In this document: piece after piece, positions 1 through 64,000 of the stretch | Position numbering within the stretch: position 1 is the first letter of the stretch | How the letters are laid out: each line of letters begins with the position of its first letter | Assembly (NCBI GenBank): GCA_037481655.1 | Contig: JBBFLF010000010.1 | Location: 1-64,000, forward strand | DNA: 64,000 nt | Direction of reading: 5' to 3' | Source: Desulfobaccales bacterium | GTDB lineage: Bacteria; Desulfobacterota; Desulfobaccia; Desulfobaccales; 0-14-0-80-60-11 | Position numbers and translations under genes: made by a program | The notes under the pieces: generated by a model | What the model saw: only the letters and a program-made list of their open reading frames with translations | Databases searched by the model: none | Told to the model about the DNA's origin: nothing

Positions 1-130
1 CCTCCTCGCCGATGGGGCAGGGCTTCATCTTCTCGGCCCGGTCAAAGATGGTCTCTACGCCCTCAGCCTGGGCCTTTTTGAGCATCTCCACCGTGGCACT
101 ATCCACTGAGAGTTTTTCCGGATCCGGCAT
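1..130 (-). CDS. cooS: Carbon-monoxide dehydrogenase catalytic subunit, N-terminal fragment
   Basis: Only the first 43 residues lie in the window; the gene runs off the left edge. The ATG at 130 has a good ribosome site (GGAGGG about 9 bases upstream). The visible part resembles the N-terminus of the nickel CO dehydrogenase: a 'D-P-A/T-x-x-M-L' helix, then residues 29-41 reading FDRAEKMKPCPIG, which in this family leads into the cysteines that bind the B and D iron-sulfur clusters. The enzyme interconverts CO and CO2 and serves the Wood-Ljungdahl pathway or CO oxidation. The metal ligands themselves are outside the window, so the call rests on a short alignment from memory. Confidence 0.72.
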   Translation of the reverse strand, partial: MPDPEKLSVDSATVEMLKKAQAEGVETIFDRAEKMKPCPIGEE

Positions 131-278
131 TTACGGTCCCTCCAGTCGGGTGAAAACGGTTAAGTACAGATAACCTCTTTTGCCGCGCTGATTTTCTTCT
201 ACCTACATCTATACACGAAGAGGTGTAAAGGGGGCAAGAAAAAATTTTTTAAGGGACGCGAAATGGTGCAGAAAGAAA

Positions 279-1298
279 TTAGGGAGAGCTGGATCTCTTT
301 TCCCCGGAGGCTTTTATAAGGCGCACCACCCGGAAGCCGATGAAGCCATCGGCCTTCTCCGGCGGGGCATATTGCCGGGAGGCCACCCGTAGTTCCCGGG
401 CCCGGGACATCCAGGAGCCGCCCCTCAGCACCCGGGCCTCAGGGTGAGCAAAGGAGGTAGGGCGGGTGGGCGTGAACCGGTCCAGACACCATTCCGCCAC
501 ATTGCCCGCCATATCATAGAGGCCATACCCGTTGGGCGGAAACGAGCCCACCGGCGCAGTGAAGCGGAAGCCGTCGGCGGCAAAGTCGTTGGGGTAATAG
601 TTGGCCCGAAAGCGCCCGCCGGCATCCGGAGGCTCCGCCCCCCAGGGGTAGGGCTGCCCGATGAGACCCCCTCGGGCCGCGGCCTCCCACTCGGCTTCCG
701 TGGGCAGGCGGTGGACGACCCCGGTCGTGCGGGTCAGCCACTCCGTATAAGCCACCGCCTCATACCAGCTCACCCCCACCACCGGCTGCCTGGGGCCATT
801 GAGGGCCGGATCATGCCAATATAAGGGGGGCCGACGGCCGGTGGCGGTCAGAAACCGGCCATACTGCTCGTTGGTGATCTCCGTGACGCTGATGTAAAAC
901 GGCTTCAGCACCACCCGGTATTCCGGGAGTTCGGCGCTGTAGCGCACCGGCTGGTCCGGGGCACTTCCCAGGACATAGGTCCCCCCGGGAATGAGGCGGA
1001 AGCGGAGGCCTAGGACTTCCAGGGTCTCCTGGGCCCAGCCCCGGCCCCCCAGGCCCATGCCCAGGAGAAGGAGAAGCACGGCCGTCAGGCGCGTGAGCCC
1101 GGCATATACCTTGCCACCCTGCCGCTGCAAAGAGAAACCCCGCTGAAGCAATTGTTCCGGGCCGGCGCCCGGGAACAGGGCCCCGGAAAAGTGGCCGCCG
1201 GCCCTGCCATCGGCCCCTGCCCTTTCACCCTGGGAAGAGAAGAGGCGGTCCCCGGTCTCAGGCCCGCCCGGTGGCCGCAGCCTCATTTTATCGCGCAA
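279..1298 (-). CDS. Formylglycine-generating-enzyme-like (SUMF1 domain) exported protein
   Basis: The C-terminal two thirds are a sulfatase-modifying-factor fold: PGGTYVLGS, VTEITNEQYGRF, VSWYEAVAYTEWL, RLPTEAEWEAAARGG, YDMAGNVAEW and a final RGGSW...GFRVVR. True formylglycine enzymes carry two cysteines shortly after RGGS; here that stretch reads WMSRARELR, so both are absent and it is unlikely to convert sulfatase cysteines. A hydrophobic stretch near residues 67-90 ending in GWAQ looks like a signal peptide, so the real start is probably internal (TTG near 1130, or ATG at 1286) rather than the TTG at 1298. It begins just after the AddA-like gene stops on the same strand and may be co-transcribed. 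Function unknown; probably an envelope protein. Confidence 0.8.
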   Translation of the reverse strand: MRDKMRLRPPGGPETGDRLFSSQGERAGADGRAGGHFSGALFPGAGPEQLLQRGFSLQRQGGKVYAGLTRLTAVLLLLLGMGLGGRGWAQETLEVLGLRFRLIPGGTYVLGSAPDQPVRYSAELPEYRVVLKPFYISVTEITNEQYGRFLTATGRRPPLYWHDPALNGPRQPVVGVSWYEAVAYTEWLTRTTGVVHRLPTEAEWEAAARGGLIGQPYPWGAEPPDAGGRFRANYYPNDFAADGFRFTAPVGSFPPNGYGLYDMAGNVAEWCLDRFTPTRPTSFAHPEARVLRGGSWMSRARELRVASRQYAPPEKADGFIGFRVVRLIKASGEKRSSSP

Positions 1299-1301
1299 AA
1301 C

Positions 1302-4300
1302 TCAGGACAATGCCACCCGCCGGCGGCAGGCGGTGAAATAGAGCACCGGCCGCAGGGCGTCAGGGGGAAGGCCCAGACGGGCAGCGGCCAGCTCCCGGTA
1401 GGCCAGAAGCTGGGGCCGGTAGCGCTCCGCCTCCCGGGACAGGAACTCCTCCCAGGCCATTCCCGCCGGCGGCCGGGAGGATTTGAAATCCACCAGCCAC
1501 CAGACCTCCCCTTGGCGGGCCAGGAGGTCCGGCCGCCCCCGCCGCACCTCCCGCGGAGCAGACACCCCTTCCAGAAGCCACTCCGGCCGCAGCTCGTCGG
1601 CGGCCCTCAGATCCTTCAGGAAGGGATCCTCCAGGCAGGCGACGGCTTCCGCCAGGATGTCCGCGGCCAAGTCGGCGGCTTCCTCCGGAGGGCTCCCGGC
1701 GCGGCGCACGGCCGCCGCCACCCCGGCCAGGTCGGGGAGCGGCTCCCCTTTAAGACCCGCCTCCAGGAGCCGGTGCAGCAGCTCCCCCCGTTCCCCGGCA
1801 GCAAGGCGCAAGGGGGCCTCCTGCCCCTCCTCCCCCACGGCCGGCCCGGTGCCGTCAGCCACCTCCGTCGCCACCTTAGCCACAGTGGTCAAGGCATAAG
1901 GGGCGGCTTCGGGCCGGAAATCCCAGGCCGGGGGCACCTCCGGCGGCGACGCCCCCAAAGCCGCGGGCTCCGGCCATGCCGTCCAGACCTGCACCTCCAG
2001 CTCCGGGCCCGGCCAGAAACTTTGGCCCTCCGGGAAGTCCTCAGTCTGGTAGTGCTGACAGAGCCAGCCCAGGGGGCTCTCCCACGGAATGCTGTCCTGG
2101 CCGGAGGACGACACCGGCAGGACGGCGGAGAGAAAGAGGCGTCTTTTCGCCCGGGTGACCGCCACATAAAACACCCGCCGGGCCTCCGCCAGGGTCCGCT
2201 CCTGCTGGAGACGCAGAAGCTGGCGGTAGAGCAGGCTCTGCTGGGACTCCCAGTACGGCCGGGCCAAGGCCAGGGCGTGGCAGCCGGTGCCGGGAATCTC
2301 CTCCAACAGAAACGGGGGATTCTTGTCCGGGCCGGACAAGGGATTCCAGTCCAGAAAGGGCACCAGGACCCAGTCAAACTCCAGGCCCTTGGCGCCGTGC
2401 ACCGTCAGCAGCTCCACGGGGGAGGCCTGGGCCCGGGGATCCGGAGGCTGATACGCCTCGGCCAGAAAGATCCCGGCCTTCTTCCAGGTGGCCTGGGGCA
2501 AGGCCGACTCCGCCCGGGCCAGGAGATCCAGATAGACCCGGGCATTGGCCACCCCCAGGGGGCCCTCCCAGGCCGCAATGCCCTGCCAGGCCTCCACCCG
2601 GTCCAGGAACTCCCGGAGCACTTCCCCCAGAGGCAGTCGGCCGGCCGCGGCCTCGGCGGCCAACAGGGCCCGGCCCACCGGCAGCAGCTCCGGCGGGCAG
2701 TCTTCTTCCTCCAGGAACCGGGCCAGGCGACGGGGCCACAGCGTCCCTTCCTGCCGGGCGATCTCCGCCACCACCGCCAAAGGCTGGGGCGCCCAGGGCC
2801 CCGTAAGGACCCCTCCCCAGGCCAGGTCATCATGGGGGTGACTCAGGGCCTTGGCCAGATTGTGCAGGTGCTGCACCACCCGGCTGTCCGTGAGCTTCAG
2901 GCCTTCCCGCACCCGGACGGTCTGGCCGGCGGCCTGCAGGGCAGCCAGGTAGGTGGTGAGATGGGTGCGGGCAAAGAGGAGAATGCCCACCCGCTCGCCA
3001 GGCGCCAGGTCCGGGGTAATCCGGACCACCTGGGCCGCCAGCCAGCGGGCCTCCGCCTCCCGGGCCGCAGCCTTGTCCGGGTGCCGAAACACCATCAGAC
3101 AGGGCGGCTCCCCCTCCGGGGCCCCCGGAGCGGGATGCGCCGGCTTGAAGGGCACCTGTCGCAGTTTGGCCTTTGGGCTCAGTACCGTCTCCCCGAAGAC
3201 CCCGTTGACCCAGTCGATGAGGCGTCGGGTGGAGCGGAAATTGGTCGTGAGGTCCAGAGGCTGAAGGGGGAAATGGACGCCCTGTTCCTCACACCTGAGC
3301 CCCTCCCGGGCCTCCAGGAAGATCTCCACCTTGGCGTCCCGCCAGCCGTAGATGGACTGCTTGGGATCCCCCACCACGGTGAGGGTGCGGCCGCCGTCGG
3401 CCGCCCAGCCCTCCAGCAGGCGGCACAGCAGCCGCTTCTGGTTGAGGCTGGTGTCCTGGAATTCGTCCACCAGGAGATGCTTCAGGCGCAGGTCCAGGCG
3501 CAGGAGGAGCTCCCCCGGGGGTTCCCGGTCCAGGAGCCGCAACGCCGCCTCCTCCAGGGCAATGAAATCCAGGGCCCCCTGACGCCGGCAGACCTCCTCG
3601 TACACCGCCAGGGCTTCCCCCAGGAGAATGACCAGGTCCTGGAGGGCCGCCACTTCCTGGGCAGGGATGAGGGAGGGAGGAACTTCCCGGACCCGGGCCA
3701 GCGCGGCCACAAAATCCGCCGGCGATTCCTGCAGCAGCCGGGCCCAGGGGGATTTGCCGAAGCCCGGGGGGAAGCCGTCTTTGACGGTAAAGGACTTGCG
3801 CGGAGTGCCCTGCTGGGTGAGAAGGGCCTGGGCCAGGGTCCGCCAGGCCGGCAGGTCCTCCAGCGCGGGGCCAGGAGGGGACGGAGGCAGGTTCTCCCCC
3901 AGGGAGGCGCCTTCCCGCCGGAGATAGTCCCGGAACTCCCCCCAGGCCTGCCCCAGCCCATGAGCCGCCAGGCCGGCAGCCAGGGCCTCCAGGTCCGGGG
4001 CCAGCACCTGCCCCAGGCGGGTCAGGCTCAGATGCCGATATTCCTCTTCATCCTGGGAGAGGCGGGCCAGTTCCAGAAAATCCCGCAGACAGTCCCGCCG
4101 GGAAAGAAGGGTGCCCAGCTCCTGGGCCAGCGCTCCCCAATTATTGTTCAGGCGCACCAGGCGGCGCTCCAGGGCCTGGCGCCCGGGATCATGGGGCGGG
4201 CGGGCCGCCAGCCGGCGGCGCAGCTCCTCCAGGGCCTCTTCCTTGAGCCATTGGGCCTCCGCCCCCTCCACCAGGGTGAACTCCAAAGGCAGCCCCGCCT

Positions 4301-4706
4301 CCTGGGGAGCCAGCGACAGCAGCCGGGAACAGAAGGAATGGAAGGTGAGGATCTGCAGGCGCTCCGGGGCCAGGGCCTCGGTGGGGGACAGCCCCAGGCG
4401 GTCCAAATGGCGGAAGACCCGGGAGGCCAGCTCCTGCAGGAGTTGCTGCACCGGAGAGGCATCGGCACCAGAATCCCGGCGATCCACAAAGACCTGCACC
4501 ACCCGGGTGCGCAGCTCACCCGCCGCCTTGCGGGTGAAGGTGAGGGCCACAATCTCCCCCGGATCCGAGACGGTGCTGAGCAGACCCAGGTAGCGGGCCA
4601 GGAGCACTGCGGTCTTGCCGGAGCCGGCCGGCGCCTCAATGTGAAAACTGCCGGCGGGATGCAGGGCCTGCTCCCGGGCCGCCTGGTCCACGGGCGGAGA
4701 TGTCAT
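1302..4706 (-). CDS. addA: AddA/RecB-like UvrD-type helicase-nuclease
   Basis: This 1134-residue protein is an SF1A helicase fused to a RecB-type nuclease. Walker A (APAGSGKT) is at residues 25-32, the DEFQDT box near residue 413, a VVGDPKQSIYGWRDA motif follows, then a LLTVHGAKGLEFDWV motif and VAVTRAKRR. The C-terminus has the nuclease motif WWLVDFKSS near residue 1072. It should unwind and trim double-strand ends for recombinational repair together with the preceding gene, which it overlaps by 4 bases (ATGA), indicating translational coupling. Length and pairing fit the AddAB class more than RecBCD. A very long reading frame on the opposite strand is a GC-rich shadow. Confidence 0.88.
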   Translation of the reverse strand: MTSPPVDQAAREQALHPAGSFHIEAPAGSGKTAVLLARYLGLLSTVSDPGEIVALTFTRKAAGELRTRVVQVFVDRRDSGADASPVQQLLQELASRVFRHLDRLGLSPTEALAPERLQILTFHSFCSRLLSLAPQEAGLPLEFTLVEGAEAQWLKEEALEELRRRLAARPPHDPGRQALERRLVRLNNNWGALAQELGTLLSRRDCLRDFLELARLSQDEEEYRHLSLTRLGQVLAPDLEALAAGLAAHGLGQAWGEFRDYLRREGASLGENLPPSPPGPALEDLPAWRTLAQALLTQQGTPRKSFTVKDGFPPGFGKSPWARLLQESPADFVAALARVREVPPSLIPAQEVAALQDLVILLGEALAVYEEVCRRQGALDFIALEEAALRLLDREPPGELLLRLDLRLKHLLVDEFQDTSLNQKRLLCRLLEGWAADGGRTLTVVGDPKQSIYGWRDAKVEIFLEAREGLRCEEQGVHFPLQPLDLTTNFRSTRRLIDWVNGVFGETVLSPKAKLRQVPFKPAHPAPGAPEGEPPCLMVFRHPDKAAAREAEARWLAAQVVRITPDLAPGERVGILLFARTHLTTYLAALQAAGQTVRVREGLKLTDSRVVQHLHNLAKALSHPHDDLAWGGVLTGPWAPQPLAVVAEIARQEGTLWPRRLARFLEEEDCPPELLPVGRALLAAEAAAGRLPLGEVLREFLDRVEAWQGIAAWEGPLGVANARVYLDLLARAESALPQATWKKAGIFLAEAYQPPDPRAQASPVELLTVHGAKGLEFDWVLVPFLDWNPLSGPDKNPPFLLEEIPGTGCHALALARPYWESQQSLLYRQLLRLQQERTLAEARRVFYVAVTRAKRRLFLSAVLPVSSSGQDSIPWESPLGWLCQHYQTEDFPEGQSFWPGPELEVQVWTAWPEPAALGASPPEVPPAWDFRPEAAPYALTTVAKVATEVADGTGPAVGEEGQEAPLRLAAGERGELLHRLLEAGLKGEPLPDLAGVAAAVRRAGSPPEEAADLAADILAEAVACLEDPFLKDLRAADELRPEWLLEGVSAPREVRRGRPDLLARQGEVWWLVDFKSSRPPAGMAWEEFLSREAERYRPQLLAYRELAAARLGLPPDALRPVLYFTACRRRVALS

Positions 4707-7378
4707 GCTTCCGCCTCCTCAGCGCTGCGGTAGCCGCAGAGCAACGGGTAGGGGCAATAGGCGCAGGCCCCCTCGTTGCTGCCCCGGGGAGGCGGCGCCG
4801 GCTGGGCCGGGAACTCTCCCGTCTCCAGGCGCCGGGCCAGCTCCCGCAGGCGGTCCTCCCAGGCGGCCATGACCTCGTCCCATTCCTCCCGCGTGCTGCG
4901 ATAGTCTTCATGCTTCAGATGCCCGTCCCGGGGGGATTTGAGGCTGATAAAGCCGGCTTTCAGTAGCACCGCGGGCTCCGGCGCCGCCACCGCGCCCTGA
5001 CGCACCGCCAGGAGATACCCGGGCAGCTGATGTTCTTCCTGACGCACAAAGACGGCGGGGCGATTGGGAATGTTGCCGCTTTTGTAATCCCAGACCACGA
5101 TCTCCCCCCGCTCCGGATGGTGATCCAGGCGGTCAATGCGCCCCCGGACGCTTACGGCACAGTCCTCCGGCGCCAGGCCTTGAAACTCCTGCTCCACCGC
5201 CACCCAGCGCCAGCCCTCCCGGAAGCGCTCTTTCTCCAGGGCCAGCCAGGCCGGGAGCAGGCCAGGGATGCTCTCATCCCCCAGCCAGCGGAGTCGCTCC
5301 GCCCGCAGGTGCGGATCGGCGGCCAGCGGCGCCAGGGTGGCGTTGACTGCCTCCTCCAGATGCTGCCGGGCCACGGCGTCGTCCCAGGTCCCGCTGGCCT
5401 CGAGAACCGCCCCGAAAGTTTGCACAAAGCGGGCCACCACCTGATGGAGCAGCCGGCCGCGGTCCAAGGCGGAGAGCCCCTCCTCCTCTTCGGGGAGAGG
5501 TTCCATCTCCAGCAGCACCTCCAAGAGGAAGCGGCAGGGGCAGGAGAGCCCGATCTGGGCATGGGTGAGGCGGATTTCCGTGGGCAGGGGCAGTCTGACC
5601 GGCGGGGGAGGCTCCTCAGCGGCCGGAGGCGGCGGCTTCAACGCCGCCTGGATGGCCGGTACCCCCAGCCAGGCCGGGTGCGGGGTGCTCAGGGGATTGA
5701 GGCCGGCTTCCTGCCAGTCCCCCACATAGAGATAGGTCCCCACCTGCTCTTCCTCCTCCACCGCCGTCGGGCGGGTGAGGATGAGGTGGGGCGCCACCCC
5801 CCTCAGGCCGGCAAAGAGGGTGGCGGCATACCGATATTGTGAGGCGGCGGTGCCGCCCAGCACCTGGCGCTTCTCCCAGGCAGTAAGGAGGGGCAGCGGC
5901 CGGGGCGGCCCGGGGAGGTTGCCCGAGGTCATCCCCAGGCAGAAGACCCGGTCAAAGTCCAGCCCCCGGGTCTCCAGCAGGCCGAGTATCTGGAAGCCCG
6001 CCTCCTCCCGGCCTTCGCCGGCCAGCTCCACCCTGCCGGCGGCGTGGGTGAGCCAGGCCAGGAAGTCCGGGAGGCTTAAGCTCTCCCCGGCCAAAGCCCG
6101 GCCCAGTTCCTCCAGGACCTCCTGCAGGTGGCCCCAGGCGTCCGCCTCCGCTTCGTCCAGTTTTCCCGGAAATCCCAGCAGCTCCCAGGTCTGCCTGAGC
6201 CTGAGGCACCCGTCCCCGGCCCTGCCCTGCCAGCCGGCCCAAGGGGAGAGAGCCTCTTCCAGCCGCCTGAGGGCCAGGAGATCGTCCCGGCGCGCTTGCC
6301 AGGCCCGATAGAAATCCTCCCAGCCCCGAAAGGGGCCATCGTCCCGGAAACGGCGGTCCAGGAGGGCCAGGCCGTCCCGGGCTTCCCACAGGCGGCCGTA
6401 AAAGGGCGAAAACCACAGGGCCGCCAGGTCTTCCCGGCGCTCCCCCCGGACGAAGAAGCTCAAGGGCAGCACCGCGGCGGCAAAGAGGGGCGTGTCCGTC
6501 AGCCGGGGCCCCAGGGAGATGTTGTAACGCCAGCCCTCCGGTCCCCCGGCCGGCCCCAGCACCTCCCTAAGCATCCGCCGGAAGGCGGGGAGGTAATTCT
6601 CCATGGCCGGGGAGGTGACGGCCAGCCGGTGGGGAGGGAGGCCCTCCTTGACCGCGGCCTCCACCAGCCGGGCCGCCACCCAGGCCATCTCCTCCGCCAT
6701 GTCTTTAAAGACCCAGGCCTCCCGCACCGCTTGGGGGTCGCCCTGGATCTGCAGGCACTCCACCCAGGTGTGGCGGGCCAGCCGCCTCAGGAACTCCTCC
6801 TCCACCGGCGCCGGGGCCGCCAGCCCGGCCACATACACGGTGCCGGGGAGTGACAGCCGCCCGGCCTCCAGGGCATCCAGGAGGATACCCGGCAGCCGGG
6901 CGGGGGAGAGCCAGCCCTGCTCTTTGAGCAGCTCCTCATACAGGGCCGTGACCTGCCGGCGCCAGGCCACCAGGGGCGATTCCGTCTCCTGGGGAGGCAG
7001 GGCCGCCAACTGGTGCCGGATGAGGAGCTGGTGGGCGTCATCCAGGGCCGCGGCCCAGGCGAGGTCGGCCGCGGTACCTTCCAGCGTGGGCGCGGCGGCG
7101 ATGGCCTGCTGCCAGAGGCGGAGGCGCACGAGGGGCGGGGGCGGAACCTGGGGCAGCCACAGGCCATCCAGGAGCTCCTGCCACCAGGCCCCCAAGGTGC
7201 GGCAGGTCACGGGCTCCCAGGCCCGCTCCCCGGCCGCCAGGGCCTGCAGGCGCTGCTTGTGCCACAGTTGCCTGGCCAGCCTCTGATGCGGCACCAGGAT
7301 GAGACTGCCCGCCCCGCAGTGCTGCAGCAGATAGTCCTGTAATGCCTGGCAGGAGGAAAAGATGTGGTCTTCAGGCAT
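4703..7378 (-). CDS. addB: AddB-like PD-(D/E)XK nuclease, probable double-strand break repair protein
   Basis: An 891-residue partner of the AddA-like helicase. It resembles the 'probable DNA repair protein' branch of AddB: an inactive helicase-like N-terminus (LILVPHQRLARQL, RTLGAWWQELL) and a C-terminal RecB-family nuclease with GRIDRLD and VVWDYKSG near residue 762. Four cysteines likely hold a 4Fe-4S cluster around the nuclease: one in LSCPCRFLLEV near residue 612 and C-x2-C-x5-C in ACAYCPYPLLCGY near the C-terminus, the arrangement known for AddB. The upstream neighbour is the AT-rich orphan gene, separated by only 32 bases, but base composition switches abruptly between them. Confidence 0.82.
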   Translation of the reverse strand: MPEDHIFSSCQALQDYLLQHCGAGSLILVPHQRLARQLWHKQRLQALAAGERAWEPVTCRTLGAWWQELLDGLWLPQVPPPPLVRLRLWQQAIAAAPTLEGTAADLAWAAALDDAHQLLIRHQLAALPPQETESPLVAWRRQVTALYEELLKEQGWLSPARLPGILLDALEAGRLSLPGTVYVAGLAAPAPVEEEFLRRLARHTWVECLQIQGDPQAVREAWVFKDMAEEMAWVAARLVEAAVKEGLPPHRLAVTSPAMENYLPAFRRMLREVLGPAGGPEGWRYNISLGPRLTDTPLFAAAVLPLSFFVRGERREDLAALWFSPFYGRLWEARDGLALLDRRFRDDGPFRGWEDFYRAWQARRDDLLALRRLEEALSPWAGWQGRAGDGCLRLRQTWELLGFPGKLDEAEADAWGHLQEVLEELGRALAGESLSLPDFLAWLTHAAGRVELAGEGREEAGFQILGLLETRGLDFDRVFCLGMTSGNLPGPPRPLPLLTAWEKRQVLGGTAASQYRYAATLFAGLRGVAPHLILTRPTAVEEEEQVGTYLYVGDWQEAGLNPLSTPHPAWLGVPAIQAALKPPPPAAEEPPPPVRLPLPTEIRLTHAQIGLSCPCRFLLEVLLEMEPLPEEEEGLSALDRGRLLHQVVARFVQTFGAVLEASGTWDDAVARQHLEEAVNATLAPLAADPHLRAERLRWLGDESIPGLLPAWLALEKERFREGWRWVAVEQEFQGLAPEDCAVSVRGRIDRLDHHPERGEIVVWDYKSGNIPNRPAVFVRQEEHQLPGYLLAVRQGAVAAPEPAVLLKAGFISLKSPRDGHLKHEDYRSTREEWDEVMAAWEDRLRELARRLETGEFPAQPAPPPRGSNEGACAYCPYPLLCGYRSAEEAEA

Positions 7379-7410
7379 GCTTTGGCAAGGGTAGCGGACG
7401 TGCGAACATA

Positions 7411-8418
7411 TTATGGCATAGACAACTCTTCCAATAAGTTTAGGTCCAAATGAATTATAAAAATTGCCATTTGACCATCAAACTCTTTCTCACCAAACAT
7501 ATTATCACCCTCGGGAATTGGAAAATCCCTATAATCAGCACTTTTAATTAGAAAATTAGAAAATGCGTCGGCTGTGCGATTTACTACATTATTATGAAAA
7601 CAGGTTATTTCGCCAATATTGAACTGTGTCCATGCCCTTGTAAATTCATATAAATCACGACAAAATTTGGTATTGGCAAAAATTTTCTGTGCTAATATAT
7701 TTTTAAATAAAATATAAGAATATTTATAGCGTTGAAGAACTTCTTCTATTAAAAAGATATCGTATCTTAAAAATAAAGGCAAAAAATGGAAGCCCCAAAT
7801 GGCACCTTCAGAGTGTTGGCTATCGGATGGTATTGAGATGTCAGATCGCCTCAGCGTTTTTTTGCCACGTAAGAAGTCGGAAACCAAAGGTGCTGCAATA
7901 AATATCATTTCACCTGGGGCTTCCAGAAGGCCAAATGCCCCAAAACACCCACTGGAATTCCTAAATGTTAGATCTTTATTCCCACGAAAAATACCTTTGT
8001 TTCCAGAAAAAGGTGGAAAATTTTTTAATAAAAAGAGTTGTTTAACATCAATTCTCCAGCCATTACCCGATGCTTTTTTATTTTGTATAATGCATATGCG
8101 TTGTAATATGCGTTTATTCTTATAGGTGACTAAAGATATTACCGCCATATCGCCTAATTCCTTTGAAACTGGTTGGTTAAGATAATTAAACTTAACATAA
8201 GAACGCGAGCCATGCAGCATTTTAGCAAAAATTGATATCGGACCATATCTTTGTCCATTCGCCGCTTTTACAAGCTCTTCAACTAGTTCTATCTCGTTAT
8301 AATTTGATTTATATCCTGTGTCTAATGAGTCATAAAAATTGCTAACTATCTGGTTCTGAAAACTGGCAAATCCATCGTCTTCGGCCAACTCTATAATTTT
8401 ACGAAAAAGACGCCTCAT
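7411..8418 (-). CDS. AT-rich orphan gene, hypothetical protein with possible nuclease-like motif
   Basis: I do not recognise a named family. The 335-residue protein is encoded in DNA far richer in A+T than every neighbour, in both gene and flanks (about 7380-8510). The ATG at 8418 is preferred to the one at 8433 because GGAGAAG lies 6-8 bases before it. Residues 87-90 (ELGD), followed about 20 residues later by IIQNKK (Q112, K114), resemble the D...QxK core of PD-(D/E)XK nucleases, and WRIDVKQLFLLKNFPPF follows. That resemblance is inference and could be chance. There is no signal peptide or membrane segment. Composition suggests recent horizontal acquisition, and cargo or defence genes often look like this. 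Confidence 0.75.
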   Translation of the reverse strand: MRRLFRKIIELAEDDGFASFQNQIVSNFYDSLDTGYKSNYNEIELVEELVKAANGQRYGPISIFAKMLHGSRSYVKFNYLNQPVSKELGDMAVISLVTYKNKRILQRICIIQNKKASGNGWRIDVKQLFLLKNFPPFSGNKGIFRGNKDLTFRNSSGCFGAFGLLEAPGEMIFIAAPLVSDFLRGKKTLRRSDISIPSDSQHSEGAIWGFHFLPLFLRYDIFLIEEVLQRYKYSYILFKNILAQKIFANTKFCRDLYEFTRAWTQFNIGEITCFHNNVVNRTADAFSNFLIKSADYRDFPIPEGDNMFGEKEFDGQMAIFIIHLDLNLLEELSMP

Positions 8419-8555
8419 CGATTTCTTCTCCATCGTTTATTGATTAAAATTAAAAAAATATTTTTGTAATTATTGAGACTAATTGTGAATAAAAAATCAG
8501 AATGTTAGGCCAAGTTAGGACGGGAAGGCGCAGCGCCTCCCGCCCCTGCCTGGTT

Positions 8556-10445
8556 TTATTGATGAGGTTTTGCCGACTCTGGGTGCTCATTCAGCAGGCG
8601 GCGCAGTTCCTCACCTTCAAGGACCTCTTTCTCCAGGAGGTGTTGGGCCACCCGCTCCAGGACCTCCCGCTTCTCCGTGAGGATCTCCTTGGCCCGCTGG
8701 TAGGCCCGCTCCACCAAGGCCCGCACCTCGGCGTCAATCTCCTGGGCCGTAGCCTCGCTGTAATCCCGGGGCGCGGTGGGCATGATGCCCTCCAGAAACA
8801 GGGGCCGCCGCTCCCGCTCGAAGGTGAGCGGCCCCAGCTTCTCGCTCATGCCGTACTCCCGCACCATGGAGCGGGCGATGTCCGTGGCCCGGTAAAGATC
8901 GTTGTGGGCTCCGGTGGAGATCTCCTCAAACTTAAGCTCTTCGGCCACCCGGCCCCCCAGCATCACCGCCATGCGGGCCTCCAGCTCGGATTTGGTCATG
9001 AGGTAGCGGTCCTCGGTGGGGAGCTGCATGGTATAGCCCAGAGCACCGATGCCCCGGGGGATGATGGAGACCCGGTGCACCGGGTCCACCAGGGGCTGCA
9101 GGGCCTCGGCCACCAAGGCGTGGCCGGACTCATGGTAAGCCACGATCTCCTTCTCCCGGGGGTTCATCATGCGGTTTCTTTTCTCCAGGCCCGCCACCAC
9201 CCGGTCGATGGCCTCCTCAAAGTCGCTCATCTCCACCGCGGCCTTGTTTTTGCGGGCCGCCAGGAGCGCCGCCTCGTTGACGATGTTGGCCAGATCCGAG
9301 CCCACCATGCCGGGGGTACGGGCCGCCAGCTTGGCCAGGTCCACATCCGGGGCCAGCTTGACGTTACGGGTGTGGATGCGCAGGATGTCCTCCCGGCCCT
9401 TGAGGCTGGGGCGGTCCACCAGGATGTGGCGATCGAAGCGCCCCGGGCGGATGAGGGCCGGGTCCAGGATCTCCGGCCGGTTGGTGGCCGCCATGATAAT
9501 GACGCCCTTTCTCGTGTCGAAGCCGTCCATCTCCGAGAGGAGCTGGTTCAGGGTGTTCTCCCGCTCCTCGTGGCCCGCCAGGGGGCTTAAGCCCCTGGCC
9601 TTGCCGATGGCGTCCAGCTCGTCAATGAAGATGATGCAAGGGGCCTTCTCCTGGGCCTGCTGGAAGAGGTCCCGCACCCGGGCGGCTCCCACGCCCACGA
9701 ACATCTCCACGAAATCGGAGCCGGTGAGGCTCATGAAGGGCACCCCGGCCTCGCCGGCCACGGCCCGGGCCAAAAGCGTTTTCCCCGTGCCCGGCGGGCC
9801 CACCAGGAGCACGCCCTTGGGGATCTTGCCGCCCAGGGTCTGGAATTTGCCCGGGTTTTTCAGGAACTCGATGATCTCCTTGAGCTCCTCTTCGGCCTCC
9901 TCCACCCCGGCCACGTCGTTGAAGGTCACCTTGACCTCGTCTTCCATGTAGACCTTGGCCCGGCTCTTCCCCACGCTCATGAGGCCCCCGGCACCGGCGC
10001 CGAGACGCTGGAAGAAGTAGATCCAGATGGCCACCAGGACCAGCATGGGCAGCAGCCAGGAGAGGAGCTGGGTCACCCAGGTGCGCTCAGGGATTGCCCG
10101 GTATTTGATGCCCTGCTTGTCCAGCCGGTCCACCAGGTCCCGGTCCTCCAGCTTGACGGTGGAAAAGCGCAGCTCCGGGCCGAAGGACTCCTTCAGGCGC
10201 TTGGCCAGCTCCGGCTCCTGGCGCTCTTTGGCCAGAAACTCCACCCCCGGCTCCAGCAGGCGGCCGGAGATGAGCTCGGCACTGATGTCCAGGTCGTCCA
10301 CGCCCTTGATCTCCACCAGACGCCGGAATTCGCTGTAGTTGATGGGCACGGCCCGGCGGCCGGGAAAGTAGCTCTGGAGCACGAGGAACAGGAGCAGAAA
10401 GGCAAGGAAATACCACAGGGTCCAGCGAAGGGCGTTGGGCTGCAT
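8556..10445 (-). CDS. ftsH: ATP-dependent zinc metalloprotease FtsH
   Basis: A 629-residue membrane AAA protease. Segment [20 protein letters not shown] near the N-terminus and another at [19 protein letters not shown] bracket a periplasmic domain. Walker A (GPPGTGKT) is near residue 218, Walker B reads [11 protein letters not shown], the second region of homology is in [20 protein letters not shown], and the zinc site HESGH is near residue 438. It degrades misfolded membrane proteins and regulatory substrates. The ATG at 10445 is chosen because a longer open frame upstream merely translates the palindromic repeat at 10554-10687. A good promoter lies at 10486-10514. After the stop is a GC hairpin (about 8521-8541) without a T run. 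Confidence 0.95.
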
Positions 10446-10485
10446 GCGGGCCTCGTGTGCGAAAAATAAGCTCAGTGTCTGTCTC

Positions 10486-10514
10486 AGTATAAGAAAGGCA
10501 CACCCACTTAGCAA
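10486..10514 (-). promoter_or_regulatory. Probable sigma-70 promoter for ftsH
   Basis: Read on the minus strand: -35 TTGCTA (10509-10514), 17-base spacer, -10 TATACT (10486-10491). The start codon of ftsH at 10445 lies about 35 bases downstream of the expected transcription start. Seen directly; not tested. Confidence 0.6.
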
Positions 10515-10553
10515 GTGAACCCGGCCCGCCCCCGTGGTATGATGCGGGGGATT

Positions 10554-10687
10554 GTGGGAGAGGGGGCCAGGGAGCGTGGCCCCCTGCCCCCTCTCCCACA
10601 CCCTCTCCCCCAACCCCTTAACAGGGGGCTGGGAGGGGAGTTTGAGGGGAGGGCGGGGGAGCCGCTGCTCCCCCGGTCCTCCCCTCA
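10554..10687. repeat. Intergenic palindromic repeat, copy 1 (modules A-B-C)
   Basis: Full-length copy of the window's main repeat. Module A is a hairpin from 10554 to 10599 (GTGGGAGAGGGGG pairing with CCCCCTCTCCCAC). Module B is the CCCTCTCCCCCAACCCCTTA / GGGGCTGGGAGGGGAG arch. Module C is a hairpin from 10643 to 10687 (TGAGGGGAGG... pairing with ...CCTCCCCTCA). It sits between the divergent ftsH and SIMPL genes. Confidence 0.85.
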
Positions 10688-10735
10688 CAGACTACTTGTC
10701 AGACGAGGCAAACTTGCGGCAAGGAGGTCAACCCG

Positions 10736-11473
10736 GTGAGAGTAATTCATTCTTCCGTGATTCTGGCAATCTGGCTCATGATCTGGCTGCCCGGCAATGC
10801 TTGGGCGCAGAAAGCCGCGGCGGAGGTCGCCACCGCCGAGGTGGAGGCCGAAGGCGAGGTCTATGCCAAGCCGGACCAGGCAGTGCTCCTCTTTCACCTG
10901 GAGACCGAGGCGGCCACCGCCCAGGAGGCGGCCGGGGCCAACACCCGCCTCTCCGAGGGCTTCCTCAAGGCCTTGAAGACCCTGCTGGGGCCCGAGGAGA
11001 GCCTGAAGAGTGTCAGCTACCAGGTCTTTCCCGTATACCAGCAGGTGGAAAGGGGCCAGGGGCCAAAGAAGGTGCAGACCCAGGAAGTGCAGGGCTACCG
11101 GGTGCGCCATGCCTTTGAGGTGAAATTGAAAGACCTTAGCCGGCTGGGAAAGATCCTGGATGCCGGAGTGGAGCATGGGGCCACCCGGGTGCGGGGCCCT
11201 TTTTACGAACACTCCCGCTTGGAGGAGCTCCAAAAGCAGGCCGCCGCCACCGCCCTGACCCGGGCCCGGCACCTGGCAGAGGCCCTGGCCAAGGCGGAGG
11301 GCCTCAAGGTGCGGCGTCTGAAGGTGGTGTCCACCATGGCAATGCCCCGGCCCTTCCGGCCGGCGGCGGCGGAGATGCGGATGATGGCCGCCCCGGCCCC
11401 GGAGACGCAGGTGGAGGTGGGCGAAGAGCGGATCCAGACCCGGGTGCGAGCGATCTTTGAGCTCAGCCCCTGA
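10736..11473 (+). CDS. SIMPL (DUF541) domain periplasmic protein
   Basis: A 245-residue secreted protein. The start is GTG at 10736 with AAGGAGG 7 bases upstream. The signal peptide covers roughly residues 1-25 and ends AWA-Q. The body matches SIMPL/DUF541: VEAEGEVYAKPDQAVLLFHLE, a middle KDLSRLGKILDAGVEHGATRV and a helix rich in ALTRARHLAEALAKAEGLKV. The family is widespread in bacterial envelopes, with oligomeric, stress-related roles that are poorly defined. Nfu follows 84 bases downstream on the same strand. Confidence 0.85.
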   Translation: MRVIHSSVILAIWLMIWLPGNAWAQKAAAEVATAEVEAEGEVYAKPDQAVLLFHLETEAATAQEAAGANTRLSEGFLKALKTLLGPEESLKSVSYQVFPVYQQVERGQGPKKVQTQEVQGYRVRHAFEVKLKDLSRLGKILDAGVEHGATRVRGPFYEHSRLEELQKQAAATALTRARHLAEALAKAEGLKVRRLKVVSTMAMPRPFRPAAAEMRMMAAPAPETQVEVGEERIQTRVRAIFELSP

Positions 11474-11557
11474 ATCCGGGGAGATTTTTCACTCCTGAAC
11501 TTTACAAAGACCCGGGAGATGGTTACAAATTAAACAATCATCTCTGGGAGGCATTCT

Positions 11558-11791
11558 GTGGAAGACGTGATCAAACGCGGGGTTGAAATGGCCATCGCCA
11601 AAATCCGGCCCTTTCTGCAGCGGGACGGCGGCGATATCGAACTGGTGGACGTGAGCGACGGCATCGTCAAGGTGCGCCTCACCGGCGCCTGCAAAGGCTG
11701 CCCCATGAGCCAGATGACCCTGAAGCAGGGCGTGGAAAAGGCCATCATGCGGGAAGTGCCGGGCGTGACGGAAGTCCAGGCGGTGATGTAA
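11558..11791 (+). CDS. Nfu/NifU C-terminal-domain iron-sulfur scaffold
   Basis: A 77-residue stand-alone Nfu domain. The start is GTG at 11558 with GGGAGG 6 bases before it. The CxxC that binds the transferable 4Fe-4S cluster is at Cys45 and Cys48 (GACKGCPMS), in the usual context IRPFLQRDGGDIELV before it and VEKAIMREVPGVTEV after it. It would carry Fe-S clusters to apoproteins, which is plausible in a genome with many ferredoxin-type enzymes. A repeat copy and a strong terminator follow. Confidence 0.92.
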   Translation: MEDVIKRGVEMAIAKIRPFLQRDGGDIELVDVSDGIVKVRLTGACKGCPMSQMTLKQGVEKAIMREVPGVTEVQAVM

Positions 11792-11800
11792 TCTTGTTAT

Positions 11801-11869
11801 GGGAGAGGGGGCCAGGGGTCACGGACCCCTGCCCCCTCTCCCAGACCCTCTCCCCCAACCCCCTGAAGA
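11801..11869. repeat. Intergenic palindromic repeat, copy 2 (modules A-B)
   Basis: Module A hairpin at 11801-11842 (GGGAGAGGGGG... with ...CCCCCTCTCCC) followed by the CCCTCTCCCCCAACCCC half of module B; module C is missing. It lies 9 bases after the nfu stop codon. Confidence 0.8.
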
Positions 11870-11902
11870 GGTTTTTTGTTTCCCTTAAATTCCAGCCCTA
11901 TC

Positions 11903-11943
11903 GGCCGCAGGGTGCCACACCGATGGCGCCTGCGGCCTTTCTT
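11903..11943 (+). terminator. Rho-independent terminator after nfu
   Basis: GGCCGCAGG-GTGCCA pairs with TGGCGCC-TGCGGCC (one bulge, six-base loop) and is followed directly by TTTCTT. On the plus strand it would end the SIMPL-nfu transcript before the convergent HAD gene. Confidence 0.75.
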
Positions 11944-11989
11944 ATGGGGACCTGCTCACGACCGCGCTTCCCCCCTCAGCCAACCGGGC

Positions 11990-12589
11990 TCATTCCCCGA
12001 ACAGCAGGGCGGCCAGCTCCGGCCAGCTCGTGACCTCCGGGAAGGGATGGGGCCGGCGGTTCCAGGGCTGGGCAAAGACGATGGGGGTGATACCGGCCCG
12101 GGCCAGCTCAAAGCAGGTCTCCAGGCGGTCCTCCACGAAATACTCGATGGCGTGGGTGTGCAGATAGCGCACCTTGGCCTCCGGGTCGCCGGCGGCCATG
12201 ACCCAGATGTCCCGGGGCGGCACCCCGGCCAGGGTGCGGTTGAGCCAGAGCTGGATGGGCTCGGCCCGGTCCCGGGCGGTGACAAAGAGCAGGGGCGCCT
12301 CCTGGGCCAGGCGGGTGAGAACCTCCACCGCCTCAGGCAGAGGCTGGATGGGCAGTTCGTGCGGCCGGTCAATGAGCTCCCGGATGAGGCGGCGGATGAG
12401 GGGCGGCGGCAGGTCGAGACAGTCCTCCAGATGAAAGGTGGTGATGTCCGCCAGGGTGAAGGGATGCGGGCCGTGATGCTCCCGGGCCAGCTCCAGGAAG
12501 GTGGTCATGATGTCCGCCACCACCCCGTCGATGTCAAACCCCAGCCGCTCCCGGGGCAGGCCGTTTTTGGGAGGCCACGCCGGCTTCAC
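11990..12589 (-). CDS. HAD-superfamily hydrolase, 5'-nucleotidase (NT5C)-like
   Basis: A 199-residue protein with the HAD motif I DIDG (Asp19 and Asp21 in GFDIDGVVAD), motif II in LLFVTARDR and a late acidic motif in EYFVEDRLET. This resembles the small deoxyribonucleotidase-like branch that removes phosphate from nucleotides or sugar phosphates. The GTG start overlaps the stop of the upstream phosphoribosyltransferase (GTGA), so it is the last gene of a four-gene overlapping cassette. Substrate unknown. Confidence 0.8.
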   Translation of the reverse strand: MKPAWPPKNGLPRERLGFDIDGVVADIMTTFLELAREHHGPHPFTLADITTFHLEDCLDLPPPLIRRLIRELIDRPHELPIQPLPEAVEVLTRLAQEAPLLFVTARDRAEPIQLWLNRTLAGVPPRDIWVMAAGDPEAKVRYLHTHAIEYFVEDRLETCFELARAGITPIVFAQPWNRRPHPFPEVTSWPELAALLFGE

Positions 12590-13299
12590 CCGCCCTCCCC
12601 TCCCGGCTGCCCCGCCAGCGCCCGGCTCACTTCGGCCATGATCTCCTGCACCTCCGCCTCGGTGAGATCATACCAGAGCTCATAGGCGTCGGCCACCGCG
12701 AAGGACCAGCCGCCCCGGACGTTGAGGCAGGCCAGGACGTCCACCTGGGGAAGGAGTTCCTGAACGGTGCGGCGGCTGCCGGTGGGCACCGCACAGATGA
12801 CCTCCCCGGCCCCCTTTTCCTTCAGGAAGCGCACCGCCGCCCGCATGGTGTAGCCCGAGGCCAGGCCGTCATCCACCACCATCACCGGGGCCCCCTCCAA
12901 AGGCGGATACGGCCGGCCCCCTCTCAGGCGCGCCTCCCTTTCTTTCAGGGAGGCCAGGGTCTTCTGCACCTGGCGTTCGATCTCCTCGGGAGAGAGGCCG
13001 AAGCGGGCCACCAGGTCTTCATTGAAGAGGGCCCGGCCCTCCGGGTCCAGGGCGCCGAAGCCCGCCTCGGTGGTCCAGGGGAGCTGGATCTTGCGGACGA
13101 TGATGAGGTCCAGGGGAATCCGGAAGGCCAGGGCGATCTCCGCGGCCACCGGCACCCCGCCTGCGGGGATGGCAAAGAGGCGCACGCCCCGTCCCTGATA
13201 CTCCGCCAGGGCGACGGCCAAACGGCGACCGGCGTCCCGGCGGTCCTTAAACACCTGTTCCCGGTCTTTTAAGCGGGGGTCCTCAAGGAGTCGGCCCAT
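12586..13299 (-). CDS. Predicted phosphoribosyltransferase (COG1926 type)
   Basis: A 237-residue type I PRTase. The PRPP-binding signature VMVVDDGLASGYT is at residues 139-151, with an N-terminal FAIPAGGVPVAAEIA and LIIVRKIQLPW. The ATG at 13299 has GAGGAGG nearby. It overlaps the ATP-grasp gene by 31 bases and the HAD gene by 4, so the three are almost certainly translated from one message. COG1926 members lack an assigned purine or pyrimidine substrate. The neighbours suggest nucleotide or phospho-sugar chemistry (inference). Confidence 0.85.
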   Translation of the reverse strand: MGRLLEDPRLKDREQVFKDRRDAGRRLAVALAEYQGRGVRLFAIPAGGVPVAAEIALAFRIPLDLIIVRKIQLPWTTEAGFGALDPEGRALFNEDLVARFGLSPEEIERQVQKTLASLKEREARLRGGRPYPPLEGAPVMVVDDGLASGYTMRAAVRFLKEKGAGEVICAVPTGSRRTVQELLPQVDVLACLNVRGGWSFAVADAYELWYDLTEAEVQEIMAEVSRALAGQPGGEGG

Positions 13300-14045
13300 C
13301 GTCTGGCCTCCTCGTCCTCCAGCAATGCCACCCGGCGGCGGAACTCCGCCTGTCCCAGGCGGGAGGCCTTGAGCCCGGCGGTGAGGTTGATTTCGGAGAG
13401 ATACAGGTCGCCTTCCGGGGCCAGGAGCAGATCCAGGATGGCATACGGGAACCCGCCCTGCTCCATCACCCGGCGGCAGAAGTCCTGCCAGGCCGCGGGA
13501 AAAGGCACCGCTCGGGCTTGGCCCCCCTGGTAAAGATTCTGCCGGAAATCATGGGGGTTGAAACGCTCATAGAGCTCCACCTGGTCTCCCACCAGCACCG
13601 CCCGGAAATCCCGGGCCCCGGCCACAAAGGGCTGAATAACCAAAGGATACTCCAGATCGCGCAATCCTGCCACGGCAAGCAGGGCTTCCAGGGAGGGCCA
13701 GCGGGACACCCCCAGGCCCAGGTGGGCCCGGGCCCGTTTGCAGACCAGGGGAGTGTCCGGGGGAAAGTGGGCGCTCAGGCCAGAAAGCTCGGCGGCACCG
13801 TACACCACCTGGGTGCCCGGCACCATGAATGCGCGGAGCACCTCGGCTTGGGCCGCCTTGGAGCGGCTCAGGGCCTGGGCCAGATAGGGCGGGAAGAACC
13901 TCACCCCCCGGGCCAGGAGGTCAATGACCTTGATCTCCTCCCCGGGACGCAGAGGCAGATAGCCCACCACCAGGTCCCCGGCGGCGAGGTGGGGATAATG
14001 CCGCCGGAACTCAGTGAGGGAACGGATGATCCGAGGCGGAGACAT
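13269..14045 (-). CDS. ATP-grasp family protein
   Basis: A 258-residue protein with ATP-grasp features: an N-terminal region choosing substrate (VVYGAAELSGL), TPLVCKRARAHLGLGV, LVIQPFVAGARDFRAVLVG, and the metal-binding end DLLLAPEGDLYLSEINLTAG with the Glu and Asn ligands (E-x-N). Such enzymes ligate a carboxylate to an amine or thiol using ATP, as in RimK. It overlaps the glycosyltransferase gene upstream by 35 bases and the PRTase gene downstream by 31. There is no strong ribosome site, which fits translational coupling. Substrate unknown. Confidence 0.75.
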   Translation of the reverse strand: MSPPRIIRSLTEFRRHYPHLAAGDLVVGYLPLRPGEEIKVIDLLARGVRFFPPYLAQALSRSKAAQAEVLRAFMVPGTQVVYGAAELSGLSAHFPPDTPLVCKRARAHLGLGVSRWPSLEALLAVAGLRDLEYPLVIQPFVAGARDFRAVLVGDQVELYERFNPHDFRQNLYQGGQARAVPFPAAWQDFCRRVMEQGGFPYAILDLLLAPEGDLYLSEINLTAGLKASRLGQAEFRRRVALLEDEEARRWADSLRTPA

Positions 14046-15621
14046 GGGTTGCGCCGGCAGTGGGGGAAGGACCAGACAGCCGCTGCTTGACCATCAGCGG
14101 GCCACCCCGCTTCAGAACTGCCTGCTCCCGGCCCCGGCGCACGTAGATGTCATAGAAATCCACCTGGGCCACCTTGCGCCACTTGCCGGCGATCCGGGTG
14201 GGAGGATACACCTGCCGGAAGACGCTCTTGCCGAAACTCCCCAGGATGAGCACATCGGCCCCGGTGCGGTTGAAGTCATACTCCTGGCCCCGGGGATTGA
14301 GGAGCACCACCCGCTCCGGAGTGGATTCCACAAAAAAGAAGGCCGGCATCAGGTGGATACGATGCTCATCCGTAAGAAAGGCCAGCTCATATTCCGGAGT
14401 TTCGATGAGGCAATCACGGGGGATGCGGGCCTGCAGGAATTCCAGGAGCTTGTGGGGCGGGCTGGTCCGGGTGTTCACCACGGCGGTGAGGATGTCCACC
14501 CCCGAAAGGGAGAGGGTGAAGAGCGCAAAGCCGGCCAGGGCCGCAGCGGCCAGACCCCGGGCCCAGGAGGCCATGGGAGCCAGCATAACCTGGGCCAGCC
14601 GCACGAGGAGCCACGCGGCCGGTCCGGCGGCCAAAAACAGGGCCGGCAGGGCGAAGCGCTGCCAATAGACCGCAGTGAGATACATGAGGCTCCACAGAGC
14701 CCCCTCAAGCAGCCACAGGCGTTCGCCGGCGGTGAAACCCCGGCGCCGCCAAAGCACGGCGAATCCGGCCGTCCCCAGCCACACCAGGGGATGGCCCAGA
14801 AAATAGGCCAGACTCTCCGGGTAGAGCCGGCCGATGGTCAGGGGCGTGAAGAATTCGTGGCGGAGGAGGGCCTTCTGCTCCCAAAAATGCCACAAGGCCG
14901 CAGGGATGCTGCCCAAAATGGCCGCCTTGAGCAGGAGATAGCCCAGAAGCGGCAGTCCCACCCCAGCCCCCAGGGCCAGAACCCCCAGCAGCAGCCGCCG
15001 GGGCTGGCGTCGATGCTCTCCCAGCCACAGCAGCAGGGGCGGCAATACCGCCAAGCCGTAGAACTCCTTGGCATTGACGGCCAGCCCTAAAAGCAGCCCC
15101 CCGACGAAGAGAGGCCTGAGGGCAGAAGCTTCCAGGGCCGTGATGATGAACCAGGTACTCAGCAGAAAGAGGCCCAGGGCCGGAATGTCCCCCAGCACCG
15201 AGCGGCCCCAGTAGAGGACGTCGGTGGCCAGGAGCGCCAGGGCGACGGCAGTGAGGGCGGCAGCCCGCCCCCAGAGCCGGCGCACCCCCAGATACAGGGC
15301 CCCAAAGGCGAGTAGCAGGTATAAGGCGGCCACCAGCCGGCCGGTTTCCACCCCCACCCCCAAAAGACGGTAGGCCAGGGCCACCGGCAGAATCACCGTG
15401 GGGCCGACGCTGATGCGATAATCCAGATCGGAGAGTCGGTCCGGGCTTTGGACCGTGAAGGCATAGCGGCCGCGTTCCGCCAGGTTGGCCGCGGTCTCGG
15501 AAAAGATGGCCTCATCCCACCAGATGACAGGATAGTTGCCCAGATTGTAGAGCGCGGCCGCGGCCAGCACCGCCGCCAGGAGCAGTTCCGGCCACCCCGC
15601 CGACCTCGTGCACGCCTTCAT
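14011..15621 (-). CDS. GT-C family (GT39/PMT-like) membrane glycosyltransferase
   Basis: A 536-residue polytopic membrane protein. The first loop holds the GT-C acidic pair in NYPVIWWDEAIFSETA (Asp36, Glu37), then about ten hydrophobic segments and a soluble C-terminal part (LIETPEYELAFLTDEHRIHL). It would transfer a sugar from a polyprenyl-phosphate donor to a lipid or protein on the outer face of the membrane. The ATG at 15621 is used; an upstream extension only translates repeat DNA. It heads the overlapping cassette with ATP-grasp, PRTase and HAD genes, an unusual combination. Confidence 0.85.
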   Translation of the reverse strand: MKACTRSAGWPELLLAAVLAAAALYNLGNYPVIWWDEAIFSETAANLAERGRYAFTVQSPDRLSDLDYRISVGPTVILPVALAYRLLGVGVETGRLVAALYLLLAFGALYLGVRRLWGRAAALTAVALALLATDVLYWGRSVLGDIPALGLFLLSTWFIITALEASALRPLFVGGLLLGLAVNAKEFYGLAVLPPLLLWLGEHRRQPRRLLLGVLALGAGVGLPLLGYLLLKAAILGSIPAALWHFWEQKALLRHEFFTPLTIGRLYPESLAYFLGHPLVWLGTAGFAVLWRRRGFTAGERLWLLEGALWSLMYLTAVYWQRFALPALFLAAGPAAWLLVRLAQVMLAPMASWARGLAAAALAGFALFTLSLSGVDILTAVVNTRTSPPHKLLEFLQARIPRDCLIETPEYELAFLTDEHRIHLMPAFFFVESTPERVVLLNPRGQEYDFNRTGADVLILGSFGKSVFRQVYPPTRIAGKWRKVAQVDFYDIYVRRGREQAVLKRGGPLMVKQRLSGPSPTAGATHVSASDHPFPH

Positions 15622-15729
15622 GGACGTCGTTTCACCCTGACCGTCTATCGGCCTCGGCGCGGACTTTCTTAAAGGGCAACATGGTTGGGGGCATGGAAAG
15701 CGTGGATAGCCCCGACCATACCCTGCAAC

Positions 15730-15807
15730 TTCACCCATAAAGGGGTGGGGGTGAGGTTTTGGGGGAGGCGGCAGGGGGCCACTGTTCCCTGGCCCTCTCT
15801 CCCATAA
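15730..15807. repeat. Intergenic palindromic repeat, copy 3 (minus orientation)
   Basis: On the minus strand it reads GGGAGAGAGGGCCAGGG...CCCCCTGCCGCCTCCC (module A) followed by a diverged module B. Together with copy 4 it fills most of the 426-base gap 15622-16047, where I see no gene. Confidence 0.7.
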
Positions 15808-15872
15808 ACCATGTGCCCAACTCATTATAGGGCAGGTGATATCTCTCTGGAAGAAAAAAGTTACATACTGAT

Positions 15873-15984
15873 GGGGGCCGAGGGCCTAAGCTCCCCCGCC
15901 AGCCCTCCCACTCCTTAAGGGATGGGGGGAGGGGGCGTGAGGGAGGGGGTAAGGGTCGGCGACCCTTAGCCCCCTCCCCCACCA
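15873..15984. repeat. Intergenic palindromic repeat, copy 4 (diverged)
   Basis: A diverged copy, best read on the minus strand: GTGGGGGAGGGGGCTAAGGG pairs with CCCTTACCCCCTCCC, then a CCCTTAAGG arch and a module C-like GGGAGGGC...GGGGGAGC. It lies just downstream of the U32 peptidase gene. Confidence 0.65.
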
Positions 15985-16047
15985 CTCTGCCGGTACACAA
16001 ATCAGGGCGGGAGCTCCGGCCCCCGCCCTGCCCTTTTCTCCCCTGAA

Positions 16048-17076
16048 TTACAGCCCGACGATCTGGCGGTGCAGCTCCTTGGTCTTTTCCATCCGGGCCC
16101 GGTCCCGCTCCGCCACGATCTCCTGCAGGCGGTCCTGGATGCGCTGCAGGATGGGGCTGTTGATATCCTCCCCCCGTTGGTGGGCGTCAATGAGCTGGCG
16201 ATAGCAGCAGATCATGCGGGAGATCATGCTCACGGCATACTCCCGGCCCTGGACCTTGAGGGTGGCCAGCCCCAGGTTGAGGTAGGCCTTGAGCTCATCC
16301 CCCAAAATGGCGAAGGCCACGTTGGGGCTGCGCCGGATGCGCTCGTTCAAGGCCTCGATGAACTCGGGGCTGTGGCCCCGCTTCCTGAGGATCTTGTGGC
16401 GCTGCTCGTCGGTGAGGAGGCAGATGCGGAAGCAGCTGCCGCTTCTGTCCGGCCAGCCTTCGTATTCCACGATCTCGTTGCCGTCCTCGTCGTAATAGAC
16501 CTTGCGCACGTAGCTGTCGGCCACCAGCTCGTGAAAGAGGCAGTTGCCCACCCCGCCGATGCAGCGGTTGCCGTGGATGAGGACCTCGGTCTTGAGCCCC
16601 AAAGAGTCGGCGTCGGCCTTGAAGCGGGCCAGCTTCTCCACCGTGTTGATCTCGGTGGAGGCCACGATCTGGGAGGCGCCGTAGGCCTGATAGCGGGCCA
16701 TGTCCTCTTTGGTGATGATATTGCACCCCACGCTGGCGTGGATGATCAACTCCGGGAAGAGCCGGTGGATCTCCTGCATAACGGCCGGCGTCTTGACGAT
16801 CACCCCTTCGATGCCGAAGTGGGCGTATCTTTCCACCTTTTTGAGGAGCAAGGGAATCTTGTCCTCGGGGATCTCGGCGTTGAGCGCCACCCGGATCTTG
16901 CCCTTCCTTTCCCGGGCCAGGCGCACCGCCTCCTGAATCTGGCTGTCTTCCAGCTCCCAGGCGCATTTGCGCCGGCTGAACCCCTTGGCGCCCACATACA
17001 CCGCGTCGGCGCCGCTTTCCAGGACGGCGGCCACCATCTCCAGGCTGCCGCCGGGGGCCAAAAGTTCGTTCACCAT
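16048..17076 (-). CDS. U32 family peptidase
   Basis: A 342-residue TIM-barrel U32 protein, shorter than the YegQ/RlhA type. It opens [20 protein letters not shown] and carries [14 protein letters not shown]. The family cysteine block is [17 protein letters not shown], followed by [11 protein letters not shown]. The four cysteines probably bind a cluster, as proposed for U32 enzymes acting in tRNA/rRNA hydroxylation or ubiquinone hydroxylation; the substrate here is unknown. The ATG at 17076 is preferred over GTG at 17085 because GGAGG sits 10 bases before it. A 170-base leader with a hairpin next to the ribosome site precedes it, under a strong promoter. Confidence 0.87.
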
Positions 17077-17090
17077 GTCTCCCACACCTC

Positions 17091-17141
17091 CCTGAGCCTG
17101 GCAGTTGCGGCCTTGGTTTCCTCGGATGCCAGGATCTCAGG
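17091..17141 (-). promoter_or_regulatory. Leader hairpin abutting the U32 ribosome-binding site
   Basis: CCTGAG-CCTGGCA (17091-17103) pairs with TGCCAGG-AT-CTCAGG (17127-17141) with a 23-base loop. In the mRNA the 3' arm ends at the GGAGG of the U32 gene, so folding could limit ribosome access. I could not match it to a known riboswitch. Confidence 0.45.
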
Positions 17142-17252
17142 TAACCCCCAGGTTTGGTGGGCTCCTGTCACAGGCTTCATGAATATCAGGGGCACAATTC
17201 CCCGCCCCTTCTTCGATGCGGCCGGCCGCGTTCAGCGCATCTTTGTTAAGTA

Positions 17253-17281
17253 ATTGTAAATCCAGGCCGCGTCCCGGTCAA
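17253..17281 (-). promoter_or_regulatory. Strong sigma-70-type promoter for the U32 gene
   Basis: Minus strand: -35 TTGACC (17276-17281), 17-base spacer, -10 TACAAT (17253-17258), each one mismatch from consensus. It gives a leader of about 170 bases. Confidence 0.65.
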
Positions 17282-17301
17282 TCGGGTCAGCTCGGTTCTT
17301 T

Positions 17302-17475
17302 TCAGCTCCGGAGGTAAGTGACCGCCAGCACCAGGGCCAAACCGATCTCCACCGCCCAGGTGAGGAAGTAAATGAGGAGCTCCATGCGGCTGTAGTCCTC
17401 CTCCAGGAGGATCCGGTTGGGCTCCTTCAGGATGTCCCAGGAACGCATTTCCATGAGCGATTTGGCTTCAGTCAT
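17302..17475 (-). CDS. 57-residue single-pass membrane protein
   Basis: A small gene below usual length cut-offs. It starts at ATG 17475 with AGAGGGG 4-7 bases upstream and ends TGA at 17302. The protein begins MTEAKSLMEMRSWDILKEPN, then RILLEEDYSRMELL, and closes with one membrane helix (about residues 33-54, LLIYFLTWAVEIGLALVLAV). It lies 135 bases downstream of the oxoacid:ferredoxin oxidoreductase beta gene on the same strand and could be a small accessory subunit (inference). No family recognised. The charged N-terminus, single helix and good ribosome site argue it is real. Confidence 0.65.
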   Translation of the reverse strand: MTEAKSLMEMRSWDILKEPNRILLEEDYSRMELLIYFLTWAVEIGLALVLAVTYLRS

Positions 17476-17610
17476 CGGTCCCCTCTCGCTTTCTTGCCGC
17501 CTCCGGGGCAGGGCCAGGTTCCGGGCCCCCCCTCCCCGGTTACGTTTTCACCGTCAACCAACATGGGCCTTACAGCTTGTCCTTCCCCTCGTTATCGGCA
17601 GCGGCGACGG

Positions 17611-18465
17611 TCAGCTGAACTCCGCCAACAGCTCCGCAAGGGGCCGCTCCGGCAGGCGTCCCGCCAGAGGCCCGTCCTTAAGCTGCGGGAAGCTCTCCTC
17701 CAGAGTGGGCCGGGGGTTGAGATAGATCACCCCGATGGGGATGCGCTCGCCCCACTCCTTGGCCACCCGGTAGGCCCACAGCTCATCTCCCGGGGCATAA
17801 TCCGGCCGGGTCTCCACCTCATAGACCCGCTGCCGGTACCACTCATAAGTGTTGATCTTGTTAAAGCTGACGCAGGGCTGCAATACCTCCAGAAAGGCCA
17901 TGCCTTTATGGGTGAGGGCCTTTTTGTACATCTCGGTGAGGTGCTGGGGCATGCCGGCAAAGGAGCGCCCCACCCAGGAGCAGTCCTGGGCCACCGCCAG
18001 GGCCAGGGGGTGAAGGGGCGGATAGGGCACCCCCTGGGGGTGCAGCGTGTCCTTGGTCCCCTGGTCGCTGGTGGGCGAGGCCTGGCCCTTGGTCAGGGCG
18101 TAGATCTGGTTGTTGTGCACCACCAAGGTCAGGTCCGGGTTGCGCCGGAAGGCCGCCAGCAGGTGATTGCCCCCCTCGCCGTACTGGTCGCCGTCCCCCA
18201 CGGTCACTACCACCTTGAGGCCGGGGTTGGCCAGCCGGATGCCGGTGGCCACCGGCAGGGCCCGGCCGTGGATGCCGTTGAAGGTGTTGCATTTGAGGTA
18301 GTGGGGGAATTTGCTGGACTGGCCGATGGCCGAGACCACCACCAGATCCTGGGGCCTGATCTCCAGCTCCGCCAGGGCCTGCTTGAAGGCCTTGAGCATG
18401 GGGAAATTGCCGCAGCCCGGGCACCAGGCGGATTCGATGCTGTCATAGAGGGAAAGGGGCAGCAT
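17611..18465 (-). CDS. 2-oxoacid:ferredoxin oxidoreductase, beta (TPP) subunit
   Basis: A 284-residue subunit with the CPGCGN start motif and the thiamine-pyrophosphate site GDGDQYGEGGNHLL...LVVHNNQIYALTKGQ. It resembles the KorB/PorB group. With the alpha subunit it would oxidise a 2-oxoacid (2-oxoglutarate, pyruvate or a branched-chain acid) to acyl-CoA and reduce ferredoxin, or run in reverse for CO2 fixation. The ATG overlaps the alpha stop codon (TGATG), so the two are coupled. The sequence does not decide the substrate. Confidence 0.9.
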   Translation of the reverse strand: MLPLSLYDSIESAWCPGCGNFPMLKAFKQALAELEIRPQDLVVVSAIGQSSKFPHYLKCNTFNGIHGRALPVATGIRLANPGLKVVVTVGDGDQYGEGGNHLLAAFRRNPDLTLVVHNNQIYALTKGQASPTSDQGTKDTLHPQGVPYPPLHPLALAVAQDCSWVGRSFAGMPQHLTEMYKKALTHKGMAFLEVLQPCVSFNKINTYEWYRQRVYEVETRPDYAPGDELWAYRVAKEWGERIPIGVIYLNPRPTLEESFPQLKDGPLAGRLPERPLAELLAEFS

Positions 18466-20171
18466 CACACCACCCCCGCCAGGCCCCGGAGGATATACTC
18501 CGGAGTGAAGGGCCGGCCGTCGTAGCGGCGCACCGCCTGGGTGGCCGTCAGGCCCGTCTCCTGCCTGAGCAGCCGGGCCAGCTGTCCGGAGGCATTCTGC
18601 TCCGCCACCACCAGCTTCTGGGCGCCCTGCAAGGCCTTCATCACCGCCTCCCGGGGAAAGGGCCAGAGTTCGCTCAAGTGCACCATCCGCACCGCCACCT
18701 TCTCGGCCTGCAGGCGGCTTACGGCCTCGCTCACCGGCCCGAGGCTGGAGCCCCAGCACATGAGCACCACCGGGGCTTCGGGATCCCCGGCAGTGGTGAG
18801 ACCCCGCATTTCCCCGGCCATGGCAGTGAGCTTGCGCAGGCGCTTGTCGTGCATCTGGACCCGCACCCCCAGGTCCTCGGTGAGGTGGCCGTCAGGGGTG
18901 TGTTCGTCGGAGTCGGCCACCACCAGCTCCGGGCCGAAGCCCGGCAGGCGCCGGGGAGAGATGCCGCTTTGGGTGAGGGCGTAGCGCTCATAGACGCCGC
19001 CGGCCGGCTTTAGGTCCAGGGCAAATGGGATGCGCCTCGCCGGAAAATCCTCCGCCCGGCAGGTGTGCTGGCTGTCGGCGAAATACTGGTCCGTGAGGAT
19101 GAAGACCGGGAGCTGGTAGCGCTCCGCCAGGTCAAAGGCCTTCAGGGCCAGGGCATAGCCCTGGGCCGGGGAGCCCGGGGCCAGGACCGCCCGGGGGCCG
19201 TCGTCCTGGCCGGCCCAGAGCACGAACTGCAGATCCCCCTGGGAGGTGCGTGTGGGAAGGCCGGTGGAGGGGCCGGGCCGCTGGGCCACCACCACCACCA
19301 GGGGCGTTTCGGTCATGGTGGCCAGCCCCACCGCCTCGGTCATGAGGCAAAAGCCGCCGCCGGAGGTGCCGGTCATGGCCCGGGCCCCGGCGTAGCTGGC
19401 GCCGATGGCCATGTTGATGGCTGAGATCTCGTCTTCGGCCTGCTCCAGGACCACCCCGTACTTCAGGGACCGCTGGGCCACGGCATTAAAGAGGCTGGTC
19501 CAGGGGGTCATGGGGTAGCCGCTGATGAAAGTGAGGCCGGCCATGAGGGCCCCCATCGCCACCGCTTCATGACCGCTCAGCAGCAGGCGGGGCGGGGCGG
19601 GCGGGGTGAGCCCGGCCAGGGACACGGGGTGCGGGAACTTCTGGGCCAGCTCCCAGCCCCGGGTGGCGGCCTGCTTATTCCAGCCGGCCACCTCCTCGCC
19701 CTTGGCGGCGAAGCTCTCCGCCAGCATTTGCGCCAGCCCGGTGACCGGGACGTCCAGCAGGCCCAGGATGGCCCCGGAGGCGCCGGCGTTGACGGCAATC
19801 TCCCCGGCCTTGGTGCCGGGGAGGAGCTCCTCCAGGGAAAGGCCCAGGGCCGCCACCCCGGCGGGCACCTCCTTCACCAGGTCGGCGTCGTAGATGAGAA
19901 AGCCCGAGGGCGAAAGCTCCGGCAGGTGCAGGGTGACGGTCTCCTGATTGAGGGCCACCAGAAGGTCCACCCCCTCCCGGGGACCGGCCAGAGGCGCGTC
20001 GGAGACCCTGAGGAGGTTGAAGATATGACCACCCCGGATGCGGGACTGGTAGTCCTGGACCACCACCACCCGGGCGCCGGCCCTGACCAGGCTCTTGGCC
20101 AAGGGGGTGGTGATGGAGTGCACCCCCTGACCGGCGGCGCCGCCGATGAGGATGTTGAGGTCGATGGGCAT
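18465..20171 (-). CDS. 2-oxoacid:ferredoxin oxidoreductase, fused gamma-alpha subunit
   Basis: A 568-residue fusion. Residues 1 to about 190 form the gamma domain (NILIGGAAGQGVHS, QSRIRGGHIFNLL); the rest is the alpha domain (GHEAVAMGALMAG, FISGYPMTPWTSL, EQAEDEISAINMAIGASYAG, GTSGGGFCLMTEAVGL). The ATG at 20171 is preferred because GGAGG lies 6 bases upstream; an in-frame ATG 7 codons earlier lacks one. No separate delta ferredoxin subunit is present nearby. Upstream lies a promoter region with a perfect inverted repeat around a TTGACA box. Confidence 0.9.
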   Translation of the reverse strand: MPIDLNILIGGAAGQGVHSITTPLAKSLVRAGARVVVVQDYQSRIRGGHIFNLLRVSDAPLAGPREGVDLLVALNQETVTLHLPELSPSGFLIYDADLVKEVPAGVAALGLSLEELLPGTKAGEIAVNAGASGAILGLLDVPVTGLAQMLAESFAAKGEEVAGWNKQAATRGWELAQKFPHPVSLAGLTPPAPPRLLLSGHEAVAMGALMAGLTFISGYPMTPWTSLFNAVAQRSLKYGVVLEQAEDEISAINMAIGASYAGARAMTGTSGGGFCLMTEAVGLATMTETPLVVVVAQRPGPSTGLPTRTSQGDLQFVLWAGQDDGPRAVLAPGSPAQGYALALKAFDLAERYQLPVFILTDQYFADSQHTCRAEDFPARRIPFALDLKPAGGVYERYALTQSGISPRRLPGFGPELVVADSDEHTPDGHLTEDLGVRVQMHDKRLRKLTAMAGEMRGLTTAGDPEAPVVLMCWGSSLGPVSEAVSRLQAEKVAVRMVHLSELWPFPREAVMKALQGAQKLVVAEQNASGQLARLLRQETGLTATQAVRRYDGRPFTPEYILRGLAGVV

Positions 20172-20207
20172 TGGGCCTCCGGGGCGGTTCATGAGCCCCT
20201 TGTGAAA

Positions 20208-20254
20208 ATTATAATTAACGCCAAGAAGCCCTGATTGTCAATCAAAATCAGGGC
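20208..20254 (-). promoter_or_regulatory. Promoter region with inverted repeat, upstream of the oxidoreductase operon
   Basis: On the minus strand a perfect TTGACA (20236-20241) and a perfect TATAAT (20208-20213) are 22 bases apart, longer than the usual 17. TTAATT, 17 bases after TTGACA, is an alternative -10. The TTGACA lies in the centre of a perfect 9-bp inverted repeat, GCCCTGATT (20228-20236) and AATCAGGGC (20246-20254), which could be an operator. Confidence 0.5.
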
Positions 20255-20315
20255 CTCAGGTCCGGGGCGATCTCTGCCCTATGGTCAAAAAGTGAGATCG
20301 CTTAAGACAGCTGAT

Positions 20316-20428
20316 GGCAGGGGAGCCGGGGTCGTGAAACCCCTTCCCCTTTTCCCGGACCCGCTCCCCCAAAGGGGGTGAAATTTGAAGGGAAGTCGGG
20401 GACCTTCAGCCCAAGGCTCTCCCCTTAA
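20316..20428. repeat. Intergenic palindromic repeat, copy 5 (diverged)
   Basis: GCAGGGGAGCCGGGGTC...ACCCCTTCCCCTTTTCCC resembles a worn module A, CGCTCCCCCAAAGGGGG is a short module B, and GAAGGGAAGTCGGGGACC...GGCTCTCCCCTTAA a worn module C. It lies between dnaJ and the oxidoreductase promoter. Confidence 0.55.
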
Positions 20429-20446
20429 TGACCACTGGCCCGGCAA

Positions 20447-21628
20447 TCAAAAATTGGCCCATTCCTTGACGGAGTGCCAGAGCTTCTTGAGGAGGCCTTC
20501 ATCCTGCTGGGGGGCGGGATTGGTTTTGACCTTGGCAGCTTTTTTCCGGCCCCGGGGCTCCTGCACCGTCCCTTCCTCCTTGGCCAGCTCCCGCAGGAGC
20601 TCCTCCTGCCGGGGGGTGAGGCTGGTGGGGATGGTGACCCGCACCGTGACCAACAGGTCCCCCCGGCGCTCCCCCTTGGGATAAGGCACGCCCTCGTTCT
20701 TCAGACGGATGACCTCCCCGGGCTGGGTGCCGGGGGGGATGGTGAGCTCCTGGGTGCCGGTCAAGGTGGGGATGGTGATGCGGGTGCCCAGGGCCGCCTG
20801 CACAAAGCTGATGGGCACCTCCAGCTTCAGATCATAGCCCTCCCGGCGGAAGAGCTCATGGGGCCGCACATGGAGGATGATGTACAGGTCTCCGGGGGGG
20901 CCCCCGAAACGGCCCTCGTTCCCCTCCCCGGCCATGATGAGGTGGGTGCCGCTGTCCATGCCGGGAGGAATCTTCACCCGGAGCTTTTTCTTCTCCCGGG
21001 CCATGCCCTCGCCGTGGCATTCCGGGCATGGCTCGGCGATGAACTCCCGCAAACCGCCGCAACGGGGACAGGTGGTGGTGATCTGAAAGATGCCGTGGCT
21101 GCGGGAGACCACTCCCCGGCCGCCGCACTGGGGGCAGGGGATCTTTCTGGTGCCGGGTTTGGCGCCGGAGCCGCCGCAGGTGCGGCAGTTCACCAGCCGG
21201 GGGACCTCGATGGTGACCTCGGTGCCCAGGGTGGCGTCCAGAAAGTCCAGGGTGAGGTCATAGCGCAGGTCGGCGCCCTGCTGCGGCCGGGGCTCCCTCC
21301 CGGCCCCGAAGCTGCCGAAGCCGAAGAGGTCCTCGAAGATGTCGCTGAAGGACCGGAAGATGTCGGAGAAGTCGCTGAAGCCGGTGAAGCCGGTGGAGGA
21401 CACCCCTTCATGGCCGTAGAGGTCGTAGAGGCGGCGCTTCTCCGGATCCCGAAGCACCTCGTAGGCCTCTGCGGCCTCCTTGAATTTCTCCTCCGCCTGC
21501 TTGTCGCCCGGATTGCGGTCCGGGTGGTACTTCAGGGCCAGCTTGCGGTAGGCTTTCTTGATCTCCTCCGGGGTGGCGTCGCGGGAGACCCCCAGGATGC
21601 GATAGTAATCCTTTTGAGTGGCGGGCAT
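20447..21628 (-). CDS. dnaJ: Chaperone protein DnaJ
   Basis: A 393-residue type I DnaJ. The J domain is at residues 7-70 with HPD at 35-37, a Gly/Phe-rich linker follows ([15 protein letters not shown]), then the zinc domain with four CxxCxGxG-type repeats ([32 protein letters not shown]; the third departs from the consensus) and the C-terminal substrate domains. It stimulates DnaK in protein folding. It starts 2 bases after the thiamine-binding protein gene ends, so the two are co-transcribed; no dnaK or grpE is in the window. Confidence 0.95.
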
Positions 21629-21630
21629 GA

Positions 21631-21930
21631 TCAGGTGAGCCGGGCTTCCACGCTTCTCGTCTTATCCCCCAGCCTGACCTCCTTGTCCCGGCGGTCGTCA
21701 ATGGCGATGTGGGTGAGCACCCGGCGCACCCCCCGGGCAAAGGGCAGTTCGTGCAGCTCCCGGGCCACAGCCAGGAGTTCCTCGATGGGGCCGTAAACGA
21801 CGGTGCCCATGTCGGTGAGCTGGTGCACCACCTGGCGCCGGCGTAAGTGAGCCTCGATCTCCGCCAGGTAATCCCCCATGCTGGTGGTGCCCAACCCTAC
21901 AGGCACAATGCTGATCTCCATCAGTGCCAT
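21631..21930 (-). CDS. MTH1187/YkoF-family (UPF0045) thiamine-binding protein
   Basis: A 99-residue ferredoxin-like-fold protein opening [20 protein letters not shown], with the conserved [23 protein letters not shown] and [14 protein letters not shown]. This small family binds thiamine or hydroxymethylpyrimidine. It sits between the receiver gene (21 bases) and dnaJ (2 bases) on one strand. The link to dnaJ is probably only transcriptional. Confidence 0.88.
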
Positions 21931-21951
21931 GGGCGCCTCCCTTCCGCTGCC

Positions 21952-22299
21952 TTAGGACAAAAGTTGCCGCACCGTCTGCTTCAGCGGTTCCAGGTCCCAG
22001 GATTTGGGGACATAGGCATCCGCCCCCACGGCCTGAAGGTCCCGGGGCGGCAGGCAATGAGTGAACAACACCAGGCGGATGCGGCGGTCCGTCCCCTTGA
22101 CCATGCGGCCCACTTCCAGACCCGAGGCGTCCGGCAGCCGGGCCTCCAGAATGACCACGTCCGGGTGAAAGGCCTCCACCAGCCTGACCCCCTCTGTGCC
22201 GGTGGCGGCCGTCACCACCTCATAGCCTTCTTCCAGCAGCTCCTCCCAGCAGAGCCGGCGGATGTTGGCCTCCCCGTCCATTAGCAGGATGCGCGCCAT
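21952..22299 (-). CDS. Stand-alone receiver-domain protein lacking the phospho-acceptor Asp
   Basis: A 115-residue protein consisting only of a CheY-like receiver. It keeps the Thr/Ser switch (VLFTH) and the conserved Lys (YVPKSWD), but the acidic pocket reads MDGE instead of x-D-D-E and the phospho-acceptor position is Glu52 (VVILEARLP) rather than Asp. It may therefore be locked in an active-like state or not be phosphorylated (inference). The ATG at 22299 is used because the upstream open frame is repeat DNA. No histidine kinase is nearby. Confidence 0.82.
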   Translation of the reverse strand: MARILLMDGEANIRRLCWEELLEEGYEVVTAATGTEGVRLVEAFHPDVVILEARLPDASGLEVGRMVKGTDRRIRLVLFTHCLPPRDLQAVGADAYVPKSWDLEPLKQTVRQLLS

Positions 22300-22421
22300 T
22301 CGGAACACCCCCTTCCGAAGCGGCGCTCCCCCTGGCCGCGTGTGCGGCCGCGACGCATAAATATTATAATCCTTGCCGGCCTGGCTGTCCAGAGACCCCC
22401 GGGGAAATTCGGCCCGGAGAA

Positions 22422-22558
22422 GGTGGGAAAGGGGGCCAGGGGGCAGTAGTCCCCTGCCCCCTCTCCCACGCCCTCTCCCCCAACCCCTTAAAGGGGGTTG
22501 GGAGGGGAGTTTGAGGGGAGGGCGGGGGAGCCACCGCTCCCCCGGCCCTCCCCTCACA
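22422..22558. repeat. Intergenic palindromic repeat, copy 6 (modules A-B-C)
   Basis: Full-length copy: module A GTGGGAAAGGGGGCCAGGGG / CCCCTGCCCCCTCTCCCAC, module B CCCTCTCCCCCAACCCCTTA / AAGGGGGTTGGGAGGGGAG, module C TGAGGGGAGGGCGGGGGAGC / GCTCCCCCGGCCCTCCCCTCA. Copies 6 and 7 account for most of the 362-base gap between the receiver gene and rarA. Confidence 0.88.
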
Positions 22559-22570
22559 ATTCTTTTCACG

Positions 22571-22653
22571 ATGGGAGAGGGGGTCAGGGGTCCCAGACCC
22601 CTGCCCCCTCTCCCATACCCTCTCCCCCAACCCCTTATGGGGTGCGGGGAGGA
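22571..22653. repeat. Intergenic palindromic repeat, copy 7 (modules A-B)
   Basis: In tandem with copy 6: ATGGGAGAGGGGGTCAGGGG pairs with CCCCTGCCCCCTCTCCCAT, followed by CCCTCTCCCCCAACCCCTTA and GGGGTGCGGGGAGG. It ends 9 bases before the rarA stop codon. Confidence 0.85.
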
Positions 22654-22661
22654 AGCGTTCC

Positions 22662-23984
22662 TCATTCCTTCCTTCCCGGCTCCGTCTCCCCCCGCCGGGC
22701 CCGCCAGCGGGCCACCAGCTCGGCTTCCGCCCCTTCCTCCCCCGGCTCATAGAAGCGGCGGCCCCGGAGGGCTTCGGGCAGATAGTCCTGCTTCACCCAG
22801 TGGCCCGGGAAGTCGTGTGGATAGAGGTAGTCCCGGCCATGCCCCAGGGCCCGGCCGTCCCGGGAAGCGTCCATCAGATGCACGGGGACCTTGACGGCGC
22901 CGGTCTCCTCCAGGGCGGCCTGGGCCTGAAAATAGGCCTGGGTGGAGTTGCTCTTGGGGGCCAGGGCCAGATACATGGTGGCCTGGGCCAAGTGATATTC
23001 CGCCTCCGGCAGGCCCACCCACTCGAGAGCCCGGGAGGCCGCGGCCACCTGCACCAGGGCCTGGGGGTCCGCCAGGCCGATGTCCTCGGAGGCCAGGATA
23101 AAGAGGCGCCGGAGGATGAAGCGGGGGTCCTCGCCGCCTTTCAGCATCCGGGCCAGCCAATACAGGGCGGCGTCCACGTCCGAGCCCCTGACACTCTTGA
23201 TGAAGGCGCTCACCGTGTCGTAGTGGGCATCCCCCTCTTTGTCATAGACCAGCTCCCGACGGGGGAGGCACTCCCGGATGACCTCCGGCCCCACCCGCAC
23301 CCGGCCGTCGGGGTCCGGCGGCGTGCTTAAGACCGCCAGCTCCAGGGTGTTCAGGGCCCGGCGGGCATCCCCCCCGGAGCGTTCCGCCACCAGGCGCAGG
23401 GCCTCCTCGGAGACCTCCGCCGGGATACGTCCCAATCCCCGCTCCGGATCGGTAAGGGCCCGGCGCAGGATCACCAGGAGGTGCTCCGGACTCAAAGGCT
23501 CCAGGACAAAGACCCGGGAGCGGCTGAGCAGCGGCCCGATGACTTCAAAGAAGGGATTCTCGGTGGTGGCTCCCATGAGGGTGAGGAGCCCCTCTTCCAC
23601 ATGGGGGAGCAAGGCATCCTGCTGGGCCTTGTTGAAGCGGTGGATCTCATCAATGAGCACCACCACCCGGCGGCCCCGGTCCCGGAGGCGCTTGGCCTGT
23701 TCCACCAGGCGCCTTAGGTCCGCCACCCCGCTCATGACCGCGCTGAGACTGAAAAATTCACAGTCCAGTTCTTTGGCGATCAGGCGGGCCAGGGTGGTCT
23801 TGCCGGAGCCCGGCGGGCCCCAGAAGATCATGGAGGAAAAGAGGCGCCGGGCCCGCATCACCCGCCAGAGGATCTTCCCTTCCCCCACCAGGTGCTCCTG
23901 GCCGACAAACTCCGCCAGGGTGCGGGGGCGCAGGCGGGCCGCCAGGGGGGCTTCCGGCGCAAAGAGAGACGGGGTTTCAGGCAT
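22662..23984 (-). CDS. rarA: Replication-associated recombination protein A (RarA/MgsA)
   Basis: A 440-residue clamp-loader-like AAA ATPase. It opens PLAARLRPRTLAEFVGQEHL, has Walker A GPPGSGKT at residues 56-63, Walker B VVVLIDEIHRFN near 106-117, sensor 1 MGATTENPFFEV and the C-terminal tetramerisation part (YDKEGDAHYDTVSAFIKS, DPRFILRRLFILASEDIG, LMDASRDG). It acts at stalled replication forks. No partner gene is adjacent. Confidence 0.94.
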   Translation of the reverse strand: MPETPSLFAPEAPLAARLRPRTLAEFVGQEHLVGEGKILWRVMRARRLFSSMIFWGPPGSGKTTLARLIAKELDCEFFSLSAVMSGVADLRRLVEQAKRLRDRGRRVVVLIDEIHRFNKAQQDALLPHVEEGLLTLMGATTENPFFEVIGPLLSRSRVFVLEPLSPEHLLVILRRALTDPERGLGRIPAEVSEEALRLVAERSGGDARRALNTLELAVLSTPPDPDGRVRVGPEVIRECLPRRELVYDKEGDAHYDTVSAFIKSVRGSDVDAALYWLARMLKGGEDPRFILRRLFILASEDIGLADPQALVQVAAASRALEWVGLPEAEYHLAQATMYLALAPKSNSTQAYFQAQAALEETGAVKVPVHLMDASRDGRALGHGRDYLYPHDFPGHWVKQDYLPEALRGRRFYEPGEEGAEAELVARWRARRGETEPGRKE

Positions 23985-24070
23985 GGCTGGTCCCGGCAGC
24001 CGCCGCCACCCTCACCGGGGTGCCAAGACGGCTGCCTTTGCCCACCCCCCCTCTCCTGATGCTTTCGGCC

Positions 24071-24715
24071 TCACATGATGCGGATCTTCTTGGGCTGTTC
24101 CGCCGGGGGCTCCGGGACGGGAGCGGGGCGCTCCTCCTTCGGCGGTTGGCGCACCGGGGCCGGGCGCTCCTCCGGCGGGGGCTTGGGCCGGGCGGGTTCC
24201 GCCGCCTCCGCCGGTTTGGGCGCGGGTTTGACCGCCTGGGGTTCCGCCGGCCGGGCCGGCTTGGGCTTCTCGGGCAGAGGCGGCCGCTCGGGCACCGGCG
24301 CCGGCGGAGAGGGCACTGGCGGGCTCACGGGCTGGAAGCCCTCCGCCTTGGGTGGCGGCGGCAAGGGGGCCGGGGCCGCTTCGGGACCCACCGGCGAGGC
24401 GGACAGATAGCGGCTGGCCACCCAGCCGATGCTGCCGTCCCGCTTCACCCGCACCTGGGTCCAGTCTTCGCTCTCACCCAGGGGCTCCACCTCGTCGTTG
24501 CGCTCCAGGGCGGCGAGCTTGGGGCAGTCCATGCCGGCGCAGGCCCTCAGATTCAAGCGGGAGGCGTTGACATACAGAGTGGGCCGGGCCGGCGGCGGGG
24601 GCGGCGGGGCCGCCGTCGGGGGTGGCGGCGGGGGGATGGGTTCCCGGATGAAGGGCTGACACCCCCCCAAAGCAATCAGAACCAGTATGACGGCCAGAAA
24701 CGCGGCCCGGCTCAT
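24071..24715 (-). CDS. SH3-domain lipoprotein with proline-rich tail
   Basis: A 214-residue lipoprotein: the signal peptide ends in the lipobox LGGC (Cys19), then a proline run, a bacterial SH3 domain (about residues 46-105: YVNASRLNLRACAGMDCPKL, WTQVRVKRDGSIGWVASRYL) and a long Pro/Ala/Lys/Glu-rich tail that may span the periplasm. It follows the zinc-ribbon membrane protein by one base, so the pair is co-translated. Likely a cell-wall or envelope binding protein; the ligand is unknown. Confidence 0.82.
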   Translation of the reverse strand: MSRAAFLAVILVLIALGGCQPFIREPIPPPPPPTAAPPPPPPARPTLYVNASRLNLRACAGMDCPKLAALERNDEVEPLGESEDWTQVRVKRDGSIGWVASRYLSASPVGPEAAPAPLPPPPKAEGFQPVSPPVPSPPAPVPERPPLPEKPKPARPAEPQAVKPAPKPAEAAEPARPKPPPEERPAPVRQPPKEERPAPVPEPPAEQPKKIRIM

Positions 24716-24716
24716 G

Positions 24717-25451
24717 TCAGGACCCCTCCTCCCGGCTGTCCAAAATCTTCCAGCCGTCGGGGTAACGCTCCAGGGTGATGCGGTAGGCGGGCCTCAAAAG
24801 CGAGTAGTCATGGGTCCGCTGGTCATAGAGCTGGATATTCCAGACAATGACCGCCGTGGCCTGGCGCTCGCCTTTGCGCTCCAGATCGGAGATGCGGTAG
24901 GAGACATCCTTGATGTCGTAGTTGCGCCACAGCTCCAGGATCTGGCTCTCCAGCCGGCCCAGATCGGGATAGGTGGGGGCATAGCAGGTGAGCCACTTGT
25001 TGATGTCCTTGGCCAGGTGGGCGGCCCGGACGCGCTCCGCCACCCGCTCCACCTCCCGGCGCAGGTCCTCCTGGGGGGTGGTGGCCACCGGCGGTCGGGT
25101 CGTGGTGGGGATACGGCTCACCAGGCGATAACCGCCATATACCACCAGGACCAGCACCACCACCGCCGCCCCCCACCAAAGCCCGGGACGGCGGCGTTGG
25201 GCCCGGGAGCGGCTGTCCGGGCGGGAATAATACGGGGGTGGAGACGTCACGACCTCCTCCCGGCCCGCCGCCATGAGCTTCAGGGGCAGGCCGCATTCCA
25301 GGCAGAATTTCTGTCCCGGCACCGCCGGGGCGCCGCAGCGGGGGCAGTCCTGGAGCTGGCCGGGCGGGAGACGGCGCAAAAGCTGACCGCAGCGCTGGCA
25401 GAACCGATGTTCCTCCCCATGCACCAGGTCACATTGGCTGCAGTAGTGCAT
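24717..25451 (-). CDS. Double zinc-ribbon, single-pass membrane protein
   Basis: A 244-residue protein with two zinc ribbons (Cys4, 7, 18, 21 and Cys36, 39, 50, 53), a basic Pro/Arg linker, one membrane helix at about residues 91-112, and an extracytoplasmic domain with an NTF2/SnoaL-like feel (DLRREVERVAERVRAAHLAK, WLTCYAPTYPDLGRLESQI, ATAVIVWNIQLYDQ, YRITLERYPDGWKILDSREE). The gene ends one base before the SH3 lipoprotein gene. The family is common in Desulfobacterota, of unknown function. The two products may form an envelope sensor pair (inference). Confidence 0.75.
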   Translation of the reverse strand: MHYCSQCDLVHGEEHRFCQRCGQLLRRLPPGQLQDCPRCGAPAVPGQKFCLECGLPLKLMAAGREEVVTSPPPYYSRPDSRSRAQRRRPGLWWGAAVVVLVLVVYGGYRLVSRIPTTTRPPVATTPQEDLRREVERVAERVRAAHLAKDINKWLTCYAPTYPDLGRLESQILELWRNYDIKDVSYRISDLERKGERQATAVIVWNIQLYDQRTHDYSLLRPAYRITLERYPDGWKILDSREEGS

Positions 25452-25529
25452 TCCTTCCCCTAACCGGTTGACTCCTCTGTTTCTTTACCACAGGCGCTCC
25501 GGGAAAAAAAGAAGTTTCCGCACCAAGGG

Positions 25530-25721
25530 GCCGGGCCTCTTTGCCCGGGCGGGCGCCGGCGTTTTTTATTCCCTAAGATAACCTAACTGTTTTAAATGTT
25601 AAGCAATTTCAAAGTCCCTCCAGCTTTTTCCAAATTTTCTTAAAGTTTCTGCCAAGCCCCTCCGATGTGGTGGCACAAAGGGGAGGCCGGCCGGGTGGCC
25701 GCCGGCAGGACCCACCTCCCC
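25530..25721 (+). promoter_or_regulatory. Structured leader upstream of the exopolysaccharide operon
   Basis: The 295-base gap 25452-25746 holds three things. First, a GC-rich fold around 25530-25561 followed by TTTTTTATT, terminator-like on the plus strand. Second, an AT-rich stretch about 25569-25660 where the promoter probably lies, although no box pair is convincing. Third, a hairpin with GGGGAGG (25680-25686) and CCTCCCC (25715-25721) enclosing paired GCCGGC arms, close to the first gene. This could be an attenuator-type leader. Confidence 0.35.
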
Positions 25722-25746
25722 GCAATCCACTGTGAGGGGGTAGGAC

Positions 25747-26811
25747 TTGGCCATGACCATCTTGGTTTCCATGCGAAGCGCCCTCCTTGTTGCCCTGCTG
25801 GCCGGGGTTCTGGGGGGCTGCGGCACCGCCGCCACCGGAGTGCCGCCCTCGGCCCTGGTGGCCCAGGTAGAAAGCGACAGCCGCACCCGGCAGCAGCTGC
25901 AGCAGCAGCTTCTGGCCCAGGCCGGAGCGGTGGCCCCGCCGAACCGCCGGGACTATGAAGTGGGGCCCGAAGACCTCCTGGAGGTGGTGGTCTTCGGCCA
26001 GGACAACCTGAACCGCACCGTCCGGGTCACCGGCGACGGCAAGATCAGCCTGCCCCTGGTGGGAGAAGTGCAGGTGGCCGGACAGACCCCCCAGGCCATC
26101 GAGAAGCGGCTGGCCGCCACCTACGGCTCCCAGTATCTGCGCCATCCCCAGATCACCGTGTCGGTCAAGGAATTCCGGCACCAGCGGGTGGCCATCACCG
26201 GCGCGGTGGACAAGCCCGGCACTTATGAGATGATCGGCCCCCGCACCCTGCTGGAGATGCTGGCCCTGGCCGGCGGCCTCCAGGACAAGCCCGGTGCCGC
26301 CAAGGCCGGGGATGTGGTGCACATCATCCGCCGCCATGACGCCCGGGAGGACCGGGGCACCGCCAAGTCCTTCTCCCCCCGGGCCGAGACCATCGTGGTG
26401 GATCTGAAGCGCCTGCTGGCTGGCGAGGCCTCCCTTAATGTGCCCATCCGCCACGGCGACGTCATCCACGTGCCCTTCGCCGGCAGTGCCTACGTGCTGG
26501 GGGGCGTCCGCCGGCCGGGGAGCGTCACCGTGAAAGACAACCTCACCGTAAGCCAGGCGGTGGCCCTGGCCGGGGGCCTGGACCCCCTGTTGGCCACCTC
26601 CAAAGTGAGCGTCACCCGGCGGGATGAGCAGGGGAACGCCATCCAGCTGGCCGCAGATCTGAAGCGCATCCTCAACCGCCAGGAGGAGGACATCCCCCTG
26701 AAGGACAATGACGTGGTGGTGGTGGGAGAGAGCGCCCTGCGCAAGGGCCTGTTTATCTTCAAGGAACTGCTTCCTGGAACCTATAGTGGCGCCTATCGGT
26801 TCGCCAACTGA
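25747..26811 (+). CDS. Wza-type polysaccharide export lipoprotein
   Basis: A roughly 350-residue outer-membrane export protein. The lipobox LGGC is followed by a glutamine-rich helix, the Poly_export domain (YEVGPEDLLEVVVFGQDNLN, GKISLPLVGEVQVAGQTP) and two SLBB-like domains (VAITGAVDKPGTYEMIGPRT, AYVLGGVRRPGSVTVKDNLT). It would form the outer-membrane channel for exopolysaccharide. The start could be TTG 25747 (GAGGGGG 6 bases before it), ATG 25753 or ATG 25771. First gene of the surface-polysaccharide operon. Confidence 0.9.
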   Translation: MAMTILVSMRSALLVALLAGVLGGCGTAATGVPPSALVAQVESDSRTRQQLQQQLLAQAGAVAPPNRRDYEVGPEDLLEVVVFGQDNLNRTVRVTGDGKISLPLVGEVQVAGQTPQAIEKRLAATYGSQYLRHPQITVSVKEFRHQRVAITGAVDKPGTYEMIGPRTLLEMLALAGGLQDKPGAAKAGDVVHIIRRHDAREDRGTAKSFSPRAETIVVDLKRLLAGEASLNVPIRHGDVIHVPFAGSAYVLGGVRRPGSVTVKDNLTVSQAVALAGGLDPLLATSKVSVTRRDEQGNAIQLAADLKRILNRQEEDIPLKDNDVVVVGESALRKGLFIFKELLPGTYSGAYRFAN

Positions 26812-26869
26812 TCCGGTTCCGGGGCCCAACGCCTAACTTCCAGGCATGACACCTGCAGAGGAAAGACCG

Positions 26870-29161
26870 ATGTTACAGGATAACCGCTCCCCCATGGTGA
26901 TCCCTGGTCCCGGCACCCCGCCGGCCCGGGAGGTGGAATACTACGCCGACTACTTTCCCGGAGAGTCCCTCACCACCCGGGACTATCTGGGCATCCTGTG
27001 GACCCGCAAAAGGTGGTTGTTAGGCACTCTGGTCGGGCTCCTCCTCCTCACCTTGCTCTTCTGCCTGGTGGTCACCCCGGTCTATCGGGCCAGCACCGTC
27101 ATCCAGATCACCCAGGACAATCCGGGGGCCCGGCTGGGGGATTCCGACGCCTTAAGCACCATTCAGGGAGGCTCGGAGCTGAGCAAGTTCCAGGAGACCC
27201 AGAACAAGATCCTGGCCAGCCGGGCCCTGGCCTGGCGCCTCATCGAATCCCTCAACCTGGCCGAGCACCCCGATTTTCACTCGGTGAGCAAGCAAGAGGG
27301 TCTCCCGCCGGAAAAACTCAAAAACGACCTCATCGACCTGTTCCTGAAAAAGCTGGAGATCAAGCCCATCAAGGACTCCTTCCTGGTGGAGGTCTCCTTT
27401 CTGTCCAGCGATCAGTCTCTGGCCCAGAAGGTGGCCAACGCCCTGCCCAAGGAATATGTCCAGCTGGCCATCGACAGCCGCAGCCAGTCCTTCGTGATGG
27501 TGCGGGAGTGGCTGGAGAAGCAACTGGAGCAGATGGGCCAGCGTCTCCAGGCCTCCACCCGCAAGCTCTTTGACTACAGCCGCAAGGCGGACATCTTCGT
27601 CATGGAGGATCTGGGGGGCAAGGACACGGTCCTGTTCCAGAAATACGTGGAGCTGGGAGGCCTGCTCACCAAGGCCCAGTCGGAGCGGCTGGCCAAGGAA
27701 GCCATCTACCGTCAGCTCAAGGAGAAGGGCCCCGACGCCTCCCCCATCACCAACCATCCCCTCATCGCCAGTCTGCGCCAGGAATATGTGGCCCAAAACG
27801 CCAAAGTGGCCAGCCTGGCCCGCATCTATCTCCCCGGCCACCCGGAGATGCAGGCCGAGACCGCCAAGCTCAACGAACTGAGTAGCCGCCTCACCGCGGA
27901 GGTGAAGCGTCTGCAGGAGAGCGCCCGGGCCGATTATGAGGCGGCCAGTCGGGCCGAAAAGCTCCTCAGCGAGGCCTTCGAGACCCACAAACAGCAGCTG
28001 GCCCACCTCCAGGACAGCCTCATTGACTTTCAGATGCTGAAGCGGGACACCCAGACCACCGAGAAACTCTACCAGGCCCTGTTATCCCGCATGGGGGAGG
28101 CCACGGTGGCCAGCACCATGGTGGCCAGCAACGTGGCGGTCATTGACCCGGCGGACCTGCCGGCGGAACCCCATTTCCCCAAAACCCTCCTCTTCCTGGC
28201 CCTGGCCGGGGTCATCGGCCTGGGAGGCGGCATCGGCGCCGCCTTCCTGGCGGAATACCTGGACGACACCCTGAAGACCTCGGAGGAGGCCGAGCGCATC
28301 TGCCAGACGCCCACCCTGGGGGTGATTCCCGCAGCCACCCCGGAGAAAGCCCTCCCGGGTCCGGATCTCAAGGACCGCCTCCTGGCCCATATCCGCATCT
28401 TTCGCAGCCCCTTTGGGGAACAGGGGGAAAAGGAAGAGGGTCAGGCCGATCTCATCGTGGTGGAGCAGCCCCGCTCGCCCATCAGCGAGGCGGTGCGCCA
28501 TCTGCGCACCTCCCTGATGCTGTCGGCCTCCGGGCAGCCCCCCCGGACTTTGGTCATCACCAGTCCCAACCCCCGGGAGGGCAAGTCCGTCATCTCTTTG
28601 AACTTGGCAGCCTCCCTGGCCCAGGGACAGCGGCGGACCATTCTTTTGGACTGCGACCTGAGGCGGCCCCGGCTGCATCAGGCCTTCAAGCTGCCCTCCC
28701 AGCCAGGCCTCACCAATTACCTCACCGGCAGCGCCACCCCAGAGGAGATCATCCTTCCCACCTCGGTGGAGAACCTCTGGTTCGTGCCGGCAGGCCCGGT
28801 GCCCCCCAATCCCGCGGAACTGCTGGATTCCCCTCGTTTCCGCACCTTCCTGGCCCAGTTGCAGCAGGAATACCACCACATCCTGCTGGACACCCCGCCG
28901 GTCCTGGGGTTCAGTGACGCCCGGGTCTTGGCCGCGCTGGCGGACGGGGTCCTGTTGGTGGTCAAGTATCAGGGCACCACCCGGGATTCCGGGCGCCTGG
29001 CCCGGCAGCTCTTCGCCCAGGTCCGGGCTCCCCTCCTGGGTCTGGTGCTCAACCAGGTGAATCTCAATGGCCACGGTCGGAATGGTTATTATGGACAGTA
29101 TTATTACGACCGGTTTTACGGCGACTCCCCTGAAGAAACCCGGGCCTCTGATGGCCTCTGA
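26870..29161 (+). CDS. Wzc-type polysaccharide co-polymerase / tyrosine autokinase
   Basis: A 763-residue inner-membrane BY-kinase. The first membrane helix is at about residues 50-69, then a long periplasmic coiled-coil region, a second helix near 438-460 and a cytoplasmic kinase: Walker A SPNPREGKS near 567-576, Walker A' ILLDCDLRRPR, Walker B HILLDTPPV. The C-terminal tyrosine cluster (NGYYGQYYYDRFYG) is the autophosphorylation tail. It controls chain length and export with Wza. The ATG at 26870 is chosen because AGAGGAAAG precedes it; an ATG at 26846 lacks a ribosome site. Confidence 0.92.
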   Translation: MLQDNRSPMVIPGPGTPPAREVEYYADYFPGESLTTRDYLGILWTRKRWLLGTLVGLLLLTLLFCLVVTPVYRASTVIQITQDNPGARLGDSDALSTIQGGSELSKFQETQNKILASRALAWRLIESLNLAEHPDFHSVSKQEGLPPEKLKNDLIDLFLKKLEIKPIKDSFLVEVSFLSSDQSLAQKVANALPKEYVQLAIDSRSQSFVMVREWLEKQLEQMGQRLQASTRKLFDYSRKADIFVMEDLGGKDTVLFQKYVELGGLLTKAQSERLAKEAIYRQLKEKGPDASPITNHPLIASLRQEYVAQNAKVASLARIYLPGHPEMQAETAKLNELSSRLTAEVKRLQESARADYEAASRAEKLLSEAFETHKQQLAHLQDSLIDFQMLKRDTQTTEKLYQALLSRMGEATVASTMVASNVAVIDPADLPAEPHFPKTLLFLALAGVIGLGGGIGAAFLAEYLDDTLKTSEEAERICQTPTLGVIPAATPEKALPGPDLKDRLLAHIRIFRSPFGEQGEKEEGQADLIVVEQPRSPISEAVRHLRTSLMLSASGQPPRTLVITSPNPREGKSVISLNLAASLAQGQRRTILLDCDLRRPRLHQAFKLPSQPGLTNYLTGSATPEEIILPTSVENLWFVPAGPVPPNPAELLDSPRFRTFLAQLQQEYHHILLDTPPVLGFSDARVLAALADGVLLVVKYQGTTRDSGRLARQLFAQVRAPLLGLVLNQVNLNGHGRNGYYGQYYYDRFYGDSPEETRASDGL

Positions 29162-29232
29162 GGAGAAGCTGCCGGAGGGACAAAAAGAGCGAACATCCAC
29201 GCGACACCCCGCAGGGACGAGCAGGTGGAGTC

Positions 29233-30363
29233 ATGAAAGAGCATTTTGCCCACAAGACCATCCTCATTACCGGCGCCGCCGGTTCGGTGGGGCAGGAACT
29301 GGTGCGCCAGCTCCTGGCCCTGGAGCCGGCGGAGATCCGGGCCATGGACAACAACGAAACCGAGCTCTTCCACCTCCGGGAGACCTATGCCGCCTGCGGC
29401 CGCCTCACCGCCTACCTGGGGGATGTGCGGGACGGACGCAAACTGGAGAATCTCTGCCATGGCGTGGATCTTATCTTCCACGTGGCGGCCTACAAGCATG
29501 TCACCCTGTCGGAATACAACCCCTTTGACGTGGTCCAGACCAATATTCTGGGGGTGAAAAACGTCATCCAGGCGGCCTTGGCCCACAAAGTCCCCCGGGT
29601 GATCTTCACCAGCTCCGACAAGGCGGTGAACCCCACCAATGTCATGGGCACTTCCAAGCTCATGGGGGAGCGCCTCATGACCGCCGCCAACATCGTCACC
29701 CCCAACGGCCGCCAGGTCTTCTCCAGCGTCCGTTTCGGCAATGTCATCGGCTCCCGGGGGTCGGTGGTGCCCATCTTTGCGGAGCAGATCCGCCGGGGCC
29801 AGCCGGTGACGGTGACCGATGTCCACATGACTCGTTTCTTCATGACCTTACCGGAAGCGGCCCGCCTGGTCCTGGAGGCCGCGGTGCTGGCCTGCGGCGG
29901 CGAGGTCCTGGTCACCAAGATGCCGGTGATACGCATCCTGGATCTGGCCCAGGCCATGATCGAGCTTCTGGCCCCGGTGTATGGCTATGACCCCGATGAC
30001 CTGGAGATCCGCTTCATCGGCGCCCGCTCCGGCGAAAAGCTCTACGAGGAGCTCATGAGCCAGGAGGAGACCGGCCGGGCGGTGGAGCTGGAGAAGATGT
30101 TCGTCATCCTGCCGGCCATGCGCAGCTTTTACCAGAAGATCGACTACTCCTATCCGGGAGAGGTCTTCCCCCGAGGGGTGCCCCGGGCCTACGTCTCCTC
30201 CCGGGAAAAGCCGATGACCGTGGAGCAGATCAAGAATTATTTGCGGGAAAACGGAGTGTTGCCGGAGGTGACGCGGGAGGTCTCTCCCTGGCCGTTGCCT
30301 TCCCGCCGGGAGGTTCCGCCCCTCCAGATCCTTCCGGCCATGCGGGCCTCAGGCAGGGGGTGA
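29233..30363 (+). CDS. capD: CapD/WbpM-type UDP-sugar 4,6-dehydratase, soluble form
   Basis: A 376-residue short-chain dehydrogenase corresponding to the catalytic half of CapD/WbpM, without the N-terminal membrane helices. The NAD motif TGAAGSVG is at residues 13-20. The catalytic pair is Met138-x3-Lys142 (NPTNVMGTSKLMGE), Met replacing Tyr as in this family, and IGARSGEKLYEELM follows. It should turn UDP-GlcNAc into a 4-keto-6-deoxy sugar, the first step to sugars such as FucNAc or QuiNAc. Only 3 bases separate it from the next gene. Confidence 0.88.
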   Translation: MKEHFAHKTILITGAAGSVGQELVRQLLALEPAEIRAMDNNETELFHLRETYAACGRLTAYLGDVRDGRKLENLCHGVDLIFHVAAYKHVTLSEYNPFDVVQTNILGVKNVIQAALAHKVPRVIFTSSDKAVNPTNVMGTSKLMGERLMTAANIVTPNGRQVFSSVRFGNVIGSRGSVVPIFAEQIRRGQPVTVTDVHMTRFFMTLPEAARLVLEAAVLACGGEVLVTKMPVIRILDLAQAMIELLAPVYGYDPDDLEIRFIGARSGEKLYEELMSQEETGRAVELEKMFVILPAMRSFYQKIDYSYPGEVFPRGVPRAYVSSREKPMTVEQIKNYLRENGVLPEVTREVSPWPLPSRREVPPLQILPAMRASGRG

Positions 30364-30366
30364 GCC

Positions 30367-31572
30367 ATGCGGATTCTGGTGTTAGGCGGGGACGGCTATC
30401 TGGGGTGGCCCACGGCCATGCATCTTTCCGCCGCCGGCCACGAGGTCATGGTGGTGGACAACTACTTCCGGCGGCACATCTGCACTGCCCTTAATTGCGA
30501 GCCTCTGGTGCCGGTGCCCAACTTGCATCAGCGGGCCGAGCTCTGGCGGGCCCACTCCGGTCTCACCATTCAAGTGGCGGTGGGGGACGTGTGCGATTAC
30601 CCCTTCCTCTCCCGGGTCTTTCAGGACTTCGGGCCGGAGGGGGTGGTGCACTACGCCGAGCAGCCCTCGGCCCCGTACTCCATGCGGGACCGGGAGAGCG
30701 CCCTCTTCACCCTGACCAACAACCTGGTGTCCACCCTGAACCTCATCCACGCGGTGGCGGAATTCCAGCCGGACTGTCACATCGTCAAGCTGGGGACCAT
30801 GGGCGTGTATGGCACCCCCAACATCGACATCGAAGAAGGCTATCTGGAGGTGGAATACAAAGGCCGCCGGCACACCTTCCTCTATCCCAAGACGCCCGGC
30901 TCCCTCTACCACCTCACCAAATCCCAGGACGGGGACATGCTTTATTTCTACGCCCGCATGTGGAACCTGAGGGTCACGGACCTCAACCAGGGGCCGGTCT
31001 ACGGGCTGAGCGCCGGTCTGGAGGAAGGGGAGGAGCGCCTGGCCACCATCTTCAATTACGATGACGTCTTCGGCACGGTGCTGAACCGCTTCCTGGTGCA
31101 GGCGGTGGCGGGCTTTCCCCTCACGGTGTATGGGCGGGGCGGCCAGACCCGGGGCTATCTGCACCTGAAAGATACCCTGGCCTGCATCACCCTGGCCCTC
31201 ACGCAGCCCGCCGCGCCAGGGCAATACCGGGTCTTCAATCAGTTTGTGGAGACCTTCACCGTCCTGGAGCTGGCCCAGCGGGTCCAGGAGGCCGCCCAGG
31301 AGCTGGGGGTGGAGGTGACTATTCGGCGCCTTCCCAATCCCCGCCAGGAGGCAGAGGAGCATTACTACAATCCGGCCCACACCGGCCTCCTCTCTCTGGG
31401 TCTCCAGCCCCACTACCTGACCCGGGAGGTGCTGGTGGAGATGCTGCAGATGGTCCGGCGCCACCGGGAGAGGATCCGGCCGGAGTATATCCTGCCCCGC
31501 ATCACCTGGCAGCCGAGACGCCCGGTGGCTACGGCGGAGCCCCAGCCGCTTCGGCTGGTCACCAATCTCTAA
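30367..31572 (+). CDS. sqdB: UDP-sulfoquinovose synthase (SqdB/SQD1-like)
   Basis: A 401-residue extended short-chain dehydrogenase that closely follows plant SQD1 and cyanobacterial SqdB along its whole length: LGGDGYLGWPTAMHLS at the N-terminus, HYAEQPSAPYSMRDR, KLGTMGVYGTPNIDIEEG, DLNQGPVYG, DYDDVFGT-like NYDDVFGTVLNRF, VYGRGGQTRGYLHLKD, NPRQEAEEHYYNPAHTGL. The catalytic Thr144, Tyr181 and Lys185 match SQD1 Thr145, Tyr182, Lys186. The reaction joins sulfite to UDP-glucose, giving UDP-sulfoquinovose. No SQDG synthase (SqdX/SqdD) is in the window, and the setting is an exopolysaccharide operon, so the sugar probably enters a surface glycan (inference). Confidence 0.87.
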   Translation: MRILVLGGDGYLGWPTAMHLSAAGHEVMVVDNYFRRHICTALNCEPLVPVPNLHQRAELWRAHSGLTIQVAVGDVCDYPFLSRVFQDFGPEGVVHYAEQPSAPYSMRDRESALFTLTNNLVSTLNLIHAVAEFQPDCHIVKLGTMGVYGTPNIDIEEGYLEVEYKGRRHTFLYPKTPGSLYHLTKSQDGDMLYFYARMWNLRVTDLNQGPVYGLSAGLEEGEERLATIFNYDDVFGTVLNRFLVQAVAGFPLTVYGRGGQTRGYLHLKDTLACITLALTQPAAPGQYRVFNQFVETFTVLELAQRVQEAAQELGVEVTIRRLPNPRQEAEEHYYNPAHTGLLSLGLQPHYLTREVLVEMLQMVRRHRERIRPEYILPRITWQPRRPVATAEPQPLRLVTNL

Positions 31573-31584
31573 GGAGAATATGCC

Positions 31585-32259
31585 ATGAACCCCAATGGTC
31601 TAGAAGAAAAGATCCGGCTGAGCCGGGAAGTCCTGGAGGAGGCCCTCGCCCGTTTCGAGGGCGCTATCGCCCTGGCCTGGACCGGGGGCAAGGACTCCAC
31701 CACCATCCTACACCTGCTCAAGGAGATCGGCGGCGGGCGGGTGCCCATCCCGGTGCTGAACATCGACACCAGCGTCAAGTTCCCGGAGATCTATGCCTTC
31801 CGGGACCGGCTGGCCCGGGAATGGGAGCTCAACCTCATCATTGCCCGTAACGAGGAGGCCATTCGCACCATCCGCATCGCCGCCGACCAGGAGGAGTGCT
31901 GCACCCTGCTCAAGACCCAGGTGATTGCCCGGGCCGTCGCGGACCACGGCTGGCAGGCCCTCATCACCGGCATGCGCTGGGACGAGCAGCCCGACCGGCG
32001 CCAGGAGGCTTACTTTGCCCCGCGCCCCAACCCCGAACACGTCCGGGTCCACCCCATTTTGCATTTCACCGAGCTGGACATCTGGGCCTACCAGAAAACT
32101 CATGACGTGCCTTTCTGTTCCCTTTATCGCCAGGGTTACCGCAGCCTGGGCTGCGCCCCCTGCACCCAACGGGGTGTTGCCGGCGGGGCCGAACGGGCGG
32201 GCCGCAACCCCAAAAAAGAAGAGATCATGAAACGCCTCAGGGCCATGGGATATTTTTAG
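31585..32259 (+). CDS. PAPS/APS reductase-like enzyme with Fe-S cysteines
   Basis: A 224-residue PP-loop protein of the PAPS reductase/CysD superfamily. The nucleotide loop is TGGKDST (residues 33-39). A CC pair (Cys105-106 in EECCTLLK) and CxxC (Cys190, Cys193 in LGCAPC) match the 4Fe-4S ligands of assimilatory APS reductases, and RVHPILHFTELDIWAYQ plus RAGRNPKKEEIMKRLRAMGY are typical of an archaeal and bacterial branch. It starts 12 bases after sqdB with AAGGAG. The obvious role would be to make sulfite from APS or PAPS for SqdB (inference). A CysD-like adenylyltransferase role is less likely because of the cysteines. Confidence 0.8.
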   Translation: MNPNGLEEKIRLSREVLEEALARFEGAIALAWTGGKDSTTILHLLKEIGGGRVPIPVLNIDTSVKFPEIYAFRDRLAREWELNLIIARNEEAIRTIRIAADQEECCTLLKTQVIARAVADHGWQALITGMRWDEQPDRRQEAYFAPRPNPEHVRVHPILHFTELDIWAYQKTHDVPFCSLYRQGYRSLGCAPCTQRGVAGGAERAGRNPKKEEIMKRLRAMGYF

Positions 32260-33735
32260 ATGGCGCCCTCTCCCCTGTTACGCACCCTGGCGGCGGACTC
32301 CCTGCTGGTATTGGCGGTCAAGGTTCTCAGTCTGCCGCTGGGGTATTATTCCCTGATCCTCCTGGCCCGCTATTATGGGGCCGAGGCCCTGGGCACCTAT
32401 ACCCTCGGGGTCTATCTTCTCTCTACCCTGGCGGTCATCTGCCGCCTGGGCTTGGATACCGGCATCCTGCGCTTCTTTGCCGCCTGGGGTCCGGAGACCG
32501 GCCGGCAGCGGCTCCTGGGCCTGCTGCTCCCGGCCTTGGGGCTGGTAGGCGGCTTGGGGGCCGCAGCCGGTGGTGGACTCTGGCTCACCGGCCCCTGGCT
32601 GGCCGGCCGGTTCCAGGCGCCTGAGCTCCCCATCCTGCTGCCTTGGCTGGCCCTGCTGCTGCCTCTCACCGCCGCGGTGGGGGTCGGTGCCGAAGCCTTG
32701 CGGGCCCTGCAGGGGCCGCGGTGGGTGGTTCTGAGCCATGACGGGGTCTTCCCTTTGTTCTTTCTGATTATGATCTGCGCCCTGGCGGGGAAGCCGGGAG
32801 CCCAGGCCGTGGCCAGCCTGGGGCTGGCGCTCTGCCTCAGCCACCTGGCCGCCGGCTCCCTCATCGTGGCCCGGCTTCTGGGAGGTTTGCGCCAGCGTCC
32901 CGGAGGGCCAGGCCAGGGGCGCCACTTCGGAGCTTTGCTCAGCTATAGCACTCCCCTGTTCCTCAGCGCCCTGGTGTGGCTGGCCTTCGGTTCCCTGGAC
33001 AGCCTGCTCTTGGGGTGGTTTCAGCCGCCGGCCCAGGTGGCCTACTTTGAGGCCGCCAACAAGACCGCCCTGTTGGTGAGCCTGCCCCTTATCGCCATCA
33101 ACGCGGTGCTGCCGCCCCTCTTCAGCCGCCTGCATCAGCAAGGGGACCACCGCCAGCTGGAGGATCTCGGTCGGGCCGCCTCCCGCTGGACCTACTACCT
33201 GGCCCTGCCTTTGACCCTGGGATGCCTTCTCCTCGCACCCCGCCTGCTGGCCTGGTTCGGAGCAGGCTTCGAGGCCGGAGCCCTGGCGCTTAGGCTCCTG
33301 GCCCTGGCGCAGTTGGTGAACGTGGCCTGCGGCTCAGTGGGGTTTCTTTTGGCCATGACCGGGCACCAGGTGGCTCTGACCCGCCTCCTGGCCCTGGCGG
33401 CCGTGGGGGGCCTGCCCTTGCTGGCTCTGGGAGCCGCCGTGGGGGGACTCACCGGCTTGGCCGTTGCCAAGGCCCTTTGGCTGGCGGGGGTCAATCTGGC
33501 GATGACTTGGGCGGCCTATCGCCGTCTGGGACTGACCATCTTCGCCCGGGACCTTTTCCCGGCCCATCTGGGAGGCGCGGTGGCCGCCGGCATCTTCAGT
33601 CTGTTTCTGAACCCCCTGGGACCTGTGGCCGCCTCCCTGCTCTTCGGCCTTGCCTATCTAGGCCTCACCGCCCGACCGGTCCTTCAGGAAATGAGCCTGT
33701 TATTTCAGACGCCTCTCAAGGAGGGGACCTCATGA
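32260..33735 (+). CDS. Wzx-type oligosaccharide flippase (MOP superfamily)
   Basis: A 491-residue very hydrophobic protein with about 14 membrane segments. Residues near the start (VKVLSLPLGYYSLILLARYY, EALGTYTLGVYLLS) and the middle (YFEAANKTALLVSLPLIAINAVLPPLFSRLHQ) are typical of Wzx/PST flippases. It would turn over the lipid-linked repeat unit. The start codon abuts the previous stop, and its stop overlaps the next start by 4 bases (ATGA). No Wzy polymerase is recognisable in the window. Confidence 0.88.
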   Translation: MAPSPLLRTLAADSLLVLAVKVLSLPLGYYSLILLARYYGAEALGTYTLGVYLLSTLAVICRLGLDTGILRFFAAWGPETGRQRLLGLLLPALGLVGGLGAAAGGGLWLTGPWLAGRFQAPELPILLPWLALLLPLTAAVGVGAEALRALQGPRWVVLSHDGVFPLFFLIMICALAGKPGAQAVASLGLALCLSHLAAGSLIVARLLGGLRQRPGGPGQGRHFGALLSYSTPLFLSALVWLAFGSLDSLLLGWFQPPAQVAYFEAANKTALLVSLPLIAINAVLPPLFSRLHQQGDHRQLEDLGRAASRWTYYLALPLTLGCLLLAPRLLAWFGAGFEAGALALRLLALAQLVNVACGSVGFLLAMTGHQVALTRLLALAAVGGLPLLALGAAVGGLTGLAVAKALWLAGVNLAMTWAAYRRLGLTIFARDLFPAHLGGAVAAGIFSLFLNPLGPVAASLLFGLAYLGLTARPVLQEMSLLFQTPLKEGTS

Positions 33736-35285
33736 CTCTTGCGGGCCCGCCCCATATTGTCCTCATCGTCCTGGACACCACCGGCGCCGGGCATCTGTCC
33801 CTTTACGGCTATTCCCGGCCCACCACGCCCCAGATGGTTCGCCTGGCTACGGAGTGCCGGGTCTACACCCGCTGCTATGCCCCGGGATGCTGGACCGTGC
33901 CTTCCCATGCCTCCATGTTCACCGGTCTCTATCCCGGCCAGCATGGTGCCTGTGAGGGCAATTTCCTGATCGGGGATAACCTCCAGCACCTTACCGCGGT
34001 GCTCAAGATGGCCGGCTACCGCACTCTGGGTATTTCCTCCAACGGTCTGGTAAGTCCTGCCACCGGCCTGTGCGGCGCCTTTGACGACTTCGTCGATTTC
34101 GGCCGCCACGATCTCCATCGGTTTTTCCATAACCTTACCGGGGAGGCCCGAAAAGACCCCGGCGAGCTGGGCCGCCGGCTGAAACAGGCGGTGACCCTGA
34201 AAGAGGCGGTGGCCCTCGCCGTGGCCTACCTGAGAGAAACCGGCGGGGCGGCGCAGCTCAGCCGCACCGCCTGGCAACTGGCCCGGCGGCTGCTCCGGGA
34301 TTTTTGGCACCCCAGCCCGGTGGCCAAGTCCGCCGGCTATACCGAAAAGACCTTGGCCTGGGTCCGCCGCACCCTTCGCCGCCTCGCCCGGGAGCCGGAG
34401 CAGCCCTTCTTTCTGTTCATCAACCTCATGGAGGCCCACCAGACCTACCGCCCTCCCCTGCGCTGGCGACGCTTCTCCCGCTGGCAGGACCGGGCCTGGG
34501 TGGACCCCCAGCGTTTCTACCGCCGGCCGCAGAATTCCGACACGGCGCAGCTGGTGGAGACGTACCGCAACCTCTATGATGACGAAATCCTCTATCAGGA
34601 TGACGTTCTGGGCCGGTTGTGGGAGACCCTGCGCCAGTCCCCCGCCTTTGAGAATACCGTGGTCATCGTCACCTCGGACCACGGCGAGCACCTGGGCGAA
34701 AAGGGGCATTACACCCACATCCTCTCCCTTTACAACGAACTGCTCTGGGTGCCCCTCATCATTCGCTATCCCCGGGGCTGGGCGGCGCCGGGGACGGATG
34801 ATCGCCTGGTGTCTCTGACCGACCTTTACGCCACGCTGCTTGACCTGGTGGGCAGCCCCCTGCCCCGCCCGGCCACGTCCCATTCCCTCCTGGAGCCCCC
34901 CTCCCGGACCACCGCCGTGGCCCAGCTCCTCTACCCGGAGATGTGGCTCACCCAGTGGCAACATCGGGCCCGGCAGGCCGCCGTGGCCCGGGAGACCTTC
35001 TCCCCTTCCCGGTTTGCCGTCTTTCTGGACAATGGCCTCAAAATTCTGGAGCGCTGGGACGGGGAGCTGGAAATCTATGACCTGAAAAAAGATCCCGCGG
35101 AACAGAACGACCTCCGGCCCCGGCTGACCCCGGAGGCCCTGGCGGAGTTCCGGGCCCTGGTGGCTTTGCACCAGGAGGAGACCGGGTTCTGGACTCGGCG
35201 CCGGGAGATTCTCCAGCTTCGGGGGCTGGCGGCGCCGGAGGCGTCCCTGGAGGCCCAGCCATGTGCGGTATATTCGGCCGCATAA
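33732..35285 (+). CDS. Sulfatase-like alkaline-phosphatase-superfamily enzyme with Thr nucleophile position
   Basis: A 517-residue protein of the sulfatase/phosphodiesterase fold: HIVLIVLDTTGAGHLSLYGY (metal Asp15), the nucleophile region CWTVPSHASMFTGLYPG, VIVTSDHGEHLGEKGHYTH (metal Asp and His) and a C-terminal YDLKKDPAEQNDL. The sulfatase signature C/S-x-P-S-R reads T-V-P-S-H here (Thr55, His59), so formylglycine cannot form. A Thr nucleophile is used by phosphoethanolamine transferases and related enzymes of this superfamily. It may hydrolyse or transfer a phospho- or sulfo-group on the glycan. It overlaps asnB by 25 bases. Confidence 0.83.
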   Translation: MTLAGPPHIVLIVLDTTGAGHLSLYGYSRPTTPQMVRLATECRVYTRCYAPGCWTVPSHASMFTGLYPGQHGACEGNFLIGDNLQHLTAVLKMAGYRTLGISSNGLVSPATGLCGAFDDFVDFGRHDLHRFFHNLTGEARKDPGELGRRLKQAVTLKEAVALAVAYLRETGGAAQLSRTAWQLARRLLRDFWHPSPVAKSAGYTEKTLAWVRRTLRRLAREPEQPFFLFINLMEAHQTYRPPLRWRRFSRWQDRAWVDPQRFYRRPQNSDTAQLVETYRNLYDDEILYQDDVLGRLWETLRQSPAFENTVVIVTSDHGEHLGEKGHYTHILSLYNELLWVPLIIRYPRGWAAPGTDDRLVSLTDLYATLLDLVGSPLPRPATSHSLLEPPSRTTAVAQLLYPEMWLTQWQHRARQAAVARETFSPSRFAVFLDNGLKILERWDGELEIYDLKKDPAEQNDLRPRLTPEALAEFRALVALHQEETGFWTRRREILQLRGLAAPEASLEAQPCAVYSAA

Positions 35286-37195
35286 ATTCCCCTGGGGCCG
35301 GGCCGGTACCCGCTGAGCTCTGCCGGCGCCAGACCGACACCCTGCGGCATCGGGGGCCGGATGCGGGCGGGTATCTGTGGGCCTGCTCCCGCACCGGGGC
35401 GGTTTATCTGGGCCGGGAAGGTGACGGACTTGCGCCCCCCTCTCAGCCCTGGGACCTCTTTCTGGGGCACCGGCGGCTTTCCGTGCTGGACCTGTCCGAG
35501 GCCGCGTCCCAGCCCATGGCGGCGGCCCAGGGGCGCTACTGGATTATCTTCAACGGCGAAATCTACAATTACCGGGACCTGCGGCGGCAACTGGCCGCGG
35601 AAGGCATCATCTTTCGCACCGCCAACTCCGACACCGAGGTGCTGCTCCAGGCCTTCGTGCGCTGGGGGGAGGACTGCCTGCAGCGGCTTCGGGGAATGTT
35701 CGCCTTCGCCATCCTGGACCTCAAGGAGCGCCGCCTCTTTCTGGCCCGGGACCGGCTGGGGAAAAAGCCCCTGTACTACTATGCCACTTCCCGGGGGCTG
35801 CAGTTTGCCTCCGAGCTCAAGGCCATCCTGGCGGACCCGGCGGTGCCCCGGGAGCTGGATCCGGTGGCCCTGGGACAATACTTGCTCTACGGTTATGTCC
35901 CTTCCCCCCGCACCATCTACCGTGGTCTGGCCAAACTGCCTCCTGCCCATCTGGCCTGGGTGGACCTGGACCGGCCGGGTGATATGCGGCTCCGGCGCTA
36001 CTGGCAGCCGGCCGCGGCCGAACCTGAGGAGTCCGTGGGGGCCTGGCAGGAGGAGTTTGAAGCGGAGCTTACGGAGGCAGTGCGCCTGCGCCTGGTGAGC
36101 GATGTGCCCTTGGGGGCCTTCTCGTCGGGGGGCCTGGATTCCACCGTGGTGGTGCGGGAGATGCACCGCCTGGGCGCCGGGCCGCTTCGCACCTTTGCCA
36201 TCGGTTTTCCGGAAGCCGAGGCCAGCGAACTTCCCTGGGCCAGGCAGGTGACGGCCCGCTATCACACCGAGCACACGGAAGAGGTGGTGAGCCCTGATGC
36301 CCTGGCGCTTCTCCCCCAGGTGGTGCGTCAGTTTGACGAGCCCTTCGCCGACTCCTCAGTCATCCCCACCTGGATCGTGTCCCGTCTGGCCCGGCGCCAG
36401 GTGACCGTGGTCCTGTCCGGTGACGGCGGGGATGAAATCCTGGCGGGCTATCGCCGCTACCATCACGCCTGCCGCCTGGAACACTGGTGGGGCCCGGTGC
36501 CGGCATGGCTGCGGCGCCCTCTTATGGGCCTGCTGGCCGTGGCTTGGCCCGCCCGGCTCCGGGGGAAGAGTTTTTGGCAGCGGGCCGCCGGCGGCGACAA
36601 CCTTTACCGGGCCATTGTCTCCCGGGATCACAGCCTTAGCCTCCTGCGGCCGGAGGTGCGGCCGTCCCCGGCAGACCTGCCGGCCCTTCATCATCATTTC
36701 ACCGCTGCCTGGGAAGCCGGCCCCCGGGATTTTCTCACCCGCCTCCAATATGTGGACCTCCTCACCTATCTGCCGGAGGATATCCTGGTCAAGGCCGACC
36801 GGGCCTCCATGGCGGCTTCCCTGGAGCTGCGCTGTCCGTTGTTGGACCACCGGCTGGTGGAGCTCGCCCTGAGGCTGCCCCGGGCCCTGAAATACGACGG
36901 CCAGCGGCAGAAAGTTCTCATCCGGCGCCTCCTCACCGCAGATCTGGGACCGGAATTTGTGGAGCGGCCCAAAAATGGCTTCCAGATGCCCCTGCGCCGC
37001 TGGCTCAAAGGGGATATGGCCACCATTTTACAAGGGCGCCTTCTGCCTGCTGATGCCCCCCTGTATCACCTCTGCCGGCGGGAGGCGGTGGCGGCGTTGC
37101 TCGGCCGCTTTTTGGGGGGTCAGAAAGATCTCAGCGAGGACGTCTGGCGCCTGCTGGTCCTGGACGAATGGTGCCGGCAGGCCTTGGAGGGTTAA
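35261..37195 (+). CDS. asnB: Glutamine-hydrolysing asparagine synthase family protein
   Basis: A 644-residue AsnB-type amidotransferase. Cys2 (MCGIFG) starts the glutaminase domain, with LRHRGPDAGGY, FNGEIYNYRDLR and GMFAFAILD; the synthetase domain has the PP-loop FSSGGLDST near residues 287-294 and LSGDGGDEILAGYRRY. Copies inside polysaccharide operons are thought to amidate sugar acids or act on glycan precursors rather than make free asparagine; which applies here cannot be told. The gene starts inside the previous one and the next gene follows by 3 bases. Confidence 0.9.
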   Translation: MCGIFGRINSPGAGPVPAELCRRQTDTLRHRGPDAGGYLWACSRTGAVYLGREGDGLAPPSQPWDLFLGHRRLSVLDLSEAASQPMAAAQGRYWIIFNGEIYNYRDLRRQLAAEGIIFRTANSDTEVLLQAFVRWGEDCLQRLRGMFAFAILDLKERRLFLARDRLGKKPLYYYATSRGLQFASELKAILADPAVPRELDPVALGQYLLYGYVPSPRTIYRGLAKLPPAHLAWVDLDRPGDMRLRRYWQPAAAEPEESVGAWQEEFEAELTEAVRLRLVSDVPLGAFSSGGLDSTVVVREMHRLGAGPLRTFAIGFPEAEASELPWARQVTARYHTEHTEEVVSPDALALLPQVVRQFDEPFADSSVIPTWIVSRLARRQVTVVLSGDGGDEILAGYRRYHHACRLEHWWGPVPAWLRRPLMGLLAVAWPARLRGKSFWQRAAGGDNLYRAIVSRDHSLSLLRPEVRPSPADLPALHHHFTAAWEAGPRDFLTRLQYVDLLTYLPEDILVKADRASMAASLELRCPLLDHRLVELALRLPRALKYDGQRQKVLIRRLLTADLGPEFVERPKNGFQMPLRRWLKGDMATILQGRLLPADAPLYHLCRREAVAALLGRFLGGQKDLSEDVWRLLVLDEWCRQALEG

Positions 37196-37198
37196 GGG

Positions 37199-37984
37199 AT
37201 GCGGAAACTTGCCCGACTTGTGCCGCGCCTGTACGGACGGATTTGCGGTCAGGAGCTCAGTGCCAACCTGCTCCACTTCCAGTTCCTGCCCTCTCACTAT
37301 TTCCGGCGGCACCTCCAGGCCGACGCCCATCGGCTTAAGGGGCGGCTTTTGGATGTGGGGTGCGGCAACCAGCCCTACCGGCCGCATCTCCCCCAAGTCA
37401 CTCGCTATGTGGGGCTGGATTACCCGGTGACCCAGGCCCTGCAGGATTTCCAGGCTCGCCCGGAGGTTTACGGCGATGCCCGGTGCCTGCCCTTTGCCGA
37501 CGGCAGTTTCGATGCGGTCTTATGTTCCCAGGTCCTGGAGCATGTCAATCAGCCGGCCACGGTCTTAAAGGAAATCTCCCGGGTCCTGAAGCCCGGCGGC
37601 ACCGGTATCCTCTCGGTCCCCTTCATCTACAACGTGCACGTGGGCCCTTATGACTTCTTCCGTTTTTCCCCCTTCGGCCTGAAGGAGTTGCTGGCCCAGG
37701 CGGACCTGGAAGTGGAGACCCTGCGCTATCAGGGCGGGGTGGGCACCGCGGTGGTGCAGCTGGTGCACAACTGGGTCTTTTCCGGGCTGGCCCGCCTCAG
37801 CCGCCGGAGTGCCCTGGGAGCTGCTCTGGGAGGCCTGCTCCTTCCCCTTCTCCTCATCTGGTGCGCCCTGAACAACCTGGCGGCCCTGGCGCTGGACCGC
37901 CTGGACATTGACACCCCCCGCTTTTCCCCCAACCTCTGGGTGGTCTTCCGGAAAGCCGCCAGCCCGGCCGGCGCAGCCGCCTAA
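37199..37984 (+). CDS. Class I SAM-dependent methyltransferase
   Basis: A 261-residue Methyltransf_11-type enzyme. Motif I LLDVGCGNQPYRP is near residue 50, motif II follows (DARCLPFADGSFDAVLCSQVLEHV), then LKPGGTGILSVPFIYNVH. A C-terminal hydrophobic stretch (GLLLPLLLIWCALNNLAALAL) may attach it to the membrane. It is the last gene of the exopolysaccharide operon, probably methylating the glycan or a lipid-linked precursor (inference). Confidence 0.86.
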   Translation: MRKLARLVPRLYGRICGQELSANLLHFQFLPSHYFRRHLQADAHRLKGRLLDVGCGNQPYRPHLPQVTRYVGLDYPVTQALQDFQARPEVYGDARCLPFADGSFDAVLCSQVLEHVNQPATVLKEISRVLKPGGTGILSVPFIYNVHVGPYDFFRFSPFGLKELLAQADLEVETLRYQGGVGTAVVQLVHNWVFSGLARLSRRSALGAALGGLLLPLLLIWCALNNLAALALDRLDIDTPRFSPNLWVVFRKAASPAGAAA

Positions 37985-38361
37985 GAGCAGCGGAACATAT
38001 TGAGGGGAGAGTCGGGGGTCAGCGGGCCTCCGCCCCCTGGATCTCCCCCTTCCCACCCTAAGAGCTTTAAGAAACCGGGGCACAAGGCTTTCATTGTCTT
38101 AACAAGGGGGATGGGGCCGGGAGAGGTCAGGGCTCCGCAACCCTGGCTCCGTCTCCTCAAAGCCGGCTACCGCAGACTCTTTTTATGGGGGATGAGATGA
38201 GGGGAGGGTAAGGGAACAGCGTCTCCCCGGCCATTCCTGCGAACTGCTCCTCACCCCTTTTCACAGATGGGAATAGAGTGGGGGAGGAGGGTGGGAAGGC
38301 CCTTCATCCCCCTATTCTTTGCATCCTCAGGCGGGGGAGGGATGGGGGACCGCCGCTCCTG
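37985..38361. repeat. Gene-free gap with degenerate G/C-rich repeat remnants
   Basis: No gene seen. The stretch holds worn pieces of the window's repeat family (GAGGGGAGAGTCGGGGGTC...CCCCCTGGATCTCCCC at about 38000-38050, GAGGGGAGGGTAAGGG near 38198, GGCGGGGGAGGGATGGGGG near 38331). It separates the exopolysaccharide operon from the convergent CBS-ACT gene and probably contains the operon's end, but no clean terminator is visible. Confidence 0.45.
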
Positions 38362-39024
38362 TCAACGGGCGCTGTCATCAATGACGTGGAGCACGGTAAA
38401 GCGCCGGGCCAACTCCTCCCGGGCGGCGGCCACCTCCTCCGGCGGCAGGTTTTTCACCCGGATATAGACCTCCCGGTAGCCCTCCTCCGAGGTGGCGGTG
38501 GAGGTGAGGAGGCTGATGAAGCGGGCGCCCCGGCTGCGGAGCAGGTCCACCACCTCCTTGATGAGCCCCGGCTTGTCCTCCAGCTTGAGAGCAAACTGGA
38601 TGCCACCCTGTTGAATGCCGGTGATGTGCATGAAGGCCCGGAAGACATCCGACTGGGTGATGATGCCCGTCAGCCGGCCGTCGTCGTTCACCACCGGCAG
38701 GCCGGAGATGGTATGTTCCAGCATGATCTGGGCGGCATGCTCCACCGTGTCGTCTTCCCGCACGGTGATGGGGTTGCGGGTCATGATGTCCTTGACCTGC
38801 AACTCCGCCAACAGATAGTAGAGTTCATGCACATCCAGGGTGGTGGCCTTGGAGGGCGAGGCCTCCTTCAGGTCCCGGTCCGTCACCACCCCCACCAGCT
38901 CGCCCCCGTGCATCACCGGCAGCCGCCGGAAACGGTGCTGCTTCATCAGGTGGATGGCCTTCATCATGGAGGTGTCGTCGGTGATCGTGACCGGGTCTTT
39001 CGTCATCCAATCCTTGACCAGCAT
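38362..39024 (-). CDS. CBS-CBS-ACT domain protein (AcuB-like)
   Basis: A 220-residue cytoplasmic regulator. CBS 1 opens MLVKDWMTKDPVTITDD, CBS 2 opens VKDIMTRNPITVREDD, and an ACT domain follows (KPGLIKEVVDLLRSRGARFIS). Such proteins sense adenine nucleotides and small ligands; AcuB relatives occur near acyl-CoA metabolism. The ATG at 39024 begins the first CBS; longer readings upstream are not supported. PlsY lies 29 bases upstream on the same strand. Confidence 0.88.
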   Translation of the reverse strand: MLVKDWMTKDPVTITDDTSMMKAIHLMKQHRFRRLPVMHGGELVGVVTDRDLKEASPSKATTLDVHELYYLLAELQVKDIMTRNPITVREDDTVEHAAQIMLEHTISGLPVVNDDGRLTGIITQSDVFRAFMHITGIQQGGIQFALKLEDKPGLIKEVVDLLRSRGARFISLLTSTATSEEGYREVYIRVKNLPPEEVAAAREELARRFTVLHVIDDSAR

Positions 39025-39053
39025 CGCAGTCTCCGTGGGTGAGATATAGGCTG

Positions 39054-39650
39054 CTAGATCCGGGGTTCTTCCCCCTTGACCAGGCGCTCCAGATTGTCCC
39101 GATGGCGCAGCAGGATGAGGCCGGAGAAAATCCCGGCCAAAAGCAGGTACACCTTGGAGTCGGAAAACAGCCCCACCGCCAGGGGCATCAGCCAGGCCGC
39201 CATCAGGGAGCCGACGGCGAAGACCCGGCTGCGGTGCAGCGCCAGGAGGTAGACCGCCAGGAGGTTGACGGTGGCCCAGGGAGTGAGCACCGCCAGCACC
39301 CCGAAGGCGGTGGCCACGCCCTTGCCGCCCCGGAAGCCCAGAAACAGGGAGCAGATATGCCCCAGCACCGCGGCCAGGCCCACCGCGGCCACGGCGCTCT
39401 CCTGCCAGGGGCCCAAGGGTGTGAGGTAGAATTTTGCCACCAGCACCGGCAGGGCGCCCTTGAGAGCATCTCCGGCCAGGGTGAGGGCGCCCGCCTGGGG
39501 GCCGAGGAGGCGGTAGAGATTGGCCGCGCCCACGTTGCCGCTGCCCGCCTGGCGGGGATCCGGTCCTCCCAGAAAGCGAGCCACCACCAGTCCGGTGGGG
39601 AGGGACCCCAAAAGATAACCCCCTGCCAGCAATAGGAAAAATGCCACCAT
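39054..39650 (-). CDS. plsY: Glycerol-3-phosphate acyltransferase PlsY
   Basis: A 198-residue membrane enzyme using acyl-phosphate to acylate glycerol-3-phosphate, the first step of phospholipid synthesis. It has the family loops YLLGSLPTGLVVARFLGG, GSGNVGAANLYRLLG (glycerol-phosphate site) and LGFRGGKGVATAFG. The ATG at 39650 has GGAGG 9 bases upstream; an ATG two codons earlier is too close to it. Confidence 0.94.
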   Translation of the reverse strand: MVAFFLLLAGGYLLGSLPTGLVVARFLGGPDPRQAGSGNVGAANLYRLLGPQAGALTLAGDALKGALPVLVAKFYLTPLGPWQESAVAAVGLAAVLGHICSLFLGFRGGKGVATAFGVLAVLTPWATVNLLAVYLLALHRSRVFAVGSLMAAWLMPLAVGLFSDSKVYLLLAGIFSGLILLRHRDNLERLVKGEEPRI

Positions 39651-39826
39651 CGCCATGGACCTCCCGCGCGGAAGGAGAAGGCCCCTTGCCTCCCCGCTTC
39701 CTGGCCCGGATTTTAAAGAAAATCCGCCCAAAAGCCGATAAAAAAGTTGCGGCCGGGTGCACTCGGGGGGCCTTCCCCCACCTGCATCCCACCGCCTACA
39801 CTCCCCCGGGACAGAGAAGGGCACGC

Positions 39827-40111
39827 ATGAAGGTCGATCCCCATCTGACGCTGGTGAGAGGAGAATCCACCGCCCCCCGATGCCAGAACTCCTCCCGCCC
39901 CCCGGCCTCCCCGCAAGCCGGGCCCCCCTTCCGGGATCTGCTCACTCTGGTCTCCCAGGAGAACCAGCGGGCTCGGGAACTGCAGCCCCACACCGTGGAA
40001 GAGGCCCAGCGCCTCCTCAACCACCTGGTCACCACCCTGAAGTCAGAGTCACCGGAGATCCTCTCCGAGACTCACCGGCTGCAGGCGCCCTACCTGATCC
40101 GGTTACGATAA
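39827..40111 (+). CDS. Hypothetical 94-residue protein
   Basis: A small gene with a GAGAAGGG ribosome site 6-8 bases before ATG 39827. The product is charged and helical in its second half (RDLLTLVSQENQRARELQPH, VEEAQRLLNHLVTTLKSESP, EILSETHRLQAPYLIRL), with no membrane segment. I do not recognise a family. It lies alone between plsY and rubrerythrin, both on the other strand, and is followed by a good bidirectional terminator, which supports it being expressed. Confidence 0.6.
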   Translation: MKVDPHLTLVRGESTAPRCQNSSRPPASPQAGPPFRDLLTLVSQENQRARELQPHTVEEAQRLLNHLVTTLKSESPEILSETHRLQAPYLIRLR

Positions 40112-40234
40112 TCTGACCCTCCATCATTCCTTCCCACTGGGAAAGCAGGGCCCAGAAACCTCCCTTGCTCGTCGGGGCAGCTTCTCCCACCTGGCGAGAA
40201 TAGCCGGATATCTCACTCCCGCTCAAAAGCACAA

Positions 40235-40257
40235 GGCCGCGCCCCCCTGGCGCGGCC
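40235..40257. terminator. Bidirectional terminator between hypothetical gene and rubrerythrin
   Basis: Perfect 9-bp stem GGCCGCGCC / GGCGCGGCC with a 5-base loop. On the minus strand it is followed by TTGTGCTTTT and on the plus strand by CCGTTCTTT, so it may serve both convergent genes. Confidence 0.75.
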
Positions 40258-40283
40258 CCGTTCTTTCCCGGGATTCCTCCCGC

Positions 40284-40865
40284 TCAGAGATAATTTTCCG
40301 CCAACGGCTCGTAATAGCCCTTGGGGTGGCGACAGGAGGGGCACAGGTCCGGAGGATGGTGCCCCCAGACCACATACCCGCAGTTGCGGCAATGCCAGCG
40401 GATGGGGTCCTGGCGCTTGAACAGCGTGTCGTTTTTCAGGTGCTCGATGAGGGCCCGGTAGCGGTTCTCATGGAACTTCTCCACCTTGGCGATCTCCCGG
40501 AAGGAGATGGCCACCTCCCGGAAACCCTCCTCTTCCGCCACCTTGGCGAAGTCCTGATACATGGTGGTCCATTCGTAATTTTCCCCCGCCGCTGCGGCCT
40601 CCAGGTTGCTCAAGGTATCCCCCAGATGAAAGGGGTAGCCTGCGGCGATCTCCGCCTCGCCGGCGCCGCCTTGGGTGAGATGCTGAAAGAAGACCTTGGC
40701 GTGCTCCTTTTCGTTGTCCGCGGTCTCTTCAAAGATGGCGGCGATGAAGTGCAGCCCGGCCTTGCGGGCCACACTGGCGTAGTAGGTGTAACGGTTGCGC
40801 GCCTGGGATTCCCCGGCAAAGGCAGTGAGCAGATTCTTTTCGGTCCGGGTGCCTTTCAGATTCAT
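40284..40865 (-). CDS. Rubrerythrin
   Basis: A 193-residue diiron peroxidase. The N-terminal ferritin-like four-helix domain carries the metal Glu and ExxH-type motifs ([47 protein letters not shown]), and the C-terminal rubredoxin-like site has CRNCGYV...[11 protein letters not shown]. It removes hydrogen peroxide in anaerobes. The neighbouring azoreductase suggests a small oxidative-stress cluster (inference). Confidence 0.94.
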
Positions 40866-40962
40866 CCTCCGTCCCTTCTCTCCTCAACATGGTTGATAAA
40901 GTGATAAAGCGCCGGGAAAGGCAGGCGGTGAGACTTGACCCCCCTGCCCCGCCGGCCCGGCC

Positions 40963-41595
40963 TCAAAACTCCCGGGCCAGCTCCCGGGCTTTTTCCATGG
41001 CCTGGCGCCGCTTCTCCTTTGCCACCTCCGGGCCCTGCTCCAAGGTGGGCTCAATCATCAGCCAGCGCAGGTCGCTAAACCCGATGAACTGCAAAATAAG
41101 CCTGAGATAGGCGGTCTGCAAGTCATAGGCGGCTGCGGCAGTGCCCTCAGGGTAAGCCCCGCCCCGGGCGCATATGATCATGATGGGCCGGCCGGTGACC
41201 AAGCCCTGATAACCCGTCCCCGGGGAGTAGGTGAAGGTGTAGGTGGGCTGCACAATGATGTCCAGATACTGCTTCAGGCGGTAGGGAATGCTGAAATTCC
41301 ACATGGGGGTGGCCAGCACATACTTGTCCGCCGCGGTAAATTGGCCGATGATCTCCTCCACCCGGCGCCAGGCCGCGGCCTCCTCGGGAGGGTGCGGCTG
41401 ACCGTGGAGGATATTGTATTTGGCGTTCACCAGAAGGCCGTCAAAGGGCGGCAGGTCAGCCTGAAAGAGATCCAAAGTCTGAATGCTGGCCTGGGGATGC
41501 ACTTCCTGATAAGCCGCCAGGAAGGCGTCGGCCACAGCTACGGAATGGGACCGCCCCACCCGAGGCGAGGCTTTGAGATAGAGGATCTGGGCCAT
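40963..41595 (-). CDS. azoR: FMN-dependent NADH-azoreductase / flavodoxin-fold quinone reductase
   Basis: A 210-residue flavodoxin-like protein: LYLKASPRVGRSHSVAVADA binds the FMN phosphate, and ATPMWNFSIPYRLKQYLDII is the AzoR signature for the isoalloxazine ring, with ICARGGAYPEG after it. It reduces quinones or azo compounds in two-electron steps. The ATG at 41595 is used. It lies 67 bases downstream of the thioredoxin-CcdA gene on the same strand. Confidence 0.88.
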   Translation of the reverse strand: MAQILYLKASPRVGRSHSVAVADAFLAAYQEVHPQASIQTLDLFQADLPPFDGLLVNAKYNILHGQPHPPEEAAAWRRVEEIIGQFTAADKYVLATPMWNFSIPYRLKQYLDIIVQPTYTFTYSPGTGYQGLVTGRPIMIICARGGAYPEGTAAAAYDLQTAYLRLILQFIGFSDLRWLMIEPTLEQGPEVAKEKRRQAMEKARELAREF

Positions 41596-41662
41596 GGAGG
41601 TTCTCCTTGATGCGGGAGGCCGGACAGAAGGCCGTGGAGGTGAAGGGGACGGATGCCAGGGC

Positions 41663-42865
41663 TCAGGCAAACCTGAGCCACTCCGGTTTCAGGATCAGCA
41701 AAAGCCCGATGGCGGTGAGCACCACCCCGCCCAGGAGGTGGGAGAAACGCTGATAGCGGTGGGTCACCCCCAGGTACTCCAGCGTGAGCATGGAGACCAC
41801 AAACACCACCAGGTCATCCAGCATGAAGACCAGGATGTATAAGGCCAAAAGACTGTAATAGGCCCACGCCGGCAGGGGATTGAGGGACAGGATCTGGGTA
41901 TAGACCATGGGCAGACCCAACGAGCAGAAGAGCTCCACCAGGTTCACCGCCACCCCCAGGAGAAAGACGCCTGCCGCCGCCAGCCACAGGCTCCGGCGGT
42001 CCACCGCCTGCCGGATTTTCTCCAGGAGACTGCGCCGCTGTGCGCTCCCCAAGTAAGGACAGGTGCCGGCGTGGTCCCGCCACCAGGCCCGCAGGTTGGC
42101 CACCCCGGCCGCCAGGGCCACCAGGCCGATGCCCAGGCGGATCCAGACGATGAGCCCGAGAAACAGGAAGATATTGAGCCAGGCGGCCAGGAAGAGGAAA
42201 TAGACCAGCCCTGAACCCAAAATAAACACGCTTCCCAATATCCAACGGCGGGCGCGGTTTTTCATCCCCACAAGCAGGCCGATGAGGAAGACCAGGGCCC
42301 ACATGGCGCAGGGGTTGAAGCCGTCGAGGGCCCCCAGAAGCAAGGTGAGGCTGATGAGGGACAACTTACCCAGGTCGATCTCCCCCAGCCAGGGAAGGAC
42401 CAGCCGCTGGGCCTCCTTCTCCCGGGGCAGCCGTGGCCCTGCCGCCTGCCTGAGGGAGGCCACCACATCCGGCCAGCCCTCCTGGGCGGCCGCCCTGAGC
42501 GCCTGCCTGAGCGCCGCGCCGCTGGCCGTCTCCCCCTGCCAGCCCACAAAAAACTTAGGCCCCACCACGATGAAGGGCACCGCCGGCAGCTCCGCCCCCA
42601 GGGTCTGGGCCACCCGGCGCAGGAGCTCCCGGTGCTCGGCCGAGGTGGTCAATTCCAGGTCCGCCACCTCCAGCCCGGGAAATTCCCGGCCCAGGCGGTG
42701 GAGAAACTGCTTTGCCTCCAGGCAATGGGGGCACCCGTGGGCCCAAAAGAAGTACAGGGTAACCCTGGATTGGGCAAGGGTTGCTCGAGGACTCCCGGCC
42801 CAGGTCATGACCACGAGGAGGAGAAAAACCAGATAAAGCGACAGTGAGCGACGGGTTCTGGGCAT
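41663..42865 (-). CDS. Thioredoxin-like domain fused to CcdA/DsbD-type membrane domain
   Basis: A 400-residue protein. A signal/anchor segment (YLVFLLLVVMTWAG) leads to a thioredoxin-fold domain with CPHC at Cys45-Cys48 (FFWAHGCPHCLEAKQFL), then about seven membrane helices of the CcdA/DsbD type. Candidate electron-relay cysteines are in DGFNPCAMW and ELFCSLGLP. It probably carries reducing power across the membrane to periplasmic proteins, with the thiol domain at the N-terminus, unlike DsbD, where it is C-terminal. The ATG at 42865 is chosen because it starts the signal segment. Confidence 0.8.
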   Translation of the reverse strand: MPRTRRSLSLYLVFLLLVVMTWAGSPRATLAQSRVTLYFFWAHGCPHCLEAKQFLHRLGREFPGLEVADLELTTSAEHRELLRRVAQTLGAELPAVPFIVVGPKFFVGWQGETASGAALRQALRAAAQEGWPDVVASLRQAAGPRLPREKEAQRLVLPWLGEIDLGKLSLISLTLLLGALDGFNPCAMWALVFLIGLLVGMKNRARRWILGSVFILGSGLVYFLFLAAWLNIFLFLGLIVWIRLGIGLVALAAGVANLRAWWRDHAGTCPYLGSAQRRSLLEKIRQAVDRRSLWLAAAGVFLLGVAVNLVELFCSLGLPMVYTQILSLNPLPAWAYYSLLALYILVFMLDDLVVFVVSMLTLEYLGVTHRYQRFSHLLGGVVLTAIGLLLILKPEWLRFA

Positions 42866-42949
42866 GCGGTCTTCGACCTGCTTAAGGAGGTTTGGCCCCT
42901 TCCGTGTCATTGTATCGGCAGGTCTTCGGAAGGGAAAGGGCCCCCTGCC

Positions 42950-44185
42950 TCAGGCGGGAAAAAGCTCCACCGGCACCAGCTCCCCCTGAAAGATGCCTTC
43001 CTGCCCCAAAGGGATGGTCACCAGGCCGTCGCTTTTCACCAAGGGGGAAAGGAGCGCCGAGGCCCCCAGAATGGGGTCGGCCCACAAGGCGTCCCCTTCC
43101 CGGCGCAGGCGCACCCGGACGAAGTCCTCCCGGCCGGTGGCCCCGGCCAGGTTGCGGGAGAGGCGGGCCAGGACCCGGCCGCCCCAGGCAGTAGAGGTCT
43201 CCTGGACCCCGCTAAGATGAGCCACCAGCGGCCGCCCCAGCACCTGCATGACGATGGCGGCGGAGGCGGGGTGGCCCGGGAGCCCCAGAACCGGAAGGCC
43301 GGCGGCCGCCGCCAGGATGGTGGGCTTGCCCGGCCGCATGGCCACCCCGTGGACCAGCACCTCGGCTTGCGGCAGGGATTGGATGGCCGTGAGGGTCAGA
43401 TCCCGGGTGCCCACGGACGACCCCCCGGAAATGATCAGGAGATCGGCATCGGGAAGGGCCGCCGCCAAAGCCTCCCCCAAGGCGGTGGCATCATCCGGCA
43501 CAATGCCCCTATACGTGGGGATTCCCCCCGCCTCCTCCACCTGCGCCAGGGTGAGGTAGGCATTGGCGTCCCGCACCTGGCCCGGCCCCGGCGAGGCGGA
43601 CAGAGGCACAATCTCATTGCCGCTGGAGAGCACCGCCACCCGGGGCCGGCGATGCACCGGCACCTCCGTCACCCCCAGGGCCGCCAGCAGCCCCAGGTCC
43701 TGGGACCGAAGCCGCCGGCGGGCGGCAAGGAGCACTTCCCCGGCCCGTACATCCTCCCCGGGCTGCACCACATTTTCGCCGGGCGCCACCGGCCGCCGGA
43801 CCTCCACGGTGCCGTCGGGGAGCTCGGCGGCGTATTCCACCATGACCACGGCATCGGCGCCGGCGGGCAGCATGCCGCCGGTGGGCAGCCGGGCGGCCTG
43901 CCCCGGGGCCAGCCTTAGGGTGGGCGCCTCCCCCATGGCCACTTCCCCCACCAGCTCCAGGTATTGGGGAAGGCCGGGAGTGGCCCCGAAGGTGTCCGCG
44001 GCCCGCACCGCATAGCCGTCCATGCCCGCCCGGGGAAAGGCGGGGAGGGCTTCCGGCGCCGCCAAGTCCCGAGCCAGGACCCGCCCCCGGGCCTCGGGGA
44101 GAGGCACCATTTCCGCTCCCGTGGGCACAAAGCGGGAGTAAAGGGCCAGAACCTCTTCCCGGGTCTTTAAGCGAAAAAATTCCAA
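42950..44185 (-). CDS. moeA: Molybdopterin molybdenumtransferase MoeA
   Basis: A 411-residue MoeA: FPRAGMDGYAVRAADT, LPTGGMLPAGADAVVMVE, VLSSGNEIV, the MoCF motif IISGGSSVGTRDL and MRPGKPTILA...LPGHPASA. It inserts molybdenum (or tungsten) into molybdopterin and so supports the formate dehydrogenase coded at the right edge of the window. Upstream is a repeat copy. Confidence 0.94.
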   Translation of the reverse strand: MEFFRLKTREEVLALYSRFVPTGAEMVPLPEARGRVLARDLAAPEALPAFPRAGMDGYAVRAADTFGATPGLPQYLELVGEVAMGEAPTLRLAPGQAARLPTGGMLPAGADAVVMVEYAAELPDGTVEVRRPVAPGENVVQPGEDVRAGEVLLAARRRLRSQDLGLLAALGVTEVPVHRRPRVAVLSSGNEIVPLSASPGPGQVRDANAYLTLAQVEEAGGIPTYRGIVPDDATALGEALAAALPDADLLIISGGSSVGTRDLTLTAIQSLPQAEVLVHGVAMRPGKPTILAAAAGLPVLGLPGHPASAAIVMQVLGRPLVAHLSGVQETSTAWGGRVLARLSRNLAGATGREDFVRVRLRREGDALWADPILGASALLSPLVKSDGLVTIPLGQEGIFQGELVPVELFPA

Positions 44186-44189
44186 TGCT

Positions 44190-44340
44190 GCCCCCCTTAA
44201 GGGGTTGGGGGAGAGGGTGTGGGAGAGGGGGCAGGGGGCTACTGCTCCCTGGCCCCCTCTCCCACAGGCTGTTTTGAGAATTTTTTACTTTGAGTGAGGG
44301 GAGGGCCGGGGGAGCAGTGGCATCTCCGCCCTCCCCTCAA
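44190..44340. repeat. Intergenic palindromic repeat, copy 8 (modules B-A-C)
   Basis: CCCCCCTTAAGGGGTTGGGGGAGAGGG (about 44190-44217, module B on the other strand), then module A GTGGGAGAGGGGGCAGGGGG / CCCCCTCTCCCAC (44219-44274) and, after a short AT stretch, module C TGAGGGGAGGGCCGGGGGAG / CTCCGCCCTCCCCTCA (about 44294-44339). Here module order differs from copy 1, so the modules can be rearranged. Confidence 0.8.
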
Positions 44341-44400
44341 ATTTCCCTTTCCGCCATTATGGGCTTGGAGGTGAGTTATCTGGTCCTTGCCCTCTGTACC

Positions 44401-46431
44401 CTAAATCCGGGACAGGATCCGGGCATCCACCCCAAAGACCCCCTTGTCGTAGAGCAGAAGCGGGTTGATCTCCACCTGGTCCAGCTCCGGGTGCCGCTGA
44501 GCGAAATTGGCTAGAGCCTTAAGGGCCTGCTTCAGGGCCGCCACATCCCGCCGGGGCTGCCCCCGATAGCCGGTGAGCAGGGGATAACCCTTGATGCCCC
44601 GGATGAGCCGGTCCAGGTCCTCCTCATCCGCCGGCAGGAGGCAGAAGGCCACATCGCCGTAGATTTCAGTATAGATCCCCCCCAGCCCAAACATCAGCAC
44701 CGGCCCGAACTGGGGGTCGGTGACCGTGCCGATGATGACTTCCAGGCCCCCGGGCGGAGCCATGCGGGAGACGGTCACCCCCTCCACCCGGGCCTCCCGC
44801 TCCTTCAGGCGCACTGCGGCCATGATCTCCTGGAAGGCGTCTTTCACTTCTTCTGCTGAGGTGAGGTAGAGCTTGACCCCGCCCACGTCGGTCTTGTGGG
44901 GGAGATCTGGGGAGGCCACCTTTAGAGCCACGGGGTAACCGAACTGCTCCGCCAGCCGCACCGCCTCCTCGGGGTCGGCGGCCAGAGGCGCGGCGGCCAC
45001 CGGAATCCCCGCTTTGGTGAGCATCTCCGCGGCCTCCTGGGCCGGGAGGAGGCGCAAGCCAGCCGCCGGCCGGGGTAAAGACACCGAGGGCTGGGTTACC
45101 GGCGCAGGCACATGCCGGAAAAACTGGCCCAGGGCCTTGATGCCCCGCTCCGGAGTGGGGAAGACAGGGACGCCTTTGGCGTAGAGCTTTTGCCTTTCTT
45201 CCCGCTCCACTTCGGCCCCGCCCAGGAAGATGACCAGCTCCGCGGCGCCCGGGGTCACCACCTCGCTGGCCCCGGGGATGGGGTCGCCGAAGATCACCAC
45301 CTGGTAGTCATACTCCTGGCGGGTGGCCTCCATGACCTTTTTATAAAGCGACGGGTCGCTGATGACATCCCCGGTGAGGTCCACGGGATTGCCGGCGGCG
45401 CAATGCGGCGGCAGCATCTCCCGGAGCTGCGCCTTGAGGGCGGGGCTGGGCTCCGGGGTCTCCAGGCCGTGGCGCTCCGCCTCGTCAATGGCTAAAATGG
45501 CCGCCCCCCCGGAGCTGGTGGTGATCATCAGGCTGCGGCCCCGGGGTTTGGGAAGATAAGCCAGGGCCTTGGCGTAATCGAAGAGGTCCTCCAGGGTGTC
45601 GGCCCGATAGACCCGGTAGCGGGCAAAGAGGGCGTCATAGACCGCGTCCACCCCGGCCAGAGACTTGGTATGGGAGCTGGCCGCCTCGCCCCCCCTTTGG
45701 GTGCGGCCCGCCTTGAGGATGACCAGGGGTTTGGTGCACTCCCTGAGGGCGTCCAGGAAATAGGTGGGGCGCTTGACCCCCTCCAGGTAGAGGGCGATGA
45801 CCTGGGTGTCCGGGTCCTGGGTGAAATAGGCGATGACCTCGGCTTCGTCCACGTCCACCCGGTTGCCCAGGCTGACGAAGGCGCTCACCCCCAAACCTTC
45901 GGCGGCGGCCAAATCCAGGAAAGCGGCGCCTACAGTGCCGGACTGGGAGGCAAAGGCGATGCGCCCCCGGGTGGTGATCAGCGGCCAGGAGGCGCACAGG
46001 CTCTGGTGCGGCAGGTTGATCCCCTGGCAATTGGGGCCGATGACTCTCAGCCCCGTGCGGCGGATGACCGCGGCCATCTCGTCCTGGAGGCGTTCGCCGT
46101 CGGGCCCGGCCTCGGCAAAGCCCCCGGTGATGACCACCGCCGCCTTGACGCCGCGGGCGGCGCACTGCTCCAGGGTGGCGCTCACCAGCCGGGCGGGGAT
46201 AACCACCACCGCCAGATCCGGGGCCTCGGGGGTGTCGGTGATGGCCTTGTAGGCCTTGAGGCCCAGGATCTCGTCCGCTTTGGGGTTGATGGGATAGATG
46301 GGCCCGGGGAAACCGCCGTTTTTCAGGTTGGCCAGAATGTCATAGCCCAGCTTGCCGGGCACGGTGGAGGCGCCGATGACCGCCACGGCGCGGGGACGGA
46401 AGATGGGGGTGAGGCTCTCCAGGCTGTCCAT
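44401..46431 (-). CDS. Acetate/acyl-CoA synthetase (ADP-forming), fused alpha-beta
   Basis: A 676-residue NDP-forming acyl-CoA synthetase. The N-terminal CoA-binding part (PRAVAVIGASTVPGKLGYDI, RVIGPNCQGINLP) and ligase part contain the phosphorylated His near residue 253 (AASSHTKSLAG); the C-terminal ATP-grasp domain starts near 460 (LPAQEAAEMLTKAGIPV, KVASPDLPHKTDVGGVKL). It makes ATP from acetyl-CoA (or another acyl-CoA), or activates acetate. The ATG at 46431 has GGGAGG 8 bases upstream. No repeat precedes it, but AT-rich DNA at 46520-46565 may hold its promoter. Confidence 0.92.
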   Translation of the reverse strand: MDSLESLTPIFRPRAVAVIGASTVPGKLGYDILANLKNGGFPGPIYPINPKADEILGLKAYKAITDTPEAPDLAVVVIPARLVSATLEQCAARGVKAAVVITGGFAEAGPDGERLQDEMAAVIRRTGLRVIGPNCQGINLPHQSLCASWPLITTRGRIAFASQSGTVGAAFLDLAAAEGLGVSAFVSLGNRVDVDEAEVIAYFTQDPDTQVIALYLEGVKRPTYFLDALRECTKPLVILKAGRTQRGGEAASSHTKSLAGVDAVYDALFARYRVYRADTLEDLFDYAKALAYLPKPRGRSLMITTSSGGAAILAIDEAERHGLETPEPSPALKAQLREMLPPHCAAGNPVDLTGDVISDPSLYKKVMEATRQEYDYQVVIFGDPIPGASEVVTPGAAELVIFLGGAEVEREERQKLYAKGVPVFPTPERGIKALGQFFRHVPAPVTQPSVSLPRPAAGLRLLPAQEAAEMLTKAGIPVAAAPLAADPEEAVRLAEQFGYPVALKVASPDLPHKTDVGGVKLYLTSAEEVKDAFQEIMAAVRLKEREARVEGVTVSRMAPPGGLEVIIGTVTDPQFGPVLMFGLGGIYTEIYGDVAFCLLPADEEDLDRLIRGIKGYPLLTGYRGQPRRDVAALKQALKALANFAQRHPELDQVEINPLLLYDKGVFGVDARILSRI

Positions 46432-46609
46432 GGGGCATCCTCCCGAGGATGGGGTGTCCGGGTGCCCTGATGATACCATAACCGGAGGGGCCGACAAAGG
46501 AGAAGCGCGACAGGAGATCGAGGTGTTTATTCATTTTATTGAATATTTTCGATATGTTAATTCTCTAACTGCCGGATAGACTTTCCTTCAGACCGATACC
46601 AAGCCTCCC

Positions 46610-47272
46610 TTACTCTTGGACAAACCGGGGCGCCAGGCGGTAGCGGGCCGCGGCGGCCCGGCCCTGATTGTGGCTCAGGAGCCCCGCCTGGATCAGCTTG
46701 GTGACATATTCCCAGGCGGTCTTGCGGTCGATGCCGAAGAACTCCTCAAAGTCCCGCAGGCGGAACCACTGGCCGGCGGTGCGCCTCAGAAAGGCTTCCA
46801 GGCGGTCCCGGTCCAGTTTCCGGTGGCGCCGCTTGGGCAGGAGCGGCTCCAGGCCTTGCAAGGCCTCGGCCAACAGCTCCTCCCGGAGGGGCGGGCCGAC
46901 GGGAGCCAGGCCGCCGGAGAACAGGGCCTCCCCCTCCCACGGCAGACGGTGATAATAGAGCTCAAACCAGTCATCCAGCCGCTGGGCCACAGATTGAAAG
47001 GAGTGCAACGGCATATGCCCCGCCAGACGGTTGACCAGGGCCCGGCGGAGCCCGCTTTTCAGCAGATGCCGCCTCCGGTCGGGGTCCTGGGGCAGCGGCT
47101 GGGCCTCCAGGATGACCTCCAGGATGAGGCCGGCCACCAGGGTGCGATTCACCAGCTCATCGGGGTCCTGCCGCTGCATCCGTGCCTCCGGCCTCGGCCA
47201 CCGGGCCGGTAATTCCCAGGCGTTCCCTGGGGCCACCCCCGCCATCTCCCAGGAGACTGCGCCGCTGGCCAC
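46610..47272 (-). CDS. Winged-helix DNA-binding protein, hypothetical
   Basis: A 220-residue protein starting with GTG at 47272, supported by AAGGAG 7 bases upstream. The N-terminal half is helical and unassigned (VNRTLVAGLILEVILEAQPL, HSFQSVAQRLDDWFELYYHR). The C-terminal 60 residues look like a winged helix (QWFRLRDFEEFFGIDRKTAW, EYVTKLIQAGLLSHNQG, AARYRLAPRF). It could be a transcription regulator. A 40-bp palindrome lies 27 bases before the start and may be its own operator (inference). I do not recognise a named family. Confidence 0.72.
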   Translation of the reverse strand: MASGAVSWEMAGVAPGNAWELPARWPRPEARMQRQDPDELVNRTLVAGLILEVILEAQPLPQDPDRRRHLLKSGLRRALVNRLAGHMPLHSFQSVAQRLDDWFELYYHRLPWEGEALFSGGLAPVGPPLREELLAEALQGLEPLLPKRRHRKLDRDRLEAFLRRTAGQWFRLRDFEEFFGIDRKTAWEYVTKLIQAGLLSHNQGRAAAARYRLAPRFVQE

Positions 47273-47298
47273 GAGGCTACTCCTTTCTGTCAGGGCGC

Positions 47299-47338
47299 CT
47301 CAGGCTTTTCCTGAAATGTAAATCAGGAAATACCTGAG
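47299..47338. promoter_or_regulatory. 40-bp palindrome upstream of the winged-helix gene
   Basis: Arms CTCAGG-CT-TTTCCTGA and TCAGGAAA-TA-CCTGAG around an 8-base spacer AATGTAAA: inner 8 and outer 6 bases pair perfectly with one 2-base mismatch. It begins 27 bases upstream of the GTG start. It is a good candidate operator for the winged-helix protein, or an RNA hairpin. Confidence 0.6.
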
Positions 47339-47560
47339 AACGGGCCCGAATTGCCAGCACCACCGGCACGGCTGACACGCTTCCTTCGGCCGTGAGGATA
47401 TTTTCACCCCCTCCCCCTTGCCGGGACGCAGCCCCCAGAGGGGATTTTCGGTGCCGGGTGCCTGCCTTTGGTCTTTGCAACCCCCGGGCCAAAGCCTTAG
47501 AAAATTATCTTGCTGAAATTATTGACAAATTTAGGCGGCTAATCTCTGGCCCGGCGGGAG

Positions 47561-47583
47561 TGTCCCGTGACATGTCCCGGACA
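47561..47583. promoter_or_regulatory. Tandem short dyads
   Basis: Two adjoining dyads without a gap: TGTCCCGTGACA (47561-47572) and TGTCCCGGACA (47573-47583). They lie in the 491-base gap 47273-47763 between the winged-helix gene and pfpI. Besides these, the 40-bp palindrome and the repeat, I see nothing else in that gap. Confidence 0.35.
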
Positions 47584-47615
47584 GGAGAGAAAAAAAGAAA
47601 GCAAGGAAATGATGG

Positions 47616-47758
47616 ACTGGGGAGAGGGGGCCAGGGAGCAGTGGCCCCCTGCCCACTCTCCCCAACCCTCTCCCCCAACCCCTCATAATTAAGGGGGCTG
47701 GGAGGGGAGCATGAGGGGAGGGCGGGGGAGCCACCGCTCCCCCGGCCCTCCCTTCATA
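47616..47758. repeat. Intergenic palindromic repeat, copy 9 (modules A-B-C)
   Basis: Full-length copy: module A TGGGGAGAGGGGGCCAGGG / CCCCCTGCCCACTCTCCCCA, module B CCCTCTCCCCCAACCCCTCA / AAGGGGGCTGGGAGGGGAG with AATT inserted at the apex, module C TGAGGGGAGGGCGGGGGAGC / GCTCCCCCGGCCCTCCCTTCA. It ends 6 bases before the pfpI stop codon. Confidence 0.88.
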
Positions 47759-47763
47759 ACGTT

Positions 47764-48288
47764 TTACGCACCCAAAGCGGCGATGATGGCCCGGCAGAAG
47801 GCGGGCAGGTCCTCGGGCTTGCGGGAGGTGATGAGGTTGCCGTCCACCACCACTTCGGCGTCCACGAAGGTGGCCCCGGCGTGCACCAGGTCGTCTTTGA
47901 TGGCGAAAAAGGCCGTGACCTTTTTCCCCTGGAGGATTTCAGCGGAGGCCAGCATCCAGCCGCCGTGGCAGATGGCGGCCACCACCTTGCCCGCCAGGGC
48001 CGCCTCCCTGACCAGGCGCACCATGGCGGGGTAGCGCCGCATGATATCCGGCGCGTACCCCCCGGGAATGATGACCGCGTCGAACTCTGCGGCGGAGACC
48101 TCCTCGGCGCTGCGGTCCACCTCCACCGGGTAGCCCAGCTTGCTGGTGTGGGTGGGGGCGCTGCCGGAGCCCACCACCACCACCTCAGCCCCCTCCTCCC
48201 GGAAGCGCAGCAAGGGGTACCAGACCTCCAGCTCCTGGTACAGGTTTTCGGCCAGGATGGCGATGCGTTTGCCTGTGAGTTTCATCAC
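47764..48288 (-). CDS. DJ-1/PfpI family protein
   Basis: A 174-residue PfpI-type protein: RIAILAENLYQELEVWYPLL, DAVIIPGGYAPDIMRRYP with the acidic partner near the start (Glu19 or nearby), and the nucleophile elbow AICHGGW with Cys107-His108. Members are called intracellular proteases, but deglycase or glyoxalase activity is debated. The start overlaps the recO stop by 4 bases (ATGA). Confidence 0.9.
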   Translation of the reverse strand: MMKLTGKRIAILAENLYQELEVWYPLLRFREEGAEVVVVGSGSAPTHTSKLGYPVEVDRSAEEVSAAEFDAVIIPGGYAPDIMRRYPAMVRLVREAALAGKVVAAICHGGWMLASAEILQGKKVTAFFAIKDDLVHAGATFVDAEVVVDGNLITSRKPEDLPAFCRAIIAALGA

Positions 48289-49103
48289 TGTCCCTCCTGA
48301 GACGTGGCGGTCGTATTCTTCTGCCGAAGCAGGGCCGTACCTGAGCCCTCAGCCCGGCCTCGCACCTGATCGAAAAATTCCCAGGCCAAAAGAGGCCGGG
48401 GCAGGTGATAACGCAGAAATTCCCTGAGCAGCTCCAGGCATTGCGCCGCCTGCCGGGGCGGAAAGACGAGGCGGCTCAGCCGGTCAGCGGACAGGCTCTG
48501 GGCGGCCACCAGCAGCTTCCGGGCCCCGGGGTTGAGCGCCACCACTGGCCCGGCCGCCTTCCCCTTGCAACCGTCACAATACACCCCGCCCTGGGGGATG
48601 CTGAAAAGAGCCGGCCCCTGGGGCTCCCGGCCGCAGGCCAGGCACTCCGCCAGCCGCCAGCCGTAGCCCCCCAGCTTCAGGAGATGGGCGGCGCTGGCAA
48701 GGAGCAGTGACATGGGGGCGGCGCCCTCCTCCAGCCGGGCCAGGGCCTCTTCCAGGGCGGCAAAGAGGGCCGGGGCGCCCTCCGGTGCGGCCAGCTCGCC
48801 GGTGAGCTCCGCCAGCACCGCCGCGGCGGCCAGCCGGGGGAGGTCCCGTCTTAAGCCCGGGAAGGCCCGCACCAGCTCGCCCTTTTCCAGGAACTCCAGC
48901 TCCTTCCGGGGCCGGCCGGAGAGCCAGAGTTCCACCCGGTTCAAGGGCTCCAGGACATTGGCAAAGCGCCGGCGGCTTTTTCGGGCATGTTTGGCCACCC
49001 CCTGCAGCCGGCCCCGTTCGGGGGTGAGAAAGGTCACCAGGCAATCTGCCTCCCCCAGGGTCTGGACCTTGAGGATGATGGCCGGCGTCTGGACGGAAGC
49101 CAT
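48285..49103 (-). CDS. recO: DNA repair protein RecO
   Basis: A 272-residue RecO. The N-terminal OB fold (TPAIILKVQTLGEADCLVTF, GRLQGVAKHARKSRRRFANV, LEPLNRVEL) is followed by the helical part with a four-cysteine zinc site (CLACGREPQG, VYCDGCKGK). It loads RecA with RecR in the RecFOR pathway. The ATG at 49103 is preferred. It is co-transcribed with pfpI and the UROD/MetE-like gene. Confidence 0.9.
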   Translation of the reverse strand: MASVQTPAIILKVQTLGEADCLVTFLTPERGRLQGVAKHARKSRRRFANVLEPLNRVELWLSGRPRKELEFLEKGELVRAFPGLRRDLPRLAAAAVLAELTGELAAPEGAPALFAALEEALARLEEGAAPMSLLLASAAHLLKLGGYGWRLAECLACGREPQGPALFSIPQGGVYCDGCKGKAAGPVVALNPGARKLLVAAQSLSADRLSRLVFPPRQAAQCLELLREFLRYHLPRPLLAWEFFDQVRGRAEGSGTALLRQKNTTATSQEGQ

Positions 49104-49143
49104 GGGTGCAGGGGCGAAAGACTCGGAGGCGCCGGCTCGGGCC

Positions 49144-50178
49144 TCACGGCAGCCGGTATTTCTCCCGCAGGCGCCGGGACATCTCCCGAAGCCAGCCGAA
49201 GGCTGCCGTGACTGTGCGGGTGCGGTCCGGATTGACCAGGCAGCAGCGGGCCGGGGAAAGCAGGCTCTGCGCCAGGAGCTGCTCTTTTTGCACCCCGGCG
49301 TCCACCAGGACCTGCCATAAGCCCTCCAGATAGGTGGTGAGCTCCTCCAGAGTGGTCTCCGCGAAGGCGTCCACCCAGGTGGGGACAATCCCCCACACCA
49401 ATACCCCGCCCCGGTCCAGGAATCTCTTCAGGGGCCGGGCGTAGGCCTTGAGGATCTCCCCGTTGGTGAAGGCGTCCATGGAGAGGATATCCAGGTCCCG
49501 GTTAAGGAGGAACTCCCACTCCGGGTTGCCGCACAGGTGAATCCCCCGGGGGCGGTCAATCTGGGCGAAGAAGCGGTCCAGGTCCGCCTTCCCTTGAATA
49601 TCGGTATAGCCGGACACGGAGCTGAAGATGAACTGCAGCCCCGGCTCATCCACGTACATGAAGGCCCGGGGGTGCTTGGCCTTGAGGCGCATGAGCTGCG
49701 CCTGCACCCGCCGGGCCATGAAATCCATCATGAGGGCCCGCACCTCATCGTTAAAGATGATGGGCCGGTCCCGCTCATCCAGCACCTTGAGCCCGAAGCT
49801 GATGGGCCCCTCCATCTGTCCCCGGATGGCCACATAGCCGCTCAGATCCAGGGCGAGAAAGCGCTCATAGACGACGGAGTATTCTCCGGTGACGTCGAAG
49901 TAACTGAGGTCGTCCCAATGTTCCCACAGCGCCTCCAGCTCGGCGTAGAACTTGGCGGTGTCGAAGCGCAGGGTGTTTTGTTCCGGCAGGAGGATGATGC
50001 CGGGGAAATGCTCCGCCGCCTGGACATACATGTCCTCATAGTAACTGTAATGGGGGAGCTGGGGCCAGAAGGGGATGTCCAGGGACAGGGCCAGCTCCAG
50101 GGCCGGCTCCACCTCCGTATGGGGGAGGATTCCCATGGCGGTGGTCAGCAGGCCCCCGGGAATCAAGGGTTCGCTCAT
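49144..50178 (-). CDS. UROD/MetE-like (cobalamin-independent methionine synthase superfamily) protein
   Basis: A 344-residue TIM-barrel protein of the UROD/MetE-like superfamily. Two zinc-ligand-like motifs are present: HLCGNPEWEFLL (His-x-Cys) and LLSPARCCLVNPD (Cys), like the His-Cys...Cys set of MetE. A VDEPGLQF motif fits the substrate face. It is much shorter than MetE and probably a methyl-transfer enzyme using thiols or corrinoid substrates, as in C1-using anaerobes (inference). The ATG at 50178 is chosen; a TTG at 50190 is possible. Confidence 0.72.
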   Translation of the reverse strand: MSEPLIPGGLLTTAMGILPHTEVEPALELALSLDIPFWPQLPHYSYYEDMYVQAAEHFPGIILLPEQNTLRFDTAKFYAELEALWEHWDDLSYFDVTGEYSVVYERFLALDLSGYVAIRGQMEGPISFGLKVLDERDRPIIFNDEVRALMMDFMARRVQAQLMRLKAKHPRAFMYVDEPGLQFIFSSVSGYTDIQGKADLDRFFAQIDRPRGIHLCGNPEWEFLLNRDLDILSMDAFTNGEILKAYARPLKRFLDRGGVLVWGIVPTWVDAFAETTLEELTTYLEGLWQVLVDAGVQKEQLLAQSLLSPARCCLVNPDRTRTVTAAFGWLREMSRRLREKYRLP

Positions 50179-50251
50179 CGGGGCTCGCAATTCTCAGGAT
50201 TCAGGCCGCATTCCGCCTTACCGGTCAACGTCTCGGCAGCGGAATCCCGGA

Positions 50252-50440
50252 TTATTGCAGGTAGGGGTTGTAATACGGCATGGTGCCCCAGTCCCTCAGG
50301 GCCGGGTCCCGGCTGAAGCCCCAGGGGTCCTCCCATTTGGGGAACTCCGGCACCTCCCGGTAGGTGGTGGGGGCCGGGGTGGCGCAGCCCCCAAGCCCCA
50401 GGGTCAGGGCCGCTAAGACACAAAGGAAAGCCAGCTTCAT
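50252..50440 (-). CDS. Small lipoprotein
   Basis: A 62-residue lipoprotein: signal peptide with lipobox LGGC (MKLAFLCVLAALTLGLGGC), then a short Pro/Trp/Tyr-rich mature part (PKWEDPWGFSRDPALRDWG, MPYYNPYLQ). No family recognised. It lies first in the run lipoprotein, UROD/MetE-like, recO, pfpI on the minus strand, with a promoter at 50563-50590. Confidence 0.78.
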   Translation of the reverse strand: MKLAFLCVLAALTLGLGGCATPAPTTYREVPEFPKWEDPWGFSRDPALRDWGTMPYYNPYLQ

Positions 50441-50562
50441 GGTATGACCCTCACTTGCCGACCGTCAAGACAGTCGGTTGCAACTTCTTTCCCTGGGCGT
50501 ATGGAAGAGGCCTCTTAGGCCTCCCCCAATCCTTCCTTCCAGAATACTCGCCTGTCATTCTC

Positions 50563-50590
50563 AAAATAAGCAGCGACCCTGACTTGTCAA
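50563..50590 (-). promoter_or_regulatory. Sigma-70-type promoter for the small lipoprotein operon
   Basis: Minus strand: perfect -35 TTGACA (50585-50590), 16-base spacer, -10 TATTTT (50563-50568). The leader of about 115 bases contains a dyad at 50458-50477 (CCGACCGTC / GACAGTCGG, one mismatch). Confidence 0.55.
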
Positions 50591-50781
50591 ATCTTCATCT
50601 TTGGGTGGGGGCTTAGACGCCTTCCTGCTCCGGAGCGGACAAGGGCAGATGCTTGGCCTGCGCGCCACTTTGGGAATCAGAAAGGCCGAGAAACCGGCCG
50701 ACACCCGGTGAATGGAAAATCTATCCGAACCGGAAGAGGATCCAGCCACCTGCTGACCCCTTATCCGGCCCCGGACTGTGC

Positions 50782-50787
50782 TATACT
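50782..50787 (+). promoter_or_regulatory. Extended -10 promoter of the TPR gene
   Basis: TATACT preceded by TGC gives an extended -10 (TGN-TATACT). No good -35. It places the transcript start near 50794, so the TPR gene must start after it, at ATG 50837. The remainder of the 396-base gap 50441-50836 holds the divergent lipoprotein promoter and nothing else I can see. Confidence 0.4.
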
Positions 50788-50836
50788 CCCGAATAATAAG
50801 CGGGGAAAAAGCCTGAAAAGCCGCAAAGCCGCTCCC

Positions 50837-51706
50837 ATGCGCCACCAGTCTGGCTTACCTTCCAGGGTAAAAAGGCTCCGGCAAGCCGTCGGCCTTGCCC
50901 TGTGCCTTCTTGTGGGCGCCTGGACGATAACGGCCCTGGCCCTGGGAGCTGAGTTATCGCCAATAGAGGAGGCCCGGAGTCTGCATGCGCAGGGGGCGGC
51001 ACTCTACCAGGCCGGCAAATTTCGGGAGGCCCTGCCGCTGCAGCAGCGGGCCGTGCAGCTTTATGAGCAGGCCTTAGGGTCGGAACACCCTGAGACCATC
51101 GTCAGCCTCAACAACCTGGCGGAGATGCACCGGGCGCTGGGGGAGTACGCCCAGGCACTGCCGGTGTACCTCCGGGCCCTAAAGGTCAGGGAGAAGACCT
51201 TGGGGCCGGAGCACCCCGACACCGCCAACAGCCTCAGCAACCTGGCCGGGCTCTATCGGGCCCAGGGGGAATACACCCAAGCCCTGCCCCTGTATCAGCG
51301 GGCCTTGCAGATCCGGGAGCGGGTCTTCGGGCCGGCCCATCCTGTGACCAGCATCAGCCTCAACAACCTGGCGTCCCTCTACCAGTTCTTGGGCGACCAT
51401 CAGCAGGCTCTGCCCCTGTACCAGCGGGCGGTGGAAATCAGGGAGCGGGCCTTGGGGCCGGACCACCCCGATACCGCGGTGGCCCTCAACAACCTAGCCG
51501 GCGCATATGAATCTCTGGGCCGGTATAACGAGGCCCTGCCCCTCTACCGCCGGGCCTGGGAGAACCTGGAGAAGACCCTGGGGCCAGAGCACCCCACCGC
51601 CATCGTGAGCCTCAACAACCTGGCCCTGCTCTACCAGACCCCGCTTTGCCCTCAAAGAACCCCTTCCCCTTCATGCCGCCCGGGATGTGGCCCTCGTCGT
51701 CATTGA
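50837..51706 (+). pseudogene. Secreted tetratricopeptide-repeat protein, probably 3'-truncated
   Basis: The reading frame of 289 residues starts with a signal peptide (LGLALCLLVG-like, about residues 13-35) and then holds about five to six 42-residue TPR units of the kinesin-light-chain type (ALPLYQRALQIRERVFGPAH, SISLNNLASLYQFLGDHQQA). The frame then leaves the repeat in mid-unit at about 51640 and ends after a nonsense tail (CPQRTPSPSCRPG) because the DNA switches to a different gene's remnant. TPR proteins of this type normally carry a C-terminal CHAT or other domain. It may still make a shortened protein. Confidence 0.7.
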
Positions 51707-52046
51707 TTAAGAGACCTACCGGCGGGTGAACCAGCCGCTGATCTTCTACCACACCTACATCGCCCAGGTGATGGATTACCTGGGGCGCTGCGGGGTGAAA
51801 GTCATCGGCCTGGACCTGGAGCTCCCCTCCATCTTCCTGGAGGAGCGGGTCAAGGGCGGGTATGACAGCGTTTATGTCCGGGCGCTTTTGGCGGCGAAAA
51901 GACAAAGGATGGAGGTGGTCATCGTCTTTTCCTCCGGCGTCCATCCCCCCTTGCCCACTTATCTCGCCGCCGTGGGCCGGGAGAATCTGGCGGCCTGCAC
52001 CCTCACCCTGGACCGGGATGATTTCGTCCGCCGGCAAAAGCTCCGC
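51642..52046 (+). pseudogene. CHASE2-like domain remnant with in-frame stop
   Basis: In a frame other than the TPR gene the sequence reads RFALKEPLPLHAARDVALVV-ID, stop TAA (51708-51710), ETYRRVNQPLIFYHTYIAQV, then DYLGRCGVKVIGLDLELPS. This matches the periplasmic CHASE2 pattern (R-D-V-x-L-V-x-I-D ... V-I-G-x-D). It has no start, a stop inside the conserved strand, and passes directly into a subtilase remnant. A dead fragment of a sensor-type gene. Confidence 0.6.
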
Positions 52047-52605
52047 TTCGGATCAGTACGGTCACGGCACCGCGGTGGCCAGTATTATCTGCAACATTGC
52101 CCCCAACGCCCGCATTGTGGATATCCGGGTCCTGGACGCCCGCACCGTGGGCGCCGGGGACGCCCTCATCGCCGGCCTCCGCCATGCCGTGGACCATAAG
52201 ATCCGCATCCTCAACCTGAGTCTGGCGGCCAAGGCGGCCTTTGCCGCCAAACTGCGCCCCTTATGCGAGACCGCCTATCGCCAGAACCAGCTGGTGGTTG
52301 CCGCCCGCCGCAACATGCCCCTGACCGACGACGGTTTTCCGGCGGAGTTCTCCTCCAGCATCGGGGTGGATGTGGGGAAATTCATGGATTATTTTCACCT
52401 CAAGTTCCGGCCAGACCACGCCATCGAGTTCATCGCCCACGGAGAGGAGGTGGTGGTGGCCGCGGCGGGCGGCGGCTACACCACCATGACGGGGACCAGC
52501 TTTGCCACGCCGGCGGTCTCCGGCCTCTGCGCCCTCCTGGTGGGGGCCTTCCCGGACCTGCGCCCTTTTGAGGTGAAAAGCGTCCTCCGCTGGTTCTCGG
52601 ATTAG
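52047..52605 (+). pseudogene. Subtilase (S8) peptidase remnant, N-terminus missing
   Basis: About 185 codons of a subtilisin-like fold: the catalytic His box DQYGHGTAVASI and Ser box MTGTSFATPAVSGLCALL are intact, and VVVAAAGGGY is in place, but the Asp box, propeptide and signal peptide are missing because the sequence joins the CHASE2 remnant near 52046. The stop at 52603-52605 looks natural. Probably inactive. A start at ATG 51862 in this frame would add out-of-frame CHASE2 sequence. Confidence 0.68.
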
Positions 52606-52746
52606 CAGGCGGATTCGGGCGGGTCGTTAAAGTGGCCTGGGAAGAGAACTTTCCTCCTATCTCCGGAGTCTTCTTTCAATTCTCAAGGGGATTTGGCTCA
52701 GGGCTTCATGGGCAGATCTTCGTGCTTCATCGTGAGGCGAAACTTT

Positions 52747-52774
52747 TTGAGAAAGCCGGCACAGATGTTATAAT
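52747..52774 (+). promoter_or_regulatory. Sigma-70-type promoter for pyrF
   Basis: -35 TTGAGA (52747-52752), 16-base spacer, perfect -10 TATAAT (52769-52774). The transcript should start near 52781, leaving a very short leader before ATG 52791 or 52806. Confidence 0.68.
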
Positions 52775-52805
52775 CCCCCGAAATTTCCGGATGTGTACCT
52801 CTCCC

Positions 52806-53549
52806 ATGGATCCCAAAGACCGCCTGATCTTTCCCCTGGATGTGCCGAGCAAAGAGGAGGCCAAACGGTTCATTGAGCTCTTAAGGGACAAAGTGGGCCT
52901 CTTCAAAGTGGGGCTGGAGCTCTTCATGGCCGAAGGCCCCAGCTTCCTGAAATTCATGGCGGATGAAGCGGGGGTGGAGTACTTCCTGGACCTGAAATTC
53001 CATGACATTCCGGCCACGGTCTTAAGGGCCCAGGCCCAGATTATGAAAGGCGCCAGGCTGGCCACCGTGCATGTGGACCAGGGCTCGCGCCACCTGAAGG
53101 CCAATATCGACCGATGGAAAAACGGCGTCAAGATTCTGGGGGTCACCGTCCTCACCCACCTGGGTCCTGAGGATCTGGAAGCCATGGGGTTTGCCCCGGA
53201 ATATGCCCGGGACCCCTCCCGGCTGGTGCTGCTCAGGGCCAAACTGGCCAAGGAAGCCGGGTGTGACGGGGTGGTCTGCGCCGGCAGCGAAGCCAGAGCA
53301 GTGAAGGAACAATTCGGCCCGGATTTCCTGGTGGTCTGTCCTGCCATCCGGCCGGCCTGGGCCCTGGTGCCGGGAGATGATCAGCGCCGCATCACCACCC
53401 CGACCGAAGCCATCAAGGCCGGCGCGGACTATATCGTGGTGGGCCGGCCCATCCGGCTGGCAACAGACCCCCGGGAAGCCGCCGACCGGGTGGTGGAGGA
53501 AATCCGGCTCGCCCTGGAAAATCCGGGAGAGCCGGCAAGCGAAGCATAG
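52806..53549 (+). CDS. pyrF: Orotidine 5'-phosphate decarboxylase
   Basis: A 247-residue TIM barrel that decarboxylates OMP to UMP. It opens DRLIFPLDVPSKEEAKRF and has the catalytic LDLKFHDIPATV (Asp62, Lys64, Asp67), VTVLTHLG, and phosphate-binding DYIVVGRPIRLATDP. It belongs to the bacterial (group I) form. ATG 52806 gives the usual N-terminus; ATG 52791 is an alternative. Neither has a clear ribosome site. The gene has its own promoter and is unrelated to the remnants upstream. Confidence 0.93.
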   Translation: MDPKDRLIFPLDVPSKEEAKRFIELLRDKVGLFKVGLELFMAEGPSFLKFMADEAGVEYFLDLKFHDIPATVLRAQAQIMKGARLATVHVDQGSRHLKANIDRWKNGVKILGVTVLTHLGPEDLEAMGFAPEYARDPSRLVLLRAKLAKEAGCDGVVCAGSEARAVKEQFGPDFLVVCPAIRPAWALVPGDDQRRITTPTEAIKAGADYIVVGRPIRLATDPREAADRVVEEIRLALENPGEPASEA

Positions 53550-53559
53550 CCCGGCGGAA

Positions 53560-53587
53560 GCCCCGGAAAAGGCGGATCTTCCGGGGC
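53560..53587. terminator. GC hairpin after pyrF
   Basis: Perfect 9-bp stem GCCCCGGAA (53560-53568) / TTCCGGGGC (53579-53587), loop of 10 bases, 11 bases after the pyrF stop codon. No T run follows on either strand, so it may be a weak terminator or an mRNA end-stabiliser between pyrF and the convergent cusA. Confidence 0.4.
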
Positions 53588-53669
53588 GAGCCCCTCAGCC
53601 CTCCCTGGCATCTCTATCTCCCCAGGAACCGTAATTTCCCATATTATCCGGCCCCTGAAGCGGCCTCAT

Positions 53670-56600
53670 TCAGGCGGCTTCCTGCCCCGGCCCCGTCTGG
53701 GCCAGGTGCTTCACCTCGGCATGCCATTTCCACAGGAGATAGACCGCCGGGTAGATGAGGAGCTCCAGCAAGAAGGAAGTGGTGACCCCGCCCACCATGG
53801 GCGCGGCGATGCGTTTGGCCACCTCGGCGCCGGTGCCCGTGGCCCACATGAGGGGCAGGAGGCCCAGCAGGTTGGCCAGGACCGTCATGAGCTTGGGCCT
53901 CAGGCGCATGAGCGCCCCTTCCCTGACCGCGCCTGTGAGGTCCTCCCAGGAGGTGAGGCGCCCCTGGCGGCGGTGCTCCTCATAGACCAGGTCCTGATAG
54001 AGGAGCATCACCACCCCGGTTTCGGCATCCAGCCCCAGCAGGGCGATGATCCCCACCACCACCCCCAGGCTCAGGTTGTAATCCAGAAAATACAGGAGCC
54101 AGATGGCCCCCACCACGGAGAAGGGCAGAGAAAGGATGATGATCGCCACCTTGGTGAGGGAGAAGGTGGCCAGATACATCAGAATGACAATAATGGCCAG
54201 GGTGATGGGCACCAGAACCCAGAGACGCTCCCTGGCCCGCTCCAGATACTCATACTGGCCGCTCCAAGCCAGGCTGTAGCCGGGAGGCAGCTTCAGCTTT
54301 TCCCGGATGGCCTCCTTGGCCCGGGAGACATAGGTGCCCAGATCAATGTCCCGGATATCCACATAGACCCACACCGAGGGCCGGCCGCCTTCGCTTTTGA
54401 TCATGTCGGGCCCCTGGCGGAGGCTGAGCTCCGCCACCTGCCCCAAAGGGATCTGGGCGCCGGTGGGCGTGGGGATGAGGAGGCGCTTCAGGGCCGGGAG
54501 ATTGTCCCGGTAGTCCTGGAAGTAGCGCAAATTTACGGGGTAGCGCTCCAGGCCCTCCACCGTCTGGGTGAGGGCCATGCCCCCCAGCCCGGTGGCGATG
54601 ACGTCCTGGACGTCCCCCACATTGAGGCCGTAGCGGGCCGCCTCCGGACGGTGGATGCCCACCTCCAGGTAGTAGCCGCCCAGAGGCCGCTCCGCAAAGA
54701 CGCTGGCGGTGCCGGGCAGCGGGCGTAACACCGCCTCGGCCTCGGTGGCCAGGCGGGTGAGGACCCCCAGGTCCGCGCCCATGAGCTTCAGGCCCACCGG
54801 GGTCTTCATGCCCGTGGAGAGCATGTCCAGACGGATCTTGATGGGATAGCCCCAGGAGTTGGCCAAGCCGGGGAAGCGCACCGCCCGGTCCAGCTCCCGG
54901 ATGAGGCGCTCGGTGTCGTAGCCCGGCCGCCACTGGTCCCGAGGTTTGAGCTTGATGGTGGTCTCGATCATGCTCAAGGGCGCCGGGTCGGTGGCGGTGT
55001 CCGCCCGGCCCACCTTGCCGAAGATGTACTCCACTTCCGGGAAGGTCTTGATGATGCGGTCCGTCTGCTGCAGAAGCTCCCGGGCCTTGGTCACCGAGAT
55101 CCCCGGCATGGTGGTGGGCATGTACAGCAAATCCCCCTCATCCAGGGGCGGCATAAACTCGCTCCCCAGGCGGGTGAGGGGATAGATACTGATGACCAAT
55201 ACCACCAGTGCCAGCAAAATGGCGGTCGTGGGAAAGCGCAGGGTGAGGTTGAGCACCGGCCGGTAAAGAAAGTGCGTCGCCCGGGAGAGGGGATGGCGCT
55301 CTTCTTTGGGGATGCGGCCCCGGATGAAATACACCATCAGGATGGGGATGAGGGTGATGGCCAGGACCGAGGCCCCGGCCATGGCGAAGGTCTTGGTGAA
55401 GGCCAAAGGCCGGAAGAGCCGGCCACTTTCCCCCTGCAGGGCGAAGATGGGGATGAAGGAGACGGTGAGCACCAGCAAGGAAAAGAACAGGGACGGCCCC
55501 ACCTCCTTCGCGGCCTCCAGGACGATGGGGGTGCGGTCGGCCCCGGGCGGCAGATTCTCCAGTTTTTTATGGGCATTTTCCACCATCACCATGGAGGCGT
55601 CCACCATGTCGCCGATGGCAATGGCGATGCCGGCCAGGGAGAGGATGTTGGCGGTGATGTTGAACTGATACTGCAAAATGAAGGAGATGAGCACCCCTAA
55701 GGGGAGAGAGACGATGGCCACGAAGGCGCTGCGCAGGTGCAGGAGGAAGACCACGGTGATCAGGGCCACGATGGCGATCTCCTCCAGGATGGCCCTTCTT
55801 AAGGTCTCGATGGAGCGCTCAATGAGGCCAGAGCGGTCGTAGGCGGTGACAATCCGCACCCCCGGAGGGAGACCGGCCCTGAGCCCCTCCATTTTGGCCT
55901 TCACCGCCTGAATGACGGCCCGGGCGTTCTCCCCGTGGCGCATGACCACAATACCCCCCACCACCTCCCCGTCGCCGTCGGCCTCAGCAATGCCCCGGCG
56001 CAGCTCCGGCCCCAGGCGCACCAGCCCCAGGTCCTTCACCCTAAGGGGCGTACCCCGGGGATCGGCGGCCACCACGATGTTTTCCACGTCCGTGAGCGAC
56101 CGGAGATAGCCCCGGGCCCGCACCATGTATTCGGTTTCGGCCATCTCCACCACCCTGCCGCCGGTATCCTGGTTGGCCCGCTGGATGGCGTCCCGGACAC
56201 GGGACAGGGGGAGATTGAAGGCCGCCAGCCGGTTGGGATCCACCACCACCTGGTATTGCTTGACGAAGCCGCCCACCGAGGCCACTTCCGCCACCCCGGG
56301 CACGGCCTGAAGCTGGTAGCGCAGGTACCAGTCCTGGAGGCTCCGGAGCTGCGCCAGGTCGTGGCGGCCGCTTTTGTCCTCCAGCACATACTGGTAAACC
56401 CAGCCCACTCCGGTGGCATCCGGCCCGAGCTGGGGGGAGACCGCGGCAGGGAGTTTCCCCCGCACCACGTTGAGATACTCCAGCACCCGGGAGCGGGCCC
56501 AGTAGAGGTCGGTGCCGTCCTCAAAGATGATGTAGACCAGGGAGTAGCCGAAGGAGGAGTATCCCCTGACTGCCTGGGCCCGGGGCACGGCCAGCATGGC

Positions 56601-56813
56601 GGTGCTCAAGGGATAGGTGACCTGATCCTCCACCACCTGGGGGGCCTGCTCCGGCCATTCGGTGCGGATGATCACCTGCACATCGGAGAGGTCGGGGATG
56701 GCGTCCACCGGCAGGTAATACATGCAGTAAAGGCCCCAGGCAGTGATGGCCAGCCAGGTGAGGAGCACCAGACCTCGGTGGCGGACGCAGAGCTCAATGA
56801 AGCGGGCGATCAT
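53670..56813 (-). CDS. cusA: CusA-type Cu(I)/Ag(I) efflux RND transporter
   Basis: A 1047-residue heavy-metal RND pump with 12 predicted membrane helices. It opens MIARFIELCVRHRGLVLL; the proton-relay region reads SLAGIAIAIGDMVDASMVMVEN. The three copper-binding methionines of E. coli CusA (573, 623, 672) have counterparts at about residues 562 (LLYMPTTMPG), 614 (APLSMIETT) and 663 (RLDMLSTGMK), arguing for Cu(I)/Ag(I) rather than zinc or cobalt. It is the last gene of the cusCBA operon, 34 bases after cusB. Confidence 0.93.
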   Translation of the reverse strand: MIARFIELCVRHRGLVLLTWLAITAWGLYCMYYLPVDAIPDLSDVQVIIRTEWPEQAPQVVEDQVTYPLSTAMLAVPRAQAVRGYSSFGYSLVYIIFEDGTDLYWARSRVLEYLNVVRGKLPAAVSPQLGPDATGVGWVYQYVLEDKSGRHDLAQLRSLQDWYLRYQLQAVPGVAEVASVGGFVKQYQVVVDPNRLAAFNLPLSRVRDAIQRANQDTGGRVVEMAETEYMVRARGYLRSLTDVENIVVAADPRGTPLRVKDLGLVRLGPELRRGIAEADGDGEVVGGIVVMRHGENARAVIQAVKAKMEGLRAGLPPGVRIVTAYDRSGLIERSIETLRRAILEEIAIVALITVVFLLHLRSAFVAIVSLPLGVLISFILQYQFNITANILSLAGIAIAIGDMVDASMVMVENAHKKLENLPPGADRTPIVLEAAKEVGPSLFFSLLVLTVSFIPIFALQGESGRLFRPLAFTKTFAMAGASVLAITLIPILMVYFIRGRIPKEERHPLSRATHFLYRPVLNLTLRFPTTAILLALVVLVISIYPLTRLGSEFMPPLDEGDLLYMPTTMPGISVTKARELLQQTDRIIKTFPEVEYIFGKVGRADTATDPAPLSMIETTIKLKPRDQWRPGYDTERLIRELDRAVRFPGLANSWGYPIKIRLDMLSTGMKTPVGLKLMGADLGVLTRLATEAEAVLRPLPGTASVFAERPLGGYYLEVGIHRPEAARYGLNVGDVQDVIATGLGGMALTQTVEGLERYPVNLRYFQDYRDNLPALKRLLIPTPTGAQIPLGQVAELSLRQGPDMIKSEGGRPSVWVYVDIRDIDLGTYVSRAKEAIREKLKLPPGYSLAWSGQYEYLERARERLWVLVPITLAIIVILMYLATFSLTKVAIIILSLPFSVVGAIWLLYFLDYNLSLGVVVGIIALLGLDAETGVVMLLYQDLVYEEHRRQGRLTSWEDLTGAVREGALMRLRPKLMTVLANLLGLLPLMWATGTGAEVAKRIAAPMVGGVTTSFLLELLIYPAVYLLWKWHAEVKHLAQTGPGQEAA

Positions 56814-56847
56814 GGAGGCGCTCTCTCCTGGTGAGGGTCGGTGGACG

Positions 56848-58446
56848 TTAATGATGGCGATGCCCCGGGGGCATGGGGGCCGGGGCCTCCCCTTCCCGTT
56901 TCTCCCCGGCCTTGAGCATGCCGGCGATGGCCTCCCGGAAGCGGGACTCGGAATCCAGCAGGAACTGGGCCGAGGTGACCACCTGCTCCCCTGGCTTGAG
57001 GCCCTGGGTGATCTCCACCAGACCCCCCTCCCCTTCCAGACCCAGTTTCACCGGCCGGGGCGCAAACCGGCCCTGGCCTAAAGCCACAAAGACATGCTGG
57101 CGTTCGCCGGTGTCCAGCACCGCCTCCCGGGGCACCACCACCGCCTGGGGCCTGGCTGGGGCCACCACCTCCACCTGGGCAAACATCTCCGGCTTGAGGC
57201 GGAGCCGGGGGTTGGGCACCGCCAGGCGCAGCCGGGCGGTGCGGGTGTCGCCTTTGAGGAAGGGGTAGAGGTATTCCACCTTGCCATGAAAGGTCTCCCC
57301 GGGGAGATAGCTCAGGGTGATGTGGGCCTGCTGCCCCACCTTCACCCAGGGGAGCTCATATTCATACACCTCCGCTTCCACCCAGACGGTGCTAAGATCG
57401 GCCACCTCCAAGAGCGGCATCCCCGGCTGCACCATCTGCCCCCGGGTCACCAGGCGCTTCAGCACCACGCCGGTGACCGGGGCCTTGAGGGTGAGCTCCC
57501 GTTTCATCACCCCGGTGCGCAGGAGTTCTTCGATCTCCGCCGCCGGGATGTCCCAGTTGGCCAGCCGGGCCCGGGCCGCCTCATACAGGCGCCGGGCGCT
57601 GTCCTTGAGCTCCGGGAAGCCGCTTTTCTCCAGGGTCTTAAGGTTATCCCGGGCGAGCAAGAGCTCCCGCTGGGCGCTCACCAGCTCCGGGCTATACAGG
57701 CTCAACAACGGCTGGCCCTGCCGCACCGGGTCGCCTTCGGCCCGGACATAAAGCCCCTCCACCCAGCCGCCGATTTTGGTGGTGACCTGGAAGAGGCGGC
57801 GCTCATCCACCGTGACCCGGCCCACCGCCCGGATGCGCCGGGTCAAGGGGCGTTCCTCCACCAGGGCGGTGCGCACCCCCATGGACTGGAGCATTCCCGG
57901 GTCCACCACGATGACCCCATCGCCGGCGGTGCCTGCCTCCTCCTCATAAACCGGCACCAGATCCATGCCGCAGGGGGCCTTGCCGGGTCTGTCGCTCACG
58001 TAGCCCGGGTCCATGGGGGAGACCCAGTACTTGACCTTGCGCTCTTTGGCAGGACCAGTCGCCGGTGGGGTCGGAGTTCCCGGCTCCCCGGACACCGGCA
58101 CCAGCTCATGGCCCATGGGGTCCTTGCCGGGTTTGTCCGAGATATAACGGGGGTCCATGGGACTCACCCAGTAGCGCACCGCCCGGGGGGAAGGGGCCGC
58201 CCCGGGGGCCACCGGGAAGATTGGCACCAGCTCCCTGCCCTGGTCGTCTTTCCCCGGCTCAAAGCGGATGTAGCCAGGGTCGCCGGGGGAGACATAGCAC
58301 AAAGGTTTGGCCGCTGCGGGCGGCGTGGGGGCTGGGGCATGGGGGGCCATGAAATGGTAGCCCTGCAGATAAAGCACCCCCAGCGCCGCCAGGCTGAGGC
58401 CGACCCCGGCCAAAAGACCGATGAGCAGCGCCCGTCCCCCTCTCAT
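56848..58446 (-). CDS. cusB: CusB-type RND periplasmic adaptor with three metal-binding domains
   Basis: A 532-residue adaptor. An N-terminal anchor (LLIGLLAGVGLSLAALGVLY) is followed by three tandem heavy-metal-binding domains of the 'Y-x-S-P-M-D-P...P-G-K-x-P...L-V-P-V' type at about residues 49-77, 91-119 and 139-167, then the barrel-sandwich (LYSPELVSAQRELLLARDNL, LKAPVTGVVLKRLVTRG), membrane-proximal parts and a His-rich end (GHRHH). Most CusB proteins have one such domain. The first copy has GDP in place of MDP and may not bind metal. It overlaps cusC by 4 bases (ATGA). Confidence 0.9.
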   Translation of the reverse strand: MRGGRALLIGLLAGVGLSLAALGVLYLQGYHFMAPHAPAPTPPAAAKPLCYVSPGDPGYIRFEPGKDDQGRELVPIFPVAPGAAPSPRAVRYWVSPMDPRYISDKPGKDPMGHELVPVSGEPGTPTPPATGPAKERKVKYWVSPMDPGYVSDRPGKAPCGMDLVPVYEEEAGTAGDGVIVVDPGMLQSMGVRTALVEERPLTRRIRAVGRVTVDERRLFQVTTKIGGWVEGLYVRAEGDPVRQGQPLLSLYSPELVSAQRELLLARDNLKTLEKSGFPELKDSARRLYEAARARLANWDIPAAEIEELLRTGVMKRELTLKAPVTGVVLKRLVTRGQMVQPGMPLLEVADLSTVWVEAEVYEYELPWVKVGQQAHITLSYLPGETFHGKVEYLYPFLKGDTRTARLRLAVPNPRLRLKPEMFAQVEVVAPARPQAVVVPREAVLDTGERQHVFVALGQGRFAPRPVKLGLEGEGGLVEITQGLKPGEQVVTSAQFLLDSESRFREAIAGMLKAGEKREGEAPAPMPPGHRHH

Positions 58447-59750
58447 GGCCGCCCCCTGCTTTGCCGGGGGAGTTCCCGACCGGCCAGGAACTCCAGCTCC
58501 GCCCAGATCTCCTCAAAGTCCTTGAGATACTCCTGCATCATCAGCTCGGCACTGTAAGCGGCAATCTGGCTCTGGTGGAGCTGCTGAAAGCTCACCATGC
58601 CGGTCTGGTAGGCGGTGAGGGCCCCTTCCGCGGCCTGCCGGGCTTGGGGGAGAAGCCCCTGGCCATAGAGCTGGATCTGCCGGGAGAGGCGCTCCAGTTT
58701 GGCCACCCGGTCCTGCACCGCAGCCTGCAATGTGGTCCAGGCGGCCTGATGGGCTTCCCGGGCGGCGCGCCGGCGGGCCTCCTCCTCCCGGATGCGGGGC
58801 TTGATCTTGTCCCCCACCCAGATGGGCAGGTTCACCATGATTTTGGCCGAAAACATGTCCGGGTTGTTCATCTCCGCCAGCGGCCCCCGGAGGCGCTCCT
58901 TGAAGCCATAGGCCACCCCGAGGGTGACGTCCGGGTAGTAGTCCTTGCGGGCCAATTCCACCGCCTTCTCCTGCTTCAGGATCTGGGTCTTCAGGGCCTG
59001 GAGCTGCGGCCGCTCCAGGGCGGCTTCCAGGATATGGGGAGCTTTCAGGGTCACGGGGCGGGGGCTGAGCGGCCGGGGCCGTGGAAGCGGTGTCTCGGGA
59101 GGGCGGTTCCGCAAGGAGTTGAGCACCGCCTGCCAGGACTCCCGCCGCTGCTGCCAGGTGAGGAGCTTGTCTAGGTAGCTCCCCAGTTCCACCTGGGCCT
59201 GGAGCACCTCGGTCTGGGTGGCCTGGCCCACCCCGTAGCGCCCTTCCGCCACCCTGACCACCTGCTCCCAGAGGCTTTTGCTTCTGGCGGTGAGGTCATA
59301 GGAGGCCTGGGTCCACGCCAGGTTCCAATAGGCGGCAATCACCCGGGTGCGGATTTCGTTGACCTTGTCCCGCTGGACCCATTCCTCGGCCCTCGCCTCC
59401 GTGGCCGCCACCTCGGCGCGCAGGCGGCGCTTGCCCGGGAAGGGGAACTTCTGGCTCAGCTCCACCATCTTCTGGGTCATGGGGTCCCGGTCGAAGGCCC
59501 ACTTGTCGGTGGGAATATCCTTGAGGACAAAGGCGAACTCCGGATCGTCCAGGGCGCCGGCGGGGCGGATGCGCTCCTGGGCCGCGGCGCTTAAGGCCGC
59601 CCGCTCCTTGATCTCCGGGTTGGCCGCTTGGGCTTCGGCGATGAGGGCCTCCAGCTCCGGTGGCAGGCCGCCCGCCCCGGCCAGGGATGCTGCCGCCAGA
59701 ACTGTCAGGGTCAACAGCATGCTGAGGCCAAGCCAGGGAAACCGTCTCAT
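58443..59750 (-). CDS. cusC: TolC/CusC-family outer-membrane efflux protein
   Basis: A 435-residue outer-membrane factor. The signal peptide (MRRFPWLGLSMLLTLTVLAA) has no lipobox cysteine. Two TolC repeats follow: AALSAAAQERIRPAGALDDP, VELSQKFPFPGKRRLRAEVA, and later VTLGVAYGFKERL, AKIMVNLPIWVGDKIKPRI, YQTGMVSFQQLHQSQI. It forms the exit duct of the copper pump. The ATG at 59750 has AAGGATAAGGA upstream; a longer start at 59795 is less supported. Confidence 0.9.
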   Translation of the reverse strand: MRRFPWLGLSMLLTLTVLAAASLAGAGGLPPELEALIAEAQAANPEIKERAALSAAAQERIRPAGALDDPEFAFVLKDIPTDKWAFDRDPMTQKMVELSQKFPFPGKRRLRAEVAATEARAEEWVQRDKVNEIRTRVIAAYWNLAWTQASYDLTARSKSLWEQVVRVAEGRYGVGQATQTEVLQAQVELGSYLDKLLTWQQRRESWQAVLNSLRNRPPETPLPRPRPLSPRPVTLKAPHILEAALERPQLQALKTQILKQEKAVELARKDYYPDVTLGVAYGFKERLRGPLAEMNNPDMFSAKIMVNLPIWVGDKIKPRIREEEARRRAAREAHQAAWTTLQAAVQDRVAKLERLSRQIQLYGQGLLPQARQAAEGALTAYQTGMVSFQQLHQSQIAAYSAELMMQEYLKDFEEIWAELEFLAGRELPRQSRGRP

Positions 59751-59891
59751 GTCCTTATCCTTTCCTTGTGGCCTCGCCAGAGGAGGCCGGGGCAAAGTGG
59801 CTCATGGAACAAAGGGGGCAGAAAACTGTGGCCCCCTCCCCCTCTCCATCACCATTATTGAGGAAATCGCCCCCATTAATCCTACTTTTTT

Positions 59892-59920
59892 AGTATAATT
59901 TCTTCCCGACCGCAGAACAA
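59892..59920 (-). promoter_or_regulatory. Probable promoter of the cusCBA operon
   Basis: Minus strand: -35 TTGTTC (59915-59920), 17-base spacer, -10 TATACT (59892-59897), in an AT-rich patch 140 bases before cusC. No CueR- or CusR-like dyad is obvious. Confidence 0.5.
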
Positions 59921-60384
59921 GGGGAAAACTGGCGGGAGAGACCGCAAGGGCCGGAAACACAAAGGGGCGGCCCGCCATCGGGGCCACCCCGGTGGGAAAA
60001 GGGTTATCAGAGCATCTCCCAGGCCTTGCCGACCGGCAGCAAACCAAGACCGACGCCACCTCCGTGAGTGACTGCTGGGTTAGATTGCAAACCCATCCCC
60101 GGCGGCTGCTGGACTTGGACCTGGCCTTAGCCAAACCGGCAGCCTCTCCGGAACGGCTCAGAGTCAGGACCCAAAGGCCGGAGAGGGAGCGCGCCTCCTT
60201 CGACTCTCCAGCTTCCAGACGCCACCGGAGGCCCGGCCCAGGGCAGCAATTCCCCAAGCCATGGGAAAGGAGCGCACCTGCCGCACAGGGGCGGCCAGGG
60301 AACTGACTTTTCGGCAGACGGCCGGATTATAGAGGCGCCTGCACCCTCGCCGTCGCTACAAGGCAGGACCGCGGTACCTGGCAT
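59921..60384. other. Gene-free gap, nothing recognised
   Basis: This 464-base stretch between the cus promoter and the last repeat copy has no convincing gene or RNA. Open frames here have poor codon use and no ribosome sites. It may be decayed sequence. Confidence 0.5.
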
Positions 60385-60450
60385 GGAAAGAGGGGGCCGG
60401 GGAGCACCTGGCCCCCTGCCCCCTCTCTTACACCCGCTTCCGCAACCCCC
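60385..60450. repeat. Intergenic palindromic repeat, copy 10 (module A, partial B)
   Basis: GAAAGAGGGGGCCGGGGAGC...GGCCCCCTGCCCCCTCTCTT forms module A; CACCCGCTTCCGCAACCCCC is a worn half of module B. It directly precedes the nrfD stop codon. Confidence 0.75.
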
Positions 60451-61596
60451 CTAGTCGCCCGCCTCGCCGGTGAGCTCGTGATACACCGGCAGGTTGCGGG
60501 TGAGGAAGTCGAAGAGCAGGATGCCGCCGGCCACCAGCGACAGGGTGATGATGATCTCAAAGAAGGAGGGGAAGTAACTGAATTCCCGGTAGCCGCCGTA
60601 GCTGGTGAGGCTGACGTTGAAGCGGTTGAAGACCACCCCGAAGGCGGCGATGCCTGCGCCCGTAAGCAGGCCCTTTTCCGAGCGCCGCACCGCCGGCAGA
60701 GACAAGAGCAGGGCCGGCAGTCCTACAGTGCCCACCAGCTCCACCAGGAAGAAGAAGTTGGGACGGCCCCAGGCCAGCACCGTCACCCCCCGGGCGTAGA
60801 TATCCGTCACCTTCATGGCAAAGTAAGCGATGAGCACGATGCTGAGGCCCCGGGCAAAGTCCGGCAGGATGTTCATCTCCGGCTGGCGGCCGTAGGCCCG
60901 GGCGCTGAGCAGGCTCTCGATGATGATCATGCTCATGCCGCCGATGATGGCGCTGACGAAAAACAGGGGCCCGATGGCCTGGCTGGCCCAGAGATCGCTC
61001 ATCTTCTCCGGCATCAGGAGATACAGGGCCCCCAGGGACGACTGGTGCAGGGTGGAAAGGATAATGCCCGCCACCACCAGGACCAGGTAGATTTCCCTCA
61101 GAAAGCGCACCAGTTTCTCCTTTTTGAAGCGCTCCAGGGCCATGATGAGCACGTCGATGCCCAAGACGGTGGTGTAGAGCATGACGCACCAGGCCACCTC
61201 AAAGAGCACCGACTGGGGGTTCCACATGATCATGGGGTGCCAGATGCGCCAGGGCTGGCCCAGGTCCAGGGTCAGGCCGATGATGAAGAGCAGGTAGCCC
61301 AGGAAGGCGGAGATCTTCGCCGGCCGGAGCAGAGGCTCGTATTTTTTCAGGTTGAAGATGTAGATGATGGCGGCCATGGTGAAGCCGCCGCCGGCCAGGG
61401 CCACGCCCGCCAGCACGTCGAAGCTGATCCACAGGCCCCAGGGGTAGGCGTCGCTCAGATTGGTGGTGGCCCCCAGCCCGAAGAAGAGGCGGATGAGGGC
61501 GGAGACGGCCCCCAGCATCACCAACAGATAGAGGATGGCCCGGGCCGGGGTGATCTTCCCTTCCCCGGGATACCACTTTTTCACCTGCACGGCCAT
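60451..61596 (-). CDS. nrfD: NrfD/PsrC/HybB-type membrane quinone-interacting subunit
   Basis: A 381-residue membrane protein with about ten helices, of the NrfD/HybB type without haem. Signature stretches: YPWGLWISFDVLAGVALAGG, PWRIWHPMIMWNPQSVLFE, HQSSLGALYLLMPEKMSDLW, RFNVSLTSYGG. It would link the ferredoxin subunit upstream (gap 3 bases) to the menaquinone pool. Partner of the formate dehydrogenase coded by the two genes before it. Confidence 0.9.
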   Translation of the reverse strand: MAVQVKKWYPGEGKITPARAILYLLVMLGAVSALIRLFFGLGATTNLSDAYPWGLWISFDVLAGVALAGGGFTMAAIIYIFNLKKYEPLLRPAKISAFLGYLLFIIGLTLDLGQPWRIWHPMIMWNPQSVLFEVAWCVMLYTTVLGIDVLIMALERFKKEKLVRFLREIYLVLVVAGIILSTLHQSSLGALYLLMPEKMSDLWASQAIGPLFFVSAIIGGMSMIIIESLLSARAYGRQPEMNILPDFARGLSIVLIAYFAMKVTDIYARGVTVLAWGRPNFFFLVELVGTVGLPALLLSLPAVRRSEKGLLTGAGIAAFGVVFNRFNVSLTSYGGYREFSYFPSFFEIIITLSLVAGGILLFDFLTRNLPVYHELTGEAGD

Positions 61597-61599
61597 GTC

Positions 61600-62406
61600 T
61601 CAGCCCTCCTTGTCGCCTTTGGCAGCCTGGACGTCCGCCATGCGCCGGTTGAGATAGTGGAGGCCCACCGCCAGGCCGCCCACCGCCAGGGCGACATACG
61701 GCACCCGGGACATCCAGGCCCGGCCGTAGATGCCGTAGGGGGTCTCCCCCAGGTCGGTGCGGAAGCCCCGGTGATTGAGCCCCAGCTCCTCGAAGGAGGC
61801 GGCGGTGAGGTAGAGCTGGCTTGTGCCCCCCACGATGCGGTCGCCGTAAATTTGGGGGTGATAGCGCCCCGGCTGGGTCCCCAGGCGGCGGCGGGCCTCT
61901 TTGAGCAGATCCTCCCGCTCGCCGAAGAGCAGGGCCCCGGTGGGGCAGGTGGTGGCGCAGGCCGGCGCCAGCCCCTCCACTTGCCGCTCGGCGCAGAAGG
62001 TGCACTTGCGGATCAGGGGCACCGCCGAATGCCATTCAAACTTGGGGATCTGGAAGGGACAGGCCATCATGCAGTAACGGCAGCCGATGCAGCGGTCGTC
62101 GTTATAGACCACCGGCCCCTCGGGCAGACGTTTCAAAGCCCCCACCGGACAGACGCTCTCACAGGCCGGGTCCAGACAGTGCATGCACTGGCGCTTGATG
62201 AAGTGCCAACGCACGCCGCCGTCGGGCGCCGCCGTCTCCCGGAAGATGATCCGGGTGTACTGGGTGGCGCTGAGATACCGGGGACTGCTCCAGGTGTCGG
62301 AATACGTGGCCGGCTCTCCCGGCAGGTCGTTCCAGCTTTTGCAGGCCACCTGGCAGGCCCGGCAGCCGATACACTTGGTGGTATCGATAAGCATCGCCTT
62401 GCTCAT
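61600..62406 (-). CDS. fdhB: Formate dehydrogenase iron-sulfur subunit (4 x 4Fe-4S)
   Basis: A 268-residue FdnH/HybA-type protein with four cysteine sets: CIGCRACQVACK, CMHCLDPACESVCP, CIGCRYCMMACP and CTFCAERQ...CATTCPTG, i.e. four 4Fe-4S clusters. A membrane helix near residues 236-254 (VPYVALAVGGLAVGLHYL) anchors it. It passes electrons from the catalytic subunit to NrfD. The gene is 24 bases after fdhA. Confidence 0.92.
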   Translation of the reverse strand: MSKAMLIDTTKCIGCRACQVACKSWNDLPGEPATYSDTWSSPRYLSATQYTRIIFRETAAPDGGVRWHFIKRQCMHCLDPACESVCPVGALKRLPEGPVVYNDDRCIGCRYCMMACPFQIPKFEWHSAVPLIRKCTFCAERQVEGLAPACATTCPTGALLFGEREDLLKEARRRLGTQPGRYHPQIYGDRIVGGTSQLYLTAASFEELGLNHRGFRTDLGETPYGIYGRAWMSRVPYVALAVGGLAVGLHYLNRRMADVQAAKGDKEG

Positions 62407-62430
62407 GGTCGCTCCCTTTGGCCCGCAGGT

Positions 62431-64000
62431 TTAGGCCTTCTCCAGGTTCACCAGAAACACCTTGAATTCCGGGATCATGGTGTTGGCGTCCCCCACCATG
62501 GGGCTGAGCTGGTTGGCGGCGTAGTTGCGCCGGCGGTCGGAGCCGCCGGTGGCCAGACCGGCAAAGCCGTAATGCCAGGGCAGGGCCACCATTTCCACGG
62601 TGTTGGTGAGGCCCGGGGCGCCGCAGGTGAAGGGCGCCACCCGGCGGGTGACATGGGCCCGGGCCAGAACCTCGCCCCGAGCGCTCGTCACTTTCACCCA
62701 GTCGCCGCTTTTGATGCCCTTGGCCTGGGCCAGGGTGGGGCTGATCTCCACGAACATCTCGGGCATCAGCTCGGATTGCCAGCTGAGGTTGCGGGTCATG
62801 GGCCCCGCCTGCCAGTGCTCCGTCAGCCGGAAGGTGGTGGCGATGTAGGGATAGCGGGGGTCGCAGACCTCCGCCAGCTGGCTGAGCTCCGATTTCCACA
62901 GGCGCACCGCCGGGTTGGACTGCACCGGGGAGAGCGGATTGACAAAGGGGCACTCCAGCGCTTCGTAATGTTCCGGGAAGGGCCCGTCCCGGCAGGCCCC
63001 CTTGGGGACAAAGAGGCGGCACTTGCCTTCCGGCAGCATGATGTATGGCGCCTGGGCGGACTCGGCCGGGGGCACCTCCTGCTTGGTGGCGGGATCCAGC
63101 CACTTGAAGTCCGGCACATCCAGGCGCACCCACTTGTGCGCCGCCTCATCCCAGCGCACCAGGGCCCGCTTGGGATCCCAGGGCCGGCCCTGGGGATCGG
63201 CGGAACAGCGGTTGTAGATGATGCGCCGGTTCACCGGCCAGGAGTAGGCCCAGCCCGGATAGAGCCCCAGGCCGCTGGGGTCCTTTTTGTCCCGGGCCGC
63301 GGCCTTGTTGTCCTTTTTGTCCGGGCCGGGGTAGAAGCCGGAGTAGATCCAGCAGCCGCAGGCGGTGGAGCCGTCGTCTTTCAAGGCCAGGAAGTTGGGG
63401 AGCTGCTTTGTGTCGGCCACCGTGTAGCCGTTGATCTCCTTGGCCACCAGGTGGGGATCCGGGTCGGCCCCGTAGTTCCAGGTGAGCTGCAGGATGGCGT
63501 CGCGGTTCGGGGCCTTGGGGTCCGCCTCATAGAGCTTTTTGAGCTCCAGGCCCAGGCGGTTGACGAACCAGAGATCGCTTCTGATGTCGCCCCCGGGTTT
63601 CACCGCCTGATAGCGCCACTGGACCCAGCGGCCGCTGTTGCTGGCGCTCCCCTCCTTTTCCAGGGAGTCGGCGGCGGGGAAGAGGAAGACCTCCGTCTTG
63701 ATGTTGGCGGGATTGGCCCCGGGGCGCTTCCAGAAGACGGCGGTCTCCGTCTCCCAGAGATCGAAGGCCGCCAGCCATTCCAGCTTTTCCAGGGCGGCGT
63801 AGGTGTGGTTGAGGTTGGTGGAGCCCACCGCCGGGTTCATGCCCCAGCACATGAGGCCCTTGATGCCGCCGGCGCCCATGTGCTCAAAGAGGGGAATCCA
63901 GGAATAGCCGGCCCCCTGGGGGCCCTTCCCCAGCTTGGGGAGGTAGTGATAGGCAAATTCGTTCTCCGGCCGGGCCGCCTCGCCCCACCAGGCCTTGAGC
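62431..64000 (-). CDS. fdhA: Formate dehydrogenase catalytic subunit (molybdopterin), C-terminal part
   Basis: The last 522 residues of a FdnG-type molybdopterin enzyme; the 5' end with the selenocysteine/cysteine site and Fe-S domain is outside the window. Visible: WGEAARPENEFAYHYLPKLG, GAGGIKGLMCWGMNPAVGST, a cap region (YPGWAYSWPVNRRIIYNRCS) and the molybdopterin-binding C-terminal domain (LVEISPTLAQAKGIKSGDWV-like, CGAPGLTNTVEMVALPWHYG). It oxidises formate or reduces CO2. A lysine/aspartate-rich insertion (KKDNKAAARDKKDPSG) is unusual. Confidence 0.9.
   Translation of the reverse strand, partial: LKAWWGEAARPENEFAYHYLPKLGKGPQGAGYSWIPLFEHMGAGGIKGLMCWGMNPAVGSTNLNHTYAALEKLEWLAAFDLWETETAVFWKRPGANPANIKTEVFLFPAADSLEKEGSASNSGRWVQWRYQAVKPGGDIRSDLWFVNRLGLELKKLYEADPKAPNRDAILQLTWNYGADPDPHLVAKEINGYTVADTKQLPNFLALKDDGSTACGCWIYSGFYPGPDKKDNKAAARDKKDPSGLGLYPGWAYSWPVNRRIIYNRCSADPQGRPWDPKRALVRWDEAAHKWVRLDVPDFKWLDPATKQEVPPAESAQAPYIMLPEGKCRLFVPKGACRDGPFPEHYEALECPFVNPLSPVQSNPAVRLWKSELSQLAEVCDPRYPYIATTFRLTEHWQAGPMTRNLSWQSELMPEMFVEISPTLAQAKGIKSGDWVKVTSARGEVLARAHVTRRVAPFTCGAPGLTNTVEMVALPWHYGFAGLATGGSDRRRNYAANQLSPMVGDANTMIPEFKVFLVNLEKA

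Follow-up and report, generated by a model that had tools for sequence, protein, structure and literature searches.

Sulfoquinovose is found in the N-glycans of Sulfolobus acidocaldarius, where it is provided by the Agl3 pathway (PMC4388408). Enzymes of the SQD1/Agl3 type carry a catalytic T/YxxxK set and a [ST]MG fingerprint and, when sulfite is missing, they behave as 5,6-dehydratases (PMC8987622). In Agl3, Arg101 is essential and the R101A mutant is inactive (PMC4388408). On the side of sulfate assimilation, the canonical CysH reductase possesses a C-terminal ECG[LI]H motif which holds the catalytic cysteine and forms the thiosulfonate, and the CasCysH proteins of type IV-B CRISPR systems are CysH-like and devoid of this cysteine, another role having been proposed for them (PMC8175902).

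The window is a stretch of 64,000 nucleotides (G000:C10:1-64000) from a 2.87 Mb genome of the Desulfobacterota. The original prediction placed in it a UDP-sulfoquinovose synthase followed by a dedicated Fe-S APS/PAPS reductase that would make sulfite locally for the synthase, both serving an exported polysaccharide.

The operon and the SqdB-like enzyme

The SqdB-like ORF (30367..31572; 401 aa) and the PP-loop ORF (31585..32259; 224 aa) are on the + strand and separated by 12 bases. Their positions (30367-32259), this gap, the residues T144, Y181 and K185 of the first protein and C105, C106, C190 and C193 of the second were all as predicted. Both genes belong to an unbroken series of + strand genes extending from 25753 to 37984. 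The series begins with a Wza/EpsE-type polysaccharide export lipoprotein (25753..26811; PF02563 and SLBB, TIGR03028 141 bits) and a Wzc-type chain-length determinant and tyrosine autokinase (26870..29161; TIGR01005 288 bits, TIGR01007 above its cut-off). A FlaA1/WbpM-like nucleotide-sugar 4,6-dehydratase (Polysacc_synt_2) with the SSDKAVNPTNVMGTSK motif follows (29233..30363; PF02719 335 bits) and its gene is located 3 bases 5' of the SqdB-like gene. Downstream of the PP-loop gene come a Wzx-like flippase (32260..33735; PF13440/PF01943), an alkaline-phosphatase (AP)-superfamily protein (33732..35285; PF00884 157 bits, codon-scored start), an asparagine-synthase-type amidotransferase of exopolysaccharide clusters (35261..37195; TIGR01536 above its cut-off, TIGR03108 556 bits) and a SAM-dependent methyltransferase (37199..37984; PF08241). 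The profile matches bear out the expected Wza, Wzc and Wzx genes around the pair, and the presence of the three together identifies a Wzx-type exopolysaccharide operon. The FlaA1-like gene and the AP-superfamily gene, the latter 3' of Wzx, did not appear in the original prediction. No glycosyltransferase gene was recognized in the operon 25753-37984, despite Wza, Wzc, Wzx and the sugar-modifying enzymes, and no Rfam match was obtained between 20000 and 42000.

Comparison with Arabidopsis SQD1 revealed a match of 451 bits over residues 2-382, with about 50% identity, and the next PDB family reached 50 bits. The predicted likeness to SQD1 along the whole protein is in agreement with these values, and the phylogeny placed the protein in the SQD1/SqdB family, outside the epimerase clade. 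In the tree, the clade of the window enzyme comprises 34 sequences (support 1.0), with a subclade of 30 members (support 0.995). The catalytic T144, Y181 and K185 and the TMG fingerprint are present, corresponding to the T/YxxxK and [ST]MG signature. Against the UDP-sulfoquinovose synthase profile NF041015, the protein scored 440.6 bits, under the curated cut-off of 575. Homologues were detected in 14 of the 29 genomes of the order and in 37 of the 395 genomes of the phylum, none of them above this cut-off.

Two positions known from Agl3 differ in the window enzyme. Pro100 occupies the position of Agl3 Arg101, where no arginine is thus present, and the proline is found throughout the clade: most homologues of the phylum, including this one, read EQPSAP whereas SQD1, Agl3 and the Sinorhizobium meliloti homologue read EQR[SA]AP. 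As proline also occurs at this position in homologues outside the clade, including haloarchaeal ones, it is not decisive alone. The other position, Glu147, important in Agl3, is a valine here. A loss of activity due to this change was considered and rejected, since the S. meliloti SqdB homologue has valine too. Given the proline in place of the essential arginine, UDP-sulfoquinovose is a plausible but only putative product of the enzyme. The absence of a recognisable SQDG synthase beside the SqdB-like gene in the operon held true. A search of the source genome with the glycosyltransferase adjoining S. meliloti sqdB gave no match; confined to that enzyme and run without a positive control, it is silent on SQDG.

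The upstream dehydratase and the source of sulfite

In 24 of the 30 subclade members, a FlaA1-like gene (in one case cut off by the contig end) was found upstream of SqdB on the same strand, nearly always at 45 bases or less. The motif SSDKAVNPT[NST]VMG[TA]SK is found in these upstream genes, and the SDK...Mx3K pattern of the FlaA1-like protein is close to the WbpM/PglF type when compared with the table in PMC8987622. Loci combining a FlaA1-like gene and a Pro-type SqdB gene are distributed across the phylum (window 29233-31572; L122, L124, L127-L134, L136, L137 and others). The conserved association of SqdB is the one with the upstream FlaA1/WbpM-like dehydratase and not with the downstream PP-loop gene. 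No description of this dehydratase-SqdB unit was found in the open-licence literature.

The source genome encodes its own dissimilatory AprA (934 bits; G000:C8) and Sat. Beside them are genes which we take to be AprB and Qmo-like genes, named from their sequences by eye. Sat, AprBA and the Qmo-like genes make APS and sulfite central intermediates in the cytosol of the source organism, and the local making of sulfite for SqdB that had been put forward is needless, the Sat-AprBA route already giving cytosolic sulfite. AprA is present in 30 of the 37 SqdB-bearing genomes and in 133 of the 358 genomes without SqdB (odds ratio 7.3, p = 3e-7; p about 1e-4 to 3e-4 at family level), a co-occurrence that is confounded by phylogeny. 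It favours sulfite as the nucleophile of the SqdB-like enzyme.

The enzyme might instead add no sulfite and act as a 5,6- or 4,6-dehydratase, or use another nucleophile, it and the FlaA1-like enzyme working on the same sugar in succession. The replacement of Arg101 by proline fixed in the clade, the score below the synthase cut-off, the pairing with a dehydratase and the lack of AprA in 7 of the 37 SqdB-bearing genomes are consistent with such a role, as is the 5,6-dehydratase behaviour of SQD1-type enzymes deprived of sulfite (PMC8987622). The conserved TMG...YxxxK fingerprint of SQD1/Agl3, the identity to SQD1, the enrichment in genomes making cytosolic sulfite and the occurrence of proline in out-of-clade homologues, haloarchaeal ones included, argue against it, and we regard it as a serious but clearly less probable explanation.

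The PP-loop protein and its genomic neighbours

The PP-loop protein belongs to PF01507 (142 bits). Compared with the sequences of the PDB, it scored best with CysD (1zun_A, E 9e-23), ahead of the APS/PAPS reductases. The cysteines C105, C106, C190 and C193 are kept in all close relatives, together with the [TS]GGKDS PP-loop (TGGKDS in the window protein) and the ERxGR...LR.xGY tail. With the PF01507 domain, these cysteines form the CC...CxxC ligand pattern of APS-type reductases, suggesting that the protein carries an Fe-S cluster. The catalytic cysteine of the reductases could not be found, as no cysteine follows C193 and no member of the clade has one at the C-terminus. The tail, ERAGR...LRAMGYF, matches that of CysD (ERQGRVIDRDQ...KKRQGYF), and the GKDS PP-loop and ERxGR...GYF combination is that of CysD. 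In the tree, the protein grouped with CysD and not with CysH, with moderate supports (0.86 and 0.82). These features set the protein apart from the known types of APS/PAPS reductase, and the predicted dedicated reductase is not supported. Because it remains below the CysD cut-offs (NF003587, 141 versus 195 bits; TIGR02039, 107 versus 397 bits) and lacks a CysN GTPase partner, it is described as CysD-like and not filed as CysD. The best CysN candidate of the source genome reached 107.7 bits, within the elongation-factor range and under the cut-off of 336.1, and the best APS kinase candidate 21.5 bits for a cut-off of 138.7, so that this genome is without the partners that a sulfation pathway normally has.

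An AlphaFold2 model of the PP-loop protein (pLDDT 85.5) was used for a fold search. The APS/PAPS reductases were retrieved with Z 20-23 (22-23 for APS reductases) and CysD with Z 21.6, the latter with the lowest rmsd of these and 33% identity. Reductases and CysD ranked about equally, and the fold comparison was rejected as a way to separate CysD from CysH. The model also matched the TtuA and NcsA folds. The PP-loop protein could accordingly be compared with Fe-S PP-loop enzymes such as TtuA, NcsA and DndC, which would make it a sulfur-inserting enzyme, or one adenylating a group other than sulfate, its place in a polysaccharide cluster reflecting a thio- or other modification. These predicted fold matches, and the other roles proposed for CysH-like proteins without the catalytic cysteine, e.g. 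CasCysH (PMC8175902), are in line with this explanation. CysD proteins are nevertheless the closest sequence relatives, and distant members of the family lie beside CysN-like GTPases or APS kinase at several loci, a neighbourhood that points to sulfate activation. We hold the sulfur-insertion or other-adenylation explanation to be rather unlikely.

The neighbourhoods of the PP-loop gene were also compared. Among the sampled genomes of the phylum, it adjoins SqdB in this genus only. It occurs in SqdB-less genomes of the order (G016, G019, G020 and G027) and, where both genes exist outside the genus (G005, G006, G012 and G160), they are on different contigs. A second copy in the source genome, 69% identical and on another contig (L025 62-3487, G000:C28), is placed beside two AP-superfamily genes at the contig end, with no SqdB in sight. 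The genome G006 has the order Wza-Wzc-FlaA1-like-SqdB-Wzx-AsnB-methyltransferase without a PP-loop or AP gene, and G020 has Wza-Wzc-PP-loop-Wzx-AP without a FlaA1-like or SqdB gene; the window combines the gene sets seen apart in these two genomes. At 24 of the 35 PP-loop loci, a gene of the AP superfamily (PF00884 or PF01663) was found no more than 4.5 kb away; among the 44 SqdB loci lacking a PP-loop gene, this held for 1. The p value of 7e-11 exaggerates this contrast, since the loci share ancestry and some of these neighbours had gone into the profiles. The dedicated synthase-reductase pair is thus not sustained by the neighbourhoods, the usual neighbour of the PP-loop gene being an AP-superfamily gene. 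No description of the link between the CysD-like and AP-superfamily proteins was found in the open-licence literature.

Adjacent sqdB and reductase genes, for which a genome search had been proposed, were encountered in another group: true SqdB-CysH neighbours exist on Rhodobacterales plasmids, and in the sampled phylum the pair of the window type was not found beyond the genus. On a Pelagovum pacificum plasmid (L144 8001-9907), an SqdB homologue is followed 20 bases on by a true CysH with ECGIH, and on a plasmid of Rhodobacteraceae M382 (L145 7001-10764), one sulfotransferase gene separates the SqdB homologue from a true CysH (ECGIH). From these sequences, the SqdB-reductase logic of the original prediction may exist in nature elsewhere, with an Arg-type SqdB. 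For the window, the PP-loop protein as an Fe-S APS (or PAPS) reductase making sulfite beside SqdB, perhaps with the thiol of another protein, agrees with the conserved APR-type cysteines, with the APS reductase matches of the model and with these plasmid neighbours. The clade-wide lack of the catalytic cysteine, the CysD-type tail, the restriction of the SqdB adjacency to one genus, with the genes found apart elsewhere, and the sulfite already yielded by AprBA make this role improbable.

Several distant loci were recorded besides. Distant members of the PP-loop family adjoin CysN-like GTPases or, in L082, APS kinase. In the latter (9182-12019, G021:C1), an APS kinase, a divergent PP-loop protein without CC/CxxC and a PF01663 gene are consecutive. 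L047, L051, L053 and others share a recurrent grouping, in which a CysD-like protein bearing APR-type cysteines is accompanied by a CysN-like GTPase and by a phosphodiesterase-family gene (PF01663); it spans Desulfobacterota, Acidobacteriota and Bathyarchaeota. A few long CysN genes in Acidobacteria loci, considered as possible CysN-CysC fusions, were judged to be overlong frames due to ORF calling and were excluded. In L176 (7316-10496, G085:C19), a CysD-like protein with extra cysteines is beside CysN-like and LarE-like genes, with genes for a cysteine synthase and a sulfite-reductase-like protein nearby; this is possibly an assimilatory operon without CysH.

The AP-superfamily protein of the window and six relatives have a threonine at the nucleophile position (WTVPSH) according to the nucleophile alignment. 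Threonine is the usual nucleophile among phosphotransferase-type members of the superfamily. The formylglycine sulfatases of PF00884 are recognized by Cys/Ser in C/S-x-P-x-R; having threonine instead, the protein is not one of them. The start assigned by codon scoring lies directly at the first strand of the fold, which makes a cytosolic location probable. A transfer of sulfate from APS by this protein is put forward as a hypothesis only.

Proposed scheme and comparison with known systems

The explanation that we prefer, about which we are evenly divided, is that two functionally distinct, separable modules adjoin each other in one exopolysaccharide operon of a sulfate-reducing member of the Desulfobacterota. 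The first, made of the FlaA1/WbpM-like dehydratase and the Pro-type SqdB-like enzyme, would most likely yield a 6-sulfo sugar activated with UDP, either UDP-sulfoquinovose or something closely related to it. The sulfite would be supplied by the dissimilatory Sat-Apr pathway of the cell itself, and the sugar would enter a glycan exported via Wzx/Wzc/Wza. In the second, made of the PP-loop and AP-superfamily proteins, the former would be an adenylylating enzyme resembling CysD and holding an Fe-S site, the group that it activates probably being sulfate (or another one), and the latter would move the activated group onto, or off, the glycan. Sulfate activation or sulfation by the second module is less certain than the sulfonated sugar of the first. 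The proline at the Arg101 site, the SqdB score below the cut-off, the seven AprA-less genomes, the moderate support for the CysD grouping, the near-equal fold ranking of reductases and CysD, the shared ancestry of the loci behind the AP association and the use of some of their neighbours in its profiles, and the missing CysN and APS kinase count against the scheme as a whole.

A more daring proposal is that sulfate reducers give an exported polysaccharide two sulfur groups: a C-sulfonate, from the FlaA1-like and Pro-type SqdB enzymes adding sulfite to a sugar other than glucose, and a PAPS-free O-sulfate, from the Fe-S CysD-like protein and a cytosolic Thr-nucleophile AP-superfamily transferase using APS, both drawn from energy metabolism. 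We give it little credence.

If the two-module scheme is true, two intermediates of dissimilatory sulfate reduction, sulfite and APS, would feed the making of sulfur-containing polysaccharides on the surface of anaerobic bacteria, which could be a non-phototroph source of sulfonates in anoxic sediments. Both the dehydratase-SqdB unit and the recurring link between CysD-like Fe-S and AP-superfamily proteins (Desulfobacterota, Acidobacteriota, Bathyarchaeota) can be tested directly and would alter the reading of the annotations 'PAPS reductase' and 'sulfatase' in polysaccharide clusters.

Compared with the described systems, the window enzyme shares with SQD1, SqdB and Agl3 full-length homology, the catalytic T-Y-K, the TMG fingerprint and the GGDGYxGW motif. 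It differs from them by EQP in place of EQR, by its score under the NF041015 cut-off and by its location in a Wzx operon, where a FlaA1-like dehydratase is its partner and no SQDG glycosyltransferase lies alongside. As in the Agl3 pathway, an SqdB-type enzyme would serve a surface glycan and not SQDG, but here in a bacterial Wzx/Wzc operon, in a sulfate reducer and with a Pro-type enzyme. The PP-loop protein resembles the assimilatory APS reductase CysH (2goy, 7lhr) by the PF01507 fold and the CC and CxxC pattern, and departs from it by the lack of the C-terminal catalytic cysteine, the TGGKDS PP-loop and the CysD-type C-terminus. With CysD (1zun_A), it has in common the GKDS PP-loop, the ERxGR...GYF tail and the best PDB sequence match, whereas it is shorter, has APR-type cysteines that CysD lacks and belongs to a genome without CysN. 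Finally, the Rhodobacterales plasmid pairs present the same succession of an SqdB family gene closely trailed by a PF01507 gene; in contrast to the window, they have an ECGIH reductase and an Arg-type SqdB.
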